From an uncultured Clostridia bacterium (lineage in GTDB: Bacteria > Bacillota > Clostridia > Lachnospirales > Anaerotignaceae): DNA of 64,000 nt. The first letter of the stretch is position 1, and every line of letters starts with the position of its first letter. Below the pieces are notes generated by a model. That model worked only from the letters and a program-made list of their open reading frames with translations. It ran no database searches and was not told where the DNA came from. A program made the translations under genes and the position numbers. The stretch covers positions 1 through 64,000 of the forward strand of contig CALWGC010000005.1 of the NCBI GenBank assembly GCA_944378105.1, read 5' to 3'. Positions 1 to 64,000 of the stretch are shown here, piece by piece.

Positions 1-2
1 GC

Positions 3-533
3 AATAACCTGTTTGCGCCAAAAGAAAGCATCACCCGGGAACAGAGCATCATCATGGCCCTGAAATTTTATCAATATCTGAAAAATGGCGCCGTTTATAC
101 GCCGCAATCCGGCACGGCCCAAGGCAGCCAAACGGGCAGCACCTCCGGCAGCCAAACCACAACGCCTGTGACCGGCGGCTCCTTCCAGTCCAGTTTCGAT
201 GCCATTTATAATGGCCTGTCGGAACAGCTGGATTTGATGGAAATTGCCAATGCCACCGATCGGAGCCTGCCAAGCAGCGACGATTTCCCGAAAATTGAAG
301 CATCCTGGAAAAATCAGTATCCCGATCAGTCGGTGGCCATCGGCTATCTGGAAGCAGCCAGAGCAAAAATGATTGACGCCTGCGTGGCGGGAATTGATAT
401 TTATTTCTATCAGCAAATGGGCTATACCAATTCCACCCTGAGCCGCAAAACGGCGGAAGCCAGGGAAAAAATCAGCGGATATATCGAAGAAGCCAGAACC
501 TATCTGGAAAAAGCCAAAAGTGCAGTAAAATAA
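3..533 (+). CDS. SLH-domain cell-surface protein, C-terminal part (truncated at window edge)
   Basis: The reading frame is open from the first bases, so the gene begins outside the window; 176 residues are visible. The first ~30 residues (NLFAPKESITREQSIIMAL) match the end of an S-layer homology repeat, including the conserved TREQ segment, which in this family binds pyruvylated secondary cell-wall polymer. A Gly/Ser/Thr/Gln-rich linker follows (about residues 45-65), then a mostly helical, charged C-terminal region with no motif I recognise. The SLH module suggests the protein is attached to the outside of the cell wall. An internal ATG at 54 would start inside the SLH repeat and is unlikely to be the true start. 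Function beyond surface anchoring is unknown. Confidence 0.75.
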   Translation, partial: NNLFAPKESITREQSIIMALKFYQYLKNGAVYTPQSGTAQGSQTGSTSGSQTTTPVTGGSFQSSFDAIYNGLSEQLDLMEIANATDRSLPSSDDFPKIEASWKNQYPDQSVAIGYLEAARAKMIDACVAGIDIYFYQQMGYTNSTLSRKTAEAREKISGYIEEARTYLEKAKSAVK

Positions 534-543
534 CAAAAGAAGG

Positions 544-618
544 AAGAAAACAACCTCAGCAAAAATAAGATGGCTGTAATCCTTTGTATGTAAGGATTGC
601 AGCCAGCTTTGTTTTCTT
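544..618 (-). repeat. MITE-like palindromic element, copy A (inverted)
   Basis: This 75-bp element is bounded by AAGAAAACAA and its inverted copy TTGTTTTCTT. Inside lies a hairpin with arms related to GGCTGCAATCCTTACA and AAAGGATTGCAGCC. It matches 7617-7691 and 15625-15700 in the opposite orientation, with a few substitutions. It sits 10 bp after the stop of the SLH gene, so it could also act as a transcription terminator. Confidence 0.8.
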
Positions 619-813
619 TTAAAGCTACGCCAAAGGGTTCCTGCTTTTTTTGTCAAATTTTCTTGTTCAAAAAATTGTTACAAATCCGTCATACCCTGGA
701 CACAGGCACTTGGTATATTATCTTTGCAAGCAAGAAAAACCCCAAAACCCCAAAATTCATAAATACCATCCTTCCTTATCCTTTTTTGCACACCCCAAAC
801 AAAAAAGGGCAAA

Positions 814-842
814 GGCCCCGGTCGTTGGACTGGGGCTTTTTT
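814..842 (+). terminator. Intrinsic terminator
   Basis: A GC-rich stem (GCCCC ... GGGGC, with inner GTC/GAC pairs) is followed by TTTTTT. The 534-1026 gap holds this hairpin, the repeat at 544-618 and a half-hairpin GGGTTCCTGC plus T-run at 635-651 that resembles the right arm of the terminators at 27.3 and 32.2 kb. I see no gene in it. Confidence 0.7.
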
Positions 843-954
843 GTATTTCTTTTCCACTTTGAAAGGAAAAACTAACTATTTTTATCTTCCATTCTCCCTT
901 TTTCGTCTATTTTTCTGTAAAACTTTCTTTTTTTCTCCCTTTTTCTTCTTTTTC

Positions 955-983
955 TTTTCTGTGATATGGTTTTGTGCTATACT
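955..983 (+). promoter_or_regulatory. Putative extended -10 promoter of the lipoprotein-tadA operon
   Basis: TGC TATACT (-10 at 978-983) forms an extended -10 element. The hexamer 17 bp upstream (TTTTCT) is a weak -35. It lies about 44 bp before the chosen start of the downstream lipoprotein. Confidence 0.4.
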
Positions 984-1026
984 GAAAAGAAGCAATGGAT
1001 TTTGTTTTTATGAGGTTGTGTGGAGT

Positions 1027-2370
1027 ATGAAAAAATTGATCTTGCTTTTGCTCTGTGCCTGTCTTTGCACCGGTTGCAGCGATCAGACGGCAATGACCGA
1101 TGCGCCTGTGTTTTCTTTGACAGCCCAACAGCAGGAAACTTATGAAACCATCATCGACGAAACGCTCAACCAGTTCTATTGGTATTATCAGGCGGATTCG
1201 CTGCAATATGCCAGCACCACCATCCCCCAAGAGACCGAGGAGACGGCGGCGATCTTTGCGGCCTCGGCCGAAAGTGGCTATGACCTAAGCCGCTATGCCG
1301 GGCGGGAGGCGGTGGTCTATACAGTGCGGTTGCAACAGTTTAACCATGCCGACGGCGGCCTTTGCACCTTTTATTTTGTGGGAGATACCCTGGCCGGGGT
1401 GTTTCACAGCGCCTATGACGATCCAGAATCGGCCTATGCCTTGTCCATCCGAAACCCCTTTGCAAAGGAAACTACCTTTGCGGCCTATGAAAGTGAGGCC
1501 GAAAGCCTGCCTTATACCCGGGCCTCCAGTCGTCAGATGCCCGATGGCTTTTGCGATCGTTATGTGGATGAGCAGCAGTATCACTGGTATTTGTCTTTCA
1601 GCGGCCATCAATTGATGCTGTATCGATTCCAAAACGGTTATTTTTCACTGCAACGGACCATTAATGTCCAAAGCCAGACGGGGCTTTTGCCTTTGTCGGC
1701 GGCCTTTACGGCCGATGGCGGTTTGGCGGTCATTGTGGGGTCGGAAATAGAAAACGCCAATGACAGTGGTCAAAGCCGCTATATCAGTGAAAAAGCCGTC
1801 TTTTATGACGCTGCGTTTCGCCTGACCGGCGAAGAAATCACCTTTACCAGCGGCAGCTATTCCTGTGTCGCCTTGGTGGACGGCGAAACGGCTTTCCTCA
1901 ACGAAAACACCATGGAAACCTATACTTATACCCAAGAAGGCTGGCAGCGCCAGGCCGTCTATACCCTTGGCGTGGGGGCCACGGCCTTTTTGGAGACGGA
2001 TTTAGATGAGGATGGACAAAAGGAATATTTGTTCACCGATGGACTGGATTTGTATGTATTCCACAAAGAAGCCCAGTCCTTCCACTGCATTTGGCGTACC
2101 AATGTGGGCGTAGAAAGCTTCAGCGGGTTTTTGTACGCCGGGGATACCAATGGCGACGGTGTAGAGGAAATCTATGTTTCCGATGCCACCGGCACCGCCA
2201 TTCGCTATGTGGTGACAAAAAATGGTTTGGTTTCCCGCAATGAGGATATCCATTATCAGCAGCAGTTTTTTGTGGACGATTTTGACGGCAACGGCGTGGC
2301 CGACTATATTTTAAAAGAAGGCGCCGAAGCGCCGGTGAAAACCTTGTATTTGGGAGAGGACACGCCATGA
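1027..2370 (+). CDS. Lipoprotein with FG-GAP/VCBS-like repeats
   Basis: The 447-residue product starts MKKLILLLLCACLCTGC, a lipoprotein signal whose lipobox ends at Cys17, so it should be tethered to the outer face of the membrane. The frame is open further upstream, but the sequence before 1027 is AT-rich and translates to low-complexity Phe-rich peptide, so I start at the ATG of the signal. The last ~120 residues contain three Asp-rich calcium-loop-like segments (DLDEDGQKEY, DTNGDGVEEI, DFDGNGVADY) typical of FG-GAP/VCBS beta-propeller blades. The middle is beta-rich with no catalytic motif. It overlaps tadA by 4 bp and is probably co-transcribed with it, although no functional link is evident. 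Substrate or ligand unknown. Confidence 0.75.
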   Translation: MKKLILLLLCACLCTGCSDQTAMTDAPVFSLTAQQQETYETIIDETLNQFYWYYQADSLQYASTTIPQETEETAAIFAASAESGYDLSRYAGREAVVYTVRLQQFNHADGGLCTFYFVGDTLAGVFHSAYDDPESAYALSIRNPFAKETTFAAYESEAESLPYTRASSRQMPDGFCDRYVDEQQYHWYLSFSGHQLMLYRFQNGYFSLQRTINVQSQTGLLPLSAAFTADGGLAVIVGSEIENANDSGQSRYISEKAVFYDAAFRLTGEEITFTSGSYSCVALVDGETAFLNENTMETYTYTQEGWQRQAVYTLGVGATAFLETDLDEDGQKEYLFTDGLDLYVFHKEAQSFHCIWRTNVGVESFSGFLYAGDTNGDGVEEIYVSDATGTAIRYVVTKNGLVSRNEDIHYQQQFFVDDFDGNGVADYILKEGAEAPVKTLYLGEDTP

Positions 2371-2831
2371 CCATAGACGAACAATATATGCAAGAAGCGC
2401 TGAACGAAGCGCAAAAGGCCTTTGACATGGACGAAGTGCCCATCGGTGCTGTCATCGTCTATGAAGGACAGATCATTGGCCGCGGCTATAACCGTCGCAA
2501 CACCGATAAAAACCCCCTCTGCCATGCGGAAATTGCTGCCATTGACGAGGCGGCAAAGTGGATGGGCGATTGGCGCTTAGAAGGATGCACCCTCTATGTC
2601 ACCATCGAGCCTTGCCCCATGTGCGCCGGGGCCATTGTCCAAGCCAGAATCCCTAAAGTGGTCTTTGGGGCCAGAAACCCCAAGGCCGGCTGCGCCGGCT
2701 CTGTGGTGGACTTGTTCCATCAAGAAAAGCTGAACCACCAAGTGGAGGTGGAAGAAGGGGTGCTTTTGGCCGAATGTGCTGGAAAAATGAAGTCGTTTTT
2801 TGGGCGATTTCGCAAAGGGCAAGACGGTTGA
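2367..2831 (+). CDS. tadA: tRNA-specific adenosine deaminase
   Basis: This 154-residue zinc deaminase converts adenosine-34 to inosine in the anticodon of tRNA-Arg(ACG), which allows CGN wobble decoding. The cytidine-deaminase fold signature is complete: CHAEIAAID supplies the zinc His and catalytic Glu, and PCPMCAGA supplies the two zinc Cys. Length fits the family (about 150-170). The start ATG overlaps the stop of the lipoprotein gene (ATGA at 2367). Its own TGA stop lies inside the -35 hexamer of the SRP RNA promoter, so the two transcription units touch without any spacer. Confidence 0.95.
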   Translation: MTIDEQYMQEALNEAQKAFDMDEVPIGAVIVYEGQIIGRGYNRRNTDKNPLCHAEIAAIDEAAKWMGDWRLEGCTLYVTIEPCPMCAGAIVQARIPKVVFGARNPKAGCAGSVVDLFHQEKLNHQVEVEEGVLLAECAGKMKSFFGRFRKGQDG

Positions 2832-2856
2832 CACCGAAGGGGAAACAAGCTATAAT
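2828..2856 (+). promoter_or_regulatory. Consensus sigma-A promoter of the SRP RNA
   Basis: TTGACA (2828-2833), a 17-bp spacer and TATAAT (2851-2856) match the consensus exactly. The TGA stop of tadA is part of the -35 box. Transcription would start near 2863, about 20 nt before the mature RNA. Confidence 0.9.
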
Positions 2857-2885
2857 AGTAAGGCAAGAAACTAGTCATAAATTTT

Positions 2886-3150
2886 CCGTGCTAGCCGGGG
2901 CAGTAGCGGCGCCCTGTACCCACAATCCGCTATAGTGGGGGTGATGCCTGCTCTAGGCTCCAATTTTCACTGGTCTGCCCTTTCGCTGGGGTGTTGACGA
3001 TTGAGTCTTGTGCAACAGGAACTTATGAACCGTGTCAGGTCCGGAAGGAAGCAGCACTAAGTAACCACTTCTGTGTGCCGCAAGGTAGCTTAGTCCGAGC
3101 TTCAAACAAAGGTAACGCTTTGGGAAGAAGTGTCGAAAGCAGGCGCACGG
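2886..3150 (+). ncRNA. ffs: Signal recognition particle RNA, large (Alu-containing) type
   Basis: The scaffold RNA of the SRP guides membrane protein targeting together with Ffh. The universally conserved S-domain is plain: GTCAGGTCCGGAAGGAAGCA, with the symmetric and asymmetric loops that bind the Ffh M domain. The 5' part carries the Alu-domain segment GGGCAGTAGCGGCGCCC found in spore-former-type SRP RNAs. CCGTGC at 2886-2891 pairs with GCACGG at 3145-3150 to close the long helix, giving about 265 nt, the Bacillus/Clostridium size. It is driven by a consensus promoter and lies just upstream of dnaX, an arrangement common in Bacillota. Exact processed ends are inferred from the pairing. Confidence 0.95.
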
Positions 3151-3209
3151 ATTCATATCATTTTCATGATGTTGAATCACATTTTTGCCAAAACGAAAGT
3201 TTGACCAAC

Positions 3210-3237
3210 AAAAGCACACAGGGGACTGTGTGCTTTT
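3210..3237 (+). terminator. Hairpin terminator after SRP RNA
   Basis: AAAAGCACACAG (3210-3221) pairs with CTGTGTGCTTTT (3226-3237). The T-run is only four long, so some readthrough into dnaX is plausible. Confidence 0.65.
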
Positions 3238-3303
3238 CGTCTATGAGGAGACAGTCAAACGAAGCACAAAAGAAAGATACAAACGGGAAAGGAGGCCCTT
3301 CCT

Positions 3304-4890
3304 TTGGCCTATCAGGCACTTTATCGAAAATATCGTCCCCAACGGTTTGACCAAATGGTGGGGCAAGAAGCCATTTTAAAAACCCTGCGCAATCAGTTGC
3401 GCACCGGGCGCATCTCCCATGCCTATTTGTTCTGCGGCACCCGCGGCACCGGCAAAACTTCCACCGCAAAGATTTTTGCCAAGGCCATCAACTGCTTGGA
3501 CCCCCAAGACGGGGAACCCTGCGGCAAGTGCAGCTTATGCCAGGCCATGGAAGAAGGCCGCAGTGTCAATGTCATGGAAATCGATGCCGCATCCAATAAC
3601 GGCGTCGATAACATCCGGGATATCCGGGAAGAAGTGAAATATCCACCCACCGAGGGAAAGTATAAAATTTACATCATCGACGAAGTCCACATGCTTTCCA
3701 CCGGGGCCTTTAATGCCTTGTTAAAAACCTTGGAAGAGCCGCCGGAACATGTGATTTTTATTTTGGCCACCACCGACCCCCAAAAAGTGCCGGCCACCAT
3801 TTTGTCCCGGTGCCAGCGGTTTGATTTCCGTCGGATTTCTGCGGCAGAAATTGCTGCCACTTTGCGCTCTTATGTGGAGCAAGAAGGGGCCAAGGCCACC
3901 GATGAGGCCCTCCACACCATTGCCACACTGGCCGATGGCTCCCTGCGGGATAGCCTCAGTATTTTGGACCAATGTTTGGCCTTTTTCTTTGACGAAGAAC
4001 TGACAGAGGAGAAAGTGTTGGACATTGCGGGGGCCGTGGACCGTTCCATCTTTTTTGCCCTTGCCGATGGGCTGCGGCAAAAACAGATCCAGACACTGCT
4101 GGAGCTGGTGGACGAGGTGGTGACGCTGGGGCGGGAGATCCCAACCTTTACGGCACAGTTGGTGGAACATTTTCGGTCGTTACTGATTGCGGCCACGGTG
4201 GAAGAAGGGGCCTTTTTGCTGGATGTCAGCGGCGAGCAGTTTGCAGCCCTCAAAACCCAGGCCGAGACCTTTTCACCGGAGGAACTGACTTATTACATCC
4301 GGCGCTTTTCGGCGCTGTTATCGGAATTAAAGTATAGCCAAAGCCCAAGGGTGTTGCTGGAAGTGGAGCTGATTACCCTTTGTGCTCCCAGCGAAAGCAC
4401 CGACAGCAGCAGCATTTTGGCCCGCCTTTCTATGTTGGAGCGGCAGATCCAAACGGGCGTTGTGGTGCAGGCGGCGCCGGCCCAGGCAAAAAAACCATCC
4501 AAGCCGAAAAAAGAACGGCCAAAGGCCCTGCCGGAGGATGTGCAGGCGGTGATTTCCCATTGGGATGACTGGGCTGGGGAATGTGATACGGTTTCGGCTT
4601 TGCTGCTGAAAGATTGTCAGCCGGTGTATATGGAAGACGGGAAGCTGACGGTGGTTTGTAAGGACGAGACCAAACAGGATATCATCAAAAAACGTCTGCC
4701 CCAGCTGCAAGAAACCATTGACGGCCATTTGGAAAAAGAAATGGATGTCAAAACCATCACCGAAACCGATTATAAAGCCTGGGAAGAGTTGACCTATGGC
4801 GGTCTGGAAGAAGAGACCCCTTCTTCTGACGACCCCGATTTTGATAGTTTGATGCGGGGCTATTTCCCCGAAGCAGAGATACAAGAATAA
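3304..4890 (+). CDS. dnaX: DNA polymerase III subunits gamma/tau
   Basis: DnaX is the ATPase of the clamp loader; it assembles the beta clamp on DNA and ties the replicase together. The 528-residue product begins at a TTG preceded by AAAGGAGG. Motifs in order: Walker A GTRGTGKT, a four-Cys zinc module (CLDPQDGEPCGKCSLC), Walker B DEVHML and sensor 1 LATTDP, then the lid and collar domains to about residue 360 and a Lys/Pro-rich linker from about 390. The C-terminal 130 residues are tau-specific. Seven consecutive A bases in the linker sit in the register for a -1 frameshift, described separately. ybaB and recR follow, the usual dnaX-ybaB-recR order. Confidence 0.95.
   Translation: MAYQALYRKYRPQRFDQMVGQEAILKTLRNQLRTGRISHAYLFCGTRGTGKTSTAKIFAKAINCLDPQDGEPCGKCSLCQAMEEGRSVNVMEIDAASNNGVDNIRDIREEVKYPPTEGKYKIYIIDEVHMLSTGAFNALLKTLEEPPEHVIFILATTDPQKVPATILSRCQRFDFRRISAAEIAATLRSYVEQEGAKATDEALHTIATLADGSLRDSLSILDQCLAFFFDEELTEEKVLDIAGAVDRSIFFALADGLRQKQIQTLLELVDEVVTLGREIPTFTAQLVEHFRSLLIAATVEEGAFLLDVSGEQFAALKTQAETFSPEELTYYIRRFSALLSELKYSQSPRVLLEVELITLCAPSESTDSSSILARLSMLERQIQTGVVVQAAPAQAKKPSKPKKERPKALPEDVQAVISHWDDWAGECDTVSALLLKDCQPVYMEDGKLTVVCKDETKQDIIKKRLPQLQETIDGHLEKEMDVKTITETDYKAWEELTYGGLEEETPSSDDPDFDSLMRGYFPEAEIQE
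4488..4494 (+). other. Candidate -1 slippage site in dnaX
   Basis: A run of seven A falls as gcA-AAA-AAA relative to the dnaX frame, the X-XXY-YYZ arrangement of -1 frameshift sites. Shifting at residue 397 would add 24 residues and stop at 4568, giving a 421-residue gamma-like product. A small GGCC-AAA-GGCC hairpin lies about 22 nt downstream. This is sequence inference only; expression of two forms is not shown. Confidence 0.4.
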
Positions 4891-4921
4891 CAACAAAAAC
4901 GATATGGAGGAGATTCACATT

Positions 4922-5263
4922 ATGGCAAGAGGCGGATTTGGCGGCGGTATGCCGGGTATGAACATGAACCAGATCATGAAACAGGCACAAAAAATGCAAA
5001 AACAGATGGAAGAAGCCCAGGCTTCTTTGGCAGAACAGACCATTGAAACCACATCCGGCGGCGGCGCCATCACCGTCACCATCACCGGGAAAAAAGAACT
5101 GCGCGCAATCAAAATCAACCCCGAAGTGGTGGACCCAGACGATGTGGAAATGTTGGAAGACCTGGTGCTGACGGCGGTCAATGAAGCCATTCGCCAGGCC
5201 GATGAACTGGCCAATAACACCATGGGCCGCATCACCGGAGGCCTGGGCGGCGGCCTGTTCTAA
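4922..5263 (+). CDS. Nucleoid-associated protein, YbaB/EbfC family
   Basis: This 113-residue DNA-binding protein forms a dimeric 'tweezer' and is nearly always encoded between dnaX and recR. The N terminus is Gly/Met-rich ([20 protein letters not shown]), followed by a helical coiled segment and the beta-sheet part ending [11 protein letters not shown] start at 4922 because GGAGGA at 4908-4913 is well spaced for that ATG; the in-frame ATG at 4904 lies ahead of the ribosome site. The exact role in recombination or gene regulation is unsettled for the family. Confidence 0.9.
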
Positions 5264-5280
5264 GAAAGAGGCGGCGGTGT

Positions 5281-5883
5281 ATGAATTACTATGGAAACCC
5301 CATTACGCGACTGATTGAGGAACTGGGGAGCTTGCCCGGCATTGGTGGCAAAAGCGCCCAACGGCTGGCTTTTTATTTGATCCATCAGCCCAAAGAGCGG
5401 GTGGAGCAGTTGGCGGAAGCCATTTTGGAAGCCAGAAGCCAGGTGCAGTATTGCTCCTGTTGCTGTAACCTCACCGATGAGGACCCCTGCCCCATCTGTA
5501 GCGACCCCAGACGGGACCATACCACCATCATGGTGGTGGAAGACCCGCGGGATATGGCGGCTTATGAAAAAACAAAGGAATACCATGGCCTTTATCATGT
5601 GCTCCATGGCGCCATCAACCCCATGCTGGGTGTGGGGCCGGAGGAACTGAAGATCAAAGAATTGCTGCACCGCCTGTCGGAAAACAACACGGTGCAGGAA
5701 GTGATTTTGGCCACCAACCCCAACGTGGAAGGAGAGGCCACGGCCATGTATATCAGCCGTCTCATCAAACCAACGGGGATCCGCGTCACCCGCATTGCCA
5801 ACGGCGTGCCGGTGGGCGGCGATTTGGAATATATTGACGAAGTGACCTTGTCCCGGGCCCTGGAAGGCCGCAGGGAACTGTAA
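5281..5883 (+). CDS. recR: Recombination mediator protein RecR
   Basis: RecR, with RecO (and RecF), loads RecA on SSB-coated single-stranded DNA during gap repair. The 200-residue length is normal. Features in order: a helix-hairpin-helix ([19 protein letters not shown], about residues 13-31), a four-Cys zinc finger (CSCCCN ... CPIC, about 58-75), and a Toprim domain ([16 protein letters not shown]) followed by the GATxNP-like [16 protein letters not shown]. It lies 17 bp after ybaB and 14 bp before thyA, so all five genes from dnaX to folA are probably one operon. Confidence 0.95.
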
Positions 5884-5897
5884 AAGGAGGCAGTGTT

Positions 5898-6728
5898 TTG
5901 AGCAGAGCCGATGAAATTTTTATTGCCAACTGTCGGGATATTTTGGAAAACGGTTATTCCACCGAAGCAGAAAAAAACCGTCCCGTTTGGGACGATGGGA
6001 CACCAGCCTATACCATCAAAAAATTTGGCGTGGTTAATCGCTATGACCTTTCCAAAGAATTTCCCATCATGACCCTGCGTTACACCAACTGGAAAGCGGC
6101 CATCGACGAATTGCTTTGGATTTGGCAGAAAAAAAGCAACCGGGTGGCAGAGCTGAACAGCCATATCTGGGATGAATGGACCGGCGAAGACGGTACCATC
6201 GGCAAGGCCTATGGCTATCAGTTGGGTGTGAAGCACCAATATAAAGAAGGTTGGTTTGACCAGGTGGACCGGGTGCTTTTTGACTTGAAAGAAAACCCCT
6301 ATAGCCGCCGGATTATGACCAATATCTATAACTTTGCCGATTTGCACGAAATGAACCTGTATCCTTGTGCTTATAGCATGACCTTTAACGTGGTGGATGG
6401 CCGGTTGAATGCCATCTTAAACCAGCGTAGCCAGGATACTCTGATGGCCAATAACTGGAACGTGGTGCAGTATGCCGTTTTGGTCCATATGTTTGCCCAA
6501 GTCAGCGGCCTGAAAGTGGGCGAATTGGTCCATGTCATCAGTGATATGCATATCTATAACCGTCATGTGGACATGGTAAAAGAACTGTTGACCCGCAAAC
6601 CGTTGCCGGCCCCCACATTCACCATGAACCCCGACGTGAAAAATTTCTATGACTTTACCGTCGATGATTTCCAGATCACCGGCTATGAATATGGCCCAAG
6701 CCTGGGCAAAATCCCCGTGGCCATTTAA
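5898..6728 (+). CDS. thyA: Thymidylate synthase
   Basis: ThyA methylates dUMP to dTMP using methylene-tetrahydrofolate, producing dihydrofolate that the adjacent folA product recycles. The 276-residue protein starts at TTG 5898, 7 bp after AAAGGAGG. The active-site Cys lies in NLYPCAYSMTF and the dUMP-phosphate region in LNQRSQDTLMANNWNV; the C-terminal half has SDMHIYNRHVDMVKELL. The Cys-flanking residues (YPCAYS) and RSQD differ from the E. coli-type PPCH and RSxD context, so it is a divergent ThyA-type enzyme, not a flavin-dependent ThyX. Catalytic activity is inferred from the preserved Cys and overall layout. Confidence 0.9.
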   Translation: MSRADEIFIANCRDILENGYSTEAEKNRPVWDDGTPAYTIKKFGVVNRYDLSKEFPIMTLRYTNWKAAIDELLWIWQKKSNRVAELNSHIWDEWTGEDGTIGKAYGYQLGVKHQYKEGWFDQVDRVLFDLKENPYSRRIMTNIYNFADLHEMNLYPCAYSMTFNVVDGRLNAILNQRSQDTLMANNWNVVQYAVLVHMFAQVSGLKVGELVHVISDMHIYNRHVDMVKELLTRKPLPAPTFTMNPDVKNFYDFTVDDFQITGYEYGPSLGKIPVAI

Positions 6729-6738
6729 GGAGGACGCC

Positions 6739-7242
6739 ATGGAACTGATTGAAATTGTAGCGGCCGACCGCAACTGGGCCATCGGCAAAGACGGCGACAT
6801 GTGTCACCATTTGCCGGAAGACATGGCCTTTTTCCGCCGTACCACATTGGGCGGCGTGCTTTTGATGGGCAGAAAAACCCTGGATTCTTTCCCGGGCGGA
6901 AAACCCTTACCAAAGCGCATCAATATTGTCATTACCCACCAAAAAGACTTTGAGAGAGAAGGCTGTTTGGTGGTTCATTCGGTGGAGGAGGCCCTTTCTC
7001 TGGCCCAAACCTTCGCCCCAAAGCCGGTGTTTGTGGTGGGCGGCGGTACCATCTATCGTCAAATGCTCCCCTTTTGCACCAAGGCTTATATTACAAAAAT
7101 CGATACCACGTTTGAAGCGCCCGATACCTTTATCGATAATCTGGACGCACTGGCCTCTTGGCGCGTGATAGAAGAAAGCGCGCCAATGGAACAAAACGGG
7201 CTTTCCTTCCGCTTTGTGACCTATGAACGCGGCAGTCAATGA
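6739..7242 (+). CDS. folA: Dihydrofolate reductase
   Basis: This enzyme reduces dihydrofolate to tetrahydrofolate with NADPH, closing the cycle opened by ThyA directly upstream (10 bp away). The 167 residues show the family pattern: IVAADRNWAIGKDGDM at the N terminus, LPEDMAFFRRTTLG for the substrate helix, VLLMGRKTLDSF and PLPKRINIVIT, and VVGGGTIYRQMLP for the NADPH-binding loop. The acidic substrate residue is the Glu in LPEDM. ATG 6739 is chosen because AAGGAGGA lies just before it; upstream in-frame ATGs lie inside thyA. Confidence 0.95.
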   Translation: MELIEIVAADRNWAIGKDGDMCHHLPEDMAFFRRTTLGGVLLMGRKTLDSFPGGKPLPKRINIVITHQKDFEREGCLVVHSVEEALSLAQTFAPKPVFVVGGGTIYRQMLPFCTKAYITKIDTTFEAPDTFIDNLDALASWRVIEESAPMEQNGLSFRFVTYERGSQ

Positions 7243-7260
7243 ATGCAAGGAGGTTTTATT

Positions 7261-7584
7261 ATGATTCATGCAAGCGTTGCCATTCAAGTATTGCCCGATG
7301 TATTGGACGATGGGGAAACGGTGCGGATTGTGGACGAAGTGATTGCCTACATTGAAAGCACCGGACTAAAGTTTTTCGTTTCGCCCTTTGAAACGACCAT
7401 TGAAGGGGACTATGACCAGTTGATGGAAGTGGTGAAACAGTGCCAGCTGATTGCCATCAAAGCCGGCGCACCATCGGTGAAAAGTTATGTCAAAATCTTT
7501 TATGAACCAAACAAACAGATTTTGACCATCAACGACAAAGTGGATAAGTATATGGAAAAAAACTGCAATGAACTGAACCAATAA
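7261..7584 (+). CDS. Thiamine-binding-type protein (MTH1187/YqgV, DUF77 family)
   Basis: The 107-residue protein matches the small DUF77 family (about 100 residues, ferredoxin-like fold, tetrameric), members of which bind thiamine or a related pyrimidine. Recognisable parts are IQVLPDV at the start, IAYIESTGLKFFVSPFETTIEGDYDQLMEVV in the middle region and the basic SVKSYVKIFYEP near residue 80. ATG 7261 has AAGGAGG 8 bp upstream; an earlier ATG at 7243 lies ahead of that site. It is the last gene before a repeat element, and no thiamine riboswitch precedes it. Its ligand here is inferred from the family. Confidence 0.75.
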   Translation: MIHASVAIQVLPDVLDDGETVRIVDEVIAYIESTGLKFFVSPFETTIEGDYDQLMEVVKQCQLIAIKAGAPSVKSYVKIFYEPNKQILTINDKVDKYMEKNCNELNQ

Positions 7585-7616
7585 GAAAAAGCGGAACACT
7601 TTTGATGCAGTTTCCT

Positions 7617-7691
7617 AAGAAAACAAAAACGGCTGCAATCCTTACACAGAAAGGATTGCAGCCGTTTTATTTTTGCTGAGGGTGTTTTCTT
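7617..7691 (+). repeat. MITE-like palindromic element, copy B
   Basis: A 75-bp element with ends AAGAAAACAA and TGTTTTCTT and a strong inner hairpin (CGGCTGCAATCCTT / AAGGATTGCAGCCG) followed by TTTTATTTTT. It lies 33 bp after the preceding stop and could terminate transcription. Copies A and C are at 544-618 and 15625-15700. Confidence 0.85.
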
Positions 7692-7868
7692 GTTGAGAAA
7701 TTACTTTTTTGTTCTTCTTTTTTGTGTTGCATCAGGGCAAAAAAATCAACAAAGGTCGCCCTTTTGTTCTTTTGTTCGGCTGTAAAGGGGGAACATATTT
7801 TTTGTCAGCCTCCCGCACCGCTGTTGCCGCAAAAAAGGGCAAAAAACGCCGTTTTTGTGCAATCTGCC

Positions 7869-7912
7869 AAAGACCCCCAACTTTTTTCCAAAGTTGGGGG
7901 TCTTTTTCCTTT
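7869..7912 (+). terminator. Strong hairpin terminator between convergent genes
   Basis: Perfect 16-bp arms (AAAGACCCCCAACTTT and its complement) with a T-rich tail on the plus strand. Between 7585 and 8004 I see only the repeat copy B and this hairpin. It may serve murC, which ends at 8005 on the other strand, less well because the minus-strand T-run is short. Confidence 0.75.
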
Positions 7913-8004
7913 TCTTTTTGTATAGAACATCTGACAGAAGTTGTACCCAAAAAATCAGTTGTCACCGTCAAAATTGTTTATAACTTTGTGGATAAAGTGG
8001 ATAA

Positions 8005-9381
8005 CTATGCCTCCAACAGCTTTTCACCCACCAAATACACGTCTCCTGCCCCCATAGTTATTAACATGTCGTCTGGGGATAAGGTGGATTTTAAGTAGGT
8101 AACTATTTCGTCGAAGGAAGAGAGATATTGTGCATCTTTGCCGTTGTCTTTGATTTTTTGTGCAATTTCACGGCTGTGGATCAAGCCGGTATCTTTTTCC
8201 CGGGCGGCATAAATGTCGGTGACGATGATCCGATCGGCATCGGCAAAGGCTTTGCCAAAATCCTCCAGCAGCAGTTTGGCTCTGGTGTAGGTGTGGGGCT
8301 GGAAGACACACCAAAGGGTTCCTTTGGCCACTTTTTTGGCTGCGGCCAGTGTGGCTTTGATCTCCGTTGGGTGGTGGGCATAGTCGTCGATGACTTCGGT
8401 GCCGTGGTAAACGCCTTTTTTCTGGAAACGGCGGTTGACACCATGATAGCTGTTCAGCCCCGATACAATGTCGGCTTCCTCCAATCCCAAGGTGTAGGAA
8501 GCAGCGGCGGCCGCCAAGGCATTGAGCACGTTATGGTCACCGGGGATATGCAGCTGTACCCGGCCATGGGCTTTGCCGTCGCCAATCAGTGTAAAGCTGT
8601 CTTTGCCGTCTTCTACGGCCAAGTCGGCAGGATGCCATTGGGCGTCTTCTCCCATGCCATAGGTGATGATGCGGCAGGAGAGGCCTTCGGTGATGGCAGT
8701 AAAGCCGGGGATGTCTTTGTGAATGATGAGAGCCCCTTCGGCCGGAATGTTTTGGGCAAAGGCATGAAAGGAATGTTCCACGTCGGCCAAGTCTTTGAAA
8801 AAGTCCAAGTGCTCTGCTTCCACATTCAAAATGATGCCAACCAAAGGCTGAAATTCCAGGAAACTGTTGTGATATTCACATGCTTCTGCCAAAAAGTAAT
8901 CGGAATTACCCACCCGGATATTGCCGCCAATGATGGGCAGTACGCCGCCGACGGTGATGGTGGGGTCACAATGGGCCGCCAGGAAAATGTGGCTAAGCAT
9001 GGAGGTGGTGGTGGTTTTGCCATGGGTGCCGCTGACGGCAACGGAGCGGTGATAATGGGCCATCATGGCGCCCAACAGGACAGAGCGCTCGATGGTGGGT
9101 AACTGGGCGGCCCGGGCGGCCATCAGTTCCGGATTGTCGTCTCGGATGGCTGCGGTGTATACCACCAGTTGGGTTTCGGGTAAAATATGACTGGTTTCCT
9201 GGCCATAAAAAACAGGAATCCCTAATTGTTCCAATGCATGGGTGGCCTCCGATGGCTTCATATCAGAGCCGGCCACTTGACAGCCCCAGCGTTGTAAAAT
9301 CTGAGCCAAGCCGCTCATGGAAATGCCGCCGATGCCAATAAAATAAATGTGTTTGTGGGTTGTTTGAAAATCCAGGTTCAT
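8005..9381 (-). CDS. murC: UDP-N-acetylmuramate--L-alanine ligase
   Basis: MurC adds L-alanine to UDP-MurNAc, the first residue of the peptidoglycan stem peptide, in the cytoplasm using ATP. The 458-residue protein has the Rossmann-like UDP-binding start (IYFIGIGGISMSGLA), the ATP P-loop SGTHGKTTTTSML (about residues 110-122), the EACEY segment, LNVEAEHLDFF, and the DDYAHHPTEI motif of the C-terminal ligase domain. ATG 9381 has AGAGGG 8 bp upstream; a GTG at 9390 overlaps that site. It is transcribed alone, convergent with the folA operon. Confidence 0.95.
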   Translation of the reverse strand: MNLDFQTTHKHIYFIGIGGISMSGLAQILQRWGCQVAGSDMKPSEATHALEQLGIPVFYGQETSHILPETQLVVYTAAIRDDNPELMAARAAQLPTIERSVLLGAMMAHYHRSVAVSGTHGKTTTTSMLSHIFLAAHCDPTITVGGVLPIIGGNIRVGNSDYFLAEACEYHNSFLEFQPLVGIILNVEAEHLDFFKDLADVEHSFHAFAQNIPAEGALIIHKDIPGFTAITEGLSCRIITYGMGEDAQWHPADLAVEDGKDSFTLIGDGKAHGRVQLHIPGDHNVLNALAAAAASYTLGLEEADIVSGLNSYHGVNRRFQKKGVYHGTEVIDDYAHHPTEIKATLAAAKKVAKGTLWCVFQPHTYTRAKLLLEDFGKAFADADRIIVTDIYAAREKDTGLIHSREIAQKIKDNGKDAQYLSSFDEIVTYLKSTLSPDDMLITMGAGDVYLVGEKLLEA

Positions 9382-10084
9382 TGTTTGCACCCTCTTATCC
9401 TAATTTAGTCATTACCCTTAAGTATACTATACAAAAGAAGGAAAGTCTATAACGGAAGTGTCTGCCAGGAAACAATGGCCCATGTTGTGTGCAAAAAAGG
9501 AAAGTGAAATAAAGCAAAGAGTAAGAGAAGTTTCGCTCAGGCCGAACAGAAAACAATAGAAAGGGTGATCTAAAAAGAAAAAAAGAAAAAATCAAATAAA
9601 AAAACAGAAAAAAAGAGAATCAGAATAAAATAAAGCAAAATAACTCTTTTTTTTTCGTTTTTTTTAGATTTATTTTCCTATAACAATGGAACAAAGAGGA
9701 AAAAAGTGGTTTTTTTCTCCAAGACTCCTTTCAAAAAAGGAAGAAAATTCCATTTTGTTTTTCCTCCCTTTTTTCTTTCTCCGTTTCCTCCCTGCCAAAA
9801 AAAAGAGCAAAAATGAGGGGTCAGATTCTTTTACATCCAAAAAAACAAAGAAAATATTGTGTAAAATGTATATGTAAAATATGAAAAATTGTTAAATTTT
9901 AGCAAATGGAAAAAAAACGATGCGCAATCTGTAGAAAAAAAGAAAAAATAGCTTTCATTTGAGGGCAATAGCAATAAAAAACTATTTATTCTTTGTTCTT
10001 TTTGTGATACAATATAAGGGCAAATAATTTTTAACTTTGATTGGTTCCACAGGGCACTTTTCTGTGGCAAAGGAGAGGGTTGCT
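9382..10084 (+). other. AT-rich low-complexity intergenic region
   Basis: About 700 bp between the divergent murC and glgC genes. It is built of long A- and T-rich tracts, with no credible coding frame or RNA family. Near the glgC end are TACAAT at 10005-10010, a plausible -10, and a small hairpin CCACAG ... CTGTGG just before the ribosome site. The composition differs sharply from the neighbouring ~50% GC genes. Confidence 0.6.
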
Positions 10085-11368
10085 ATGAGCAAAAATGAAA
10101 TGATAGCCATGCTGCTTGCAGGAGGGCAAGGCAGCCGGCTGGGTATTTTAACAAAAAAAATAGCAAAACCTGCAGTGGCATTTGGGGGGATGTATCGCAT
10201 CATCGATTTTCCATTGAGTAACTGCATCAATTCCGGTGTGTTTACCGTTGGCGTGTTAACCCAGTATCAGCCGTTGCGGTTAAACCGTCATATTGGCATT
10301 GGGATTCCTTGGGACTTGGACCGGCAAAACGGCGGTGTGACCATTTTGGCGCCCCACGTCAAAGGCGGCGATGACAGCGGCGAATGGTTTATGGGTACGG
10401 CCAATGCCATCTACCAAAATATCGAATATATTGATATGAATGATCCGGAGTATGTGTTGATTTTGTCTGGCGACCATATTTATAAAATGGATTATTCCAA
10501 AATGTTGGAATTACATAAAGAAAAAGGTGCTACGGCCACCATCGCCGTCTTGGAAGTTTCCATGGAGGAAGCCAGCCGCTTTGGCATTATGAATGCCGAC
10601 GGAGAGGACAAGATCTACGAATTTGAAGAAAAGCCGCCGCAGCCAAAGAGCAATCTCGCCAGCATGGGGATTTATATTTTCACCTGGAAGAAGCTGCGGG
10701 AGGCTTTGATTGCCGACAGCAAAGTCCATGCCGATAGCGACTTTGGCAAGCACATCATTCCAAAAATGTTGGCCGATGGGGAACCCATGTATGCCTACCG
10801 GTTCAAGGATTATTGGAAAGACGTGGGAACCATCCAAAGTTATTGGGAAGCCAACCGGGAACTGATTCGGACGCTGCCGGATTTCAACTTATACGAAGAT
10901 TTCTGGAAAATTTATACCAATACCAACCACCAGCCGCCGCAATATGTGGGTGAGCAGGCGGAAATTTCCACCAGTATCATCTCCGACGGCTGCGAAATTT
11001 ATGGTACGGTGCAGTCTTCTGTTTTGGGACGAGACATCATCATCGAAGAAGGCGCCGTGGTCAAAGACTCCATCATCATGGACCATTGTATCATCGGCAA
11101 AAACAGCTATATCGATTGCTGTATCATCGATGAAAACACGGCCATTGGAGAAAACGTGAAAATGGGCATTGGCGAAAACATTGCCAATGAGGAAAAACCG
11201 CAGATTTATAACACCGGTATCACCGTTGTGGGGGAAGATACGGTGGTTCCTGCCAATGTGGAAATTGGCAAAAACTGTGTCATCTATGGCATCACTACTC
11301 CTGACCAGTATCCAGATGGCGTACTGGCAAGCGGCAAAAGCATCATTGATGAGGGGGTAGAGTTATGA
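10085..11368 (+). CDS. glgC: Glucose-1-phosphate adenylyltransferase, catalytic subunit
   Basis: GlgC makes ADP-glucose from ATP and glucose-1-phosphate, the committed step of bacterial glycogen synthesis. The 427-residue protein has the nucleotidyltransferase signature [14 protein letters not shown] near the N terminus, [26 protein letters not shown] and the SDFGKHIIP segment, followed by a C-terminal left-handed beta-helix of hexapeptide repeats (from about residue 295). ATG 10085 follows AAAGGAGAGGG. It overlaps glgD by 4 bp, and the pair is expected to form a hetero-oligomer as in other Bacillota. Confidence 0.95.
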
Positions 11369-12489
11369 AAGCAATCGGGATTATTTTAGCAGGCGGCAAC
11401 AGCGAAATGCGTCTGGGCGAATTGACCAACACCAGAGCCGCTTCGGCCATGCCGGTGGGCAGCTGTTATCGCACCATCGATTTTCCGTTGAGCAATATGT
11501 CCAGCTCCAGAATCAGTAAAGTGGCTGTCATTACCCAGTTTAACTCCCGATCCTTAAACGACCACTTAAATAGTGCCAAGTGGTGGGAATTGGGCAGAAA
11601 ACAAGGAGGCCTGTTTGTTTATACGCCTTATATCAGCAGCGATAACTCTTTCTGGTTTCGGGGCACGGCAGACTCCATTTATCAAAACATCACCTTCCTG
11701 AAAAAAAGCAACGAGCCTTATGTGGTCATTGCTTCGGGGGATTCCGTTTATAAAATGGATTTTCAAAAAGTCCTGCGCGCCCATGCCAAATCCGGTGCCG
11801 ACATTACGGTGGTCTATAAAGACTTTGCCGCCGAGCCGGAACGGGATTTGACCAAATATGGCATTATGGAACTGGACGAGACGGGGCGTGTGGTGGATTT
11901 TGAAGAAAAACCCATCGAACCAAGAAGCACCAATGTGTCTTTGGGGATTTATGTCATTGGCCGTACCCAGCTGATCGAGCTGTTGGAGACCATTGTACCC
12001 CAAGGCCGCTATGATATTGTCAAAGATATTCTCATGCGCTATCGCCGGCAGCTGCACATCCATGGCTATCGTTTTGAAGGCTATTGGAGCAGCGTAGGCG
12101 GCGGGATTACAGACTACTATAACACCAATATGGACTTCTTGAAAAAAGAAGTACGGGATGTGTTCTGCAAAGAATATCCCTATATCAATACCAAAGTCAA
12201 AGACGAGCCACCGGTGAAATATAATGTCGGGGCCAAGGTGCGCTCCACCATTTCTGGCGGCGGCACCATCATCAATGGCACAGTAGATCATTCGGTGCTG
12301 TTCCGGCGTGTTTTTATTGGGGAAAACGCAGTGGTGAAAAACAGTATCGTCATGGAAGGCTGCTACATTGGCAACAACAGCTATGTAGAAAATGCCATTT
12401 TAGATAAAAATGTTGTTATTTCAGAGGGCAAACAGATTGTGGGGGAAGAAGGGAACCCAGCAATCTTCAAAAAAGGCTCTGTGATATAA
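11365..12489 (+). CDS. glgD: Glucose-1-phosphate adenylyltransferase regulatory subunit GlgD
   Basis: This 374-residue paralogue of GlgC lacks the full catalytic loop: the N-terminal segment reads [14 protein letters not shown] instead of GGxGxRLxxLT with the usual Gly-rich spacing. In Bacillota GlgD forms a heterotetramer with GlgC and raises its activity. Other conserved parts are [39 protein letters not shown] and a C-terminal beta-helix. The start ATG overlaps the glgC stop (ATGA). No glycogen synthase or branching enzyme follows in this window. Confidence 0.9.
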
Positions 12490-12539
12490 AATCATACTTG
12501 CTGGCAGCAATGCGTGGCAGAAACAAGGGGTGGTCCATT

Positions 12540-12833
12540 ATGGAAATTACTGATGTAAGAGTAAGAAAAGTCAATAAGGAAGGAAAGATGAAAGCCGTCA
12601 TTTCTGTGACATTTGACAACGAATTTGTGGTACATGACATTAAAGTAATTGAACGGGAAGATGACTTGTTTATCGCCATGCCGAGCCGGAAAACGGCAGA
12701 AGGAGAATTTCGAGATGTTGCGCATCCCATCAATGCGCAGACAAGAGAAAAAATCCAGAAAGTTGTGCTGGAAAAATATGAAGAAGCTTTGGCCCTGGCC
12801 GAAGCGGAAGAGTTGGAAGTTGTGGCCGAATAA
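12540..12833 (+). CDS. spoVG: Septation/regulatory protein SpoVG
   Basis: The 97-residue protein matches SpoVG along its length: [55 protein letters not shown]. Members bind nucleic acid and affect cell division, sporulation septation and virulence genes in Bacillota. ATG 12540 has AAGGGGTGG upstream; in-frame codons before it are unlikely starts. The C-terminal tail is acidic ([17 protein letters not shown]). Only 50 bp separate it from glgD, so it may be partly co-transcribed. Confidence 0.95.
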
Positions 12834-12886
12834 GCAATGGTGCTTGGCCAAAGAACGACACAGAAATTTCTTTGCACAAAGAAAAA

Positions 12887-12920
12887 GGGGCTTTGCGGTT
12901 TTGCCGCAAGGCTCCTTTTT
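12887..12920 (+). terminator. Terminator of spoVG
   Basis: GGGGCTTTGCGG pairs with CCGCAAGGCTCC (with wobbles), followed by TTTTTT. Confidence 0.75.
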
Positions 12921-12962
12921 TCCGTTGCACCAAGGCCTTTGTGCCAAAAACCAAGAAAAACG

Positions 12963-12995
12963 CAAAGAAAAACCCCTGCCGGAAAACGGCAGGGG
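12963..12995 (-). terminator. Terminator of the ammonia-lyase pair
   Basis: On the minus strand CCCCTGCCG and CGGCAGGGG form a stem followed by TTTTTCTTT, 31 bp after the stop of the second lyase gene. Confidence 0.7.
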
Positions 12996-13025
12996 CCACT
13001 TTTGTTTTTTGAGGGGAAAACAAAA

Positions 13026-13481
13026 TTATTTGGAGCTGTTGTGAACAGCATCTTTGAAGTCTGGATGCTGAGGACCTCTCTGGTCTTTCTTTGCAATGTA
13101 AAGGCTACCAGTAGCAGTACCGCAAAGAACAGGAGGTACACAAGCGGTAGCAGCGGTATGTTCGATACCGGTCATATCCATATCGGTTCTGTCGCACATG
13201 GTAGCTACTTTGTAAGCTTCAAAGTGGCAGGTGTAAGAGCAGTTACCGATTTTTTCAATCCAGCCATGGTATTCCATGAAGTCACCAACATAAACAGGAG
13301 CGGTGAATTTCACGTCTTTGTAACCCAAGAACAGGCTGATGTCGCCATCTACATAAACCATCAATTCAGTACCAACATCGCCCCACATGTCAATGATACG
13401 AGCGCCGTTTACCAGGCCACCAACATAATGTCCGTCAGCGCCTTTCATCATGATATGATGTACTACTTTAGATCCGATCAT
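13026..13481 (-). CDS. Beta-alanyl-CoA (3-aminoacyl-CoA) ammonia-lyase-like protein, copy 2
   Basis: This 151-residue hotdog-fold enzyme family removes ammonia from beta-alanyl-CoA to give acryloyl-CoA, or from 3-aminobutyryl-CoA to give crotonyl-CoA in lysine fermentation. The stretches LVNGARI, WGDVGTELMVYVDGDISLF, FTAPVYVGDFMEYHGWIEK and GSLYIAKKDQRGP closely recall the Acl proteins of Clostridium propionicum as I remember them. AGGAGGAA precedes the ATG. It lies 70 bp downstream of a near-identical paralogue, about 80% identical by eye, with the same hotdog core and a different C-terminal tail. Which acyl-CoA is used cannot be read from sequence; no other beta-alanine or lysine pathway genes are in the window. 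Confidence 0.8.
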   Translation of the reverse strand: MIGSKVVHHIMMKGADGHYVGGLVNGARIIDMWGDVGTELMVYVDGDISLFLGYKDVKFTAPVYVGDFMEYHGWIEKIGNCSYTCHFEAYKVATMCDRTDMDMTGIEHTAATACVPPVLCGTATGSLYIAKKDQRGPQHPDFKDAVHNSSK

Positions 13482-13551
13482 TTCAAATTCCTCCTATACC
13501 AATTCTGTTGGAACCAACAGAGCTTCATTTTTCTGATTGTCCGTCAAAAAA

Positions 13552-14004
13552 TCATTTTTTTACAGTGTGTTCATGTACGAAAGCAGGATCGGTTTCGCCT
13601 CTCTGATCTTTCTTTGCGATGTAAAGGCTGCCGGTAGCAGTACCGCAAAGGATTGGAGGTACGCAAGCAGTTGCAGCGGTGTGTTCGATACCAGTCATAT
13701 CCATGTTGGTTCTGTCGCACATGGTAGCAACTTTGTAAGCTTCGAATTTGCAGGTGTAGGAAGTGTTGCCAACTTTTTCAATCCAGCCAACATATTCCAT
13801 AAAGTCGCCAACATAAACAGGAGCAGTGAAGTTGATTTCTTCATAGCCCAGGAACAAGCTGATGTCGCCGTCAACGCGAACCATCAATTCGGTTCCCACA
13901 TCGCCCCAGAAGTGAACGATTCTGGCGCCGTTTACCAGGCCGCCAACATAGTGTCCGTCGCTACCTTTCATCATAGCGTGCAGTACAACTTTTTCTCCTA
14001 CCAT
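13552..14004 (-). CDS. Beta-alanyl-CoA (3-aminoacyl-CoA) ammonia-lyase-like protein, copy 1
   Basis: The first gene of the tandem pair, 150 residues. ATG 14004 is chosen because GAGGAGGAA lies directly upstream; a longer frame to 14037 starts ahead of this site. The core LVNGARIVHFWGDVGTELM, VDGDISLFLGYEEINFT and CDRTNMDMTGIEHTAATAC is shared with copy 2. Differences cluster at residues 5-16 and 30-33 and in the C-terminal 15 residues, so the two may assemble together or differ in substrate range. The family works in the cytoplasm as oligomers. Expression probably starts from the promoter at 14073-14103. Confidence 0.8.
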   Translation of the reverse strand: MVGEKVVLHAMMKGSDGHYVGGLVNGARIVHFWGDVGTELMVRVDGDISLFLGYEEINFTAPVYVGDFMEYVGWIEKVGNTSYTCKFEAYKVATMCDRTNMDMTGIEHTAATACVPPILCGTATGSLYIAKKDQRGETDPAFVHEHTVKK

Positions 14005-14072
14005 TTTAATTCCTCCTCTATTGTTTGAGTTGTCCATGTGTTGGGGGAAACCTGTCCCCCCACTTCTTTTTC

Positions 14073-14103
14073 ATTATAATCCATGCCACGGATAGAAGGT
14101 CAA
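14073..14103 (-). promoter_or_regulatory. Putative promoter of the ammonia-lyase pair
   Basis: On the minus strand TTGACC (14098-14103) and TATAAT (14073-14078) are separated by 19 bp, slightly longer than optimal. The -10 is about 70 bp before the start codon. Confidence 0.55.
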
Positions 14104-14388
14104 GCAAAGATTTGTTCAAAAAACATAAAACGCCGTTCCAAAAGATAAACTATGCCGTTAGATATAGGGTTGGTTCAAAAAGAGGAAAAAAATTACGGCA
14201 AGGCTCTATTCCTTGATTTTCCTGGGTTTTTTATGGAGAAAAAAGAGGAGAAAAACAAAGATTCTAAATAATAATATATTTGTTCCAAATAATATTGAAT
14301 TTTACTGGAGGGTTTGAGAAACGGCGGGATTCTATTTTTTGCAAAAAATGGCCGAAAAAGGGAACCATAAGCAGAGAAAAGGAACATA

Positions 14389-14417
14389 TTGTTTTTGATT
14401 CCGGAACATAGTATAAT
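14389..14417 (+). promoter_or_regulatory. Promoter of the lipid kinase gene
   Basis: TTGTTT (14389-14394), 17 bp, TATAAT (14412-14417). The rest of the 14104-14388 stretch is AT-rich with no gene visible. Confidence 0.7.
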
Positions 14418-14481
14418 AAGTTCCAAACGCGATATCGAGGAGAAAACAGCCCCATTTGGGGGAAGAAAGAAGGGTTTGTTT

Positions 14482-15375
14482 GTGGCGGGAAAGAAAGCGC
14501 TGTTTGTCTTTAATCCCTTTTCGGGAAAGGGTTGGATCAAGCATAATTTATTTGAAGTGATTGACCTGCTTGTAAAACAGGGCTATGAAGTAGAAGTGCG
14601 TCCAACCCAAAAACGGCTGGATGCCTATGAAGTGATTTTAAATAAAGCGCCCAAAATTCAGCTTTTGGTGGTCAGCGGTGGCGATGGCACACTCAATGAA
14701 AGCGTGAAGGCGTTGATGGAATTGCCGATAGAAAAACGGCCGGAGGTGGGGTATATCCCTGCCGGCAGCACCAATGACTTTGCAGCCAGCATCAAAATTC
14801 CCAAGCGTATGGCAGCGGCCATCGGGGCCGCCGTGGGTGGAGAAGCCATGGCTTGCGATGTGGGGCGGTTTAATGATAGCTTTTTTACGTATATTGCGGC
14901 CTTTGGGGCCTTCACCGATGTGTCCTATGCCACGCCGCAGGAGTTTAAAAACGTGTTGGGCCATACGGCGTATTTGTTGGAAGGCATCAAGCGGGTGGCC
15001 AATTTGCGGACGTATCATATGGTGATGGAGCATGATGGCGAAACGGTGGAGGGCAATTTTATTTATGGCATGGTGTCTAATTCCACGTTTGTAGGCGGTA
15101 TGCGTACCTATGCCGACACGCGGGTCAAGCTGGACGATGGCTATTTTGAATGCCTGTTTGTACGGCAGCCGGAAAACCCAGTGGAGCTGCAAGAAATTGC
15201 CGCAGGGCTTTTGATGCACGATTTTTCCGGTCGGGCCTTTTGTGTATTCCAAACGAAGGCGCTTTTTTTGACCTTTGAAGAAGCAGTGGATTGGACGTTG
15301 GATGGCGAGTATGGCGGTGCCCATACCTTTGTGGAAATTGACAACCAACAAAAGGCCATTCGGATTCGCCGGTAA
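14482..15375 (+). CDS. Diacylglycerol kinase-family lipid kinase
   Basis: The family (DagK/YegS-like) phosphorylates diacylglycerol or related lipids at the membrane face, recycling lipid head-group by-products. The 297-residue protein has ALFVFNPFSGKG at the N terminus, the nucleotide-binding VVSGGDGTLNESVKAL (about residues 62-77) and YIPAGSTNDFAAS, then the beta-sandwich C-terminal domain (NSTFVGGM, VDWTLDGEYGG). I start at GTG 14482, preceded by AAAGAAGGG; the longer frame from 14389 begins inside the promoter. A DUF4177 gene follows closely. The lipid substrate is not defined by sequence. Confidence 0.85.
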   Translation: MAGKKALFVFNPFSGKGWIKHNLFEVIDLLVKQGYEVEVRPTQKRLDAYEVILNKAPKIQLLVVSGGDGTLNESVKALMELPIEKRPEVGYIPAGSTNDFAASIKIPKRMAAAIGAAVGGEAMACDVGRFNDSFFTYIAAFGAFTDVSYATPQEFKNVLGHTAYLLEGIKRVANLRTYHMVMEHDGETVEGNFIYGMVSNSTFVGGMRTYADTRVKLDDGYFECLFVRQPENPVELQEIAAGLLMHDFSGRAFCVFQTKALFLTFEEAVDWTLDGEYGGAHTFVEIDNQQKAIRIRR

Positions 15376-15412
15376 AGGTTATGCTTTTGGCCCATAAGGA
15401 GGCAAAAAGGAT

Positions 15413-15598
15413 ATGGTTAAGTATGAATATGTTACCATCCATGTGGCACAGTTTGTGGGCGCAAAATGCGAAGAACATCGGGAAATCATCGATCGCTATG
15501 CGGCCATGGGGTATCGGTATGTGGGGTTTGTGCCCACCAAAATTTCCGACTATGGAAAGTTTAAAGACATTGATTTGATTTTTGAAAAAGAAGAATAA
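15413..15598 (+). CDS. Small DUF4177-family protein
   Basis: A 61-residue protein of the DUF4177 type: KYEYVTIHV, then a helix EEHREIIDRYAAMGYRYVGFVP and a final beta strand DIDLIFEK. The fold is alpha/beta and the function is unknown for the family. GGAGG lies 9 bp before the ATG, and it is 37 bp downstream of the lipid kinase gene, so it is probably co-transcribed. Repeat copy C follows within 30 bp. Confidence 0.7.
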   Translation: MVKYEYVTIHVAQFVGAKCEEHREIIDRYAAMGYRYVGFVPTKISDYGKFKDIDLIFEKEE

Positions 15599-15624
15599 AA
15601 AAAGAGCCTTGGGCGCAGCTTCCT

Positions 15625-15700
15625 AAGAAAACAAAGATGGCTGCAATCCTTACATACCAAAGGATTGCAGCCATTTTATTTTTGCTGAGGTTGTTTTCTT
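15625..15700 (+). repeat. MITE-like palindromic element, copy C
   Basis: The best-preserved copy: AAGAAAACAA at 15625-15634 and TTGTTTTCTT at 15691-15700 are perfect inverted repeats. Between them TGGCTGCAATCCTT pairs with AAGGATTGCAGCCA, followed by TTTTATTTTTGCTGAGG. It sits 26 bp after the DUF4177 stop. Confidence 0.85.
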
Positions 15701-15789
15701 CTGAAGACCGCTATCGCAATTTCCAAGAAGAAAAGAAGAAAAACAAAACAATGGTTTCTTCTTGGAAAATCGCTTTTTGGGCTCTTTTT

Positions 15790-17664
15790 TTATTCCAGTT
15801 CAAAAGCACCGGTATACAGTTGGTAATACTGGCCTTTTTGCTGCATCAGTGTGTCGTGGTTGCCTCTTTCCAAAATATGGCCGTTTTCCATGACCATAAT
15901 CAAATCGGAATTTTGAATGGTGGAAAGACGGTGGGCAATGACAAAGACGGTGCGGCCGTGCATCAAAGCGTCCATGCCTTTTTGTACCAGCGACTCTGTT
16001 CTGGTATCGATGCTGCTGGTGGCTTCGTCCAAGATCATGACCGGTGGATCGGCCACGGCAGCCCGGGCAATGTTCAACAGCTGGCGTTGCCCCTGGGATA
16101 AGTCGGTGCCGTCGCCGGTGATGACCGTTTGATAACCGTCCGGTAAACGGGAGATGAAGGAATGGGCGTTGGCCAATTTGGCGGCGGCAATACATTCTTC
16201 ATCGGTGGCATCCAGCCGGCCATAACGGATGTTTTCCATAATGGTGCCGCTGAACAAATGGGTGTCTTGCAATACCATGCCCAGGGCTTTTCGCAGGGAT
16301 GGTTTTTGAATGCGGCTGATGTCAATGCCGTCATAGGTAATGGCGCCGCTTTGGATGTCATAGAAACGGTTGAGCAAGTTGGTGATGGTGGTTTTGCCGG
16401 CCCCTGTATGGCCAACCAAAGCCACTTTTTCGCCGGGGCTTGCTTCGGCAGAAATGTCGGTCAAAATCTGTTTGCCCGGTACATAACTGAAGTCCACGTG
16501 ATCCAATACCACATCACCATTTAAAGGCACATAGGTAAAACCGGCGCCTTCTGGTACTTTCCAAGCCCAGTGGTTGGTCCGTTTGGTGGTTTCTTTGAGA
16601 CCTTCGTCCGTTTCTTCCACACAAACCAGCGTTACATCGCCGTGGTCTTCTTCTGGCGCTTCGTCCATCAAAGTGAAGATACGATGGGCGCCGGCCAGGG
16701 CCATGACAACGGAGTTGGCCTGCTGGGAAATTTGGCTGATGGGCATGGCGAAAGAACGGGTCAGCTGTAAGAAAGAGGCAATGGTCCCCAAGGTCAGCCC
16801 GCCCATGCCGCCTACGGCCAACATACCGCCTACGATGGCCACCAGTGCATACATCAAGTTGCCCAGGTTTGCCATGATGGGCATCATCATGTTGGCAAAG
16901 CGGTTGGCGTTGGTGGCACTTTCGCAAAGCTGGTCATTTAAGGCCGTAAAGTCGCGGATGGCAGCTTCTTCGTGGTTAAAGACTTTGATGACTTTTTGGC
17001 CGTCCATCATTTCTTCGATATAGCCGTTTAAGGCCCCCAGGTCTTTTTGCTGGCGCACAAAGTAAAAACCGCTGTGGCCGCCAATGGTTCTGGCCACAAA
17101 GAACATCACAGCCACCACGCACAAGACGAGAATGGTCAGCGGGATGGAGCGATAGAGCATAGCAAAAAAGACGCTGACAATGGTAATCAAAGAAGAAAAG
17201 GCCATGGGCAGACTTTGGGTAATCATCTGCCGCAACGTATCGGTGTCGTTGGTGTAGCAGCTCATTACATCGCCAAAGGGATGGGTGTCGAAATAAGAGA
17301 TGGGCAGTTTTTGCATTTTTTCAAACATTTCGTCTCGGATTTCTTTTAACACCCCTTGGGCAATGGTCACCATGGAGCGGTTATAGAGCAAGTTGGCTGC
17401 AACGCCGATATAATAAATGACGGCCATTTGGGCAATGCCGCCCACAAGGGGTGCAAAGTTTGGTACCTCCTGGCCAAGCAGAGGCGTGATATAATCATCA
17501 ATCAAGGTTTGGATGAACAAAGACCCAACCACGTTGGCCAAGGAACTGAGGATAATCCCAATGAGCACCAAACACATGGCAGCTTTGTGCGGTTTAAAAA
17601 TATAGTCCATCAGCCGTTTGGCTGCAAAACGGTCAAATTTCATGCTTCTTTTTGGTTCACGCAT
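15790..17664 (-). CDS. ABC exporter half-transporter, catalytically competent subunit
   Basis: The 624-residue protein fuses six transmembrane helices (about residues 30-320) to an ATPase domain. Walker A is GHTGAGKTT, the signature is LSQGQ (not LSGGQ) and Walker B ends in MILDEATSSID with the catalytic Glu present. A charged insert of about 60 residues (EEDHGDVTLVCVEETDEG and on) separates membrane and ATPase parts, as in YheH/BmrD-like subunits. It overlaps the upstream ABC gene by 8 bp, so the two should form a heterodimer that exports drugs, lipids or peptides. ATG 17664 is favoured over 17673 because AAGGGAG is well spaced for it. Substrate unknown. Confidence 0.88.
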   Translation of the reverse strand: MREPKRSMKFDRFAAKRLMDYIFKPHKAAMCLVLIGIILSSLANVVGSLFIQTLIDDYITPLLGQEVPNFAPLVGGIAQMAVIYYIGVAANLLYNRSMVTIAQGVLKEIRDEMFEKMQKLPISYFDTHPFGDVMSCYTNDTDTLRQMITQSLPMAFSSLITIVSVFFAMLYRSIPLTILVLCVVAVMFFVARTIGGHSGFYFVRQQKDLGALNGYIEEMMDGQKVIKVFNHEEAAIRDFTALNDQLCESATNANRFANMMMPIMANLGNLMYALVAIVGGMLAVGGMGGLTLGTIASFLQLTRSFAMPISQISQQANSVVMALAGAHRIFTLMDEAPEEDHGDVTLVCVEETDEGLKETTKRTNHWAWKVPEGAGFTYVPLNGDVVLDHVDFSYVPGKQILTDISAEASPGEKVALVGHTGAGKTTITNLLNRFYDIQSGAITYDGIDISRIQKPSLRKALGMVLQDTHLFSGTIMENIRYGRLDATDEECIAAAKLANAHSFISRLPDGYQTVITGDGTDLSQGQRQLLNIARAAVADPPVMILDEATSSIDTRTESLVQKGMDALMHGRTVFVIAHRLSTIQNSDLIMVMENGHILERGNHDTLMQQKGQYYQLYTGAFELE

Positions 17665-19384
17665 GGGTGTCATCTCCCTTCTGTTGGGACTGGTATACTT
17701 CCTGATAAATGGAGCAGCGAGAAAGCAGTGCTTCGTGGGTGCCGCAGTCTACAATCTGTCCATCGTCCATCACCAAAATTAGGTCGGCCTGTTCCACAGA
17801 AGAAATCCGCTGGGCAATGATGATTTTGGTGGTATTGGGAATTTCTGTTTGGAATGCCTGACGAATCAAGGCGTCGGTCCGGGTGTCAACGGCGCTGGTG
17901 GAGTCATCCAAAATCAAAATCTTGGGCTGTTTCAGCAGGGCCCGGGCAATACAAAGCCGCTGTTTTTGGCCGCCGGAAACGTTGCTGCCGCCTTGTTCAA
18001 TATAGGTTTCATATTGGTCGGGGAATTTTTCCACAAACTCGTCGGCGCAGGCCAGCTTTGCCGCATGGCGAATTTGGGTCATGTCGGCATCGGCGTCGCC
18101 CCAACGCAAGTTTTCGGCAATGGTGCCGCTAAAGAGCACATTTTTTTGCAGTACCATAGAAACGGCATCTCGCAACGTCTGTAAATCGTAATCCTTGACG
18201 TCCACGCCGCCTACCAGCACCCGGCCTTCTGTGGTGTCGTACAGACGGGCAATCAGCTGTACCAAGGTGGTCTTGGCGCTGCCGGTGCCGCCGATGATAC
18301 CCACCGTGGCCCCGCTTGGGATGGTCAGCGATACATCCGAAAGGGCATTTTTGTTTCCGCCATAGGAGAAAGAAGCATGGTCAAAGACCACAGAACCATC
18401 GGCAACATGCATCACCGGATTTTGCGGGTTGTGGATGGTGCTTTCTTCGGTCAGTACTTCGCTGACACGCTGGGCCGAGGCCTTGGACATGGTAATCATG
18501 ACAAATACCATGGAAATCATCATCAAGCTCATCAAAATCTGTGTGGCATAACTGATTAAGTTCATCAACTGTCCAGTGGTTAAGGTGCCGCCAACGATGG
18601 ATTTGGCGCCGAAATAGCTGATGGCCAAAATACAAGTATAAACGGCAAACTGCATACAGGGGCTGTTGAAGGCCAAAAGCCGTTCGGCTTTGGAAAACAG
18701 CCGGTAAATTTCATCGGAAACTTGATTGAATTTATCGGTTTCTTTTTCTTCTCGCACAAAGGATTTGACCACGCGAATCCCCAGCAAGTTTTCTTGCACC
18801 ACTTCATTCAATTTGTCATAGGTGTGGAATACTTTGGTGAACAAAGGGTGGGCATTGCGGATAATCAGTTGCAAGGCGATGGTCAAAAAAGGAATGATGA
18901 CCACATAAATGAGGGCCATTTTGGGATTGATGAAACAGGTCATGCCCAAAGCGGCAATCATCATCACCGGGGCCCGTACGGCGATTCGTATGATCATCAT
19001 AAAGGCCATCTGCAAGTTGGTGATGTCGGTGGTCATACGGGTGACAAGGCCTGCGGTGGAAAAATGGTCGATATTGGCAAAGGAAAATGTCTGCACCCGT
19101 TCAAACTCTGCCTGACGCAGATTGCGGCTGAAGCGGGCCGATGCTTTGGCCGAAAAAATACCGGCCAACATCCCAGACACTAAGCTAAAGATCGTGGTGA
19201 TAATCAGCAAAGCACCAATGCGCTTGATATAGTCCATATCGCCCAGATCAATGCCGTTATCGATGATTTTTGACATTAAAAACGGAATGAAAATTTCCAA
19301 CACAACTTCGCCGACGACGAAAATGGGTGTTATGATGGCATACTTTTTTGCGTCGCCCAGGCAAGCGGTCAATGGATTTTTCAT
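17657..19384 (-). CDS. ABC exporter half-transporter, degenerate-site subunit
   Basis: This 575-residue partner has the same six-helix plus ATPase layout. Its Walker A is GGTGSAKTT, its signature is the canonical VSGGQ, and Walker B reads LILDDSTSAVD, with Asp replacing the catalytic Glu. Together with the LSQGQ signature of its partner this makes one non-hydrolysing and one hydrolysing ATP site, the hallmark of asymmetric heterodimers such as TM287/288, BmrCD and LmrCD. ATG 19384 follows AAAGGAGGG. It lies 86 bp after the marR gene, and the order marR-ABC-ABC suggests induction by a transported toxic compound. Confidence 0.88.
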   Translation of the reverse strand: MKNPLTACLGDAKKYAIITPIFVVGEVVLEIFIPFLMSKIIDNGIDLGDMDYIKRIGALLIITTIFSLVSGMLAGIFSAKASARFSRNLRQAEFERVQTFSFANIDHFSTAGLVTRMTTDITNLQMAFMMIIRIAVRAPVMMIAALGMTCFINPKMALIYVVIIPFLTIALQLIIRNAHPLFTKVFHTYDKLNEVVQENLLGIRVVKSFVREEKETDKFNQVSDEIYRLFSKAERLLAFNSPCMQFAVYTCILAISYFGAKSIVGGTLTTGQLMNLISYATQILMSLMMISMVFVMITMSKASAQRVSEVLTEESTIHNPQNPVMHVADGSVVFDHASFSYGGNKNALSDVSLTIPSGATVGIIGGTGSAKTTLVQLIARLYDTTEGRVLVGGVDVKDYDLQTLRDAVSMVLQKNVLFSGTIAENLRWGDADADMTQIRHAAKLACADEFVEKFPDQYETYIEQGGSNVSGGQKQRLCIARALLKQPKILILDDSTSAVDTRTDALIRQAFQTEIPNTTKIIIAQRISSVEQADLILVMDDGQIVDCGTHEALLSRCSIYQEVYQSQQKGDDTHA

Positions 19385-19470
19385 GCGAAAACCCTCCTTT
19401 ACTGTTTTTGTTTTTGCGCAAAAAAAGAACAGAGCAATAAGCGGCCCCCAAAAGAGCTACAGGCTAGCGT

Positions 19471-19905
19471 TTAGCGAATGTTCTGTTCCATTTTGGCAAG
19501 AATGGCGGAAAAAAAGGCAATTTCTTCTTTGGTCAGTCCCTGGCAGAGCAAGGCTTCTGCTTCTTGTAAATTTTGTTGAATGATGGCAAATAACGCATTG
19601 GCCTGGTCTGTCAGACAAAGGCGTTTGAGTCTGCCGTCTTGGGTCGAAGGTTCCCGCACCAAAAGACCTCGTTTTTCCATCAGCTGCAATACGCCGGTGA
19701 CGGTGGAGCGGCGGATGGAAAAAAATTTCTCCAAATCACGCTGAAACACATCCTGCGTCTGGCTTTTTTCATGCACAACCACAATAATCATCCGCTGCAT
19801 CGGTGTCAAATTTTCGCCTTCGTGATAAAGGGGAATTTGATTGAGATGCCGGGAAAAGAGATTGGATACGCTTTTGAGCTGCTTTCCCAAGGGGACTTGT
19901 TCCAT
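19471..19905 (-). CDS. MarR-family transcriptional regulator
   Basis: The 144-residue winged-helix protein has the MarR layout: dimerisation helices at both ends, a recognition region FFSIRRSTVTGVLQLMEKRGLLVRE (about residues 65-89) and the wing with DGRLKRLCLT. Members are usually repressors released by small ligands. It heads the operon with the two ABC exporter genes. A GTTAG-N4-CTAAC palindrome sits right behind its own -10 box, so autorepression together with the exporter is likely. The inducing ligand is unknown. Confidence 0.9.
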   Translation of the reverse strand: MEQVPLGKQLKSVSNLFSRHLNQIPLYHEGENLTPMQRMIIVVVHEKSQTQDVFQRDLEKFFSIRRSTVTGVLQLMEKRGLLVREPSTQDGRLKRLCLTDQANALFAIIQQNLQEAEALLCQGLTKEEIAFFSAILAKMEQNIR

Positions 19906-19923
19906 AGAATCACTTCCTTTTTT

Positions 19924-19967
19924 GTTAGCTTACTAACATTATAAAGACTTTTTTGTCTTTTTGTCAA
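19924..19967 (-). promoter_or_regulatory. Promoter and MarR operator of the exporter operon
   Basis: On the minus strand TTGACA (19962-19967), 18 bp, TATAAT (19938-19943). A palindrome GTTAG-TAAG-CTAAC (19924-19937) abuts the -10 and would cover the transcription start, the usual place for a MarR operator. An additional inverted repeat AAAGAC/GTCTTT lies in the spacer. Confidence 0.75.
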
Positions 19968-20160
19968 GAGAAGAACAGGGAAAAGGGCTGAAATAAAAAC
20001 CGTATAAAACAAGAAAAAAACAGCAGTTTTTCTCAGACAAAACGGCTGTTTTTGGATGCATTTGTTTCTTTGATCAAAGGGAGAAATCATTTTTTTGGAA
20101 ATCCAAGCAAGTTGCATAGAACAAACTGGGCGAGGGGAGAAAAGGCCCTTTTGGGCCCAT

Positions 20161-20191
20161 AAAAAAGCCGCCAAAGAAGTCCTTTGGCGGC
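20161..20191 (-). terminator. Terminator of the kinase-dehydrogenase pair
   Basis: GCCGCCAAAG pairs with CTTTGGCGGC, followed on the minus strand by TTTTTT, 23 bp after the pdxA2-type stop. The 19968-20160 stretch holds nothing else I recognise. Confidence 0.8.
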
Positions 20192-20213
20192 AAAAAACGA
20201 TGACTTTTTTCTT

Positions 20214-21257
20214 TTATTCTTGGTTTCGGTTGTTGGCCAGCAAAATGCCGTATTCCATGGCGTTGACCAAGCTGATTTCGTTTTGCACCCCTTGTCCGGC
20301 ATGGCCAAAGGCCGTGCCATGGTCCACAGAGGCCCGGATGATGGGCAGCCCCAAGGTGATGTTGACACCGCTGACTGCACCCCATTTTTTGGCTTCTTTG
20401 TCGTACACAAAGCCAACTACTTTCAGTGGGATATGGCCTTGGTCATGGTACATGGCCACCACAATGTCATACCAGCCGCCTCTGGCCTTGGAGAACAGAG
20501 AGTCTGGCGGTACGGGGCCATCGGCCAAAATGCCTTCGGCTTTGGCTGCTTCGATGGCGGGAGAGATTTCTTCGATTTCTTCCCGGCCAAAAAGACCGCC
20601 TTCGCCGCTGTGTGGGTTTAAGCCGGCCACGCCAACGCGTGGGGAAGCAATGCCCAGCTGTTTACAAGCGTTGTTGGCAATGCGGATCACATCCAGCACC
20701 CGTTGTTTTTTCACCCGGTCGCAAGCTTCCCGCAACGAAACGTGGGTGGAAACGTGTACCACCCGCAAATCTTCATGGGCCAGCATCATGGTGTATTTAT
20801 CGGTGCCGGTAAATTCGGCATAAATTTCTGTGTGACCGGAATAATGGTGGCCGGCCAGGTTGATGGCTTCTTTGTTCAAGGCGTTGGTGATGGTGGCGTC
20901 CACTTCGCCGGCCATGGCCAGTTCAATGACTTTTTTCACGCACTGGAAAGCGGCTTCGCCGCACATGGCGCTGACTTTGCCATATTCAAATTGGTCCATG
21001 TCGATCAAGTCCATCTGATAAACGTCGATGGTGCCAAATTCAAATTTTGCGTCTTTGACAGAAGAAACGGGGTTTAGATGGATGCGGTCTTCTTCTTTCA
21101 AAATCCGGATGGAATCGGCCAGTACGTTACAGTCGCCGATGACGATGGGGCGGCATTTTTCATACATTTGTGGGTTGCGCAATGCTTTGATGGTGATTTC
21201 CGGGCCGCAGCCGGCAGGATCGCCCATGGTGATGCCTAAAATTGGTCGTTTGTTCAT
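20214..21257 (-). CDS. PdxA2-type 4-phospho-threonate/erythronate dehydrogenase
   Basis: The 347-residue protein belongs to the PdxA family of metal-dependent beta-decarboxylating dehydrogenases. It starts ILGITMGDPAGCGPEI and carries the metal-binding His residues in HYSGHTEIYAEF, VSTHVSLREA and AMYHDQGHIPLK. Many genomes have a second PdxA (PdxA2) next to a DUF1537 kinase, where it converts 4-phospho-D-threonate to dihydroxyacetone phosphate and CO2. Here that kinase is the preceding gene, 18 bp away, so this catabolic role is more likely than vitamin B6 synthesis. Substrate stereochemistry is inferred from the pairing, not from residues. Confidence 0.8.
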   Translation of the reverse strand: MNKRPILGITMGDPAGCGPEITIKALRNPQMYEKCRPIVIGDCNVLADSIRILKEEDRIHLNPVSSVKDAKFEFGTIDVYQMDLIDMDQFEYGKVSAMCGEAAFQCVKKVIELAMAGEVDATITNALNKEAINLAGHHYSGHTEIYAEFTGTDKYTMMLAHEDLRVVHVSTHVSLREACDRVKKQRVLDVIRIANNACKQLGIASPRVGVAGLNPHSGEGGLFGREEIEEISPAIEAAKAEGILADGPVPPDSLFSKARGGWYDIVVAMYHDQGHIPLKVVGFVYDKEAKKWGAVSGVNITLGLPIIRASVDHGTAFGHAGQGVQNEISLVNAMEYGILLANNRNQE

Positions 21258-21275
21258 AAAAGGATCTCCCCCCTG

Positions 21276-22502
21276 TTATTTGGTATTGACTTGCAGGTAT
21301 TGAATGACTTTCACTAAGGTATCTTCTTCGCCAAAGCCGCCGGATTTGGTAACCATGCTGCTGCCGTCGGCCATGCCTTCTTTCAAAATGCCAATGGGCA
21401 CCCCGGGCACAATTTCGTCGGTCAATTCCATGCCGGCCGAGCCCAAGGCATGGCAAATTTGAAAGGCGGTGTCGCCGCCGGTGGCCACAAAGGTGACAGG
21501 CTTGATGTGGTCAAAAAGGCGTTTGACAATATCGCCCAGGCTTTCTGCCACCAACAACGATTTTTCCGAATTTTCCACGCTTTCTCGCAGCACCATGGTG
21601 TATTCTTCAAACAAACTGTCGATGGCAATGACCACCAGTTTTTGGCCGTTGTCGTAAAGACAGGTGGATTGACGGACGGCGTCGCTGACGGCTTTTTCAT
21701 ATTGGCCTTCGATGATTTCTTTGGAATTGACCACCACCACCGGGCAGTGGAACGTTTCTTTCATCATCCGCACCTGGTGGGCCGTGGTGGCGCTGCGGGA
21801 GCCAACCACCACAAAGGTGGTACCTTCGTATTTGACGCAGGCTTTTTTCTTGCGGCCCAACTGCTTGGCCAATCCTGCGCTGCCGCAAAAGACTTTCTTT
21901 GGTGTATCCACCAGCATGGCGGCGTCACTAATCAGTTTCAAATCCTCATTGTCTACGGTGTCAAAGACAAAAATGCTGGCGCCTTTTTTCATCTGCTCTG
22001 TGAGGAAAGCGGCCAGGTGGCTTGCGCCTTCGCGGATGGTGGTCAGACGGACGCCAATGGCTTTTTTGCTGGTTTCGGTGTTAAAAATATTGGTGATGTC
22101 CACATGTTTGCCGTCAGGCATCAGCAGTGTGCCGTCGGTGACGATGCGGCCGTTTTCTGGAAAGGCACTGGCCACAAAGGCCACCGAAGCGCCTGTGGCA
22201 TCCAAAATAGCCTCCAGTTCCGGCGCGGGATTGCCCCGCATGAGGGAATCCACCTTTTTATAAATATATTCCAGCTGAGGCAGCTCTCCCAGCTGCTTGG
22301 CCAGCGCATACACTTTGTCATAAGCTTCCTGACTGGGTAAAGGCCGGGTATCGGTGTTGATGACAACCACGTTGCTGTCAAAGAGCTTTCCGGTAACGGT
22401 ATTATCGTTTAAGATTTTCACCCGCGTGGTATAGCCGTTTTTGACATACTGGACGCCGGTGTCGTTGGCGCCGGTCAAATCGTCGGCAATGATGGCGATC
22501 AT
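21276..22502 (-). CDS. Four-carbon acid-sugar kinase (DUF1537/DtnK-like)
   Basis: This 408-residue kinase family phosphorylates four-carbon sugar acids such as D-threonate or D-erythronate with ATP. The N-terminal IAIIADDLTGANDTG (residues 2-16) is the substrate-binding DDLTGA signature. The C-terminal nucleotide-binding domain shows VATGGDTAFQICHALG and VPIGILKEG. ATG 22502 has AAAGGAGG upstream; a longer frame to 22532 starts ahead of it. With the PdxA2-type gene it forms a compact two-gene pathway for sugar-acid use. No dedicated transporter or regulator is adjacent. Confidence 0.8.
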   Translation of the reverse strand: MIAIIADDLTGANDTGVQYVKNGYTTRVKILNDNTVTGKLFDSNVVVINTDTRPLPSQEAYDKVYALAKQLGELPQLEYIYKKVDSLMRGNPAPELEAILDATGASVAFVASAFPENGRIVTDGTLLMPDGKHVDITNIFNTETSKKAIGVRLTTIREGASHLAAFLTEQMKKGASIFVFDTVDNEDLKLISDAAMLVDTPKKVFCGSAGLAKQLGRKKKACVKYEGTTFVVVGSRSATTAHQVRMMKETFHCPVVVVNSKEIIEGQYEKAVSDAVRQSTCLYDNGQKLVVIAIDSLFEEYTMVLRESVENSEKSLLVAESLGDIVKRLFDHIKPVTFVATGGDTAFQICHALGSAGMELTDEIVPGVPIGILKEGMADGSSMVTKSGGFGEEDTLVKVIQYLQVNTK

Positions 22503-22635
22503 AGGCAAATTCCTCCTTTGTTCTTTCGGCAAGAAAAATTTTCCCGCTTTCTTTCATTATAGTATATTTTGCAGGAAAAAAATAGAGGCAGAGGAAAACT
22601 TCTCTTTCTTTTGCGGCAAAAATTGACGAGAGAAT

Positions 22636-22666
22636 AAAAAAAAGCCCTCCAAGAGGGCTTTTTTGT
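22636..22666 (-). terminator. Terminator of the VanW gene
   Basis: AAAAAAGCCCTC and GAGGGCTTTTTT form a symmetric hairpin that can act in both directions; on the minus strand it follows the VanW stop by 5 bp. Confidence 0.8.
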
Positions 22667-22670
22667 GTGT

Positions 22671-23558
22671 TTAAATTTCCCAAGGCAGACGGATTTTGTT
22701 TTCGGTCTTTTTCTCTTCTTCTTGTGCTTTGGGTTGGGTTTGTTGCTGTTGTTGTGGAGAACGATAATAGCTGCTGGTGGTATAGTCGGCCACGCCGTTT
22801 CGATAACGGGTCAGATGATACCCGCCGCCGCTTTGGGTCACTTCCAGCGTAATGCCGCTGACATCCAGTTTTTCTGTGGAAAGGAACCGGATTTTTAAGG
22901 CCCCATCGTTCATGGTGGCTTCGATTTTTACTGGAGCATCATAGTCGTTGCGGAAGCAAAAGTCGATGCTGCCCCAGCTGACGGTGGCGTCCATCCCCTT
23001 TGGTACATAGCCCACCGGCATGGAATGGTTGCGCCGGTCGGTGATGGTCATGCCGGTATACAGGGCGGCGTCAAAGAGGGTGGTGGACACTTGACAGATC
23101 CCGCCGCCGATGGCGTTGACCACTTCGCCGTTGGAATAGGCCCCGGCATAGCGATAGTCTTCGTATGGATTACCTACAGCAAAGAGGGCGTCGTTATAAG
23201 AAAATTCTTCGCCGGGCAACAAGATGGTGCCGTTGATGGCATCGCAGGCCAGCTGCATGTTATAGTTTCGGTCGGTGTTGGCGGCAGAGGTGGAATAGTT
23301 GGTGGTATAGGAGGCAATATCATATTGATAATTACCGTTTTCCATAGCTTGTTGGGCCGCTTCTTCGGCTGCTTTGGCTTCGGCCTCTGCTTGCAGCCGT
23401 GCTTCTTCTTCCAGCCGTGCTTTTTCTTCTTCGGTTTGTTCAAAGACGATGATGGACGAATTTTCTTCGGCCGGCGCCGTCGTGTCGGGTACGGAAGCAG
23501 CCGGAGCACCGCTGCCCATAACCAAGGATGCAACTAAAACGGGAACAACTAAGTTCAT
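22671..23558 (-). CDS. Secreted VanW-family protein
   Basis: The 295-residue product has an N-terminal hydrophobic signal (VVPVLVASLVMGSGAPAA), then an Ala/Glu-rich helical or coiled segment (about residues 45-75), then a VanW domain (about 95-235) marked by LLPGEEFSYND and GGGICQVSTTLFDAAL. A G5-like or Pro/Gln-rich tail closes it (QQQQQTQPKAQEEEKK). VanW proteins are common in clostridia, are found in some vancomycin-resistance clusters without a proven role, and are thought to act at the cell wall. There is no vanA/vanB gene here, so this is not evidence of resistance. AAAGGAAG precedes the ATG. Confidence 0.85.
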   Translation of the reverse strand: MNLVVPVLVASLVMGSGAPAASVPDTTAPAEENSSIIVFEQTEEEKARLEEEARLQAEAEAKAAEEAAQQAMENGNYQYDIASYTTNYSTSAANTDRNYNMQLACDAINGTILLPGEEFSYNDALFAVGNPYEDYRYAGAYSNGEVVNAIGGGICQVSTTLFDAALYTGMTITDRRNHSMPVGYVPKGMDATVSWGSIDFCFRNDYDAPVKIEATMNDGALKIRFLSTEKLDVSGITLEVTQSGGGYHLTRYRNGVADYTTSSYYRSPQQQQQTQPKAQEEEKKTENKIRLPWEI

Positions 23559-23715
23559 GGCAAATCTTCCTTTCTTTTCAAACTGTATCCAGTATAGGCG
23601 AATTTCGATGGAGATACAAGCCCCAAAACATAGAATTTGTATGGAAAAAATATGGTTTTTTGTAGAGAGACGGTTTTTTTGACAAAAAGTTCCGTTTGGC
23701 CAGGAAAAAAATACA

Positions 23716-23750
23716 AAAAAGGCGCCGCAGATTGCTGCAAGACGCCCTTT
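23716..23750 (-). terminator. Terminator of the pyrophosphatase gene
   Basis: On the minus strand GGGCG...GCAG / CTGC..CGCC forms a bulged stem followed by TTTTTTG, 13 bp after the stop. Confidence 0.7.
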
Positions 23751-23762
23751 TGGTTATTTTGG

Positions 23763-25412
23763 TTACTGACGGGTTACGGCCAGCAAGTCAGGAATCAATT
23801 GTTTTTTGCGGGAAACCATGCCTGGTACAAAAATGGTATCGCCGTCAAATTCCGCATGGTAGGCTTCTCCCAACAGTTCTTTTGCTTTTGGTCCTTTAAA
23901 GAGCAAGATAGACGATTCGTCGATGATATGGGTCAACATCAAAATAATCATATCTTTGCCGTTTTTTGCCACCAATTCTTCCATAAATGGTTCCATCCGT
24001 TCTTTGACGGTTTGCAAGTCGGCGGAGTTCATGGAAGTGATCTGGCCCACGCCAAATTCTACGCCACCGGCAGAAAATTCTTTGTAGTCCTGATAGAAAA
24101 TTTCTTCGTCGGTGCGGCTAGCCAAGTCGGAAGCGGCGCTGAACATGGCTTCGGCATAGGACTGGATGTCAATGTCTGCTTGCTGTGCCAGTTTCCGGGC
24201 CACCTGCTCGTCCAAAGGCGTACAAGTAGGGGAGCGGAACATCAAGGTATCAGACAAAATGGCGCTGCACAAAAGCCCAGCAATGTGTTTTGGAATTTCT
24301 ACGCCGTTTTCTTCATACATTTGTGCAATGATGGTGGCCGTGCAGCCCAAAGGCTGGTTGCGGAAGAAGACAGGGTTGATGGTTTCCAGGCTACCCAGGC
24401 GGTGATGGTCGACGATTTCCAAAATGTCGGCGCATTCAATGCCTTCCACGGCCTGGCTCTTTTCGTTGTGGTCCACCAAAATCACTTGTTTTTTCTCCGT
24501 ATCCAAGAAGCTGCGTTTGGAGATGAGACCGATATAGCGGTTGTCATCGTCCACCACAGGGAAATAACGGTGACGGGTTTTGGCCATGACTTCTTTCACA
24601 TCGTCGGTATAATCATCCAGATGGAAGTGGAGCAGATTGTCTTTGGTCATGAAATATTGGATGGGCATGCTCTGGTTAATCAAGCGGGCCACCGTATAGG
24701 AATCGTAGGGAGAAGAAATGATGATGGTGCCTTTTTCTTTCGCCCGGTCCAAAATGGTTTCGTTGACGGTGTTATGGGTGCAAAGCACCAGACAGCTAAC
24801 GCCCACTTCGATGGCAAAAAATTGGCTTTCAAAGCGGTTACCCATGATCACCAAGTCGCCTTCCGAAATATATTCTTTCATCAATTCTGGAGAGTTGGCG
24901 GCAATGGTTACTTTTCCTTCGGTGAAGGTGCGATTGATGTCGCCGCAAAGGACGGTGCCTTCCAAGGTTTCTACAATGTTGCGGTAGGAAGTGGAGGCTT
25001 TGGAGACGATGCGGTTATCGTATACGTCCATATCGCTGGCGGCAATGTCGCCGATGGTGATTAAGCCGCTTAACCGCTGATCTTCATTGGTGATGGGCAA
25101 GGTTACGGCATTTAATTCTTTCATCATGGAGTAGGCTTTTCTGATGGAAATGTTGCCATCTACCCCCGGGGTATATTTGATTTCGATGTCGCTGACTTGG
25201 GTATGGACGTCTTTGACAAAGGCCGGTTCTTCCACGCCAAAGTGTTCCAGCACAAAGGCCGTTTCTTTGCTGACATCGCCACAGCGTTTGGCCACATAGG
25301 TCTGGGCTGGGTTGAGGGTATTTTTCAAATATGCATAACTGATGGCAGAACAGATAGAGTCGGTATCGGGATTTCTATGCCCGATGACAAGAATTTCATT
25401 TTTCTTTTCCAC
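23763..25412 (-). CDS. ppaC: CBS/DRTGG-containing family II (Mn2+) inorganic pyrophosphatase
   Basis: The enzyme splits pyrophosphate to phosphate in the cytoplasm. At 549 residues it is much longer than plain family II enzymes (about 310) because a regulatory insert splits the DHH domain. Catalytic motifs: GHRNPDTDSI at residues 11-20, VDHNEKSQAVEG, DHHRLGSLE, and the C-terminal DHHA2 motif SRKKQLIPDLL. Between about residues 70 and 300 lie two CBS halves flanking a DRTGG domain, the arrangement in which AMP/ADP inhibit and ATP or diadenosine polyphosphates activate. A palindrome sits upstream at 25456-25470. It is apparently a single-gene unit. Confidence 0.93.
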   Translation of the reverse strand: MEKKNEILVIGHRNPDTDSICSAISYAYLKNTLNPAQTYVAKRCGDVSKETAFVLEHFGVEEPAFVKDVHTQVSDIEIKYTPGVDGNISIRKAYSMMKELNAVTLPITNEDQRLSGLITIGDIAASDMDVYDNRIVSKASTSYRNIVETLEGTVLCGDINRTFTEGKVTIAANSPELMKEYISEGDLVIMGNRFESQFFAIEVGVSCLVLCTHNTVNETILDRAKEKGTIIISSPYDSYTVARLINQSMPIQYFMTKDNLLHFHLDDYTDDVKEVMAKTRHRYFPVVDDDNRYIGLISKRSFLDTEKKQVILVDHNEKSQAVEGIECADILEIVDHHRLGSLETINPVFFRNQPLGCTATIIAQMYEENGVEIPKHIAGLLCSAILSDTLMFRSPTCTPLDEQVARKLAQQADIDIQSYAEAMFSAASDLASRTDEEIFYQDYKEFSAGGVEFGVGQITSMNSADLQTVKERMEPFMEELVAKNGKDMIILMLTHIIDESSILLFKGPKAKELLGEAYHAEFDGDTIFVPGMVSRKKQLIPDLLAVTRQ

Positions 25413-25455
25413 GGTTGATCTTCTCCTGTTTTATAATTTAGAACGTCTTTCTAAT

Positions 25456-25470
25456 TGTGAAAATATCACA
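25456..25470. promoter_or_regulatory. Palindrome upstream of the pyrophosphatase gene
   Basis: TGTGA-AAATA-TCACA, a 15-bp inverted repeat 44 bp before the start codon of ppaC. It resembles Crp/Fnr- or Rex-type half sites, but the spacing does not match either family exactly. The factor is unknown. Confidence 0.4.
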
Positions 25471-25530
25471 GTCTTTAAGGTAAGATTTTACACCAAAAAA
25501 CGCCATCTGTCCATGGTTTTTCGACAAATA

Positions 25531-26643
25531 TTAAGCCAAATTTTCCGGGTTTAAGCACAGCAGCTCTGGCAGCACAAAACGGCCGTCTTTGCGGATGAGT
25601 ACATCGTCGAAATAAATTTCGCCGCCGCCCATTTCTTCCGTTTGGATGCAAACCAGATCCCAGTGGATGGCGCTTTTGTTGCCGTTTGGCGCATCGTCAT
25701 AGCAGCAGCCGGGGGTAAAGTGGAAGCTGCCACGGATTTTTTCATCAAACAGGATGTTGTTCATGGCCTTTGTGATAAAGGGGTTGACGCCCAGGGCAAA
25801 TTCGCCCACATAGCGAGCGCCTTCGTCGGTGTCAAAGATTTCGTTGAGGCGGGCCGTGTCGTTGGCGGAGCAATCGACAATTTTCCCATCCCGGAACGTC
25901 AAAGAAACGTGTTCAAAGGTAAAGGAATTGTATTCGCTTGGGGTGTTATAGGTCAGTGTGCCGTTGATGGAATCTTTCACCGGGGCGGTGTAGACTTCGC
26001 CGTCTGGAATATTGCAGCGGCCGTCGCACTTGATGGCAGGAATGCCTTGGATGGAGAAAGTCAAATCGGTGCCGGGGCCCACGATATGGACTTTGTCGGT
26101 GCGGTTCATCAGTTCTACCAGCGCGTCCATGGCCACAGACATTTTGCCATAGTCTAAATTGCACACCTGATAGAAAAAGTCGGCAAAGGCTTCTTGGCTT
26201 TGGGAAGCGGCCTGGGCCATGGACGGCGTTGGATAGCGCAGTACCACCCACTTGGTATCAGGTACCCGGATGTCGTTGACGGGACGGGTAAAGAGCTTGG
26301 AATAAAGCTGTAAGTTTTCGTTTGGCACGTCAGACAGTTCCGATTGGTTGTCCTCGCCCCGTACGCCGATATAGGCATCCATGTGGCGCATTTTTTCGCA
26401 TTCCCATTGGGCCATTTGGTTTAATTGTTTTTCTTGAATGCCCAATAACAGCTCCCGCTCGGTGGTGCTGGTTTTGATTTCCAAAAAGGGCGTGGCCCCT
26501 GCGGCATAGACTTCCTTGATGATTTGTTTAACCAAAGGAATGGGAGCCGTACCGTTACAGCTGATATATACGTTTTCTCCAGGCTGTACCTGGCAGGAAT
26601 ATTGCACTAAGTTTTTTGCTAATACGTTGTCTCTTGGGTCCAT
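25531..26643 (-). CDS. M29-family metallo-aminopeptidase
   Basis: This 370-residue protein resembles the AmpS/PepS aminopeptidases, cytoplasmic two-metal enzymes that remove N-terminal residues from peptides. The metal-ligand region is intact: the GEFALG Glu, GSFHFTPG His and IHWDLV His/Asp near the C terminus, with KCDGRCNIPDGEVYTAP in the middle. ATG 26643 has AAAGGAGGT 8 bp upstream; a TTG one codon earlier is less well placed. It is monocistronic as far as visible, facing away from the NifX-like gene. Confidence 0.88.
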   Translation of the reverse strand: MDPRDNVLAKNLVQYSCQVQPGENVYISCNGTAPIPLVKQIIKEVYAAGATPFLEIKTSTTERELLLGIQEKQLNQMAQWECEKMRHMDAYIGVRGEDNQSELSDVPNENLQLYSKLFTRPVNDIRVPDTKWVVLRYPTPSMAQAASQSQEAFADFFYQVCNLDYGKMSVAMDALVELMNRTDKVHIVGPGTDLTFSIQGIPAIKCDGRCNIPDGEVYTAPVKDSINGTLTYNTPSEYNSFTFEHVSLTFRDGKIVDCSANDTARLNEIFDTDEGARYVGEFALGVNPFITKAMNNILFDEKIRGSFHFTPGCCYDDAPNGNKSAIHWDLVCIQTEEMGGGEIYFDDVLIRKDGRFVLPELLCLNPENLA

Positions 26644-26727
26644 CAATGATTACCTCCTTTAACAATACAGGGTATGGTTTGGTAGGGGTATTGTACCACT
26701 TTTTCGAAAAAAAAGTCAATCGGGTTA

Positions 26728-26756
26728 TTGACTTATGTCAGAAATGAGCCTATAAT
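26728..26756 (+). promoter_or_regulatory. Promoter of the His-rich NifX-like gene
   Basis: TTGACT (26728-26733), 17 bp, TATAAT (26751-26756). AAGAAGGGAGCG provides the ribosome site before ATG 26823. Confidence 0.8.
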
Positions 26757-26822
26757 TGCTGTTAGACTAAAATCAAATTACATTCGTTTCAATCGCAGAA
26801 GAAAGAAGGGAGCGTTTTTCCT

Positions 26823-27263
26823 ATGATTATTGCAATTCCAACCGAAGCAGGACAAGTGTTTCAACATTTTGGCCATACCCCATCCTTTACTCTTTATGAA
26901 GTGGAAGACCATATGGTGGTCAACACCACGGTGATCGACACCACCGATTCTGGCCATGGGGCTTTGGCGGCACGGTTAAAAGAAGCCCATGTGAATTTGC
27001 TGATTTGCGGCGGCATTGGCGGCGGGGCTGTACAGGCGCTGGCAGAAAGCGGCATTGAAGTATTGGCCGGGGTTAGCGGCCAGGTAACCCAAGTCATTGC
27101 CGATTATTTGAGCGGCAAACAAATGGGTTCTAGCGAAGCCAACTGCAACCATCACGGCGAAGGTCACCACGAAGGTCATCATTGCCAAGGCCATCATGAC
27201 GGCCACCACGAAGGGCACCATCACGGCGAAGGCCATGTGTGCCATTGTCACTCCAATCAATAA
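26823..27263 (+). CDS. NifX/NifB-type iron-molybdenum cofactor-binding domain protein with His-rich tail
   Basis: The 146-residue protein begins with a dinitrogenase-iron-molybdenum-cofactor-binding fold (about residues 1-105): IIAIPTEAGQVFQHFGHTPSF, then LLICGGIGGGAVQALAESGIEVL. The last ~45 residues are a run of His/Gly/Glu repeats of the GHHEGHH type with three Cys, probably a metal store or chelator. At DNA level the tail is an in-frame tandem repeat. No nitrogenase genes are nearby. Such stand-alone proteins occur widely in anaerobes and may carry Fe-S or other metal clusters. The specific metal is unknown. Confidence 0.8.
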   Translation: MIIAIPTEAGQVFQHFGHTPSFTLYEVEDHMVVNTTVIDTTDSGHGALAARLKEAHVNLLICGGIGGGAVQALAESGIEVLAGVSGQVTQVIADYLSGKQMGSSEANCNHHGEGHHEGHHCQGHHDGHHEGHHHGEGHVCHCHSNQ

Positions 27264-27272
27264 AAACGTCAA

Positions 27273-27319
27273 AAAAGCAGGAATCCTCCGAGGAAAAGGG
27301 TTCCTGCTTTTCTTTTTTT
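27273..27319. terminator. Bidirectional terminator between convergent genes
   Basis: AGCAGGAATCC pairs with GGGTTCCTGCT with flanking A- and T-runs. It belongs to a recurrent hairpin type also found at 32180-32220 and 38125-38166. Confidence 0.8.
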
Positions 27320-27839
27320 AAGACCGTTTGTTGGGCGGCGCCGTTTTTTTGCGATAGAGCCAGTCCCGTTTGGGGGAAGCCTTTCTTTCCTTTGGCGTAA
27401 AGACGGCAAAGAAACGATAGGGCAAGGTGAAAATGACAATGATGCCGATGGCAATGACGCCGGAAAGTTTTAAGGTCATGACGGCATTGGAAAAGGCGGC
27501 GCCGCTGTCGTTTTCCAATATGGATTGCATGGTGTAATAGATGAAGCTTCCGGGCACCAAGGGGATGATGCCGGGGATGAGATAGAGGGTGGAAGGGGCT
27601 CGGTGGGAATAGGAAAAAAGCCGGGAAAAAATGGCCGCAACGACGGCGCCAAAAAAGACGCTGCTGGTGACGCCGGCGCCAAAAAAAGTCAAACAGAAAT
27701 AGGCCACCCACCCGGCGGCCCCGGCCACGCCGCAGGCCCAAAGCTCTCGCCGTGGCGCATTATTTAGCACGGCAAAGCTGGCGGCAGCCAAAAAGGAAAA
27801 GAAAAAATGGAACAAAAATTGGGATGCCGTTTCCATCAT
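27318..27839 (-). CDS. Threonine/serine exporter, C-terminal-type subunit (ThrE_2/DUF3815)
   Basis: A 173-residue integral membrane protein with about five hydrophobic helices, including the conserved YLIPGIIPLVPGSFIYYT. In ThrE-type exporters a DUF1212 part and a DUF3815 part cooperate, either fused or as separate proteins; here they are separate and translationally coupled (ATGATG, start overlapping the upstream stop). The basic C-terminal tail (PKERKASPKRDWLYRKKTAPP) is cytoplasmic by the positive-inside rule. Export of threonine/serine or succinate (YjjPB type) is possible; substrate is not fixed by sequence. Confidence 0.82.
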   Translation of the reverse strand: MMETASQFLFHFFFSFLAAASFAVLNNAPRRELWACGVAGAAGWVAYFCLTFFGAGVTSSVFFGAVVAAIFSRLFSYSHRAPSTLYLIPGIIPLVPGSFIYYTMQSILENDSGAAFSNAVMTLKLSGVIAIGIIVIFTLPYRFFAVFTPKERKASPKRDWLYRKKTAPPNKRS

Positions 27840-28606
27840 GCGCCACCACCTCCAAAGGAAAAATAGACGCTTAATAAAATACCTACCCCCGCGGCAATGG
27901 CCGTGGCGGCCAGCGTGGCTTCGGCCATGCGGCTGGTGCCGGAAAGATAATCGCCGCTCATGATGTCTCGCACCGCTGTTGTGATGCAAAAGCCGGGCAC
28001 CAGGGGCATGATGGAGCCGATGATGACCGTTTCATAATTTTGACAAAGCCCCAGGATATAGAAGGATAAGGCGGTGGCACTGACCAGCATGCCGCCAAAA
28101 AAATTACTCAAAAACGAGGCCACATTTTTGGCCGACAAAAAAATCTGTAACCCGCCCAAAAGCAAGCCCACCAAAAAAGCCATCGCGGCATCACTGCCAT
28201 GGCCGCCAAATAAAAGCGTGAAAGAAAAACAGAGTACCCCCGTCGCCAAAATCACCAGCCACCGGGCAAAGGGCTTGGAATGGTTGATCCGCTCCAGCTC
28301 TGCAAAGCCTTCGGTCAGTGTGATTTTTCCTTCCACAAAGTTTCTCGATAAGGCATTGGCCCGTACCAGCCGTTCCAGGTCGATGGAGCGATTGGTGACC
28401 CGGACAAAATTGGTGGTCACACCGGTTAACTCCCCTTGGATACTGGCAAAAAAGCCGGTGGGGGTTACAAAGACTTCCGGCATGGCCCCTTCTTTGACCG
28501 ATAGGATGCGCTCTACGGTATCTTCAATGCGGTTGGTTTCTGCGCCGCTGCGCAGCATGATTTCGCCAACGCCAATGGCAAAATTCAGTAACATTTGTTC
28601 GTCCAT
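27836..28606 (-). CDS. Threonine/serine exporter, N-terminal-type subunit (ThrE/DUF1212)
   Basis: A 256-residue membrane protein. The soluble N-terminal ~105 residues contain the family signature (ILRSGAETNRIEDTV-like LRSGAETNRIEDT at about 18-30 and VTPTGFFASI), followed by about five transmembrane helices, one with MPLVPGFCITTAVRDIMSGDY. It forms one exporter with the next gene, with which it overlaps by 4 bp. The TPP riboswitch on the other strand begins about 130 bp away and is unrelated. Confidence 0.85.
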   Translation of the reverse strand: MDEQMLLNFAIGVGEIMLRSGAETNRIEDTVERILSVKEGAMPEVFVTPTGFFASIQGELTGVTTNFVRVTNRSIDLERLVRANALSRNFVEGKITLTEGFAELERINHSKPFARWLVILATGVLCFSFTLLFGGHGSDAAMAFLVGLLLGGLQIFLSAKNVASFLSNFFGGMLVSATALSFYILGLCQNYETVIIGSIMPLVPGFCITTAVRDIMSGDYLSGTSRMAEATLAATAIAAGVGILLSVYFSFGGGGA

Positions 28607-28698
28607 GGGCTTGTCCCTTCTTTCTGGCGTTGTTTGTCGTCTCTCTTATTATTTATATTTCCATTTCCACAGAATGTAAAGCTTTTTTTCAAAACCTC

Positions 28699-28727
28699 TT
28701 TACATTTCCCATCGAGCAGTATATAAT
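28699..28727 (+). promoter_or_regulatory. Promoter of the thiamine salvage operon
   Basis: TTTACA (28699-28704), 17 bp, TATAAT (28722-28727), about 15 bp ahead of the TPP aptamer. Confidence 0.8.
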
Positions 28728-28742
28728 GAAGCAAATTCCATA

Positions 28743-28842
28743 AGTGAAGCCCGGGGGTGCTGCGGTTTTGTGAAAAACCGATGCTGAGAGAGTCCCTTTG
28801 AACCTGATTGGTTAGTACCAGCGCAGGAAGTGCTTGCAACAC
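28743..28842 (+). ncRNA. TPP riboswitch (THI element) aptamer
   Basis: The aptamer core is easy to read: CCCGGGGGTGC, then ATGCTGAGAG (pyrimidine-binding T-loop region), CCCTTTGAACCTGAT and GGTTAGTACCAGCGCAGGAA (pyrophosphate arm). Bound thiamine pyrophosphate should fold it and favour the downstream terminator. The four genes after it, tenA and the three ABC transporter genes, fit thiamine-precursor salvage. Confidence 0.95.
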
Positions 28843-28859
28843 GTTTTTTTGCAGTTTAC

Positions 28860-28896
28860 GACATTTCCCGCCTTTTGGGAAATGTCTTTTTTTTCG
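28860..28896 (+). terminator. Riboswitch-controlled terminator
   Basis: GACATTTCCC pairs with GGGAAATGTC followed by eight T, between the TPP aptamer and tenA. It is the expected expression platform. Confidence 0.88.
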
Positions 28897-28942
28897 CGTG
28901 GCAAACCGGCGGGCCTAAGTAGGTAAAAGGAGGTTATCACCA

Positions 28943-29602
28943 ATGAAACCATCAGAACAACTGTATGAAGCAGTCAAAGACATTTGGGCGGCCTATAACG
29001 ACCATCCCTTTGTCCAAGGCATTGCCGACGGAACGTTGGACCATGAAAAATTCCGGTTTTATATGATCCAAGATTCCCTCTATCTCCATGGCTATGCCAA
29101 AGTATTTGCCTGGGGCATGATTAAGTCCCAAACGGAGGAGGACATCCGCGCCTTTGCCGCCCTCATTTCCGGAGCCTTAAGCGAAGAGAGCGAAAACCAT
29201 CAAAAGTACATGGAAATTTTGGGCATTACCCCTGAAATCATTGCCCAAACGCCGGTGGCCCTTACCACCGAAAGCTACACCAGCTATATGTTAAAAATCG
29301 CAGCGGAAGAAGGTCCGGCCGAAATTGCCACCGCCGTGCTGGCCTGCGCCTGGAGCTATGCCCTCATTGGCGCTTATGTGGGGAAATTTACCGAAGGCAG
29401 AAAAGATCCTTTCTTTGCCCACTGGATTGATACCTATGACTCGGAAGAATACCTGCGCTGCAATGACGAAACCATCGCCCTGGTGGACCGCCTGGCCAAG
29501 GATTACACCCCGGCCCAGATGGAACACTTAACACAAATCCTCATCAATTGCAGCCGTTATGAAGCCATGTTCTGGGATATGGCCTGGAATAAGGAGATGT
29601 AA
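28943..29602 (+). CDS. tenA: TenA aminopyrimidine aminohydrolase / thiaminase II
   Basis: TenA hydrolyses aminomethyl-aminopyrimidine, a thiamine breakdown product, to the hydroxymethylpyrimidine used for thiamine synthesis. The 219-residue all-helical protein shows FRFYMIQDSLYLHGYAK near the N terminus, the catalytic Cys in AVLACAWSYALIG (about residue 135) and the C-terminal YEAMFWDMAW. AAAGGAGG lies before the ATG. Being first behind a TPP riboswitch and upstream of a pyrimidine-type ABC transporter, it supports the base-degraded-thiamine salvage route rather than simple thiaminase activity. Confidence 0.92.
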   Translation: MKPSEQLYEAVKDIWAAYNDHPFVQGIADGTLDHEKFRFYMIQDSLYLHGYAKVFAWGMIKSQTEEDIRAFAALISGALSEESENHQKYMEILGITPEIIAQTPVALTTESYTSYMLKIAAEEGPAEIATAVLACAWSYALIGAYVGKFTEGRKDPFFAHWIDTYDSEEYLRCNDETIALVDRLAKDYTPAQMEHLTQILINCSRYEAMFWDMAWNKEM

Positions 29603-29608
29603 CAAACC

Positions 29609-30358
29609 ATGTTGGAATTTCAAAATGTCACCTTCCAATATGCCGAAGATGATTATCAGATGATGAAAGACCTGTCTTTCCAGGTGGAAGAAGGCGCCTT
29701 TGTCAGCATCATTGGTGCCTCCGGCTGCGGAAAAAGCACTATTTTCCGCCTCATCAACGGTCTGGAACAGCCCCAAAGCGGCCAGATTTTTTATGACGGC
29801 AAGCCCATTTCTTCCCTCAGCCACTTTTCGGCCTATATGCCCCAAAAAGACTTGCTCTTTCCTTGGCGCACGGTGGGGCAAAACTTGGCGCTGCCGTTGG
29901 AAATTGGGCGAGTGCCCAAGGCAGAGCAGCAGCAAAAGGTGCGGGCCATGTTAAAAGAAGTGGGCCTTTCGGACTATGAAAACCGTTATCCCAAAGAGCT
30001 TTCCGGCGGCATGCGCCAGCGGGCGGCCTTTGCCCGAACGCTTTTGACGGGAAGCCGACTGCTGCTTTTGGACGAGCCGTTTTCGGCCCTGGATTCTCTG
30101 ACCAAAATCGCCCTGCAACAATGGTTGTTACAGGAATGGGAAAAATACCGCCAGACGGTGCTTTTTGTGACCCATGATGTGGAAGAGGCCATCTTCCTTT
30201 CTGACCGGGTGTTGGTGGTCTATGACCGGCCCATCACTCATCTGGAAGCATACCCCATCCCTTTGCCCCATCCCCGTAACCGGGAGGATTTGAAACGGCC
30301 GGATATGCAGGAATTAAAAGAAAAACTGATCAAAGAGTTGGGAGGCGGCAGTTTATGA
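29609..30358 (+). CDS. thiZ: ABC transporter ATPase for thiamine precursor uptake
   Basis: A 249-residue ATPase of the nitrate/sulfonate/taurine/pyrimidine class. Walker A is GASGCGKST (about residues 37-45), signature LSGGMRQRAAFAR, Walker B LLLLDEPFSALDSLT and switch His in FVTHDVEEA. It lies 6 bp after tenA and overlaps the permease gene by 4 bp. The name is by position and family in a TPP-regulated operon: ThiXYZ carries formylaminopyrimidine into the cell in Bacillus. Confidence 0.88.
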   Translation: MLEFQNVTFQYAEDDYQMMKDLSFQVEEGAFVSIIGASGCGKSTIFRLINGLEQPQSGQIFYDGKPISSLSHFSAYMPQKDLLFPWRTVGQNLALPLEIGRVPKAEQQQKVRAMLKEVGLSDYENRYPKELSGGMRQRAAFARTLLTGSRLLLLDEPFSALDSLTKIALQQWLLQEWEKYRQTVLFVTHDVEEAIFLSDRVLVVYDRPITHLEAYPIPLPHPRNREDLKRPDMQELKEKLIKELGGGSL

Positions 30359-31098
30359 AAAACAAAAATTGGCTGTCGGTGGCCGTGGTTGTGGGCATTT
30401 TGCTGTTGTGGCAAGGGGTGGCCATGATCATCAACGCCCATTATATTTTGCCTTCTCCCATTCAGATTGTGAAAAAAATTTGGGAATTAAAAGAAAATTT
30501 GTTCTTGGTGCAAATGCCGGCCACCTTAAAAGTGACGGTCATTGGCCTTGCCATTTCCATTGTGCTGGGTCTGGGTCTTGCGGTGTGGATGGATGAATGC
30601 CCGGCATTAGAAAAGGCCCTCTATCCCGTCATTGTGGCCACCCAAACCATCCCCACCACGGCCATTGCGCCTTTGTTTGTGCTCTGGTTTGGGTACAGCA
30701 TTTGGAGCAAGGTGCTGGTGACGGTGCTGATGACCTTTTTCCCCATTGCCATCACCGTTTTTGACGGGTTTAAAAGCACCAAGCGGGAAATGGAAGAACT
30801 GCTGACCACCTATGGCGCATCCAAACGGGATTTGTTTTGGAAATTGAAGCTGCCGACGGCGTTACCCAGTTTCTTTTCTGCCATCAAAATGGCCATTCCC
30901 CTCAGTGTCATTGGCGCGGCCATTGCCGAATGGCTGGGGGCCCAGGAAGGTCTGGGGTATTTCAGTAAACGAATGATGACCCAGTTGGACGGGGCCGGCG
31001 TCTTTGCGCCCATCGTCATTTTGTCGGCCATTGCCATGTTGACTGTTTTTATCATTACAAAAATCGAAGAAAAATGGATTACTTGGAGGAAAGATTGA
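30355..31098 (+). CDS. thiX: ABC transporter permease for thiamine precursor uptake
   Basis: A 247-residue inner-membrane permease with about six helices. The cytoplasmic EAA-loop that contacts the ATPase is EELLTTYGASKRDLFWKLKL (about residues 145-164), followed by PTALPSFFSAIK. It starts MKNKNWLSVAVVVGILLLW, an uncleaved signal-anchor. ATGA overlaps join it to both neighbours, so the three transporter genes are tightly coupled. Substrate is inferred from the operon. Confidence 0.88.
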   Translation: MKNKNWLSVAVVVGILLLWQGVAMIINAHYILPSPIQIVKKIWELKENLFLVQMPATLKVTVIGLAISIVLGLGLAVWMDECPALEKALYPVIVATQTIPTTAIAPLFVLWFGYSIWSKVLVTVLMTFFPIAITVFDGFKSTKREMEELLTTYGASKRDLFWKLKLPTALPSFFSAIKMAIPLSVIGAAIAEWLGAQEGLGYFSKRMMTQLDGAGVFAPIVILSAIAMLTVFIITKIEEKWITWRKD

Positions 31099-32147
31099 TG
31101 AAAAAGAGAATGTTTGCCCTGCTTTTGGGCGTCTTGCTTTGCTTTGGTGGCTGTGCTAGCCAAACCGAAAGTACCACCACGGAAGAAAACACCGAAACCA
31201 CCACCGAAGAAACGGCTGCCGCCGATGACCAGGAACTGACCCAGCTGGATTTGGTGTTGGATTGGTACCCCAATGCCGTCCATGCCTTTTTGTATGAAGC
31301 CATCGAAAAAGGTTATTTTGCAGAAGAAGGCATTGCGTTAAATATCCAGTTTCCGGCCAATACCAACGACGCCATTTCTCTGACGGCGGCAGGACAGGCC
31401 GATATTGGGATTTATTATCTCCATGACGTCATTGTGGCCTCTGTCAACCAAGGCGTGCCGGTGAAATCCATCGGCGCCGTTTGCCAACAGCCTTTGAACG
31501 TGTTTGTATCCTTGGCTGAAAAAAATATCACTTCTCCCACCGATTTGATCGGCAAAAAATTGGGTGGTTCCGGCTCGGAATTGAACGAAGCCATGGTGCG
31601 CTATATCATCGAACAGGCCGGCGGCACCGCCGACGATATTGACATTGTGGATGTGGGCTTTGATCTGATGAGCTCCATGACCACCGGCAATGTGGATGCC
31701 ACCTTGGGCTGTATGGTCAACCACGAAGTGCCTCAGTTGGAAAAAGAAGGCTTTGACGTCAATTATTTTTACCCCACCGATTTTGGGGTGCCCAATTATT
31801 ATGAAATGATTTTTGTCACCGGCGAACAACAGCTCCAAGAAGAACCGGAATTGCTGAAAGGCTTTTTGCGGGCTTGCCAAAAAGGCTTTGAAGAAATGAA
31901 GGCCCATCCAGAAGAATCGGTGGATTTGCTTTTGACCTATCAAAACGCCGATAACTTCCCGCTGGATAAAGAAGTGGAAATGCAGTCCATGTCGGTGCTT
32001 TTGCCGGCCATGGAGACGGAAGAAGCACCATTTTTGAGCCAGACAGAAGAAGTATGGGATACCAACATCGCTTGGCTCAAAGAAATTGGCATCATCGATG
32101 AGATTGTACCGGCAGATACCATCATGGTCAATTTGCTGGAAGAATAA
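31098..32147 (+). CDS. thiY: Substrate-binding lipoprotein of the thiamine-precursor ABC transporter
   Basis: A 349-residue NMT1/THI5-like binding protein. The lipoprotein signal is MKKRMFALLLGVLLCFGGC, followed by a Thr/Glu-rich linker and a mature domain starting TQLDLVLDWYPNAVHAFLYEA. The LDWYPN and GYFAEEGI parts are typical of pyrimidine-precursor (HMP or formylaminopyrimidine) binders. ATG 31098 lies after GGAGGAAAG and overlaps the permease stop by one base; upstream in-frame codons lie inside thiX. It is anchored to the outer face of the membrane and feeds ThiX. Confidence 0.88.
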   Translation: MKKRMFALLLGVLLCFGGCASQTESTTTEENTETTTEETAAADDQELTQLDLVLDWYPNAVHAFLYEAIEKGYFAEEGIALNIQFPANTNDAISLTAAGQADIGIYYLHDVIVASVNQGVPVKSIGAVCQQPLNVFVSLAEKNITSPTDLIGKKLGGSGSELNEAMVRYIIEQAGGTADDIDIVDVGFDLMSSMTTGNVDATLGCMVNHEVPQLEKEGFDVNYFYPTDFGVPNYYEMIFVTGEQQLQEEPELLKGFLRACQKGFEEMKAHPEESVDLLLTYQNADNFPLDKEVEMQSMSVLLPAMETEEAPFLSQTEEVWDTNIAWLKEIGIIDEIVPADTIMVNLLEE

Positions 32148-32179
32148 AAGCCAAAAAACGGCGCAGCCGGATAAAAAAG

Positions 32180-32220
32180 AAAGCAGGAATCCTTGCAACA
32201 CAAAGGGTTCCTGCTTTTTT
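32180..32220 (+). terminator. Terminator of the thiamine salvage operon
   Basis: AAAGCAGGAATCCTT pairs with AAAGGGTTCCTGCTTT (with one G-T type mismatch), followed by a T-run. Confidence 0.82.
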
Positions 32221-32261
32221 CATAAAACGGTTTTTCTCTTTTTTCTTCAGAAAAAGGCAAC

Positions 32262-32290
32262 AAAAAAGCCCCCGAAATTCGGGGGCTTTT
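32262..32290 (-). terminator. Terminator of the tRNA-Ser gene
   Basis: AAAAGCCCCCGAA and TTCGGGGGCTTTTTT on the minus strand, directly after the tRNA. Confidence 0.82.
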
Positions 32291-32295
32291 GAAAC

Positions 32296-32383
32296 CGGAG
32301 AAGGAGGGATTTGAACCCTCGCGCCGCGCAAACGACCTACACCCTTAGCAGGGGCGCCTCTTCAGCCACTTGAGTACTTCTCC
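32296..32383 (-). tRNA. tRNA-Ser(GCU)
   Basis: An 88-nt class II tRNA. The acceptor stem is GGAGAAG/CTTCTCC with discriminator G. The anticodon loop CTGCTAA is closed by CGCCC/GGGTG and gives anticodon GCU, reading AGC/AGU. A long variable arm (GTCGTTTGCGCGGC region) and a T arm with GGTTCAAATCC complete it. The 3' CCA is not encoded. Confidence 0.95.
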
Positions 32384-32488
32384 ATAAATGACCTACTGCA
32401 AAAATAAATATACCATAAACCCCATTGGCTTGTCAACACTTTTTTTCTCAAAATCCACAGAAAGGGGCAAAGCGTAGGAAAGGACGTC

Positions 32489-33283
32489 CTACGCTTTGGG
32501 ATTTTTCTTTTTTTCGGCCTGTTTTTTCCTTGTCATGGGGATATCAAAGGCTTTTTTTCGGCCCATTTTATAGGCCTTGCGCACCAGGGCGCTTTCTTCT
32601 TCGGTCAATTCCCGTTGCAAGTCCTTTTCCATCTGTTCGAGCAAGGCCGGGAAGTAAGGCCGGGTGAGGGGCTCTTTTTTGGGACCCAAGTCCGAAGGCT
32701 GGAACAAGGAAACCGATAAGGGTGGACGGGCCGTTTTTTGGAACACCAGAGCCGTATAGTAGGCATCGTTGAGGGCGTCATGAAACTGTCGCTCTTGAGG
32801 CAGGGCCAAAAGTTCCACGGCCTTTTGCAGGCCCATGCTTTGGCCCGGCGTTTGCGGCTGCAGCGCAGCGCCGGCAATGGCTTGCAAATTCAGATAATTT
32901 TTTGTGATGCGGCCATCGTCCAACTGGTGATAATAGATGTTGCGAAACAGCGATTTGATATCGTCGATCCCCCAGCTACAAAGAACGGCCGGCGTTGGGC
33001 CGATGAAAGAGACAAAGTCGTCATAGGCGGCCGGGAAGAAAGGCTGTTCTTTTAACATTTCCCGACTCAGTCCCGTCAGTTTTTGCACTTTGGGGTGCAT
33101 TTTTTGGTATAACGTTGGCTGCACCAAGGCGTTATACTCCTGTACGATTTGTAAGGATTCGTCCAGCTTCACTGCCCCAATTTGAATGATTTCGCAAGGC
33201 ATCTGCGGATCGGTTGGCGCCGGTTGATCGGGGCGAAAGGAAAAGGCCTGATTAAATTCAAAGTCTACCACAATATAGTGCAT
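32489..33283 (-). CDS. DEDDh-type 3'-5' exonuclease
   Basis: The 264-residue protein belongs to the RNase T/DNA polymerase III epsilon-like exonuclease family. Acidic catalytic residues are visible in VVDFEFNQ (Asp and Glu, residues 6-8), CSWGIDDIKSLF and the closing HDALNDAYYTALVF (His and Asp). The C-terminal ~75 residues are charged and end in a Lys-rich tail (MTRKKQAEKKKNPKA), possibly for nucleic-acid contact. It resembles KapD/ERI-1-type enzymes. Whether it acts on DNA or RNA is not clear. It is monocistronic. Confidence 0.8.
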   Translation of the reverse strand: MHYIVVDFEFNQAFSFRPDQPAPTDPQMPCEIIQIGAVKLDESLQIVQEYNALVQPTLYQKMHPKVQKLTGLSREMLKEQPFFPAAYDDFVSFIGPTPAVLCSWGIDDIKSLFRNIYYHQLDDGRITKNYLNLQAIAGAALQPQTPGQSMGLQKAVELLALPQERQFHDALNDAYYTALVFQKTARPPLSVSLFQPSDLGPKKEPLTRPYFPALLEQMEKDLQRELTEEESALVRKAYKMGRKKAFDIPMTRKKQAEKKKNPKA

Positions 33284-33341
33284 CCGTATCCCTCCTGTGT
33301 TTCAGTATAACAAACTCTGTCCCCCTTGAAAAGAATTTTTA

Positions 33342-33370
33342 TTGAAAACCAATGGGAAATGGGGTATAGT
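33342..33370 (+). promoter_or_regulatory. Promoter of the 84-residue acidic protein
   Basis: TTGAAA (33342-33347), 17 bp, TATAGT (33365-33370), 32 bp before the start codon. Confidence 0.7.
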
Positions 33371-33402
33371 AAAACAAAAAAATGGAAAAGGAGCGCTGCC
33401 AA

Positions 33403-33657
33403 ATGAAGGCATATTTTACCGAGGAAGAAAAAGCTGCCGATTGGAACAAAGTGCTGATTGAAGAGGATGATGTGCTGGTGGAAGGAGAAGTTCTGGAAGG
33501 CAGCGGCAAACATTATATCCTCACCGGCAAAGCCACCATCGAAGGAGAAATTTACCACGATTTTCAAGTGGAATTTGAATTGTTGGAAGAACCAGAAGCA
33601 GAAACCTGCCAAGCCGTCATGCAGGTGGAATGGGACTGGTATGATTATGTCTGCTGA
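33403..33657 (+). CDS. Small acidic protein of unknown function
   Basis: An 84-residue protein that I do not recognise. It is strongly acidic, with many Glu and Asp residues, predicted mainly beta (GEVLEGSGKHYILTGKATIE, HDFQVEFELLEE) and ends WDWYDYVC with a terminal Cys. The start ATG follows AAAAGGAGCG, and its own promoter at 33342-33370 argues that it is real. It lies between the exonuclease and the T-box with no evident partner. A beta-sandwich or lipocalin-like fold is possible. Confidence 0.6.
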   Translation: MKAYFTEEEKAADWNKVLIEEDDVLVEGEVLEGSGKHYILTGKATIEGEIYHDFQVEFELLEEPEAETCQAVMQVEWDWYDYVC

Positions 33658-33726
33658 TATTTTTGTATATTTTGAACATTTTTTTGCAAAAAGTTGCGGA
33701 AAAAATAACGAATTTAACACTTTAAA

Positions 33727-33749
33727 CCAGTAAAAGATTGTGGTACAAT
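33727..33749 (+). promoter_or_regulatory. Putative promoter of the TRAP operon
   Basis: An extended -10 element TGGTACAAT (TACAAT at 33744-33749). The -35 position is weak (TTTAAA-like at 33721-33726). Confidence 0.5.
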
Positions 33750-33769
33750 AGTCCCACAACAACAAAGCA

Positions 33770-34004
33770 AACCAAGGACGGAGAAGAAACGCAGTAGTCG
33801 GTTTTGGTGACACGCAGAGAACGGCGCAATGGGTGAAAGCGCCGCCGGACAAAATGCAGACGAATTTCCATTTTGGAGTCCCCGAAGGAAGCTTCGGCGC
33901 AGGAGCCGCGCGATATACGGCAAAGAGACATCAGCATAGATTGGTGTAAAAAAAGGTGGTACCACGGTCATTTCGTCCTTTTGCGACGAAATGACCTTTT
34001 TTTA
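33770..34004 (+). ncRNA. T-box leader, probably phenylalanine-specific
   Basis: The antiterminator T-box AAAGGTGGTACCACGG (33952-33967) is followed by a terminator GTCATTTCGTC/GACGAAATGAC with a seven-T tail. Upstream is a Stem I-like region starting GGACGG and ending GGAGTCC, with an AGTA turn and the distal GGGTGAAAGCGCC loop. Placing the specifier as in the alaS T-box of this window (GAA followed by the codon) gives TTT at 33865-33867, or TTC one base later; both are Phe. The TGGT bulge fits a tRNA with discriminator A, as tRNA-Phe has. Uncharged tRNA should switch on the TRAP genes. Confidence 0.8.
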
Positions 34005-34034
34005 TTTACTTTTTACAGGGAGGAATGGTTCTAC

Positions 34035-36023
34035 ATGAGTGAGAAAGAACAGCTTTCTTCGCCCCAAACGACGGGCATGACGGAAGCGGAGAAAAAAGCC
34101 CAAGCGCTTTTGGAGGAAAAAGAAGCAGAAATGCGGGTGCGTGTCTTTGATACAAAGGCCAACGCCATATTATCCATTTTGCTTGTCATTTGGTCTATTT
34201 TCCAGCTTTATGCCAATACCATTGGCACCATGAGTGCCATGACATTGCGGGCTTGGCATATTATGTTTTTGCTGGTATTTACGTTTTGCCTCTATCCTAC
34301 CTTCAAAAAGGAACGGAAGATGCGCAAGGCGCCACCCATTTGGGACTTTGTGTTGGCCGGGTTATCCATTGCCGTTTATGGGTATATGATTAAAAATTAT
34401 ACGGCCATTGCCCTGCGGGGTGGGTATTTGGAGACCATCGACTATATCGTAGCCGGTATTGGCATTGTGCTGGTGTTTGAAGCGGCGCGCCGGGCCTGCG
34501 GCAGTTTGGCCGTGCTGGCGCTGGTATTTTTGGCCTATAACTTCTTGGGCCCATTGATTCCAGGGGAGCTGGGACATACCGGGTTTCCATTAAGCCGGGT
34601 GCTTTCCCATATGTTCTGGGGCAGCCAAGGGATTTTTGGCGTCGGCATTGGGGTCAGCGCCACCTATATTTTCCTGTTTGTGGTCTTTGGTGCTTTCTTG
34701 AAATACAGCGGTTTTAGCCAGTTTATCAACGACTTGGCCTTAACGCTGGTGGGCAGAAGCCCCGGCGGCCCAGCCAAAGTGGCCGTCATTGCCAGTGCCT
34801 TGCTGGGTATGATTAACGGTAGCGCCATCGCCAACGTGGCTACCACCGGTACCATCACCATCCCCTTGATGAAACAGACCGGTTATAAGGCAGAATTTGC
34901 GGCAGCCGTAGAAGCCGTTGCTTCCACCGGCGGCCAGTTTGCCCCACCCATCATGGGGGCCGTGGGCTTTGTGATGGCAGAATTCCTTGGCGTTAGCTAT
35001 ACAAAAGTCATGATTGCTGCTGCCATTCCCGCCTTTTTGTATTACTTAACGCTGTTGTTTTCGGTGCACTTTGAAGCAAAGAAATTGGGCCTGAAAGGTC
35101 TTTCCAAAGAAAACATTCCAGACGCGTTGGTGGTGTTAAAAACAAGAGGTCACCTGATTTTACCTTTGGTGGTGCTGATGGTGATGATGTTTATGGGTTA
35201 TACACCGTTATATGCGGCTGTGGCTGCCATTTTTGCCACCGTCATCGCTTCTTGGTTTCGAAAAGAAACGAGAATGTATCCAACCACCATTTTGCAGGCT
35301 ACCGTCGAAGGGGCCAGAGGCGCCATCAGCGTTGGCGTTAGCTGTGTCATCATCGGTGTCATCATCGGTACCGTTTCTTTGACCGGTTTGGGGTTAAACT
35401 TTGGTTATATTGTGCTGCGGGTGGTTGGCGAAGGCCAGTTGCTTTTGGGCGGCTTGATGGTAATGATTATGAGCACCATTTTGGGCATGGGCGTGCCAGG
35501 TGTGGCCGCTTATGTCATTGTGGCGGCTGTGGCTGTGCCGGTACTGCAAAACGTGGGTGCCATCCCCATGTCGGCCCATATGTTCTGCTTGATTTATGCT
35601 TGCCTTTCCAACATTACGCCACCGGTTGCCATGAGTAGCTATGTGGCCAGCGGCATTGCCGATTCCAACCAGACCAAAACGTCCCTCATTGCCGTGAAAT
35701 TAGGGTTGACCGGCTTTATTTTGCCTTTCTTCTTCCTCAATAACCCGGTGCTTTTGATTGGTACCGTGGAAGGTATTGGCGCCTTGGAAACGCTGCAGGC
35801 CTTTGTGACGGCAAGCCTTGGTGTCATTGCTTTGTCGGCGGCGCTGCAGGGTATGATGTTGAAAAAATGCAATATCGTCGAACGGGTCATTTTGTTGGCC
35901 GCCGCTGTGTTAGCCATTGATCCGGGCACCATTACAGACTTGTTGGCTGTGGCCGGGTTTGTGCTGGTACTGATTTTCCAAAAAGTAACGATGATGCGGC
36001 AAAAAGCCACCGTTTCGGAATAA
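34035..36023 (+). CDS. TRAP transporter fused permease (4TM/12TM)
   Basis: This 662-residue membrane protein joins the small DctQ-like and large DctM-like TRAP subunits in one chain, with a hydrophilic N terminus (residues 1-45) and about 16 helices. Conserved stretches include GMINGSAIANVATTGTITIPLMK, TGGQFAPPIMGAVGFVMAEF and GMGVPGVAAYVIVAAVAVPVLQ. It uses an ion gradient, usually sodium, with a TAXI receptor encoded next (28 bp). ATG 34035 follows GGGAGGAATGG. The T-box upstream ties it to amino acid starvation. The substrate is unknown; related TAXI systems carry dicarboxylates or amino/oxo acids. Confidence 0.9.
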   Translation: MSEKEQLSSPQTTGMTEAEKKAQALLEEKEAEMRVRVFDTKANAILSILLVIWSIFQLYANTIGTMSAMTLRAWHIMFLLVFTFCLYPTFKKERKMRKAPPIWDFVLAGLSIAVYGYMIKNYTAIALRGGYLETIDYIVAGIGIVLVFEAARRACGSLAVLALVFLAYNFLGPLIPGELGHTGFPLSRVLSHMFWGSQGIFGVGIGVSATYIFLFVVFGAFLKYSGFSQFINDLALTLVGRSPGGPAKVAVIASALLGMINGSAIANVATTGTITIPLMKQTGYKAEFAAAVEAVASTGGQFAPPIMGAVGFVMAEFLGVSYTKVMIAAAIPAFLYYLTLLFSVHFEAKKLGLKGLSKENIPDALVVLKTRGHLILPLVVLMVMMFMGYTPLYAAVAAIFATVIASWFRKETRMYPTTILQATVEGARGAISVGVSCVIIGVIIGTVSLTGLGLNFGYIVLRVVGEGQLLLGGLMVMIMSTILGMGVPGVAAYVIVAAVAVPVLQNVGAIPMSAHMFCLIYACLSNITPPVAMSSYVASGIADSNQTKTSLIAVKLGLTGFILPFFFLNNPVLLIGTVEGIGALETLQAFVTASLGVIALSAALQGMMLKKCNIVERVILLAAAVLAIDPGTITDLLAVAGFVLVLIFQKVTMMRQKATVSE

Positions 36024-36051
36024 CAAAAGAGTGAAAAGGAGAGAGGAATTT

Positions 36052-37104
36052 ATGAAACGACTTGTAACGATGCTGGCGATTTTGACCATGGGGGTATCAC
36101 TGCTTTCCGGCTGTGCTTCCACCACCCAAGAAGGGGCCAGCGAAGGTGCAACGGAAAGCACCGAAAGCACCGAAACGGCCACAGAAGGCGAAGAAACTGC
36201 TTCCGCCTCCGGCGATGTGGTGACCATCAACTTCCCAACGGCTGCCACCACTGGCGCCGTATATCCACTGGGCAGCGCCATTGCCAACCTTTGGAACACC
36301 CAATTGGATAACGTGCGCGCCAGCGCGCAAGCCTCCAACGGCGGCGTGGAAAACTTGAACCTCATTGCCGACGGCCAGGCGCAAATGGGTGTGGCTGTGA
36401 CCAGTATCATGTATGAATCTTACCATGGCACTGGCACCTTTGAAGGCCGCCCCAACGAAGATCTGCGGGTTTTGGCCGGACTTTACTATAATCCAAACCA
36501 GGTAGTTGTCAGCGAAGAAAGCGGCATCACCTCTCTTTCGGAACTGAAAGGCAAAAACTTTGCCCCAGGCTCTGCCGGTGGTACCAGTGAAGTGGAAACC
36601 AGAATCCACCTGACGGCCCTTGGCATGAATTATCCCGATGACATCAAAGCCCAGTTTGTAGGCTTCACCGAAGCCACTGACTTGCTGCGCAATAAACAGT
36701 TGGACGGCGCTTGGATCATGGCCGGTGTGCCGACGGCAGCCGTAACGGAAATCACCTCCACCGCCGGCGGGAAACTCATCGGTATGGATGAAAGCTTGAT
36801 TGAACAGTTGAAAGAAGAATATCCTTGGTATGCCGAATACACCATTCCTGCTGGCACCTATGACGGTCAGGACGAAGATATTTTGACTTCTGCCATCAAA
36901 ATTACCCTTTGCACCACCGCCGATTTGGATGCCGATACGGTGTATAACCTGACCAAAACCTTCTGGGAAAACATCGATACCTTGGCAGAAACCAACAGCG
37001 TGTTAAAAGGGGTAACGGTGGAAGATGCTGTGACCGACTTGGCCGGACTGCCACTGCATGAAGGGGCAGAACGCTACTACAAAGAAATTGGCGTGTTGGA
37101 ATAA
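36052..37104 (+). CDS. TAXI-family TRAP transporter receptor lipoprotein
   Basis: A 350-residue binding protein, the extracytoplasmic partner of the fused permease upstream. The signal MKRLVTMLAILTMGVSLLSGC carries a lipobox, so in this monoderm-type cell it is lipid-anchored. A Thr/Glu/Ser-rich linker leads into the TAXI domain: NFPTAATTGAVYPLGSAIA, then RASAQASNGGVENLNLI and GKNFAPGSAGGTSEVETR. ATG 36052 follows AGAGAGGAA. The ligand-binding site cannot be assigned to a compound from sequence. Confidence 0.88.
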   Translation: MKRLVTMLAILTMGVSLLSGCASTTQEGASEGATESTESTETATEGEETASASGDVVTINFPTAATTGAVYPLGSAIANLWNTQLDNVRASAQASNGGVENLNLIADGQAQMGVAVTSIMYESYHGTGTFEGRPNEDLRVLAGLYYNPNQVVVSEESGITSLSELKGKNFAPGSAGGTSEVETRIHLTALGMNYPDDIKAQFVGFTEATDLLRNKQLDGAWIMAGVPTAAVTEITSTAGGKLIGMDESLIEQLKEEYPWYAEYTIPAGTYDGQDEDILTSAIKITLCTTADLDADTVYNLTKTFWENIDTLAETNSVLKGVTVEDAVTDLAGLPLHEGAERYYKEIGVLE

Positions 37105-37128
37105 ACCGACAGAAAGGGAGATTGTTCC

Positions 37129-38100
37129 ATGATTCAAATTGGTTTGACCGGGGTCTACTTTGACGGCGCCAAAAAGGCGTTGATGGAAAACGTGCCAGAA
37201 GGCTATGAAATCACCTTTGTAAACGGCCCCGAAGAATATGACAAGCTGGCCCATGTAAGCTATATCATCAACCGTCTGGCGGTGGATTCCCAAATTTTTT
37301 ATGCCGCCAAGGAACTGAAGCTGTTGCAAAAATGGGGCGCAGGCTTTGACGATTGTGACATTCGTCTGGCCGGCAGTTTGGGCATCCCTGTGGCCAACTG
37401 CCCCGGCGTCAACTCCCGCCCGGTGGCGGAGCTGGCCCTGATGCATATGCTCAGTGTCTATCGAAACCTCATTGCTATCAATCGCAATTTGAAAGAAGGC
37501 AAATGGCCCAAGAGCGAATTTTTTGGCCGCTCTTACATGATCTACGGCAAAACCGTAGGTATCGTGGGCTTGGGCAACATTGGGAAAAAAGTGGCCCAGA
37601 TGGTGACGGCTTTGGGCGCCCATGTGCAGTATTATGACATTGTGCGCCAGTGGGAGCAGGAAGCCCAGTTTGGCTATGACTTTGTGCCCTTTGAACAGCT
37701 GATTCAAACGTCGGACATCATTTCCATCCATTGCCCGCAAAAAGAGGATACCATCGACATGTTCTCCGATGCGGAATTTGCCCAGATGAAGAAAACAGCC
37801 GTTTTGATTAACACCGCCCGTGGCCCCATCGTCAACCAAGACGCCTTGTTAAAAGCCTTGACCACGGGGCAGATTTTGGGGGCCGGCATGGATAACTTCA
37901 ATGAAGAACCCCTGCCTGCCAACCATCCGTTGCTGCTGTTGCCCAATGTGTCGGCCACGGCCCACGCCGGTGGCAACACGGCCGATAACGACATCAACAT
38001 GGTGCAATATTGCTACAGCAATATTGTGAACTTTGAAAATGGCCGCCCCTTCAACAGTGAACGAGATTTGCTCAATGCCCAATATTTGGTGAAAAAATAA
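37129..38100 (+). CDS. D-isomer-specific 2-hydroxyacid dehydrogenase
   Basis: The 323-residue NAD(P)-dependent enzyme interconverts 2-oxoacids and D-2-hydroxyacids in the cytoplasm. The nucleotide-binding motif is VGIVGLGNIGKKVAQ (about residues 139-153). The catalytic Arg, Glu and His should lie in LINTARGPIVNQ, FNEEPLP and ATAHAGGNT; the last differs from the usual TPHxGG. It follows the TRAP receptor by 24 bp and is closed by a terminator at 38125, so it belongs to the T-box operon. The cargo may be a 2-oxo or 2-hydroxy acid that this enzyme converts, e.g. phenylpyruvate/phenyllactate; this is inference. Confidence 0.85.
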   Translation: MIQIGLTGVYFDGAKKALMENVPEGYEITFVNGPEEYDKLAHVSYIINRLAVDSQIFYAAKELKLLQKWGAGFDDCDIRLAGSLGIPVANCPGVNSRPVAELALMHMLSVYRNLIAINRNLKEGKWPKSEFFGRSYMIYGKTVGIVGLGNIGKKVAQMVTALGAHVQYYDIVRQWEQEAQFGYDFVPFEQLIQTSDIISIHCPQKEDTIDMFSDAEFAQMKKTAVLINTARGPIVNQDALLKALTTGQILGAGMDNFNEEPLPANHPLLLLPNVSATAHAGGNTADNDINMVQYCYSNIVNFENGRPFNSERDLLNAQYLVKK

Positions 38101-38124
38101 AAAAACTTCGTTTTTTCAAAAAAG

Positions 38125-38166
38125 ATAGCAGGAAATCCTGAAAAAAGGATTCCTGCTATTTTATTT
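38125..38166 (+). terminator. Terminator of the T-box/TRAP operon
   Basis: ATAGCAGGAAATCCT pairs with AGGATTCCTGCTAT followed by TTTATTTTTT. It belongs to the recurrent GCAGGAATCC hairpin type. Confidence 0.8.
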
Positions 38167-38205
38167 TTTAGGGAAACGGTTTTTTTCTGTACAACAAACA
38201 GAAAA

Positions 38206-38254
38206 CTGAAATTTCAGATTTCTGTTGACGCAGTCTGGCGTTTTCTGTTATGCT
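38206..38254 (+). promoter_or_regulatory. Promoter with adjacent palindrome upstream of the GntR operon
   Basis: A perfect 12-bp palindrome CTGAAATTTCAG (38206-38217) lies 7 bp before TTGACG (38225-38230), 18 bp, TATGCT (38249-38254). The palindrome is a candidate operator, perhaps for the GntR protein itself. Confidence 0.6.
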
Positions 38255-38263
38255 GTAACTGTA

Positions 38264-38339
38264 CCGGTCGATGGGTGACCGGGAATTTGGTTTGATTCCG
38301 ACGGAACCATCTGGACCATCCCCTTCCGTCGGAGTCAAA
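38264..38339 (+). other. Structured 5' leader with two hairpins
   Basis: Hairpin 1 is CCGGTC-GATGGGT-GACCGG (38264-38282). Hairpin 2 has 16-bp arms TTTGATTCCGACGGAA (38291-38306) and TTCCGTCGGAGTCAAA (38324-38339), all paired with one G-T, and ends next to the ribosome site AAAAGGAGCG. There is no T-run, so it is not a normal terminator. No known riboswitch family is recognised; a translational control element or DNA operator is possible. Confidence 0.6.
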
Positions 38340-38356
38340 CAAAAGGAGCGATTGAT

Positions 38357-39067
38357 TTGGAAAAAATCGAAGTGACCAGTTTAAATACATTGGTCTATCA
38401 GTCGTTGAAACAGCAGATCATGGAAAACCGTCTTCGGCCCAAGGAGCGGTTAGAAATCGGCGCTTTGGCCCAAGCCCTTGGAGTCAGCAAAACGCCGGTA
38501 TTAAACGCGTTAAAGGCATTGGAAAAAGACGGTTATGTGGAAATACGCCAGCGCAGCGGCACCTTTGTGCGCAGCCACACCCCCGAAGAGGTGGAGGCCA
38601 TTTTCCGGTTTCGCTTGGCACTGGAAAAAGAAGCGGCGGCGCTGACCATAGGGGCTTTGACCGAAGCAGACATCGCGCCCATCGAAGCAGGGCTTTTGGC
38701 GCAAAAAGTTATGTTTTTGCAGGAGCAGGAAGCAGGCGATGTGGAGGCCTTTTTTTGTTTGGAGGAACAGCTGCACCAGCTATGGGTGGGCCGATGCCCG
38801 GCCATTGTGCGGGGAGAGCTGGAGAATTTGGTGGATTTGACCAAGCGGCTGCGGCGGCTACAGCTGTCGGACTGCTTGGAACAAAAAGGAAAAAAGGCAT
38901 TTTTGGATCAGGAAATGGATGTGCATTTGGCCATGATTGCTGCCGTGCGAAGGAAGGACTTATCTGGGCTTCAGGCGGCCTTGGAGCAGGATGTGACCAC
39001 CACGTGCAGGCAGATTTTGGCAGGCGGAAGGGAGGAACGGACAGATGGAAGCAGTATTACACAGTGA
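38357..39067 (+). CDS. GntR-family regulator with FCD ligand domain
   Basis: The 236-residue protein has an N-terminal winged helix (about residues 8-75: LVYQSLKQQIMENRLRPKERL, LAQALGVSKTPVLNALKALEKDGYVEI) and a helical FCD effector domain (about 82-220). FCD members usually sense carboxylic acids through a metal-held site. It starts at TTG 38357 after AAAAGGAGCG. Its 3' end overlaps the aminotransferase gene by 23 bp, so it very likely controls this three-gene operon, whose products handle an amino or hydroxy acid. The effector is unknown. Confidence 0.88.
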   Translation: MEKIEVTSLNTLVYQSLKQQIMENRLRPKERLEIGALAQALGVSKTPVLNALKALEKDGYVEIRQRSGTFVRSHTPEEVEAIFRFRLALEKEAAALTIGALTEADIAPIEAGLLAQKVMFLQEQEAGDVEAFFCLEEQLHQLWVGRCPAIVRGELENLVDLTKRLRRLQLSDCLEQKGKKAFLDQEMDVHLAMIAAVRRKDLSGLQAALEQDVTTTCRQILAGGREERTDGSSITQ

Positions 39068-40376
39068 GCTGAAAAAGAAATATCCCGTTGTAGACCATGC
39101 CGAGGGCATGTATGTCTATGACACGGCAGGAAACCGTTATTTGGATTGTGCCGCCGGCATTGCCGTGGCCAACATTGGCCACAGCGTTCCGGAAGTGTTA
39201 CAGGCCATGGAAGTGCAGATGAAAAAAACCACCTTTGCCTATGGTGGTACCTTCACCAGCGAGGCCAGAGAGCGCCTGGCCCAACAGATCATTGCCATGG
39301 CCCCCAAGGGGATGAGCCGGGTGTTTTTCTGCTCCGGCGGGTCGGAGGCCATGGAGTCGGTGATTAAAATTGCCAGACAGTATCAGTTGGAGCGGGGTTG
39401 CCCCTCCAAATATAAAATCATCTCCCGTTGGCAAAGCTATCACGGCAATACCATTGCCACCTTGGCCATGGGCGGGCGCCCTTCCTGGCGGGAGGCCTTT
39501 GACGCCTGTATGCCAAAGGCTTGCCATATTGCCCCTTGCAACTGCTATCGCTGTCCTTTTGGGCTTGCCTATGGCAGTTGTGGATTGCAATGCGCCAAAG
39601 AACTAGAACGGACCATTTTGTATGAAGGAGCCGATACCATTGCGGCCTTTGTGCTGGAGCCTGTCATTGGCACAACGGCGGCGGCTGCGATCCCTCCGGC
39701 AGACTATATCCAGGAAGTCAAACGCATTTGCGAAGCCTATGATATTTTGTTTTGTGTGGATGAAGTGATCACCGGCTTTGGCCGCACCGGCAAAAACTTT
39801 GCCGTGGACCATTTTGGCATCACGCCGGATATCATGGGGGTGGCCAAGGGTCTGGGCTGTGGTTATATGCCCATGGGGGCGGCCATTGTCCATGAAAAAA
39901 TCGTTGCGGCCATGGAAGCAGGCAGCGGCCAAGGCGGCCATTTATTCACCTTTGCGGCCAACCCCTTAGCCTGTGCAGCGGCCAGTGCGGCCATGACCTA
40001 TTTACAGGAACACCATTTGGTGGAGCGGTGTGCCAAGATGGGCGCACTGTTCTTAGAAAAACTGAAAACCTTAGAAACCTTGCCTTTCGTGGGCCAGGTG
40101 CGGGGCATCGGCATGATGTATGGCGTGGAATTTGTGGCAGACAAAGAAACCAAGGCGCCTTTGCCCAATGAAGTGGCCATCTCCAGCCGGGTGGCAGCCT
40201 ATTGCTTTAGCCATGGGCTGATGGTGACTGCCGGCGTGCAAGGCTGTGCCGATGGCCGCCATGGCGAGGCCATGCAGATTGCGCCACCTTTTATCATCAC
40301 CGAAGAAGAGATGGACTTTGTGGTTTCCACCTTGCAGGAGGCCATTTTGGCTGTGGCAGAGGAGGTACAAAAATGA
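39045..40376 (+). CDS. Class III PLP-dependent aminotransferase
   Basis: The 443-residue protein is an omega-aminotransferase/4-aminobutyrate-type enzyme, transferring an amino group from an amine or omega-amino acid to a 2-oxoacid. It has the N-terminal GNRYLDCAAGIAVANIGH, SGGSEAMESVIKIARQY for PLP phosphate binding, CVDEVITGFGRTGK and the PLP-Lys in GVAKGLGCGYMPMG (about residue 267). A Cys cluster CNCYRCPFGLAYGSC (about 165-180) is shared with a clostridial subgroup and may bind metal. GGGAGGAAC precedes the ATG. Substrate not determined; the partner LarA-like gene suggests a branched or hydroxy-acid pathway. Confidence 0.87.
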   Translation: MEAVLHSELKKKYPVVDHAEGMYVYDTAGNRYLDCAAGIAVANIGHSVPEVLQAMEVQMKKTTFAYGGTFTSEARERLAQQIIAMAPKGMSRVFFCSGGSEAMESVIKIARQYQLERGCPSKYKIISRWQSYHGNTIATLAMGGRPSWREAFDACMPKACHIAPCNCYRCPFGLAYGSCGLQCAKELERTILYEGADTIAAFVLEPVIGTTAAAAIPPADYIQEVKRICEAYDILFCVDEVITGFGRTGKNFAVDHFGITPDIMGVAKGLGCGYMPMGAAIVHEKIVAAMEAGSGQGGHLFTFAANPLACAAASAAMTYLQEHHLVERCAKMGALFLEKLKTLETLPFVGQVRGIGMMYGVEFVADKETKAPLPNEVAISSRVAAYCFSHGLMVTAGVQGCADGRHGEAMQIAPPFIITEEEMDFVVSTLQEAILAVAEEVQK

Positions 40377-41683
40377 TTTATTCGTTGCAAGAAGAAAACG
40401 GCTTTGCCGTATACCGGGATTTGGATGAAAACAGAACCATTTCCATTCCCAAAGACCATTGCATGGGACTTTTTGAAGCCGGGGACCCACCGGCGGTCAA
40501 AGGAAAAAGCGTCTATCTGGAAGCCCTTTGCCAGCCGGAAGACGGCCTGCCGCTTCGGACATTGGCCGAGATGAAAAAAGCCAAAACGGCGGCCGTCATC
40601 ATCTCCGACATCACCCGACAGGTACCCACGGCCAAAGTGGCGCCCCAGTTGGTGGAAGAGCTGGTGGCAGGGGGCGTGCCCTTATCGGGGATTACGTTTT
40701 TTGTGGCCCTGGGGGTACACCGGCCGGCCACGGAAGAAGAAATGCGCCTTTTTTTGGGCGAGGAACTCTATGGCAAAGTGGCCATCGAAAACCACGAACC
40801 CTATGACGAAGCGGCGCTGATCGACCTGGGCGTTACCCAGCGGGGTACACCGGTCAAAGTCAACAAAAAAGCCTATCTTTGCGATATCAAAATCACCATC
40901 GGGAAAGTGGAGTTGCACGAAATGGCCGGTTTTTCCGGCGGCAGAAAATCCATCCTGCCCGGCGTTTCTTCCGAAGAAACCATCCTGGTCAACCATCGCC
41001 CGGAAATGATTTTTTCTCCCGGCACCGGGGCCGGAAAATTGGAAGAAAACCCCATCCATGAGGATATGCTGGAAACGGCCAAGCTATTTGGCGTTCATTT
41101 TTCCATCAATTTTGTGGTCAATAACAGCGGGGAAGTGGCCGGGGTCTTTGGCGGCTCCCTAGAAGGCAGCCACCGGGCCGCCGTGGCCTTTTTGCGCCGC
41201 TTTGTGGATGTGAAACTGCCAAAGGCGCCGGATATTGCCGTCATTTGCCCAGGCCAGCCTCTCAGCTGCGATTTATATCAGGGCGTCAAAGCCCTCATTG
41301 CCATGCAGCATGTGCTGCGGCCCGACACGGTGGTGGTGCTCTATGGCGCCTTTCCGGAAGGCATGAACTCCGTGGATTTTCCAAAGCCGCTGCAATTGTT
41401 TGAGGACCTGGACGAGGCCAAGGCCTATACCATTGCCAACTATCGGATTCAAATGGATCACACTTTGCCAATAATAGACTTGCTAAAAAGAGAAATTCGC
41501 GTTATAGTATGTACAGAGGGAGTTTCGGCGACGGAAATTCGACAAATCCGAATGTCCCCCGTGCCCAAACTGGACGAGGCGCTGCAGCAGGCCTATACCC
41601 TCTGCGGCAAGGCAAAGCCTCAAGTGGCATTTTGCCCACACCCTCAAAAGGCTGTGCTGACCTTGGCAGAGCCAAAAGAATAA
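40373..41683 (+). CDS. LarA-like nickel-pincer racemase/epimerase family protein (DUF2088)
   Basis: LarA enzymes use a nickel-pincer nucleotide to racemise lactate or epimerise other 2-hydroxy acids. The 436-residue homologue retains SDITRQVPT, the active-site His in FVALGVHRPAT, and HEMAGFSGGRKSILPG (about residues 181-196), with the His and the Lys that holds the pincer cofactor in lactate racemase. The pincer-synthesis genes larB, larC and larE are not in the window. ATGA overlap with the aminotransferase shows translational coupling. Homologues act on several hydroxy acids or sugars, so the substrate may be a 2-hydroxyacid other than lactate. Confidence 0.8.
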   Translation: MIYSLQEENGFAVYRDLDENRTISIPKDHCMGLFEAGDPPAVKGKSVYLEALCQPEDGLPLRTLAEMKKAKTAAVIISDITRQVPTAKVAPQLVEELVAGGVPLSGITFFVALGVHRPATEEEMRLFLGEELYGKVAIENHEPYDEAALIDLGVTQRGTPVKVNKKAYLCDIKITIGKVELHEMAGFSGGRKSILPGVSSEETILVNHRPEMIFSPGTGAGKLEENPIHEDMLETAKLFGVHFSINFVVNNSGEVAGVFGGSLEGSHRAAVAFLRRFVDVKLPKAPDIAVICPGQPLSCDLYQGVKALIAMQHVLRPDTVVVLYGAFPEGMNSVDFPKPLQLFEDLDEAKAYTIANYRIQMDHTLPIIDLLKREIRVIVCTEGVSATEIRQIRMSPVPKLDEALQQAYTLCGKAKPQVAFCPHPQKAVLTLAEPKE

Positions 41684-41780
41684 AGCATGTCTACCCCCAA
41701 TGGAACGCTTTATTCCGAAAAACAAATTTGTCCTCCTTTCGGCAAAAAGGAGACACCCCGCTGCAATGGCGTGGCGGGAT

Positions 41781-41815
41781 AAAAGGCCAAAAAGCAATCG
41801 CTTTTTGGCCTTTTT
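41781..41815. terminator. Bidirectional terminator between the LarA-like gene and proC
   Basis: AAAAGGCCAAAAAGC pairs with GCTTTTTGGCCTTTTT, usable from both sides. Confidence 0.82.
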
Positions 41816-41831
41816 CCGTGGGGTAAAAACT

Positions 41832-42641
41832 TTATTTTCCGTTTTGAATGCGTAAGTCTTTGGCCAATACGGCATCAAAGGCTTTTGTGATGGTCGCTTC
41901 AAAGCGGTTGTCTTCCAAGGCTGCCACGCCTTCGATGGTGGTGCCGCCGGGGGAACAAACTTGGTCGATGAGGGACCAGGGGTGTTCGCCGCTTTGTAAA
42001 ATCATTTCGGCGCTGCCCCGCACGGCGCTGGCGGCAATTTCCAGGGCCTGTGCCTTGGGCATACCGGCTTTTTGGGCGGCCCGGGCCAAGGCGTCCATGT
42101 AAAGATAGGCAAAGGCCGGGGCAGAACCTGCCAGGACGGTAAAAATGCTGAACATATTTTCCGGTAACACCGTTACGGTGCCGGTGCTTTCAAATAACCG
42201 AAGGACCAGGTCTTTTTGTGCTTCGCTCACCTGCCTGCCAAAGCAGCAGCCATTGGTGGAGGCGCCGATTTTGGCGTTGATGTTTGGCATAATCCGCACA
42301 TAAGGCCGCTCTGCGCCCAGATGGCTTTCCAGGTAAGAGAGGGTTTTTCCGGCGGCAATGGAGATGATTAACGGCGTTTCTCCTTCCAGCTCTTTTGCCA
42401 AATCCGTCACAAGATTATCTAAAATGTGAGGCTTTACAGCCAACACCAACACATCGGCGCCCTGCAACAGTTCCTTTCGGCTGTTGGCCACTCCAATGCC
42501 CAACGATTCTTGCAGTGGTTTGGTGTGGGTGGTGCTGGTGGCATAGACCATAATTTCTTTTGATGTATTTTCATTCTTTTTCACCATCCCCCGGATGATG
42601 GCGCTGGCCATGTTTCCGGCCCCTAAAAATGCGTATTTCAT
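41832..42641 (-). CDS. proC: Pyrroline-5-carboxylate reductase
   Basis: ProC reduces pyrroline-5-carboxylate to proline with NAD(P)H, the last step of proline synthesis. The 269-residue protein has the Rossmann start YAFLGAGNMASAIIRGM, VRIMPNINAKIG and the C-terminal dimerisation/catalytic region AGSAPAFAYLYMDALA, VCSPGGTTIEGVAAL. AAAGGAGG precedes the ATG. It is alone in its unit and ends 16 bp from the bidirectional terminator. No proA or proB is near. Confidence 0.95.
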   Translation of the reverse strand: MKYAFLGAGNMASAIIRGMVKKNENTSKEIMVYATSTTHTKPLQESLGIGVANSRKELLQGADVLVLAVKPHILDNLVTDLAKELEGETPLIISIAAGKTLSYLESHLGAERPYVRIMPNINAKIGASTNGCCFGRQVSEAQKDLVLRLFESTGTVTVLPENMFSIFTVLAGSAPAFAYLYMDALARAAQKAGMPKAQALEIAASAVRGSAEMILQSGEHPWSLIDQVCSPGGTTIEGVAALEDNRFEATITKAFDAVLAKDLRIQNGK

Positions 42642-42765
42642 GCAAAAAACCTCCTTTTGTTTTCTTTGGTTGCGCTTGTGAAAAGTGTAGCAGCTTTATC
42701 CCAATTTTGCAACCAAAAAACGGCAGTTTGCCCAATGAAAAAATATGCAGTTTTTCGGTCAAAGG

Positions 42766-42794
42766 TTGCAATTTCTTGAAGGTTATGATAAAAT
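42766..42794 (+). promoter_or_regulatory. Promoter of the NuoE/NuoF/GltD-NuoG operon
   Basis: TTGCAA (42766-42771), 17 bp, TAAAAT (42789-42794), 50 bp before the first start codon. Confidence 0.7.
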
Positions 42795-42843
42795 TTTTCT
42801 ATTAAACTTGCCACAATCGGGGGACAAAAGGAGATGTGAACAC

Positions 42844-43374
42844 ATGAAAATCAACTGCAACTGTGTGCAGGCGAGTAAAACCGCTTTGCAGCAGCAGGGC
42901 ATCGACCCGGAAAAAATGGAAGACGTGCTGAGCCACTATGCCGATAAAGAAGGCGCGCTCATCACCATCTTGCAGCAGGCTCAGGATATCTATGGATACC
43001 TGCCTGTGGAACTGTTAAACTACATTGCGCTGCGGACCGGCAACAAACCGGCGAAGGTTCTTGGGGTAGCAACCTTCTATGCCCAGTTCCGTCTGGCACC
43101 AATGGGAAAATATCTGATCATGCTCTGTAAAGGCACCGCCTGCCATGTCAACGGCGCCAACGCCATCGAAGAAGCCATCTGCGATACCTTGGGCATCCAA
43201 GAAGGCGAAACGACGGCAGACGGTTTATTTACACTGAACAATGTGGCCTGCCTGGGGTGCTGCTCCCTTTCGCCTGTGATGATGATTAACGGCGAAACCT
43301 ACGGCACGCTGACACCGGACAAAGCAAGAAGCATCCTTGCTTCTATCCAGCAAAAGGAGGCCGAGGCAAAATGA
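42844..43374 (+). CDS. NuoE/HydC-like [2Fe-2S] subunit (StnA-like)
   Basis: The 176-residue thioredoxin-fold protein holds one [2Fe-2S] cluster, with ligands in CKGTACHVNG and ACLGCCSLSPVM. The N-terminal region (DVLSHYADKEGALITILQQA) is the usual helical half. In Nuo, hydrogenase-type and Stn-type complexes this subunit sits beside the FMN subunit. ATG 42844 follows AAAGGAGATGTG. It overlaps the NuoF-like gene by 4 bp. By order with the next two genes I infer a soluble electron-bifurcating complex, not a membrane complex I, because no proton-pumping subunits are present. Confidence 0.9.
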   Translation: MKINCNCVQASKTALQQQGIDPEKMEDVLSHYADKEGALITILQQAQDIYGYLPVELLNYIALRTGNKPAKVLGVATFYAQFRLAPMGKYLIMLCKGTACHVNGANAIEEAICDTLGIQEGETTADGLFTLNNVACLGCCSLSPVMMINGETYGTLTPDKARSILASIQQKEAEAK

Positions 43375-45119
43375 GAATTGTAGTAGGAAAAGGCAGCTGC
43401 GGCATCGCCGCCGGCGCAAACAAAGTGGCCGCAGCAGCAGAAAGCTATTTAAAAGCACAGGGCAAAGAGATGCCCATCGGCGTAACCGGCTGTATTGGGA
43501 TGTGCTATCTGGAACCTATCGTGGATATTTTTGACGATGCAGGGGTTCAGCACACCTATGTGAAAGTCAACGAAGCATCCATCCAGACCATTTTGGAAGC
43601 AGAATTGGCCGGAAAACGGGCAGAAGCATATCTGATTAGCGACGAGGATGCCTCGATTTTACAGAAACAAACCAGAATCGCTCTGCGTAACTGCGGGATC
43701 ATCAATCCAGAAAACATCGAAGATTATATCGCCAAAGGCGGTTACGAAGCCATCAAGGCTTGTGTTACCACCATGAAACCGGAAGAGGTCATCGAACAAA
43801 TCAAAATTTCCGGCTTGGCCGGCCGTGGCGGGGCAGGGTTCCCCACCTGGTTTAAATGGAATGCGGCCAGAAACGCCAAAGGCGACAAAAAATATACCAT
43901 CTGTAACGCCGACGAAGGCGACCCAGGCGCATTTATGGACCGGGCCGTTATCGAAGGCGACCCTCATACATTGATTGAAGGGATGCTCATCGGCGCTTAT
44001 GCCATGGGCAGTGACGAAGGCGTGGTGTATGTCCGTGCCGAATATCCTCTGGCCATTGTTCGTCTGACCAAAGCCTTGGAAGACGCCAGAGCAAAGGGCT
44101 TTTTGGGCAAAAACATCTTCGGCTCCTCCTTCAGCTTTGATATTCGCATCAAAGCTGGTGCCGGCGCTTTCGTTTGCGGCGAAGAAACGGCCTTGATCGC
44201 TTCCTTGGAAGGGGAACGGGGGATGCCCCGCTTGAAACCTCCTTTCCCAGCAGAAAAAGGCTTCTGGCAGAAACCATCCAACATCAACAACGTGGAAACT
44301 TATGCCAACGTGCCTTGGATTTTGAAAAACGGTGGCGCAGCCTTTGCCGCCATGGGCACCGAAAACAGCAAAGGCACCAAAGTGTTTGCCCTCACCGGTA
44401 AAATCAAAAAAGGCGGCTTGGTGGAAATCCCCATGGGCGCCAAAATCAAAGACGTTATCTATGGCGTTGGCGGCGGTATCAAAGAAGACAAAGCCTTCAA
44501 AGCCGTACAGATGGGCGGTCCTTCCGGCGGCTGTATCCCGGCCGAACTGATTGAAACCATCATCGACTATAAATCCCTGGCCGCCACGGGTGCCATCATG
44601 GGTTCCGGCGGTATGGTGGTTATGGATGAAACCACTTGTATGGTGGACATGGCCCGGTTCTTCCTGGATTTCACCTGCAAGGAAAGCTGTGGGAAATGTA
44701 TCCACTGCCGCATCGGGACCAAACGGATGTTAGAAATTTTGACCAGAATCACCGAAGGCAAAGGCAAAGATGGCGATATCGAATTGCTGGAAGAATTGGC
44801 AAACCAGATCAAAGCGTCCGCCCTTTGCGGTCTGGGCCAGACGGCGCCAAACCCAGTTTTGACCACGTTGCGTTATTTCCGCAATGAATACGAAGATCAT
44901 ATCTACAACCATAAATGCACGGCAAAACAGTGCAGCGCCCTCATCACTTATGAAATTGATGCAGAAAAATGCCGCGGCTGTACCTTGTGCGCAAGAAATT
45001 GCCCAGTCAATGCCATCAGCGGCAACGTAAAAGAAGCACACAAAATCGATCAAGATGTCTGCATCAAGTGCGGCAAATGTATGTCCAGTTGTAAATTTGA
45101 TGCCGTACACAAAAACTAA
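43371..45119 (+). CDS. NuoF/HydB-like NADH- and FMN-binding subunit (StnB-like)
   Basis: The 582-residue protein is built of an N-terminal thioredoxin-like [2Fe-2S] domain (about residues 1-90, Cys in GTGCIGMC-type VTGCIGMCY), the NADH/FMN domain (GLAGRGGAGFPTWFKW from about 149; ADEGDPGAFMDR), a SLBB segment, an N3-type [4Fe-4S] site (ESCGKCIHCRIG, about 438, plus LCGLGQTAPNP) and two C-terminal ferredoxin clusters (CRGCTLCARNCP, CIKCGKCMSSCK). This is the long HydB/StnB type, where NADH is oxidised or formed and electrons split. It is bound by ATGA overlap upstream and lies 13 bp before the large subunit. Confidence 0.93.
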   Translation: MRIVVGKGSCGIAAGANKVAAAAESYLKAQGKEMPIGVTGCIGMCYLEPIVDIFDDAGVQHTYVKVNEASIQTILEAELAGKRAEAYLISDEDASILQKQTRIALRNCGIINPENIEDYIAKGGYEAIKACVTTMKPEEVIEQIKISGLAGRGGAGFPTWFKWNAARNAKGDKKYTICNADEGDPGAFMDRAVIEGDPHTLIEGMLIGAYAMGSDEGVVYVRAEYPLAIVRLTKALEDARAKGFLGKNIFGSSFSFDIRIKAGAGAFVCGEETALIASLEGERGMPRLKPPFPAEKGFWQKPSNINNVETYANVPWILKNGGAAFAAMGTENSKGTKVFALTGKIKKGGLVEIPMGAKIKDVIYGVGGGIKEDKAFKAVQMGGPSGGCIPAELIETIIDYKSLAATGAIMGSGGMVVMDETTCMVDMARFFLDFTCKESCGKCIHCRIGTKRMLEILTRITEGKGKDGDIELLEELANQIKASALCGLGQTAPNPVLTTLRYFRNEYEDHIYNHKCTAKQCSALITYEIDAEKCRGCTLCARNCPVNAISGNVKEAHKIDQDVCIKCGKCMSSCKFDAVHKN

Positions 45120-45132
45120 GGGGGGAAAGACA

Positions 45133-48100
45133 GTGGCGAAAATCAGATTAAATATCAACGGTATGGAAGTAACCGGCTATGCCGGCCAAACCATCCTGGA
45201 AGTGGCACGGGAAAACGGCATTGAAATCCCAACCCTTTGTTATGACGAAAGGGTTGCCATTTACGGTGCCTGTGGCCTTTGTGTCGTAGAAATGGAAGGA
45301 AATCCAAAATTGATGCGTGCCTGCGCAACCACCATCAGCGAAGGCATGGTCATCAATACCAATACAAAACGGGTCAAAGACAGCAGAAAAGCAGCGCTGG
45401 AATTGCTGTTAAGCGACCACACCGGCGATTGCCGTCCGCCTTGTGCGCTGGCTTGCCCGGCTGGTACCGACTGCCAGGGCTATGTGGGCCTGGTGGCCAA
45501 TGGTCAATATAAAGAAGGCGTCAAACTCATCAAGGAAGTGTTCCCGCTGCCAAGCTCCATCGGCCGCGTTTGCCCACATCCTTGTGAAACGGCTTGCCGC
45601 CGTCAGATGGTGGAAGAACCCATCTCCATTGCCTTTATCAAAAGCTTTTTGGGCGATAAAGACTTGGAAAGCGGCCATCCTTATATGCCGGAAGTGGAAC
45701 CAGAAACAGGCAAAACCGTGGCCGTCATTGGCGGTGGCCCTGCCGGCTTAACGGCAGCCTACCAGCTGAGAAGAAAAGGCCATCAAGTGACTATTTTTGA
45801 TGCCATGGACAAAATGGGCGGTATGCTTCGCTATGGTATCCCGGAATACCGTCTGCCAAAGGCCATTTTGCAAAAAGAAATTGACCTGATCGCCGGTATG
45901 GGTGTGAAAATGGTCAATAACGTAAAAATCGGTAAAGATTTGACCTTTGCCCACTTGAGAGAAAGCTATGACGCCGTACTGGTGGCCGTTGGGGCCTGGA
46001 CCAGTATGCAGATGGGCGTCAAAGGCGAAGACAACAAAAACGTGTTGGGCGGCATTGACTTTTTGCGCAAAGTGGCCCAGGGCGAACCAGTGCAAATTGG
46101 CGAAGAAGTGGCCATCGTTGGCGGTGGTAACACCGCTATGGACGCTTGCCGCACCGCTGTCCGTCTGGGCGCCAAAAAGGTATATTGCGTTTACCGGCGT
46201 ACCAGAGCCGAAATGCCGGCAGAAGACATTGAAATTAAAGAGGCAGAAGAAGAAGGCGTCATCTTCCATTACCTCACCAACCCCATGGATATTGTGGCCA
46301 ACGAAGATGGCTCTTTGAGCCATATCGTGCTGCAAAAAATGCAGCTGGGCGAACCAGATGCCAGCGGCCGTAGAAGCCCTGTCCCCATCGAAGGCGCAAC
46401 GGAAACCTTGCCGGTGAGCGCTGTGATCATGGCATTGGGCCAGAAACTGAACCCAGAAGGCCTGGAAGGCATCGAACTGACCAGAAAAGGCACCATCGCC
46501 GCCGACGAAGCCACCTTCCGCACCAATTTGGAAAATGTCTTTGCCGTGGGCGATGCCACCAATAAAGGGGCCGGCATTGCCATCGCCGCCATTGGCGAAG
46601 GCGATAAAGCCGCCCGCGTGATGGATAGCTATTTGAAAGGCGCCATCATTCCATACAAAAAACCGTTCGTGGTGGAACGCACCGACTTGACGGAAGCAGA
46701 CTTTGCTGACCGCAAAAAAGTGGCTCGTCAACAAATGCGTCATTATACCCCAGAACAGAGAAAAGATAACTTCCACGAAGTCAATAAAGGCTTTACGGAA
46801 GAAGAAGCCGTGGCCGAAGCAAAACGCTGCCTGGAATGCGGCTGCCACGACTATTATGAATGTAAACTGATCCACGAAGCACGGAACATGGATGTGCATC
46901 CGGAAAAATTCGATGGCGCAAGCCATAACCGCACCGTGGACAACACCCACCCATTCATCGACCGCAACCCGGATAAATGTATCCTTTGCGGCCTGTGTGT
47001 GAGAGTCTGCGACGAAGTGATGGGCAGAGGTGCTTTGGGCCTGGTTGGCCGTGGCTTTGACTCCATGGTAAAACCTGCCCTGGATTTGCCATTGAAAGCA
47101 ACCGACTGTATCTCCTGCGGCCAGTGCGTGGCTCTGTGCCCAACGGGCGCTTTGGGAGAAAAACATCAAAACCAAAAACGGGTACCCGTATCTTCCACCT
47201 GTGCGCCTAGCGTTTGTGCCTTCTGCTCCGTGGGCTGCCAGACCAACGTGGAAACCAAGGGCAACTTGGTGGTAAAAACCACCCCGGCAGAACATGGTCT
47301 GCTTTGCGTCAATGGTCGCTTTGGTTTTGAAAGCCTGCAAAAAGCCGGCCGCCTGACCACCCCATTGGTGAGAAAAGACGGAAAACTGACCCCGGTAAGC
47401 TTTGAAGAAGCAAGCCTTTATATTGCAAAGAAAATGGAAAGCACCGCCGTGCGCGGCGGCAAAACGGCCGTTTCCCTCAGCGATAAACTGACCATGGAAG
47501 AACTGTACATCGGTCAAAAATTGGCCAAAGATGTCATGGGCGCTGATGTGTTCTCCTTCGCTCAAAGCGAAAGCGGCGTCAAAGCCGTATTGGGCGTAGA
47601 TGGCTCCACTGCCAAATTGGACGAACTGCTTTCCACCAACTTGATTGTATTGCTGGAAACCGACTTGATGAAAGACCATGCCGTGCTGGGTGTCAAAGTG
47701 CGTCAGGCCAAGGCCAGAGGCGCCAAAGTGGTGGCCGTGACCGGTAACACCCAAAGCGACGAATGGCTTACTTGGGCCGACATCGCCGTGGACCGGGCCG
47801 ATACGGCTGCGTTCTTGAAAGAAGTATTGAAAGCACAGCTTTCTCTCGGCGCGAAAGCCGATGACGAGGTTACCGCTTGGCTTTCTGACGTGACCGTAAG
47901 CGACGAAGCTGCCGCCGTGGCCAAAGCATACCAGGAAGCAAAGAAAGCCATCATCGTCTTTGACCAGGCCAAAGTGGGCGAAGATGTGGCTGCTGCCGCT
48001 GCCGATATGGCCGTATTGGCAGGCAAAGTAGACCAGCCAAGAAACGGTATCATCCAGATCAAACGCAACGCCAACAGCCAAGGCTTAAGCGATTTGGATA

Positions 48101-48561
48101 TTGCTCCAGCTAACATGGATGGCGTGAAAGCCCTCTTTATGATTGGCGAAGATGTGCCGGAACTGGATACCAAGGGCTTGGAATTTTTGGCCGTGGCCGA
48201 TTTGTATCTGACCGAAACGGCAAGAAAAGCCGATGCTGTGCTGCCGTTGATTTCTCTGACCGAAAGCTGCGGTACCGTGGTACGCTGCGATGGCACGGCC
48301 CAGGAAGTGAAAACAGCCGTACCGGCTTTGGGCAAAGATAACTTGTCCGTACTCTATGGCGTGGCCAATGCCATGAGAAGCCGCCTGGAAGAAAAAACAG
48401 CCGGCCAGGTGAAAACAGAAATGGCACAAAAAGGCCTCTTTGCAGCCAAAGCATTGGCACCAAAGGCTGTGTCCTTTGCAGGCAAAGAAAGCGCCGGCAA
48501 AAACACCAATGCCGCCTTTGTAGAATTCCAGAACTTCTTGCAAAGAGAAGGCATTCGGTAA
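45133..48561 (+). CDS. Fused ferredoxin/GltD-type/NuoG-type large subunit (StnC-like)
   Basis: A 1142-residue fusion starting at GTG 45133. Domains: [2Fe-2S] ferredoxin (about 1-75; LCYDERVAIYGACGLC); a GltD/NfnB-type [4Fe-4S] and FAD/NAD(P)H unit (about 94-500; IGGGPAGLTAAY near 195, VGGGNTAMDA near 335, VFAVGDAT near 470); further 4Fe-4S ferredoxin sites (CILCGLCVRVCDE near 616, CISCGQCVALCP near 659); and a NuoG/formate-dehydrogenase-like end from about 690 (CAFCSVGC ... CVNGRFG), with a degenerate molybdopterin fold and no catalytic Cys/Sec motif seen. With the two genes before it, it resembles the Sporomusa-type Nfn (Stn) transhydrogenase coupling NADH, ferredoxin and NADP+. The terminator follows at 48589. 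Confidence 0.85.
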   Translation: MAKIRLNINGMEVTGYAGQTILEVARENGIEIPTLCYDERVAIYGACGLCVVEMEGNPKLMRACATTISEGMVINTNTKRVKDSRKAALELLLSDHTGDCRPPCALACPAGTDCQGYVGLVANGQYKEGVKLIKEVFPLPSSIGRVCPHPCETACRRQMVEEPISIAFIKSFLGDKDLESGHPYMPEVEPETGKTVAVIGGGPAGLTAAYQLRRKGHQVTIFDAMDKMGGMLRYGIPEYRLPKAILQKEIDLIAGMGVKMVNNVKIGKDLTFAHLRESYDAVLVAVGAWTSMQMGVKGEDNKNVLGGIDFLRKVAQGEPVQIGEEVAIVGGGNTAMDACRTAVRLGAKKVYCVYRRTRAEMPAEDIEIKEAEEEGVIFHYLTNPMDIVANEDGSLSHIVLQKMQLGEPDASGRRSPVPIEGATETLPVSAVIMALGQKLNPEGLEGIELTRKGTIAADEATFRTNLENVFAVGDATNKGAGIAIAAIGEGDKAARVMDSYLKGAIIPYKKPFVVERTDLTEADFADRKKVARQQMRHYTPEQRKDNFHEVNKGFTEEEAVAEAKRCLECGCHDYYECKLIHEARNMDVHPEKFDGASHNRTVDNTHPFIDRNPDKCILCGLCVRVCDEVMGRGALGLVGRGFDSMVKPALDLPLKATDCISCGQCVALCPTGALGEKHQNQKRVPVSSTCAPSVCAFCSVGCQTNVETKGNLVVKTTPAEHGLLCVNGRFGFESLQKAGRLTTPLVRKDGKLTPVSFEEASLYIAKKMESTAVRGGKTAVSLSDKLTMEELYIGQKLAKDVMGADVFSFAQSESGVKAVLGVDGSTAKLDELLSTNLIVLLETDLMKDHAVLGVKVRQAKARGAKVVAVTGNTQSDEWLTWADIAVDRADTAAFLKEVLKAQLSLGAKADDEVTAWLSDVTVSDEAAAVAKAYQEAKKAIIVFDQAKVGEDVAAAAADMAVLAGKVDQPRNGIIQIKRNANSQGLSDLDIAPANMDGVKALFMIGEDVPELDTKGLEFLAVADLYLTETARKADAVLPLISLTESCGTVVRCDGTAQEVKTAVPALGKDNLSVLYGVANAMRSRLEEKTAGQVKTEMAQKGLFAAKALAPKAVSFAGKESAGKNTNAAFVEFQNFLQREGIR

Positions 48562-48588
48562 GAAAGGAATTTATTTTCCATAAAGCAG

Positions 48589-48630
48589 AAAAACCCCTTT
48601 CCACTGGAATATCAGTGGAGAGGGGTTTTT
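48589..48630 (+). terminator. Terminator of the Stn-like operon
   Basis: AAAAACCCCTTTCCACTG pairs with CAGTGGAGAGGGGTTTTT. Confidence 0.85.
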
Positions 48631-48657
48631 GGCATATTTTTCAAGAAAAAACCTTAA

Positions 48658-48714
48658 ATAGACTTAAATATTTTTAAAGTCTATATTGACAAAATGAAAA
48701 GTCTGTTTTAAAAT
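48658..48714 (+). promoter_or_regulatory. Promoter with palindromic operator upstream of the DUF2089 regulator
   Basis: An inverted repeat ATAGACTT (48658-48665) and AAGTCTAT (48677-48684) ends one base before TTGACA (48686-48691); 17 bp later comes TAAAAT (48709-48714). An extra AAGTCT half-site falls in the spacer (about 48699-48704). Autoregulation is likely. Confidence 0.75.
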
Positions 48715-48734
48715 AGAACAAAAGGAGGGGTTTT

Positions 48735-49508
48735 ATGACAAAATTGATTTCCCAATGTCCATCTTGCGGTGGCGACTTGCAAATTACGGTTTTACACTGC
48801 CCAGATTGTGGGATGGAGTTAAGAAATGAATTTGCACTGAGTCCTTTTGATTTATTGAAAAAGGACCAGATGGACTTTTTGATGACTTTTTTGCAGCAAC
48901 AGGGAAATATGCGTGCGGTGCAAGAAGCATTGCAAATTTCTTATCCTACTGCAAAGAAAAGACTGGAAGAGGTATTGACAGCACTGCGTTTGATAGAAAA
49001 AAACGATACAAAAGAACAAGAGGAGGTTCTTGATATGTCAAACTGGACGGTACCCAAAGATAGTATCAAAGCATCAGATATCATCAAACAAAAGTTAATG
49101 GAACAAGGAGGAAAGGCCATTGTCTATACGGCGCGCAATCTACCTTGTGACATTCAAGCAGCACCAGATGGGAAATCATTTTTGAGCAAAAAACTGCCCG
49201 TAAGAGAGCCTTATCGTTATGAAGTATTTGATATTATTGTTTCTCTGTTACTTTCTCAAGGCGGACGGGCCCAAAAGGGCAATGGCCGCAATTATAGACT
49301 GGGAGAACCCCTTTGTGATGAAACGACAGTGGTAGGAGCCATTGGCTATCATTATTGGAAAGCAGAAGAAGGGAAATCCGTCTATGATCCGGTCTTTGTT
49401 TTGGCTGCCGTGCTGGAATGGGCAGGCATTGCAAAAAATGGCCGTGGAGAGTTGGTCTTGACGGCTCCTTATTTACAAAAATACCAGGCAGCAATGCAGA
49501 AAGCATGA
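48735..49508 (+). CDS. DUF2089-type zinc-ribbon/HTH regulator with extended C-terminal domain
   Basis: The 257-residue protein opens with a zinc ribbon (CPSCGGDLQITVLHCPDCGMEL, two CxxC pairs, residues 8-29; written here in two parts, CPSCGG and CPDCG), then a helix-turn-helix (FLQQQGNMRAVQEALQIS, YPTAKKRLEEVL). The last ~150 residues form a second, unassigned domain repeating winged-helix-like features (YRYEVFDIIVSLLLSQGG, VFVLAAVLEWAGI). It has a near-consensus promoter flanked by an inverted repeat. It lies between the Stn-like operon and the hydratase cluster and may control either or both. Confidence 0.75.
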   Translation: MTKLISQCPSCGGDLQITVLHCPDCGMELRNEFALSPFDLLKKDQMDFLMTFLQQQGNMRAVQEALQISYPTAKKRLEEVLTALRLIEKNDTKEQEEVLDMSNWTVPKDSIKASDIIKQKLMEQGGKAIVYTARNLPCDIQAAPDGKSFLSKKLPVREPYRYEVFDIIVSLLLSQGGRAQKGNGRNYRLGEPLCDETTVVGAIGYHYWKAEEGKSVYDPVFVLAAVLEWAGIAKNGRGELVLTAPYLQKYQAAMQKA

Positions 49509-49524
49509 TTTGTCTTGGTTCCAA

Positions 49525-49572
49525 CAAAAAAACCACCCGTTGCCCAATGGATTTGGGGCGGGTGGTTTTTTT
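49525..49572. terminator. Bidirectional terminator
   Basis: AAAAACCACCCG... and ...CGGGTGGTTTTTTT, between the convergent DUF2089 and hydratase genes. Confidence 0.8.
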
Positions 49573-49579
49573 ATTGGAT

Positions 49580-51868
49580 TTAGTGGCGATAGAAATTGAT
49601 TAAGCAGCCATCCAGGATGATCTGCCGTTCATCATCGGTCAAATCGCCCATTTTTAAGGTAAATGGCGTCACAGCGCCGTCTTTGACCACATAGGCGGGG
49701 ATTTCTTTGGCGCGGTCGGATACGGCTTTGCGCACGTTTGGCACATAGAGGTAATCCCCGTTTGCAAAGGGCAGCTCTCCATCCAGTAAGAAAGGCAACA
49801 TCCCCCAGTTGATGAGGTTGGAGCGATAGCGCTTGGTGGCGTATTCTTTGGCAACGTTGGCCCAACCGCCCAGCACTTTCTGGCAGCTGGCGGCTTGTTC
49901 TCTGGCAGAACCGTCGCCGGGTTTGATGGCATAGATGGTGCTGCCGATGCCGGTGGCTTTTTTGTCAAAGGATGGGAAGGCTTGTTCCAATGCGCCATAA
50001 ACGGCGGTCAATTCTGGCAGTACGCCTGCGGCATCTTCCCCGGCCAGGCGGGCTTTTTCTGCTTTTTGCACTTCTTTGGCCCGTCCCACATAGGCGGGGT
50101 CTTTTCTGGAGAGGGTAAACTCTGCCAGGCCCAACGGATTGGAGCGGAAGGAAGACGTTTCCCCGGAAGGAATCAATTCGTCGGTGGTGGTGACTGGGTC
50201 CAAAATCACAGAAACGGTCTTTAAGAGCAGATCGTCGGTCAAGGCGCTCATGGCCGGCCAATCGGTGATGTTTGGGCCAAACTGCAGCTGGGTTTCTGGC
50301 TGTGGCTTGCCATAGCCAAAATAGCAGCGGTTGTCGTAGACGTCTTTTTGGAAGAAATAAGCAGGACGGCTCAAAGTGAAATCCATTTCTTCGGCACTGG
50401 TCAGGCGGCCATGGTTGGCTGCCGTGGCGGCAATGCTTCTGGCGTCCATAAGGGCCACGGAAGCAATCTGGCCGTTGGTGATTTTGCTGCCTTCCCGGTT
50501 GGGGAAGTTCCGGGTGGAGTGGCGGATGCTGAGGCTGTTATTGGCTGGTACATCGCCTGCGCCAAAGCAAGGGCCACAGAAGGCGGAGCGCACCGTGGCA
50601 CCGGCCACCATCAAATCGGCAATGGCGCCGTTTTTCACCAATTCCAAGAACACTGGCTGGCTGGATGGGTAAACGCTTAACGCAAAGGCGCCGGAACCGA
50701 TGTCTTTGTGTTTCAAAATATCTCTGGCGTCGCAGATGTTTTCGTAAGTACCGCCGGCACAGCCTGCAATGACGCCCTGTTCCACCATCAGGCGGCCGTT
50801 TTGTACTTTATCCCGCAGGCGGAAGGTGATTTTATCGCTATCCAGCTGTTTGGCACCTTTTTCTTCCACATCGGCCAAAATTTCCATAAGATTCTGGTTC
50901 AATTCATCAATGGTATAGACGTTGCTTGGGTGAAACGGCATGGCAATCATGGGTTTGATTTGGGAAAGGTTCACATAGACCATACCGTCGTAATAAGCCA
51001 CATCCCCAGGGGCTTGAGCAGCATAATCTTCCGGCCGGCCATGGATGGTGTACCAGTCTTTTACCTTTTCGTCGGTAGCCCAAACGGAAGAAAGACAGGT
51101 GGTTTCGGTGGTCATGACATCGATGCCGTTTCGATAATCCACGGTCAAGTTTTGGATGCCATCGCCGACAAATTCCATCACTTTGTTTTTCACATAGCCG
51201 TTTTCAAACACAGCGCCAATGATGGCCAGCGCCACGTCCTGTGGGCCCACAAAGGGGGCAGGTTTGCCGGTGAGGTAAACGGCGATGACTTGGGGCCGGT
51301 CGATGTCATAGGTTTTGTTTAACAGCTGTTTGACCAATTCCGGGCCGCCTTCGCCGATGGCCATGGTACCCAGGGCGCCATAGCGGGTGTGGCTATCGCT
51401 GCCGAGAATCATTTTGCCCACACCGCTCATCATTTCTCTCATGTACTGATGGATCACGGCCTGGTGGGCTGGTACATAGATACCGCCGTACTTTTGGGCA
51501 CAGCTTAAACCAAAGAGGTGGTCGTCCTCATTGATGGTGCCGCCGACGGCACAGAGAGAGTTATGGCAGTTGGTCAGCACATAAGGCAGGGGGAATTGTT
51601 CCAGGCCGCTGGCTCTGGCCGTCTGCACAATGCCTACATAGGTGATGTCGTGGCTAGCCATGGCATCAAATTTGATTTTCAGTTTTTCGTCGTTGCCCGA
51701 TGTATTGTGACGGGTCAAAATGCCATAGGCCATGGTTTCTTTGGCACAGAGGGCTTTGTCGGCGTCTTTGCCGGTTTGCTGGCGAATTTGGGATGCGGCA
51801 TCGGGGCCATCTTCAATGATGGTGGTGCCGTTGACCAGATAAACGCCCTGTGGATATAAACGAATCAT
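49580..51868 (-). CDS. Aconitase-family hydratase (YbhJ-like)
   Basis: The 762-residue protein belongs to the aconitase superfamily of [4Fe-4S] hydro-lyases. The three cluster Cys are present in [13 protein letters not shown] and [12 protein letters not shown], and active-site segments are [17 protein letters not shown] and [14 protein letters not shown]. The architecture is closer to E. coli YbhJ, a hydratase of unknown substrate, than to AcnA/AcnB or LeuC. It follows two AEC-type organic-acid carriers on the same strand, so it may act on the imported acid. ATG 51868 follows ATGGAGGT; a longer frame to 51901 starts ahead of it. Confidence 0.8.
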
Positions 51869-52020
51869 AGGTGAAACCTCCATTAAGATAGATTGTATCA
51901 ATAGAATTTATAAAATAAGTAAAATTCAAAACAAATTATACACGATTTTTTAATTTTTGGCTAGTCTAAATTGAAAAAAGTCCTTGAAAAACGGACAAAG
52001 TTCCGTTTCTAGTGTGCTGT

Positions 52021-52959
52021 TTAAAACAAACTGATGAGCCACAAAACCAATGGCATGGTGCCCAGGCAAAGGATGGTGGCAAGCATGGTGCCGGCGGTGG
52101 CATAATCGTCGTCGGCCTTGCCCTCCTTGGCCAAAATGGGTACGGCCATACCGGTGGGAGTGGCGTAGAGCAGCACGAAAATGGTCAAGGCCTGGCCGGT
52201 GATGAGGCCGGTTTTGCCAAAAATGAGATAACCCAAAATGGGGAAGGCGATCAGCTTTAAAGCGCAGCCCACCAAAAGCTGCCAACGACTGAACATCTTT
52301 TTAAGGCCCTTTCGGCCCAAGTCCATGCCGATGTAAAGGGCTGCCAAATATTTGGCGCAGCCGCCCACACTTTCTAAGGTGGTCCAGAACACAAAGTCCT
52401 TCACCGGTAGACTCAGCACCAAAATGCAAAGGCCCAGGAAAATGGCAATGGTCAGCGGTGTCACCAAGCGGCGGAAACTGATTTTTTTCGGCCCGTCGCT
52501 GCAATCGGCAATCAATGGCCCAAAGATCCAATACATGGACGATTCCACAATCAAATAAGCCGCGGCCCAAAGCCCTGCTTCGCTGCCAAACATGGCCGTA
52601 ATCATGGGCACGCCGATGAAGCCGCCGTTCCCAAAGGCCGCCACCATCACATGGGCGTTTTTGGTGGGGGAGGTAAGCCCCGTCAGTTTTGCCGAGCCAT
52701 AGCCCAACGTCACATTGATGATACAAAGCACAATGCAGCAAAGTACATAAGGCAAAATCGTAATCAAGTCCGAGCGGTCGCCGCTGCCGCCAATGAGGGT
52801 CAGCAACATACAAGGTAAAATCAAATGGGTCAATAAAGTGGAAAGTTCATTGATGGCGCCATCTTTCATCAGGCGCAGCCGTTGGGAGGCAAAGCCGATG
52901 ACAAGCAGGCTTGCCAGCATTTTAATTTGCGTCAATAACGCAGCCATTTCCGGTGTCAT
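52021..52959 (-). CDS. AEC-family (auxin efflux carrier-like) transporter, copy 2
   Basis: A 312-residue integral membrane protein with about ten helices. It begins with LLTQIKMLASLLVIGFASQRL and has the AEC crossover motif ILPCMLLTLIGG, VAAFGNGGFIGVPMI, and TPTGMAVPILAKEG near the C terminus. Bacterial AEC proteins carry malate, malonate or lysine-like organic ions across the membrane. AAAGGAGAAACG precedes the ATG. It is a distinct paralogue of the preceding gene (12 bp away) and precedes the hydratase by 152 bp. Confidence 0.85.
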   Translation of the reverse strand: MTPEMAALLTQIKMLASLLVIGFASQRLRLMKDGAINELSTLLTHLILPCMLLTLIGGSGDRSDLITILPYVLCCIVLCIINVTLGYGSAKLTGLTSPTKNAHVMVAAFGNGGFIGVPMITAMFGSEAGLWAAAYLIVESSMYWIFGPLIADCSDGPKKISFRRLVTPLTIAIFLGLCILVLSLPVKDFVFWTTLESVGGCAKYLAALYIGMDLGRKGLKKMFSRWQLLVGCALKLIAFPILGYLIFGKTGLITGQALTIFVLLYATPTGMAVPILAKEGKADDDYATAGTMLATILCLGTMPLVLWLISLF

Positions 52960-52971
52960 ATCGTTTCTCCT

Positions 52972-53910
52972 TTACATCAAAATTTCGGTAATCACCCAAA
53001 ACACCGCCGGGATGGTGATCAGGCTAAAAACGGTGGTGCTTAAGAGGGCGGCCGTGGCATAATCGGGGGCCGTGTCATACTGCTGGGCCAAGATGGTGGT
53101 AATCATCATGGAAGGCAGCATGGAAAAAAGGGTGGCAATGAGCACGAAGGTGGGGGAAACCAGATTCGTTGCCGAAAGGACCAAAAACACAAGGATTGGC
53201 CCAATCACCAGCTTGCAGGGGGACACAAATAGCACTTTTTTGTCGGCGGCAATGTTTTGAAATCCGCGCCGGCCCATGTCTGCGCCAATGAAAATCAGCC
53301 CCAAATATTTGTTGCAGTTGCCAATGCCGGTGAAGGTATCCCAAAGGAGGCCCGAGGGCTTGATGTCGGCCAAAATCAATAGCAGCGCCAGCACCAGGGC
53401 AATGGTGGCCGGTGTGACCATGTTTTTGAGCCGAATCCCGCTGCCATCTTGTCCATAGGTCAAAATCAAAATCCCAGCCGTCCAAGTGACCACCGTCTCT
53501 GTCAGCATAAAGGCGGCAATGGCAATGCCGCTTTCTTCGGGAAACAGGGCCATGATGATGGGATAGCCCAACAGGGCGCTATTGACAAACATGCAGGAGT
53601 TGATATGTACGTTGCTTTTGGGCGGCGTATAGCCCAAAAGTTTGGCGCTGACAAAGCCCACAAGCCCCAATATGGCATACATCAGCAAAATGCAAAGGAT
53701 AAACGGCGCCGCCGAGAAAAACTCTTCCCTTGTCCCCGCCGAGGTGACCACGGTGATGACCAAAAAGGGCAAAATCACCTTCAGCAGCAGCTTGGATAGA
53801 CCGTCTACGTCTTTACTGGAAAGAAAGCCCAGCCGGACAGCGCAAAATCCAATGAAAATCAGCGTAGCAATAAACCCCATCTGTTCCAGAAGCTGAAAAA
53901 ATAACCCCAA
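52972..53910 (-). CDS. AEC-family (auxin efflux carrier-like) transporter, copy 1
   Basis: A 312-residue membrane carrier with the same layout as copy 2 (LLKVILPFLVITVV, NSCMFVNSALLGYPIIMA, FSMLPSMMITTILAQQYD). I use the TTG start at 53910 because AGGAGGAATTGC lies directly before it; the next Met is at residue 11. It heads the AEC-AEC-hydratase cluster, downstream of alaS and a double terminator. Substrate unknown; both copies being adjacent may mean import and export of related organic acids or a two-protein carrier. Confidence 0.82.
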   Translation of the reverse strand: MGLFFQLLEQMGFIATLIFIGFCAVRLGFLSSKDVDGLSKLLLKVILPFLVITVVTSAGTREEFFSAAPFILCILLMYAILGLVGFVSAKLLGYTPPKSNVHINSCMFVNSALLGYPIIMALFPEESGIAIAAFMLTETVVTWTAGILILTYGQDGSGIRLKNMVTPATIALVLALLLILADIKPSGLLWDTFTGIGNCNKYLGLIFIGADMGRRGFQNIAADKKVLFVSPCKLVIGPILVFLVLSATNLVSPTFVLIATLFSMLPSMMITTILAQQYDTAPDYATAALLSTTVFSLITIPAVFWVITEILM

Positions 53911-54023
53911 AGCAATTCCTCCTCTCCCCAGGTCCGTTGTCTTTTACTTTATCATAAAATAAGTAAATTTTGTAGAGAAAATTGAGAAATTTTTCATTTT
54001 TTTGGAAAAAGGTTGCCGGAAAC

Positions 54024-54055
54024 AAAAAAAGCCGCTGCGCAAAAAAGGCAGCGGC
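54024..54055 (-). terminator. Hairpin terminator downstream of alaS (second)
   Basis: GCCGCTGC and GCAGCGGC with a seven-T run on the minus strand. It lies 70 bp beyond the first alaS terminator and may be a backup or end an unseen small transcript. Confidence 0.7.
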
Positions 54056-54131
54056 CAAAGCCTTTGGATTCCCAGGATTTTGGCGAGCTCTGTTTTCTGA
54101 GGAAGCGGGGCTAATCCAAGTTTCTTCCCAA

Positions 54132-54169
54132 GAAAAAAGTGCGGAAAACGGGTTCCCCGTTTTCCGCAC
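54132..54169 (-). terminator. Terminator of alaS
   Basis: GTGCGGAAAACGGG pairs perfectly with CCCGTTTTCCGCAC, followed by TTTTTT on the minus strand. Confidence 0.85.
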
Positions 54170-54176
54170 CCAAGGA

Positions 54177-56813
54177 TTACAGTTGTTCTTTGATGACTTC
54201 CATTGCTTTTTCCAAAGCAGCATCCACTTTTGTGGCATCCTTGCCGCCGGCCTGGGCCATGTTTGGCCGTCCGCCGCCGCCACCACCGCAAACGGCCGCA
54301 GCCGCTTTGATGATGTTTCCGGCATGAGCGCCTTGTTTTACGGCGTCTTCTGTTGCCATGGCCACCAGGTTCACTTTGTCGCCGGTGACACTGGCCAATA
54401 CGATGACGCTTTGAGGCAGTTTGTTTTTCAGTTCGTCGCCCAATGTTTTGAGGCTATTGCCATCGCCTTCCACTTTGGCGCAGATGACAGAAACGCCGTT
54501 GACATCCACTTTACCTGCCAATACATCCCCGGCTGCAGCGCCAGCCATTTTGGCTTTCAGCTGTTCTACGGTTTTGTGCAGTTCTTTTTGTTCGGCCAGC
54601 ATGGTTTCCAGCTTCTTCATCAAGTTTTCTGGCGTCGCTTTTAACAGCTTGCAGGCTTCTTTCAGTTCGGCATCTTGTTTTTGATAGAAGGCTACGGCAC
54701 CGGCACCGGTCAAAGCTTCGATCCGGCGTACCCCGGCAGCTACGCCGCCTTCGGAAACGATTTTGAAGCTGCCAATTTGGGCTGTGTTATGCAGGTGGGC
54801 ACCACCGCAAAGTTCGATGGAGTAGCCGCCCATGTCAACCACGCGCACCACTTGGCCATATTTTTCGCCAAAGAGGGCCGTTGCACCCATTTTTCTGGCT
54901 TCTTCCAAAGATTTTTCGGAAATTTCCACCGGAATGGATTCGTAAATCTTTTCGTTGACAATATCTTCCACTTTCCGCAGCTCTTCTGGGGTCACAGCGG
55001 TGAAGTGGGTAAAGTCGAAACGCAGACGGTCAGCAGAAACATAGGAGCCGGCCTGTTCCACATGGCTACCCAGTACGTCACGCAATGCTTTTTGCAGCAA
55101 GTGGGTAGCGGAGTGGTTGCGGGAGATGGAAAGACGGTTTTTCACGTCATATTCTGCTCTGGCCCGCTCGCCTACGGAGATGACACCGTCTACCACGGTA
55201 CCGATGTGGGCAATTTTACCGCCTACCACATGGATACAGTCGGTCACTTCCACGGTGCCCAGGTCGGTTTTCACTTCGCCAATATCGCCCACTTGGCCGC
55301 CCATTTCGGCATAGAATGGGGTTTTGTCCAAGAATACGGCCACTTGCTGACCGGTGACGGCTTTGTCGGCTACTTGGTTATCGGCTACCAACGCCAATAC
55401 TTTGGCATCTTCCACCAAAGAACGGTCATAGCCCACAAATTCTGTCACCATGGCCGTATCCAGCTGATGGTAAACCGTTTCGTCGGCACCCATGTAGTTG
55501 CTTTCGGCGCGAGCGGCGCGAGCCCGTTCTTTTTGTACTTTCATTTCCTGCTGGAAGGCTTCTTCGTCCAGTTCCATGCCTTCTTCTTCCAAAATTTCTT
55601 TGGTCAAGTCGATGGGGAACCCATAGGTGTCATAGAGACGGAAGGATTCTTTGCCGCCCATGATTTTGGTGCCACTTTCTTTCATGGCAGCCATGTCACC
55701 TTTTAAAATTTCCATGCCTTTGTCGATGGTTTTATAGAAGCTGTTTTCTTCTACAGACAGCACTTTTTTGATATAATCCCGTTTTTCCACCAGTTCTGGA
55801 TATGCTTCGCCGGAGCAAGCGATCACGGTGTCGCACAGGTCGGCCAAAAATTCATGGTCGATGCCCAAAAGTTTGCCGTGACGGGCAGCACGACGCAGCA
55901 GGCGGCGCAGTACATAGCCTCTTCCTTCGTTGGAAGGCAGCACGCCATCGGCAGTCATAAAGGTCACAGAACGGATGTGGTCGGTGATGACACGAATGCT
56001 GACGTCGGTTTTGTGATCTTTTTGATATTCCACGCCAGCCACGCGGCATACTTCATCCCGCAATGCTTTGATGGTGTCCACGTCAAAAATGGAATCTACG
56101 CCCTGCATGATGGTGGCCAAGCGTTCCAGGCCCATGCCGGTGTCGATGTTTTTAAATTCCAAATCGGTGTAGGTGCCGTCTGGCTGTGCATCAAACTGGG
56201 TAAATACCAGGTTCCAAAATTCCATGTAACGGTCGCAGTCGCAGCCCACGGTACAGCCTTCTTTTCCACAGCCATATTCTTCGCCGCGGTCAAAATAAAT
56301 TTCAGAGCAAGGGCCGCAAGGACCGGTGCCGTGTTCCCAGAAGTTATCTTCTTTTCCCATGTAGAAAATCCGGTCTCTGGGGACACCCACTTTTTCATGC
56401 CAAATGGTGGCAGCCTCTTCGTCGTCTTTGTATACGGTCACATACAGCTTGTCTTCGGGAATTTCCAATACTTTGGTTACAAATTCCCAGCTCCAGGGGA
56501 TGATTTCGTTTTTGAAATAATCGCCAAAGGAGAAATCGCCCAGCATTTCAAAGAAGGTGCCGTGGCGAGCGGTTTTGCCTACGTTTTCAATGTCGCCGGT
56601 ACGGATACATTTTTGGCAGGTGGTCACCCGTTTTCTGGGGGGAATTTCCTGGCCGGTGAAAAATGGTTTTAACGGCGCCATGCCGGAGTTGATTAACAGC
56701 AAAGAATTGTCGTTGTGGGGAATCAAAGATGCGCTGGGCAGGCGCAGATGGTCTTTGCTTTCAAAAAAAGCAAGGAATTTTTCCCGCAGTTCGTTTACAC
56801 CCATTGGTCTCAT
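54177..56813 (-). CDS. alaS: Alanine--tRNA ligase
   Basis: AlaRS charges tRNA-Ala. The 878-residue protein has class II catalytic motifs early (SASLIPHNDNSLLLINSGMAP, RHGTFFEMLGDFSFGDYFK), GRGYVLRRLLRRAARHG, the editing domain with the zinc motif HSATHLLQKAL ... CGGAHLHNT (about residues 560-670) and the C-Ala domain ending in a Gly-rich region (CGGGGGGRPNMAQAGGKD). AGGAGGATGTACC precedes the ATG. A T-box with an Ala specifier controls it. Length and order match the family. Confidence 0.97.
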   Translation of the reverse strand: MRPMGVNELREKFLAFFESKDHLRLPSASLIPHNDNSLLLINSGMAPLKPFFTGQEIPPRKRVTTCQKCIRTGDIENVGKTARHGTFFEMLGDFSFGDYFKNEIIPWSWEFVTKVLEIPEDKLYVTVYKDDEEAATIWHEKVGVPRDRIFYMGKEDNFWEHGTGPCGPCSEIYFDRGEEYGCGKEGCTVGCDCDRYMEFWNLVFTQFDAQPDGTYTDLEFKNIDTGMGLERLATIMQGVDSIFDVDTIKALRDEVCRVAGVEYQKDHKTDVSIRVITDHIRSVTFMTADGVLPSNEGRGYVLRRLLRRAARHGKLLGIDHEFLADLCDTVIACSGEAYPELVEKRDYIKKVLSVEENSFYKTIDKGMEILKGDMAAMKESGTKIMGGKESFRLYDTYGFPIDLTKEILEEEGMELDEEAFQQEMKVQKERARAARAESNYMGADETVYHQLDTAMVTEFVGYDRSLVEDAKVLALVADNQVADKAVTGQQVAVFLDKTPFYAEMGGQVGDIGEVKTDLGTVEVTDCIHVVGGKIAHIGTVVDGVISVGERARAEYDVKNRLSISRNHSATHLLQKALRDVLGSHVEQAGSYVSADRLRFDFTHFTAVTPEELRKVEDIVNEKIYESIPVEISEKSLEEARKMGATALFGEKYGQVVRVVDMGGYSIELCGGAHLHNTAQIGSFKIVSEGGVAAGVRRIEALTGAGAVAFYQKQDAELKEACKLLKATPENLMKKLETMLAEQKELHKTVEQLKAKMAGAAAGDVLAGKVDVNGVSVICAKVEGDGNSLKTLGDELKNKLPQSVIVLASVTGDKVNLVAMATEDAVKQGAHAGNIIKAAAAVCGGGGGGRPNMAQAGGKDATKVDAALEKAMEVIKEQL

Positions 56814-56842
56814 GGTACATCCTCCTTAAAACTAAACTAAAA

Positions 56843-57108
56843 AAGCCCCCGTCCCTCAAACCACAAACGGCTTGCAGGGACGAGAGCATACTCTCGCGGT
56901 ACCACCCTGGTTGCGTCCAAAGACGCCACTCTGGTCAACCGGATAACGCTGGTTGGGCGGTTTCAACAAAACGGGGGTTTGTGTTGCCACAAGAAAGGTA
57001 GCTTCGGCAAAACAAGGCGCAGGTTTTTCAGCCACAGAACCTGCTCTCTGCAAAAAAAGGGTTTTGCTTACTTGGTCTTTCCAACCCCAAAGGTCCATAT
57101 TGATGTAA
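56843..57108 (-). ncRNA. T-box leader of alaS (Ala-specific)
   Basis: On the minus strand the T-box AGGGTGGTACCGCG (56895-56908) is followed by a terminator CGTCCCT/AGGGACG with GGGGGCTTTTTT. In Stem I, GAA-GCT-ACC (56997-57005) places specifier GCT, an Ala codon. The TGGT bulge fits discriminator A of tRNA-Ala. Uncharged tRNA-Ala should allow readthrough into alaS. Confidence 0.93.
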
Positions 57109-57116
57109 CAAGTGTG

Positions 57117-57145
57117 ATTATATTGAAAAAAAGAGGGGTTGTCAA
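57117..57145 (-). promoter_or_regulatory. Consensus promoter of alaS
   Basis: Minus strand: TTGACA (57140-57145), 17 bp, TATAAT (57117-57122). Confidence 0.9.
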
Positions 57146-57174
57146 TAGGCTTTTTTCCCTTTCCCAAGGAAAAA

Positions 57175-57203
57175 TTGCCTTTTTCGTTTCCCTTTGGTAT
57201 CAT
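57175..57203 (+). promoter_or_regulatory. Promoter of the MocR gene
   Basis: TTGCCT (57175-57180), 17 bp, TATCAT (57198-57203), divergent from and next to the alaS promoter; the two do not share boxes. Confidence 0.6.
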
Positions 57204-57232
57204 AAAAAGAAAACCGTCAGAAAGGACTTGTC

Positions 57233-58666
57233 ATGAACGCATCGTTGTCCCTTTTTTCCTTTCAATTGCAAAAAGAAAGCGCGGTGCCGCTTTATCAACA
57301 GCTGGCAGAGCAGATTTTGGCCCTGGCCGAAGGGGGCGCCCTTTTGCCCAACGAAAAATTGCCGCCCATCCGTGCCCTAGCAGCTCATTTGGGTGTCAAT
57401 GCCTCTACGGTGGTGGCCGCCTATCGGGCCTTGGAGCAAAAAAAGGCCGTCTATTCCCGCGTAGGTAGCGGCACCTTTGTTTCGCCTATCCCTCGGGAGG
57501 AATTGCCCAAAGAGCGACAGGAGATGCCGGAAGTGTTGCTGCGCCGCCCGGTGATGGAAGCAGGCGCCATCAATTTCACCGATACCTCCCTGCCGCCGTC
57601 CCTCTTTCCCACCTCTGCCTTTCAACAGGCCATCAATCAGTTGTTGGAAGAAGAAAAGGGGGCGGCCTTTGGCAAAATGGATAGCCAGGGGTATTTGCCG
57701 CTGCGGGATGTGTTGTGCCGGTTTTTAGCCGATTATGGCATATTGGCCCACCCGGAAAATATCCAAATCCTCTCCGGCGCCCAACAGGGGTTGGATGTGG
57801 TCAGCAAGGCACTGTTGAATTTTGGGGACGTAATTTTTGTGGAAAAACCCACCTTTCCCGGGGCCGTGGGTGCCTTTTATAGCCGCGGCTGCCGGGTGGT
57901 GGAGCTGGAGATGGAAGAAGACGGGGTGCATTTGGGAGAGCTGGAAAATTTGGCAAAGCTCTATCGCCCCCGGTTTTTCTATACCATGGCCTATTTTCAA
58001 ACGCCCACCGGTATTTCCTATAGCCAGAGCAAAAAGAAAAAGTTGCTGGATTTGGCGGAAAAATACGATTTTTATATCATCGAGGATGATAACTTGTACG
58101 ACTTTAATTATACGTCCCATCCACTGGTGCCGTTCAAAGCCATGGACCACCGCAGCCGAGTGATTTACTTAAAGAGTTTTTCTAAAATCCTCATGCCTGG
58201 GCTGCGTATGGGCTTTGCTGTCTTTCCCCGCAAGCTTCTTTCCCATATGATGCGGGCCAAATATACCACCGACATTGCCACCTCCGGGTTTTTGCAAAAG
58301 GCCCTGGCCCGGTATTTGGAAGAAAACTCTTGGGCTGCCCATATCAAAACCATCTGCGCCTATGGCAAAGACCAGTATCGCCTGGCGGTGAAGTATGTGG
58401 ACCGGTATCTTTCTTCGGCCGTGACCTATCAAAAGCCCCAAGGCGGCATCAGCCTTTGGCTGTGCCCCAAGGGATTTTCGGCGGAGGCGTGGCTGATGGA
58501 AGCGGCGCAAAAACAGGTGTACCTTTCCCCCGGCAGCCAGTTTGCCCTTTCCGAAGGGGAGGAAAACGCCTTGCGCCTTTGCTTTATCCATGTGCCACAG
58601 GCCAAAATGGAGCAAGGCATTCGCCGCCTCTCCCAGGCCCTCAAAGAAAGCGGCCTTACGCCATAG
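57233..58666 (+). CDS. MocR-type regulator (GntR winged helix fused to aminotransferase domain)
   Basis: The 477-residue protein joins an N-terminal GntR winged helix (about residues 15-82: [37 protein letters not shown]) to a class I aminotransferase-like domain (from about 110) with the PLP-Lys in [17 protein letters not shown] and the NPxxP-like region QTPTGISYS. Such proteins sense PLP, an amino acid or a related ligand. Classic members control pyridoxal synthesis or GABA use. The neighbours here, alaS and gltX, give no clear target. Some MocR-like proteins also keep transaminase activity. ATG 57233 is used. Confidence 0.88.
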
Positions 58667-58672
58667 TTTTCC

Positions 58673-58700
58673 TTTACAAGAACCAAAAATCGGCTATAAT
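58673..58700 (+). promoter_or_regulatory. Promoter of gltX
   Basis: TTTACA (58673-58678), 16 bp, TATAAT (58695-58700), 37 bp before the start codon. Confidence 0.7.
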
Positions 58701-58737
58701 GAAGAACAGAAGATATTTTCGAAGGAGGAATCACGAG

Positions 58738-60192
58738 ATGGAAGTGAGAACCAGATTTGCCCCCAGCCCCACCGGTTATATGCACATCGGGAACCTGCGT
58801 ACGGCACTGTATGAATATTTGATTGCCAAACATAACGGCGGTACGTTTATTTTGCGCATTGAAGATACCGACCAGGGCCGTTTGGTGGAAGGGGCCGTGG
58901 ATGTCATTTATCAGACCTTGCGCATGACTGGCCTCAAACACGACGAAGGTCCCGACGTGGGCGGCGACTATGGCCCTTATGTCCAAAGCGAACGCCAGGG
59001 CATGTATCTGCAGTATGCCGAAGAATTGGTGAAAAAAGGGAAAGCCTATTACTGTTTTTGCACCAAAGAACGGTTGGATAGCCTGAAAGAAGCAAACGGC
59101 GAAGGGGAAGCCTTTTCCCACTATGACCGTCATTGCCTGGGCTTAAGCGAAGCAGAAATCGAGACCAACTTAAAAAGCGGGATCCCTTATGTCATCCGTC
59201 AGAAAATGCCAACCGAAGGCACCACCACCTTCCACGACGCCGTTTATGGCGATATTACCGTGGAAAACAGCGAGCTGGATGACCAAATTTTGGTGAAAAG
59301 CGATGGCATGCCAACCTATAACTTTGCCAACGTGGTGGATGACCATTTGATGCACATCACCCATGTGGTGCGGGGCAGCGAATATCTTTCTTCCACCCCC
59401 AAATATACCTTGCTCTATGAAGCCTTTGGTTGGGACGAACCCAGCTATGTCCATCTGCCACCGGTAATGAAAGATGCCCATCATAAGCTTTCCAAACGCA
59501 ATGGCGATGCCTCTTTCCAGGACCTGGTGGAAAAGGGCTATCTGCCGGAAGCCATCATGAACTATATCGCCCTGTTGGGCTGGAGCCCTGCTTCTAACCA
59601 GGAAATTTTCACCATGGAAGAATTGATGGAACAGTTTGATCTGTCCGGCTTAAGCAAATCGCCTTCCATTTTCGACCCCGTAAAACTGACCTGGATGAAT
59701 GGGGAATATATCAAAAACATGGACTTTGACACCTATTTTGAAAAGGTGCAGCCTTATGTAGATGCGGCTTTGAACAACAAGGCACTGGATCAAAAGGCCA
59801 TCGCCGCTCTGTTACAAAAACGGCTGGAAACATGGGCCGATGTGGCAGGTTTGGTGGACTTCTTTGATGCACTGCCGGCTTATTCCACCGATCTTTATGT
59901 TCACAAAAAAATGAAAACCACAGAAGAAATTGCCCTCGATAGCCTGAAGGCCGCTTTGCCGGTTTTGGAAGGCTTAGAAACTTGGGAAGAAACGGCCATT
60001 CACGACGCTTTGATGGCTTTGGTTGCGGAAAAAGGCATCAAAAACGGCCAAATGCTTTGGCCGGTGCGTACGGCTCTTTCCGGCAAACCCACATCCCCCG
60101 GCGGCGCCATCGAATTGGCCCATATTTTGGGAAAAGAAGAAACCTTGCGCCGGATGCAAACAGGCATTGACCTGTTGGAAGCAGGAAAGTAA
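58738..60192 (+). CDS. gltX: Glutamate--tRNA ligase
   Basis: GluRS charges tRNA-Glu (and tRNA-Gln where GatCAB is used). The 484-residue class I synthetase has the HIGH-like motif [15 protein letters not shown] near the start, the KMSKS-like KLSKRNGD (about residue 250), and a helical anticodon-binding C-terminal domain. ATG 58738 follows GAAGGAGGAAT; the frame open upstream to 58330 runs inside the MocR gene. A clear promoter precedes it. No T-box is present. Confidence 0.96.
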
Positions 60193-60270
60193 TTCGTTGG
60201 TTTGACAGGGACAAGCGACCCGAAATCAGCAAAATCGAACAAAAGATCAGGAAAAAGGAGCGCATAGACG

Positions 60271-61092
60271 ATGCAGTTATTGACACCCAAGGAAATGACC
60301 GAAACTTATATCCAAGGCGGCCCAGCCAAATGCAGCCGCTCGGCTCTGGAGCTTTTGCTCTTATCCATCATGGCCGGAATCTTCATCGGCTTTAGCGGCG
60401 CCACCACCAACACGGCGGCCTTTGGCTTTGAAAATGCCAATGTGGTGCGGATGGTTTGTGGGCTGCTCTTCCCCTTTGGCCTTGCCATGGTGCTGTTGAT
60501 GGGGGCGGAGCTATTTACAGGCAATACCCTGCTTTTGATGCCGCTTTTGAGCAAAAAAATCACAGTGCCACAGATGTTACGCAACTGGGGCATTGTGTTT
60601 TTCGGTAACTTCTTGGGGGCCCTTTTGGTGGGGGGTGGCTGTGCGTTTTTTGGTCAGCTGAACCAACAAAACGGGGCCTTGGCGGTCTTTACCATCCGTT
60701 TGGCCGTCAATAAATGCACGATGCCGGTGGAAAACGCCGTGGTGCTCGGGTTTTTGTGTAACTTTTTGGTGACGGTGGGAGTGCTGGCCGGGCTCAGTGC
60801 AAAGGATGTGCCGGGGCGTATCATGGGCGCCTATCTGCCGGTGATGTATTTTGTCACCTGTGCCTTTGAACACAGCATTGCCAATATGTATTATATCTCG
60901 GCGGGACTGTTTGCGGCGCAAAACGAAACCTATCGGGCGGCAGCCCAAACGGCCGGGTTGGCGCTGGAAAACCTCACCTGGGGCAACTTTTTACTGGGAA
61001 ATCTTTTGCCGGTGACCATTGGGAATATCTTGGGTGGTTTTGCCGTGGGATTCATTTTATGGATGGCCTACGGAAGGCACGCAAAACAGTAA
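60271..61092 (+). CDS. Formate/nitrite transporter family (FNT) channel
   Basis: A 273-residue pentameric channel protein with six helices. The conserved MGAELFTGNTL and the central His in CAFEHSIANMYYI match FocA/NirC/HSC-type FNT proteins, and NLLPVTIGNILGG is the C-terminal half motif. Such channels pass formate, nitrite or hydrosulfide. It lies 78 bp after gltX with AAAAGGAGCG before the ATG and is closed by a terminator. Formate is most plausible in a fermenter, but the sequence alone does not decide. Confidence 0.88.
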   Translation: MQLLTPKEMTETYIQGGPAKCSRSALELLLLSIMAGIFIGFSGATTNTAAFGFENANVVRMVCGLLFPFGLAMVLLMGAELFTGNTLLLMPLLSKKITVPQMLRNWGIVFFGNFLGALLVGGGCAFFGQLNQQNGALAVFTIRLAVNKCTMPVENAVVLGFLCNFLVTVGVLAGLSAKDVPGRIMGAYLPVMYFVTCAFEHSIANMYYISAGLFAAQNETYRAAAQTAGLALENLTWGNFLLGNLLPVTIGNILGGFAVGFILWMAYGRHAKQ

Positions 61093-61100
61093 ATCATACA

Positions 61101-61152
61101 AAAGACCGTTTCTGACTGTGGTTTTTTCACAGCAAGAAACGGTCTTTTTTTT
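61101..61152 (+). terminator. Terminator after the FNT gene
   Basis: AAAGACCGTTTCT pairs with AGAAACGGTCTTT, followed by a T-run. Confidence 0.82.
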
Positions 61153-61180
61153 CGGCAAAGCCCGCAGGGACCAAGGCCCA

Positions 61181-61540
61181 TCAACGGCAAAGAAGTAGTT
61201 TTTCCAGTTCTTCTGCCACAAAGCCCACCAATTCCCGACAACGGCAGCAGCAGCCCTGGCGCAAAATACTGCATTGTAGCGACCCAAAGCGGCGCTGGAC
61301 TTGGCAAAGCAAAATCATCCGTTTTTGTTGGGCCGTTTGGGGTGGAAAAAATAACCCCAGCACCAACACCGCCGCCGCCACGGCGCAGCAAAAACCGCCC
61401 ACCCCAAAGCCGTTGGTGAAGGCCCCGACACTGCTTAAGGCCTCCGGCGTAATGCGGCCATGGCAGTCCCGGGTGGCCAGCAGGATGCTTTCCGAACAAC
61501 TGCAACCCGATTCATAATAAAATAAAGCTCTCTCTTTCAA
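61181..61540 (-). CDS. C-GCAxxG-C-C family redox-type protein
   Basis: A Cys-rich protein of about 119 residues, related to the C_GCAxxG_C_C family, small proteins of unknown function encoded in many anaerobes, often beside redox genes. Cys residues lie in GCSCSESIL, GGFCCAVAAAV, LCQVQ and QGCCCRCR. I place the start at TTG 61540, 8 bp after AAGGGGGTG; starts at 61543 or GTG 61549 are possible. The ribosome site lies in the right arm of a hairpin at 61545-61584, so its translation may be linked to the upstream ferredoxin-flavoprotein operon. Confidence 0.65.
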   Translation of the reverse strand: MKERALFYYESGCSCSESILLATRDCHGRITPEALSSVGAFTNGFGVGGFCCAVAAAVLVLGLFFPPQTAQQKRMILLCQVQRRFGSLQCSILRQGCCCRCRELVGFVAEELEKLLLCR

Positions 61541-61544
61541 CAAA

Positions 61545-61584
61545 AACACCCCCTTTTTGACAGTCTATGCCAAAAGGGGGTGTT
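61545..61584 (-). terminator. Hairpin between the ferredoxin gene and the Cys-rich gene
   Basis: Perfect 13-bp arms AACACCCCCTTTT/AAAAGGGGGTGTT with a 14-nt loop and a following TTTTT on the minus strand. It could terminate the upstream operon and also hides the AAGGGGGTG ribosome site of the Cys-rich gene. Confidence 0.7.
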
Positions 61585-61589
61585 TGGTG

Positions 61590-61865
61590 TCAAGGTTTTT
61601 TGACGGGAACAAATTTTGTTTCGTTCATCAGCGGGTGCCGCAGACGGATGGCCCCAGGAACGGGACAAGCCATCACACAGCTGCCGCAGTAATAACATTC
61701 GCCGGGATAGCAGACGATGGGCGGCTTTCCGGCTGTGGCATTGGGCAGGAGGATATCCACCTGGCAAATGTTCACACAGCGGTTACAGCCCATGCAAAGA
61801 CTTTCGTCAAAGGACAGGGGCCGGGCGCTGGCGGGATAGGTTTGTGCCGTAAAGGAAATGCTCAT
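61590..61865 (-). CDS. AprB-like 2x[4Fe-4S] ferredoxin
   Basis: The 91-residue protein holds two [4Fe-4S] clusters: CMGCNRCVNICQ and CYYCGSCVMACP. The extended spacing and the ECYYCGSC...CPVPGAIRL part recall the beta subunit of adenylylsulfate reductase, though it is shorter (AprB about 150). Its start overlaps the stop of the flavoprotein gene by 4 bp, so it is its electron donor or acceptor. No sat, aprM or dsr genes are visible, so a sulfate-reduction role is not supported. Confidence 0.85.
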   Translation of the reverse strand: MSISFTAQTYPASARPLSFDESLCMGCNRCVNICQVDILLPNATAGKPPIVCYPGECYYCGSCVMACPVPGAIRLRHPLMNETKFVPVKKP

Positions 61866-63796
61866 TGTGCGCCACCTCCGATGTAGTCTTGATTGCGTTT
61901 TTCGTATTCTTCCTCGATGTCACCATAGTAATCATGGGGCACATGGCCGGCGATGATTTTGCCGTTTTCCTGGCGGATGGTGATAAAGTGGCGGTCTTTG
62001 GCCGGGTCCATGGCCGGAAAATCGCTGCGCTCAAAGCAAAGGGGCTTGGAGGAGGATTCCCGCAGGAGGCAGGCCTGGATAATCATTTTGCTGACGGTGA
62101 GGATGTCCATTACCTCATGGGTGCGCATCAGCTCGTGAGGATTTTTGCAAGAAAGGGTTGGTACATCTTCCCGTTCGTATTTTTCCAACAGATGTAAGCC
62201 TTCCAACAGCAAGTCTTTGCATTTGATACCGCCGCAATAGTTTTGCATGGCCTTGGAGATGGCCATGTTTAACTCCCGCCAATCCATGTCGTCTTCCACA
62301 TAAAGCGGCGCATACAGCCGTTCTTTTTCCTTGGCCACGTCGCTTTCGCTAATTTGGCCAAAGTCGGTCTTTTTGGCGGCAGATGCAGCCTTTCTGCCGG
62401 CATAATAGCCGGTGGAAGCGGCAAAGCCGCAGCAGTCAGAGGCAAAGAGCTGGTCCCCTGCGGCATAGAGGCCGTCAAGATTGGTTTTCAAATCCCAGTC
62501 ATGGATAATACCGCCGGGAGCGCCAAAAAGCTGCCGCTCCTGGGCCAAAAAGGCGGCCGATTGCCACCCGGTGCCATAGCTTTGGAGCATATCTTTTTCC
62601 GGGTCAAAGCCCCGTTCGGTGAGGCTTTGCAGTACGGGGATTTTTGTTTTTCCTTCTTCGCCCACCATCATGCCCCAGATGACCCGGCGTTCTTCTTCCG
62701 GCATCCGGCTTAAATCGGCATAGAAAGGCAGTTGATAGCCGCGGCGCATCAGTTCTTCAAAGGGCAGTGTTTCTGGACCGCGGTATTCGTATTTTGGCTC
62801 GTCGATGACGCCGCCTTTTAAGAAAAATTTTTGCCCTTTGGCCGGCAAATATCGTTCCAGCACCGTTTTTAATTCGTTGCCGTCTCGGTCCACATAGGGA
62901 ATTTCCACCCCCCTGGCGTCCACCATGGTGGCGGCGTACCAGGTGTTATGGTTGTTGCCGGTGCTGTAAGGCGGAAAGGAACGGCCGGCGGCGGAAAATT
63001 CGCCTTTGACGGATTTTTCCATCATGGTAAATTCCACACCGGCGCGAAAGCCCATGGCGTGGCCGCTGCCGATGCTTTGGGTGGGGCGAAATTCGCTTAA
63101 GCCCACCAGGTCTGGATGGAAGAGCCAGATCCGGGCCGGGCGGGACATGGTGAGGATGGTGCTTTTGGCGTAGAACCGGTAAAATTTCCCGGTGCGCACC
63201 TGCATCCCACTTGCACCGACACAGCGTTTGCCGGCAGGGGTTTCTTCTGTAAAGAGGGCCGTTGCTTCCACCCGGTCCAATACCCGAACCCCCAGGCGCA
63301 GCAGTTCTTGATAGAGGGCCGGTTTAAAGGTGGAGCCCCAAACCCGCAGGGTATACCGGTTTTCATAGTCATAGGCAAACATCAGCTTTGTTTCGTCGTC
63401 CCGGAAAGCGGCGCCTTTGAATTCGTCTTCCGTATCCCGGATTTTGCCGCCAAAACGCTCCATGTCCAACAGCCGGTCATATCCTTCCCGGCATTCGATG
63501 TAATGGGCGATGCCATTACTGTAATGATCCTGTTCATCGATGAAGGCTTCAGCCATTTCTTTGGGCGAAATTTTGCAGCAGGGGTTGGTGCAGGCCACTT
63601 CCCAGTGGTCAAAGCCGCTGCCGGCAGCACCGCTGCGGGCCGTGGCGCCTTTTTCCACCACAATCACGCTCTGCCCGGCCCGGGCGGCGGCAATGGCGGC
63701 ATAACAGCCGGCCAAACCGCCCCCCAGCACCAGCACGTCACAGCGCAGCACTTCTTCTTGCCCCAGTTGATTTTCATAAGGCCATTGTCGTTCCAT
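61862..63796 (-). CDS. FAD-dependent oxidoreductase, AprA/fumarate reductase-like
   Basis: The 644-residue protein has an FAD-binding N terminus (CDVLVLGGGLAGCYAAIAAARAG, shown in part as VLVLGGGLAGCYA) and the family continuation ATARSGAAGSGFDHW. The helical C-terminal domain (ELNMAISKAMQNYCGGIK) matches the succinate dehydrogenase/fumarate reductase/AprA fold. DGLYAAGDQLFASDCCGFAASTGYYAG is the second FAD site (DGLYAAGD shown). With the AprB-like ferredoxin it forms a two-subunit flavoprotein. ATG 63796 lies 8 bp after GAGGTG; a GTG nine bases earlier is an alternative. Substrate unknown: a fumarate-like or enoate acid is more likely than APS. Confidence 0.82.
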   Translation of the reverse strand: MERQWPYENQLGQEEVLRCDVLVLGGGLAGCYAAIAAARAGQSVIVVEKGATARSGAAGSGFDHWEVACTNPCCKISPKEMAEAFIDEQDHYSNGIAHYIECREGYDRLLDMERFGGKIRDTEDEFKGAAFRDDETKLMFAYDYENRYTLRVWGSTFKPALYQELLRLGVRVLDRVEATALFTEETPAGKRCVGASGMQVRTGKFYRFYAKSTILTMSRPARIWLFHPDLVGLSEFRPTQSIGSGHAMGFRAGVEFTMMEKSVKGEFSAAGRSFPPYSTGNNHNTWYAATMVDARGVEIPYVDRDGNELKTVLERYLPAKGQKFFLKGGVIDEPKYEYRGPETLPFEELMRRGYQLPFYADLSRMPEEERRVIWGMMVGEEGKTKIPVLQSLTERGFDPEKDMLQSYGTGWQSAAFLAQERQLFGAPGGIIHDWDLKTNLDGLYAAGDQLFASDCCGFAASTGYYAGRKAASAAKKTDFGQISESDVAKEKERLYAPLYVEDDMDWRELNMAISKAMQNYCGGIKCKDLLLEGLHLLEKYEREDVPTLSCKNPHELMRTHEVMDILTVSKMIIQACLLRESSSKPLCFERSDFPAMDPAKDRHFITIRQENGKIIAGHVPHDYYGDIEEEYEKRNQDYIGGGAQ

Positions 63797-63814
63797 ATTG
63801 GTCACACCTCGTTG

Positions 63815-64000
63815 TTATTTGACAGATTGCATGATTTTTTGTTTCTGATTGGCTCTTTGGCCTTCTTTGTCCATCAGGCTTACCACAATCAGCGTAGCAG
63901 CCGAAACCAGATAAGCGATCATCAGCGCCAAGTCGGTGTTGATGAGGCCGTTGAGCGGGCCAGGGATGCCAATGAAGAAAGAAATGACACCCACAATACC
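63815..64000 (-). CDS. C-terminal end of a membrane transporter-like protein (truncated at window edge)
   Basis: The last 62 codons of a gene that runs off the right edge on the minus strand. The residues are hydrophobic in two stretches (GIVGVISFFIGIPGP, LMIAYLVSAATLIVV) followed by a charged tail ending KQKIMQSVK, typical of the last helices of a secondary transporter. The stop is 18 bp before the flavoprotein start, so the two are likely in one operon and the transporter may carry the flavoprotein substrate. Family cannot be named from this piece. Confidence 0.65.
   Translation of the reverse strand, partial: GIVGVISFFIGIPGPLNGLINTDLALMIAYLVSAATLIVVSLMDKEGQRANQKQKIMQSVK

Follow-up and report, generated by a model that had tools for sequence, protein, structure and literature searches.

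Which tRNA controls a TRAP operon that lies behind a T-box leader in an uncultured member of the Anaerotignaceae, and what does its transporter carry? Ligands are known for very few of the widespread TAXI-TRAP systems; to our knowledge, no T-box is present on the TAXI-TRAP glutamate systems (VcGluP and TtGluBP). In the literature consulted, T-box-controlled transporters belong to seven families (MFS, APC, NSS, DAACS, LIVCS, NhaC and ABC), and TRAP is not among them (Wels et al. 2008, PMC2494555). The pairing of a T-box with a TAXI or TRAP-type transporter was not found in the literature searched. The locus was analysed within a stretch of 64,000 nucleotides (the window).

The T-box leader and its specifier

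The leader region comprises the following features.

33721–33749, + strand: promoter-like TTTAAA-17-TACAAT (consensus scan 9/12, TG before the −10; weak, about 0.6 expected by chance)
33772–33983, + strand: T-box leader, Stem I to antiterminator (orthologous leaders in genomes G016, G459 and G1079)
33793–33796, + strand: AGUA, 5′ strand of the E-motif in the specifier loop (sequence, in agreement with the Rfam consensus)
33815–33820, + strand: CAGAGA, the AG-bulge motif in Stem I; the GGUGAAAG apical element comes next (Rfam alignment)
33862–33864, + strand: GAA, 3′ strand of the E-motif in the specifier loop (Rfam alignment)
33866–33868, + strand: most likely specifier, UUC (Phe) (invariant in four orthologues; GAA-N-UUC in pheST T-boxes of the family)
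33953–33980, + strand: antiterminator core AAGG-UGGUACC...CCUU, with the UGGU bulge at 33957–33960 (Rfam alignment)
33966–34003, + strand: intrinsic terminator (12 pairs and a T run; −21.5 kcal/mol, z −6.0)

A preliminary description of this DNA had placed a T-box antiterminator and terminator directly before a fused TRAP permease, and a covariance-model search bears this out, with a match to RF00230 of 75.9 bits (E 7.8e-17 in a local search and 9e-17 genome-wide). The score lies below the Rfam gathering score of 93, as do those of further T-boxes of the genome (alaS 79.1, tyrS 72.0, cysE 74.0, serC 86.2 and thrS 62.6), and is therefore normal for this organism. Unconstrained minimum-free-energy folding of Stem I alone did not recover a T-box fold; Stem I was accordingly read from the Rfam and comparative alignments, in which the AGUA/GAA specifier loop, the AG bulge and the GGUGAAA apical element are all present. 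The terminator stem (33966–33996, followed by T7) is mutually exclusive with the antiterminator pairing AAGG..UGGUACC..CCUU, and the leader is a complete T-box with both structures. Orthologous leaders retain their terminator stems, despite sequence changes, and the same exclusivity. The promoter-like match upstream is weak, and shuffled sequences also give such matches.

The specifier had previously been given as TTT or TTC after GAA, both Phe. This reading of the letters after GAA was correct, as was the UGGU bulge. UUC is invariant in the four orthologous leaders; UUU directly after GAA was rejected as the specifier because G459 has GUU at this position. The four Phe-type leaders (this genome, G016, G459 and G1079) represent four genera, namely that of the organism itself, two more of the same family and one from another class, and all four keep GAA/CAA-N-UUC and UGGU. 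They resemble the pheST T-boxes surveyed in the family, which have the AGUA/GAA loop, UUC one base after GAA in nearly all cases, and UGGU in 26/26; in the transporter leaders, by contrast, the codon stands one base further from the lower helix. Across the family survey, T-boxes for Val, Leu, Phe, Cys and Trp place the codon at a distance of 0 or 1 from GAA. UUC accounts for 99% of Phe specifiers in TBDB (PMC7778990). The bulge fits discriminator A, as proposed earlier, tRNA-Phe of the genome having A73.

A Ser frame one base later (UCC, 33867–33869), overlooked in the earlier reading, also fits the specifier loop. Counted from the lower helix, which is the TBDB default, the four leaders read UCC, UCG, UCG and UCA, all of them Ser codons, and the frame was weighed since the 3′ strand of the genome's own serC T-box, UUCCAUUUU, is nearly that of the TRAP leader. 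This frame is disfavoured by the bulge (UGGU in the leaders against UGGC in 11/11 serC T-boxes of the family, with G73 in the three tRNA-Ser species seen), by the AGUA/GAA pair, which the TRAP leader keeps and the GAA-less serC loops lack, by the rarity of UCG and UCA (3% and 6% of Ser specifiers; PMC7778990), and by the Tyr-type sister operons described below. UUC thus appears the most likely specifier, and control by tRNA-Phe is well supported by its invariance, by the UGGU/A73 fit and by the layout shared with pheST T-boxes.

Operon, dehydrogenase and sister operons

34035–36023, + strand: fused TRAP permease (TIGR02123 TRAP_fused, 620.5 bits, cut-off 320.65; DctM PF06808)
36052–37104, + strand: TAXI-type receptor with a lipoprotein-like N terminus and a non-glutamate pocket (TIGR02122 TRAP_TAXI, 286.9 bits, cut-off 84.35; pocket comparison)
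37129–38100, + strand: D-2-hydroxyacid dehydrogenase (HADH) with Arg/Glu/His catalytic residues and an NAD-type Asp (YYD) (PF02826/PF00389; alignments)
38124–38165, + strand: probable operon end, an inverted repeat (ATAGCAGGAA..TTCCTGCTAT) with T-rich sequence after it (read from the sequence; not in the terminator-scan list)

The profile matches and the short intergenic gaps (28 bp between permease and receptor, 24 bp between receptor and HADH) agree with the earlier view that receptor and dehydrogenase form one unit with the permease. The downstream genes for a GntR regulator, a class III aminotransferase and a LarA-like racemase (38357–41683) were rejected as parts of the module: they lie behind the probable terminator, and the G016, G459 and G1079 loci lack them. 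The LarA-like protein scores below all curated cut-offs.

HADH belongs to the 2-Hacid_dh family, with TARG, the Glu of xEP and TAHA retained in 4/4 aligned proteins, and its closest matches in sequence are phosphoglycerate dehydrogenases and glyoxylate reductases. It scores 221 of the 454 required on the SerA equivalog TIGR01327, and the Arg-Ser motif described for SerA (PMC6303947) was not found in it, the alignment (read by eye) having NRL/TRL there. Most characterised enzymes of the superfamily act as reductases (PMC6303947). Among 392 genomes of the order, searched at E≤1e-60, HADH occurs in this genome, a congener and two operon-carrying relatives, with one further, remote match (36%); the G1079 operon contains a 55% homologue. 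It accompanies only the four Phe-type operons and was not found beside T-box-less or Tyr-type orthologous operons.

The Tyr-type operons are orthologous TAXI-TRAP operons in G168 and G1058, preceded by T-boxes that read UAC (Tyr); that of G1058 lies directly behind prephenate dehydratase. Such Tyr-controlled relatives were absent from the earlier reading. The Phe-type receptors form one supported clade (98/99), and Tyr and Phe T-boxes sit on separated branches of the receptor tree. A copy on contig C93 of G001, with leader and receptor nearly identical to those of the window, was not counted as an independent orthologue; a second copy in G001, on C32, is 94–98% identical, and the two probably reflect mixed strains. 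A plasmid search gave weak permease matches only.

Prephenate dehydratase is present in this genome, G001 and G016 (G459 lay outside this sample), and the idea that the importer serves a Phe auxotroph was rejected on this ground; the genome therefore probably makes Phe, and the importer is probably not essential.

Receptor pocket and candidate cargoes

The receptor matches solved TAXI receptors clearly (E 1e-45 to 1e-46) and belongs to the same family as the glutamate receptors VcGluP and TtGluBP (1US4/1US5), from which it differs in its counterparts of Y45, S75, Q93, E125 and G156. In VcGluP, the side chains of Y45, Q93 and E125 hold the amino group of the ligand (PMC11574862). The operon's receptor has V45, G75, V93 and N125 and thus departs from the glutamate type; across the whole receptor clade, Y45, S75, Q93 and E125 become V or L, G, V or I, and N, and the pocket has turned hydrophobic (V/L, V/I, I and M). 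By comparison, Y/S/Q/E persist in seven glutamate-like paralogues at every one of these positions that is aligned. These replacements suggest that the pocket of the clade changed to suit a ligand without an amino group. The T-box-less orthologues of G042, G1071, Mailhella, G089 and G424 have the same pocket, so that a link of the substrate to Phe or Tyr may not hold in every member.

Taken together, the operon most likely encodes an importer that is induced when Phe or Tyr runs short and that takes up an aromatic precursor lacking an amino group, in the Phe clade most likely phenylpyruvate and/or D-phenyllactate. Uncharged tRNA-Phe would pair with the UUC specifier and the UGGU bulge, favouring the antiterminator and transcription of all three genes; with charged tRNA-Phe the terminator would form. 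Receptor and fused permease would bring in an aromatic 2-oxo or 2-hydroxy acid, the NAD-linked dehydrogenase would convert the D-hydroxy acid to phenylpyruvate, and an ordinary aromatic aminotransferase would yield phenylalanine. The sister operons, with a Tyr-type T-box and no dehydrogenase, would take up a related compound when tyrosine is short. As a whole, this combination of a tRNA-Phe T-box, uptake of an aromatic 2-oxo or 2-hydroxy acid and a dehydrogenase leading to phenylpyruvate is the best explanation, and we put it at somewhat better than even. The substrate, already proposed in the preliminary description as a Phe precursor or breakdown product, is now also the best reading because of the sister Phe and Tyr T-boxes, the tie of HADH to Phe-type operons and the loss of amino-group-binding residues; from these we infer it, together with the direction of the dehydrogenase and the physiology.

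An aromatic T-box could instead control an importer of an earlier or side precursor such as shikimate, quinate, prephenate or arylacetates. Anaerobes can carboxylate arylacetates to arylpyruvates. The occurrence of one clade under both Phe and Tyr T-boxes suggests a shared precursor; one member lies directly behind prephenate dehydratase, and TAXI systems include an o-phthalate transporter (PMC12344293). This alternative is nevertheless unlikely, since it leaves the dehydrogenase of the Phe operons unexplained and the hydrophobic pocket suits a polyhydroxylated ring poorly. Import of the aromatic amino acids themselves, with HADH handling a transamination product, seems quite unlikely: the amino acid named by the specifier is believed to be the cargo of most T-box-controlled transporters (PMC2494555), and TAXI receptors can bind glutamate (PMC11574862), but the residues that hold the amino group are replaced throughout the clade and HADH is fixed in the Phe operons. 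We regard as improbable an ordinary glutamate, 2-oxoglutarate or 2-hydroxyglutarate transporter that acquired its aromatic T-box by coincidence, with HADH acting on 2-hydroxyglutarate; such compounds and o-phthalate are the known TAXI ligands (PMC11574862 and PMC12344293), but the glutamate pocket survives in the paralogues and is gone from the clade, and the occurrence of Phe and Tyr T-boxes on separated branches speaks against a coincidence. Finally, a Ser-controlled operon for serine supply, for example by D-glycerate import and a phosphoglycerate-dehydrogenase-like enzyme forming hydroxypyruvate, is highly improbable, since the kinship of HADH to phosphoglycerate dehydrogenases is outweighed by the specifier evidence, the missing Arg-Ser motif and the prephenate dehydratase that adjoins a sister operon.

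Relation to known systems and meaning

The closest regulatory parallels are an NSS transporter of the Bacillus cereus group, controlled by a Phe T-box, and NhaC-type transporters with Tyr T-boxes (PMC2494555), in which an aromatic-specifier T-box likewise precedes a transporter gene and acts by transcriptional antitermination. The present operon differs from them in its receptor-dependent TRAP transporter, in a receptor without the known amino-group ligands and in the co-transcribed hydroxyacid dehydrogenase. By description only, its proposed cargo resembles those of the TAXI-TRAP systems for 2-oxoglutarate/2-hydroxyglutarate in Proteus mirabilis and o-phthalate in Azoarcus, which take non-amino oxo, hydroxy or aromatic acids (cited in PMC12344293, with no mention of T-box control).

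Because a T-box reveals which amino acid must run short for the genes to be switched on, it marks the class of substrate within the genome itself. In the present case this mark reads Phe in one clade and Tyr in two further lineages; together with the change in the pocket, it leads to a short list of ligands. The Phe and Tyr switches on related importers in other bacteria suggest an unrecognised uptake route for aromatic amino acid building blocks. More tentatively, at a little short of even chances, they may mark an undescribed TAXI-TRAP branch for aryl-2-oxo and aryl-2-hydroxy acids (phenylpyruvate, phenyllactate and perhaps 4-hydroxyphenylpyruvate), which T-boxes induce in at least two classes when Phe or Tyr runs short and in which the dedicated D-hydroxyacid dehydrogenase of the Phe branch would allow microbial fermentation products to be salvaged to phenylalanine. 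If so, bacteria of anaerobic communities would recapture aryl-lactates and aryl-pyruvates excreted by their neighbours, under the control of tRNA charging.

T-box leader and operon organization

The leader of the fused TRAP permease gene matches the T-box family (RF00230) at positions 33772-33983 with a score of 75.9 bits (E 9e-17) in a covariance-model search of the whole genome, bearing out the preliminary description, which had placed a T-box there. The score lies below the Rfam gathering value, and so do the scores of other T-boxes in this genome that are beyond doubt (alaS 79.1, tyrS 72.0, cysE 74.0 and thrS 62.6). The genome contains 14 T-boxes, preceding valS, leuA, leuS, pheST, ileS, trpB, glyS, trpE, serC, alaS, cysE, tyrS, thrS and the TAXI-TRAP operon, with gene names assigned by reading the translations. 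The leader comprises the following elements:

33793-33796, forward strand: AGUA motif
within 33772-33983, forward strand: CAGAGA and GGUGAAA elements, both present
33862-33864, forward strand: GAA motif
33957-33960, forward strand: UGGU bulge of the antiterminator

A terminator of 12 pairs followed by seven T competes with the antiterminator. Downstream lie the genes of the fused TRAP permease, the TAXI receptor and a D-2-hydroxyacid dehydrogenase, separated by 28 and 24 bases, and after the dehydrogenase gene comes an inverted repeat that runs into T-rich sequence.

Leader, terminator and operon are conserved: the module of T-box, permease, receptor and dehydrogenase occurs in four genera, namely that of the window, two of the same family (G016 and G459) and one of another class (G1079), and the four receptors form one clade (support 98/99). 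Among 392 genomes of the order, only five had a match to the dehydrogenase at E<=1e-60: the window's own, that of its congener, G016, G459 and one with a remote match of 36%; at E<=1e-65, 391 genomes of the class gave no match outside the window's own genome. No homologue was detected beside orthologues lacking a Phe T-box, some of whose loci end at contig borders.

The congener carries two copies of the operon region (L036 on contig C93 and L190 on contig C32), one of them differing hardly at all from the window; mixed strains in the metagenome assembly are the probable cause. Immediately 3' of the operon (38357-41683, forward strand), genes for a GntR-FCD regulator, a class III aminotransferase and a LarA-like nickel racemase form a set observed only in the window's genus, every protein scoring below curated equivalog cut-offs. 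A TPP riboswitch (54.5 bits) precedes an ABC transporter whose binding protein is NMT1/THI5-like (28743-32147, forward strand); this transporter probably takes up a thiamine precursor. Elsewhere in the genome (contig C19, 95296-96006; L006/L009), two divergent T-boxes lie back to back, one of serC-serA (UCC, UGGC) and one of a TrpB-like gene (UGG, UGGC).

tRNA specificity

The leader very likely reads Phe. Its loop 3' of GAA is U-UUC-CA, followed by the lower helix UUUU, and gives UUC (Phe) when counted from GAA or UCC (Ser) when counted from the helix. The orthologous leaders have GAA-U-UUC-GG (G016), GAA-G-UUC-GG (G459) and CAA-G-UUC-AC (G1079), such that the codon one base past GAA is UUC in 4/4 leaders. 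The frame directly abutting GAA is ruled out because the leaders of the window, G016 and G459 read UUU, UUU and GUU there, which sets aside TTT among the specifiers proposed earlier (TTT or TTC).

Counting from the helix yields the Ser codons UCC, UCG, UCG and UCA in the window, G016, G459 and G1079, but UCG and UCA make up 3% and 6% of Ser specifiers in TBDB, where UUC accounts for 99% of Phe specifiers. Moreover, serC T-boxes of the same family lack GAA and carry UGGC (11/11), and the third base of the Ser codon would fall inside the helix in G016 and G459, where the two bases 3' of UUC have possible partners across the helix (U-G, U-G and C-G, C-G, by inspection). The pheST T-boxes of the family place the codon one base past GAA and carry UGGU (26/26); Leu T-boxes have CUC or CUG immediately 3' of GAA. 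The genome's tRNA-Phe has A73, and its tRNA-Ser (three species) and tRNA-Trp have G73. UGGU falls short of proof for Phe because the trpE T-box (L008, contig C15) carries UGGU although tRNA-Trp has G73, a wobble exception in TBDB and a known one for Trp T-boxes (PMC7778990). Control of the operon by tRNA-Phe is strongly supported.

Orthologous transporters and the receptor pocket

Two further orthologous transporter operons (genomes G168 and G1058) have the loop GAA-UAC-A followed by the helix, with UGGU, and their specifier is Tyr:

L212 5806-6010, reverse strand: Tyr-type T-box of G168 (109.1 bits), orthologous TAXI-TRAP operon without dehydrogenase
L210 8440-8710 and 8776-9609, reverse strand: Tyr-type T-box of G1058 (91.9 bits) before a TAXI-TRAP operon, together with the prephenate dehydratase gene

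In G1058, the prephenate dehydratase gene (PF00800, 190 bits) lies directly upstream of the T-box, 66 bases away; a DUF362 gene is found 3' of the receptor gene. No T-box was detected upstream of the orthologues in G042, G1071, G089, G424, Mailhella and Synergistaceae, where upstream DNA was scannable; G042 is a close relative of G168. Given Phe, Tyr and T-box-less orthologues, aromatic T-boxes were gained, or their specifier switched, at least twice in the history of this transporter clade. The Mailhella (Desulfovibrionaceae) orthologues (L045 and L048) share the receptor pocket, a sign of horizontal transfer of the transporter.

In the glutamate receptor VcGluP, Y45, Q93 and E125 hold the ligand amino group and S75 and G156 the carboxylate (PMC11574862). 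Mapped by sequence alignment alone, these residues are replaced in the 14 receptors of the window's clade (Y45 by V/L, Q93 by V/I, E125 by N, S75 by G and G156 by T/S), and seven glutamate-like paralogues of relatives and two solved glutamate receptors have Y, Q, E, S and G at all aligned positions. The clade's receptors should therefore not bind glutamate in the known manner, and their pocket is predicted to be more hydrophobic. Residue 45 is V in 4/4 Phe-type receptors and in that of G1058, and L in most others.

Dehydrogenase and proposed physiology

The dehydrogenase retains the active-site Arg, Glu and His of D-2-hydroxyacid dehydrogenases and, like the members that use NAD, has an Asp following the second strand. 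It lacks the SerA Arg-Ser motif and scores below all curated equivalog cut-offs, the nearest models being those for phosphoglycerate dehydrogenase and glyoxylate reductase; sequence alone does not reveal which substrate it uses.

Transporters under T-box control have been described before, with seven families, TRAP not among them, in the survey of Wels et al. (PMC2494555). The literature searched contained nothing joining a T-box with TAXI or TRAP-type transporters. The regulator and the transporter family are each known; what appears to be new is their pairing, together with the distribution of Phe and Tyr specifiers over the receptor tree and the link to the dehydrogenase.

When charging of tRNA-Phe is low, the operon would be induced and an aryl-2-oxo or aryl-2-hydroxy acid taken up, in keeping with the phenylpyruvate or D-phenyllactate of the preliminary description; the dehydrogenase and an ordinary aminotransferase could convert this acid to Phe. 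Because the genome retains prephenate dehydratase, such import would be scavenging that spares biosynthesis, rather than rescue of an auxotroph.
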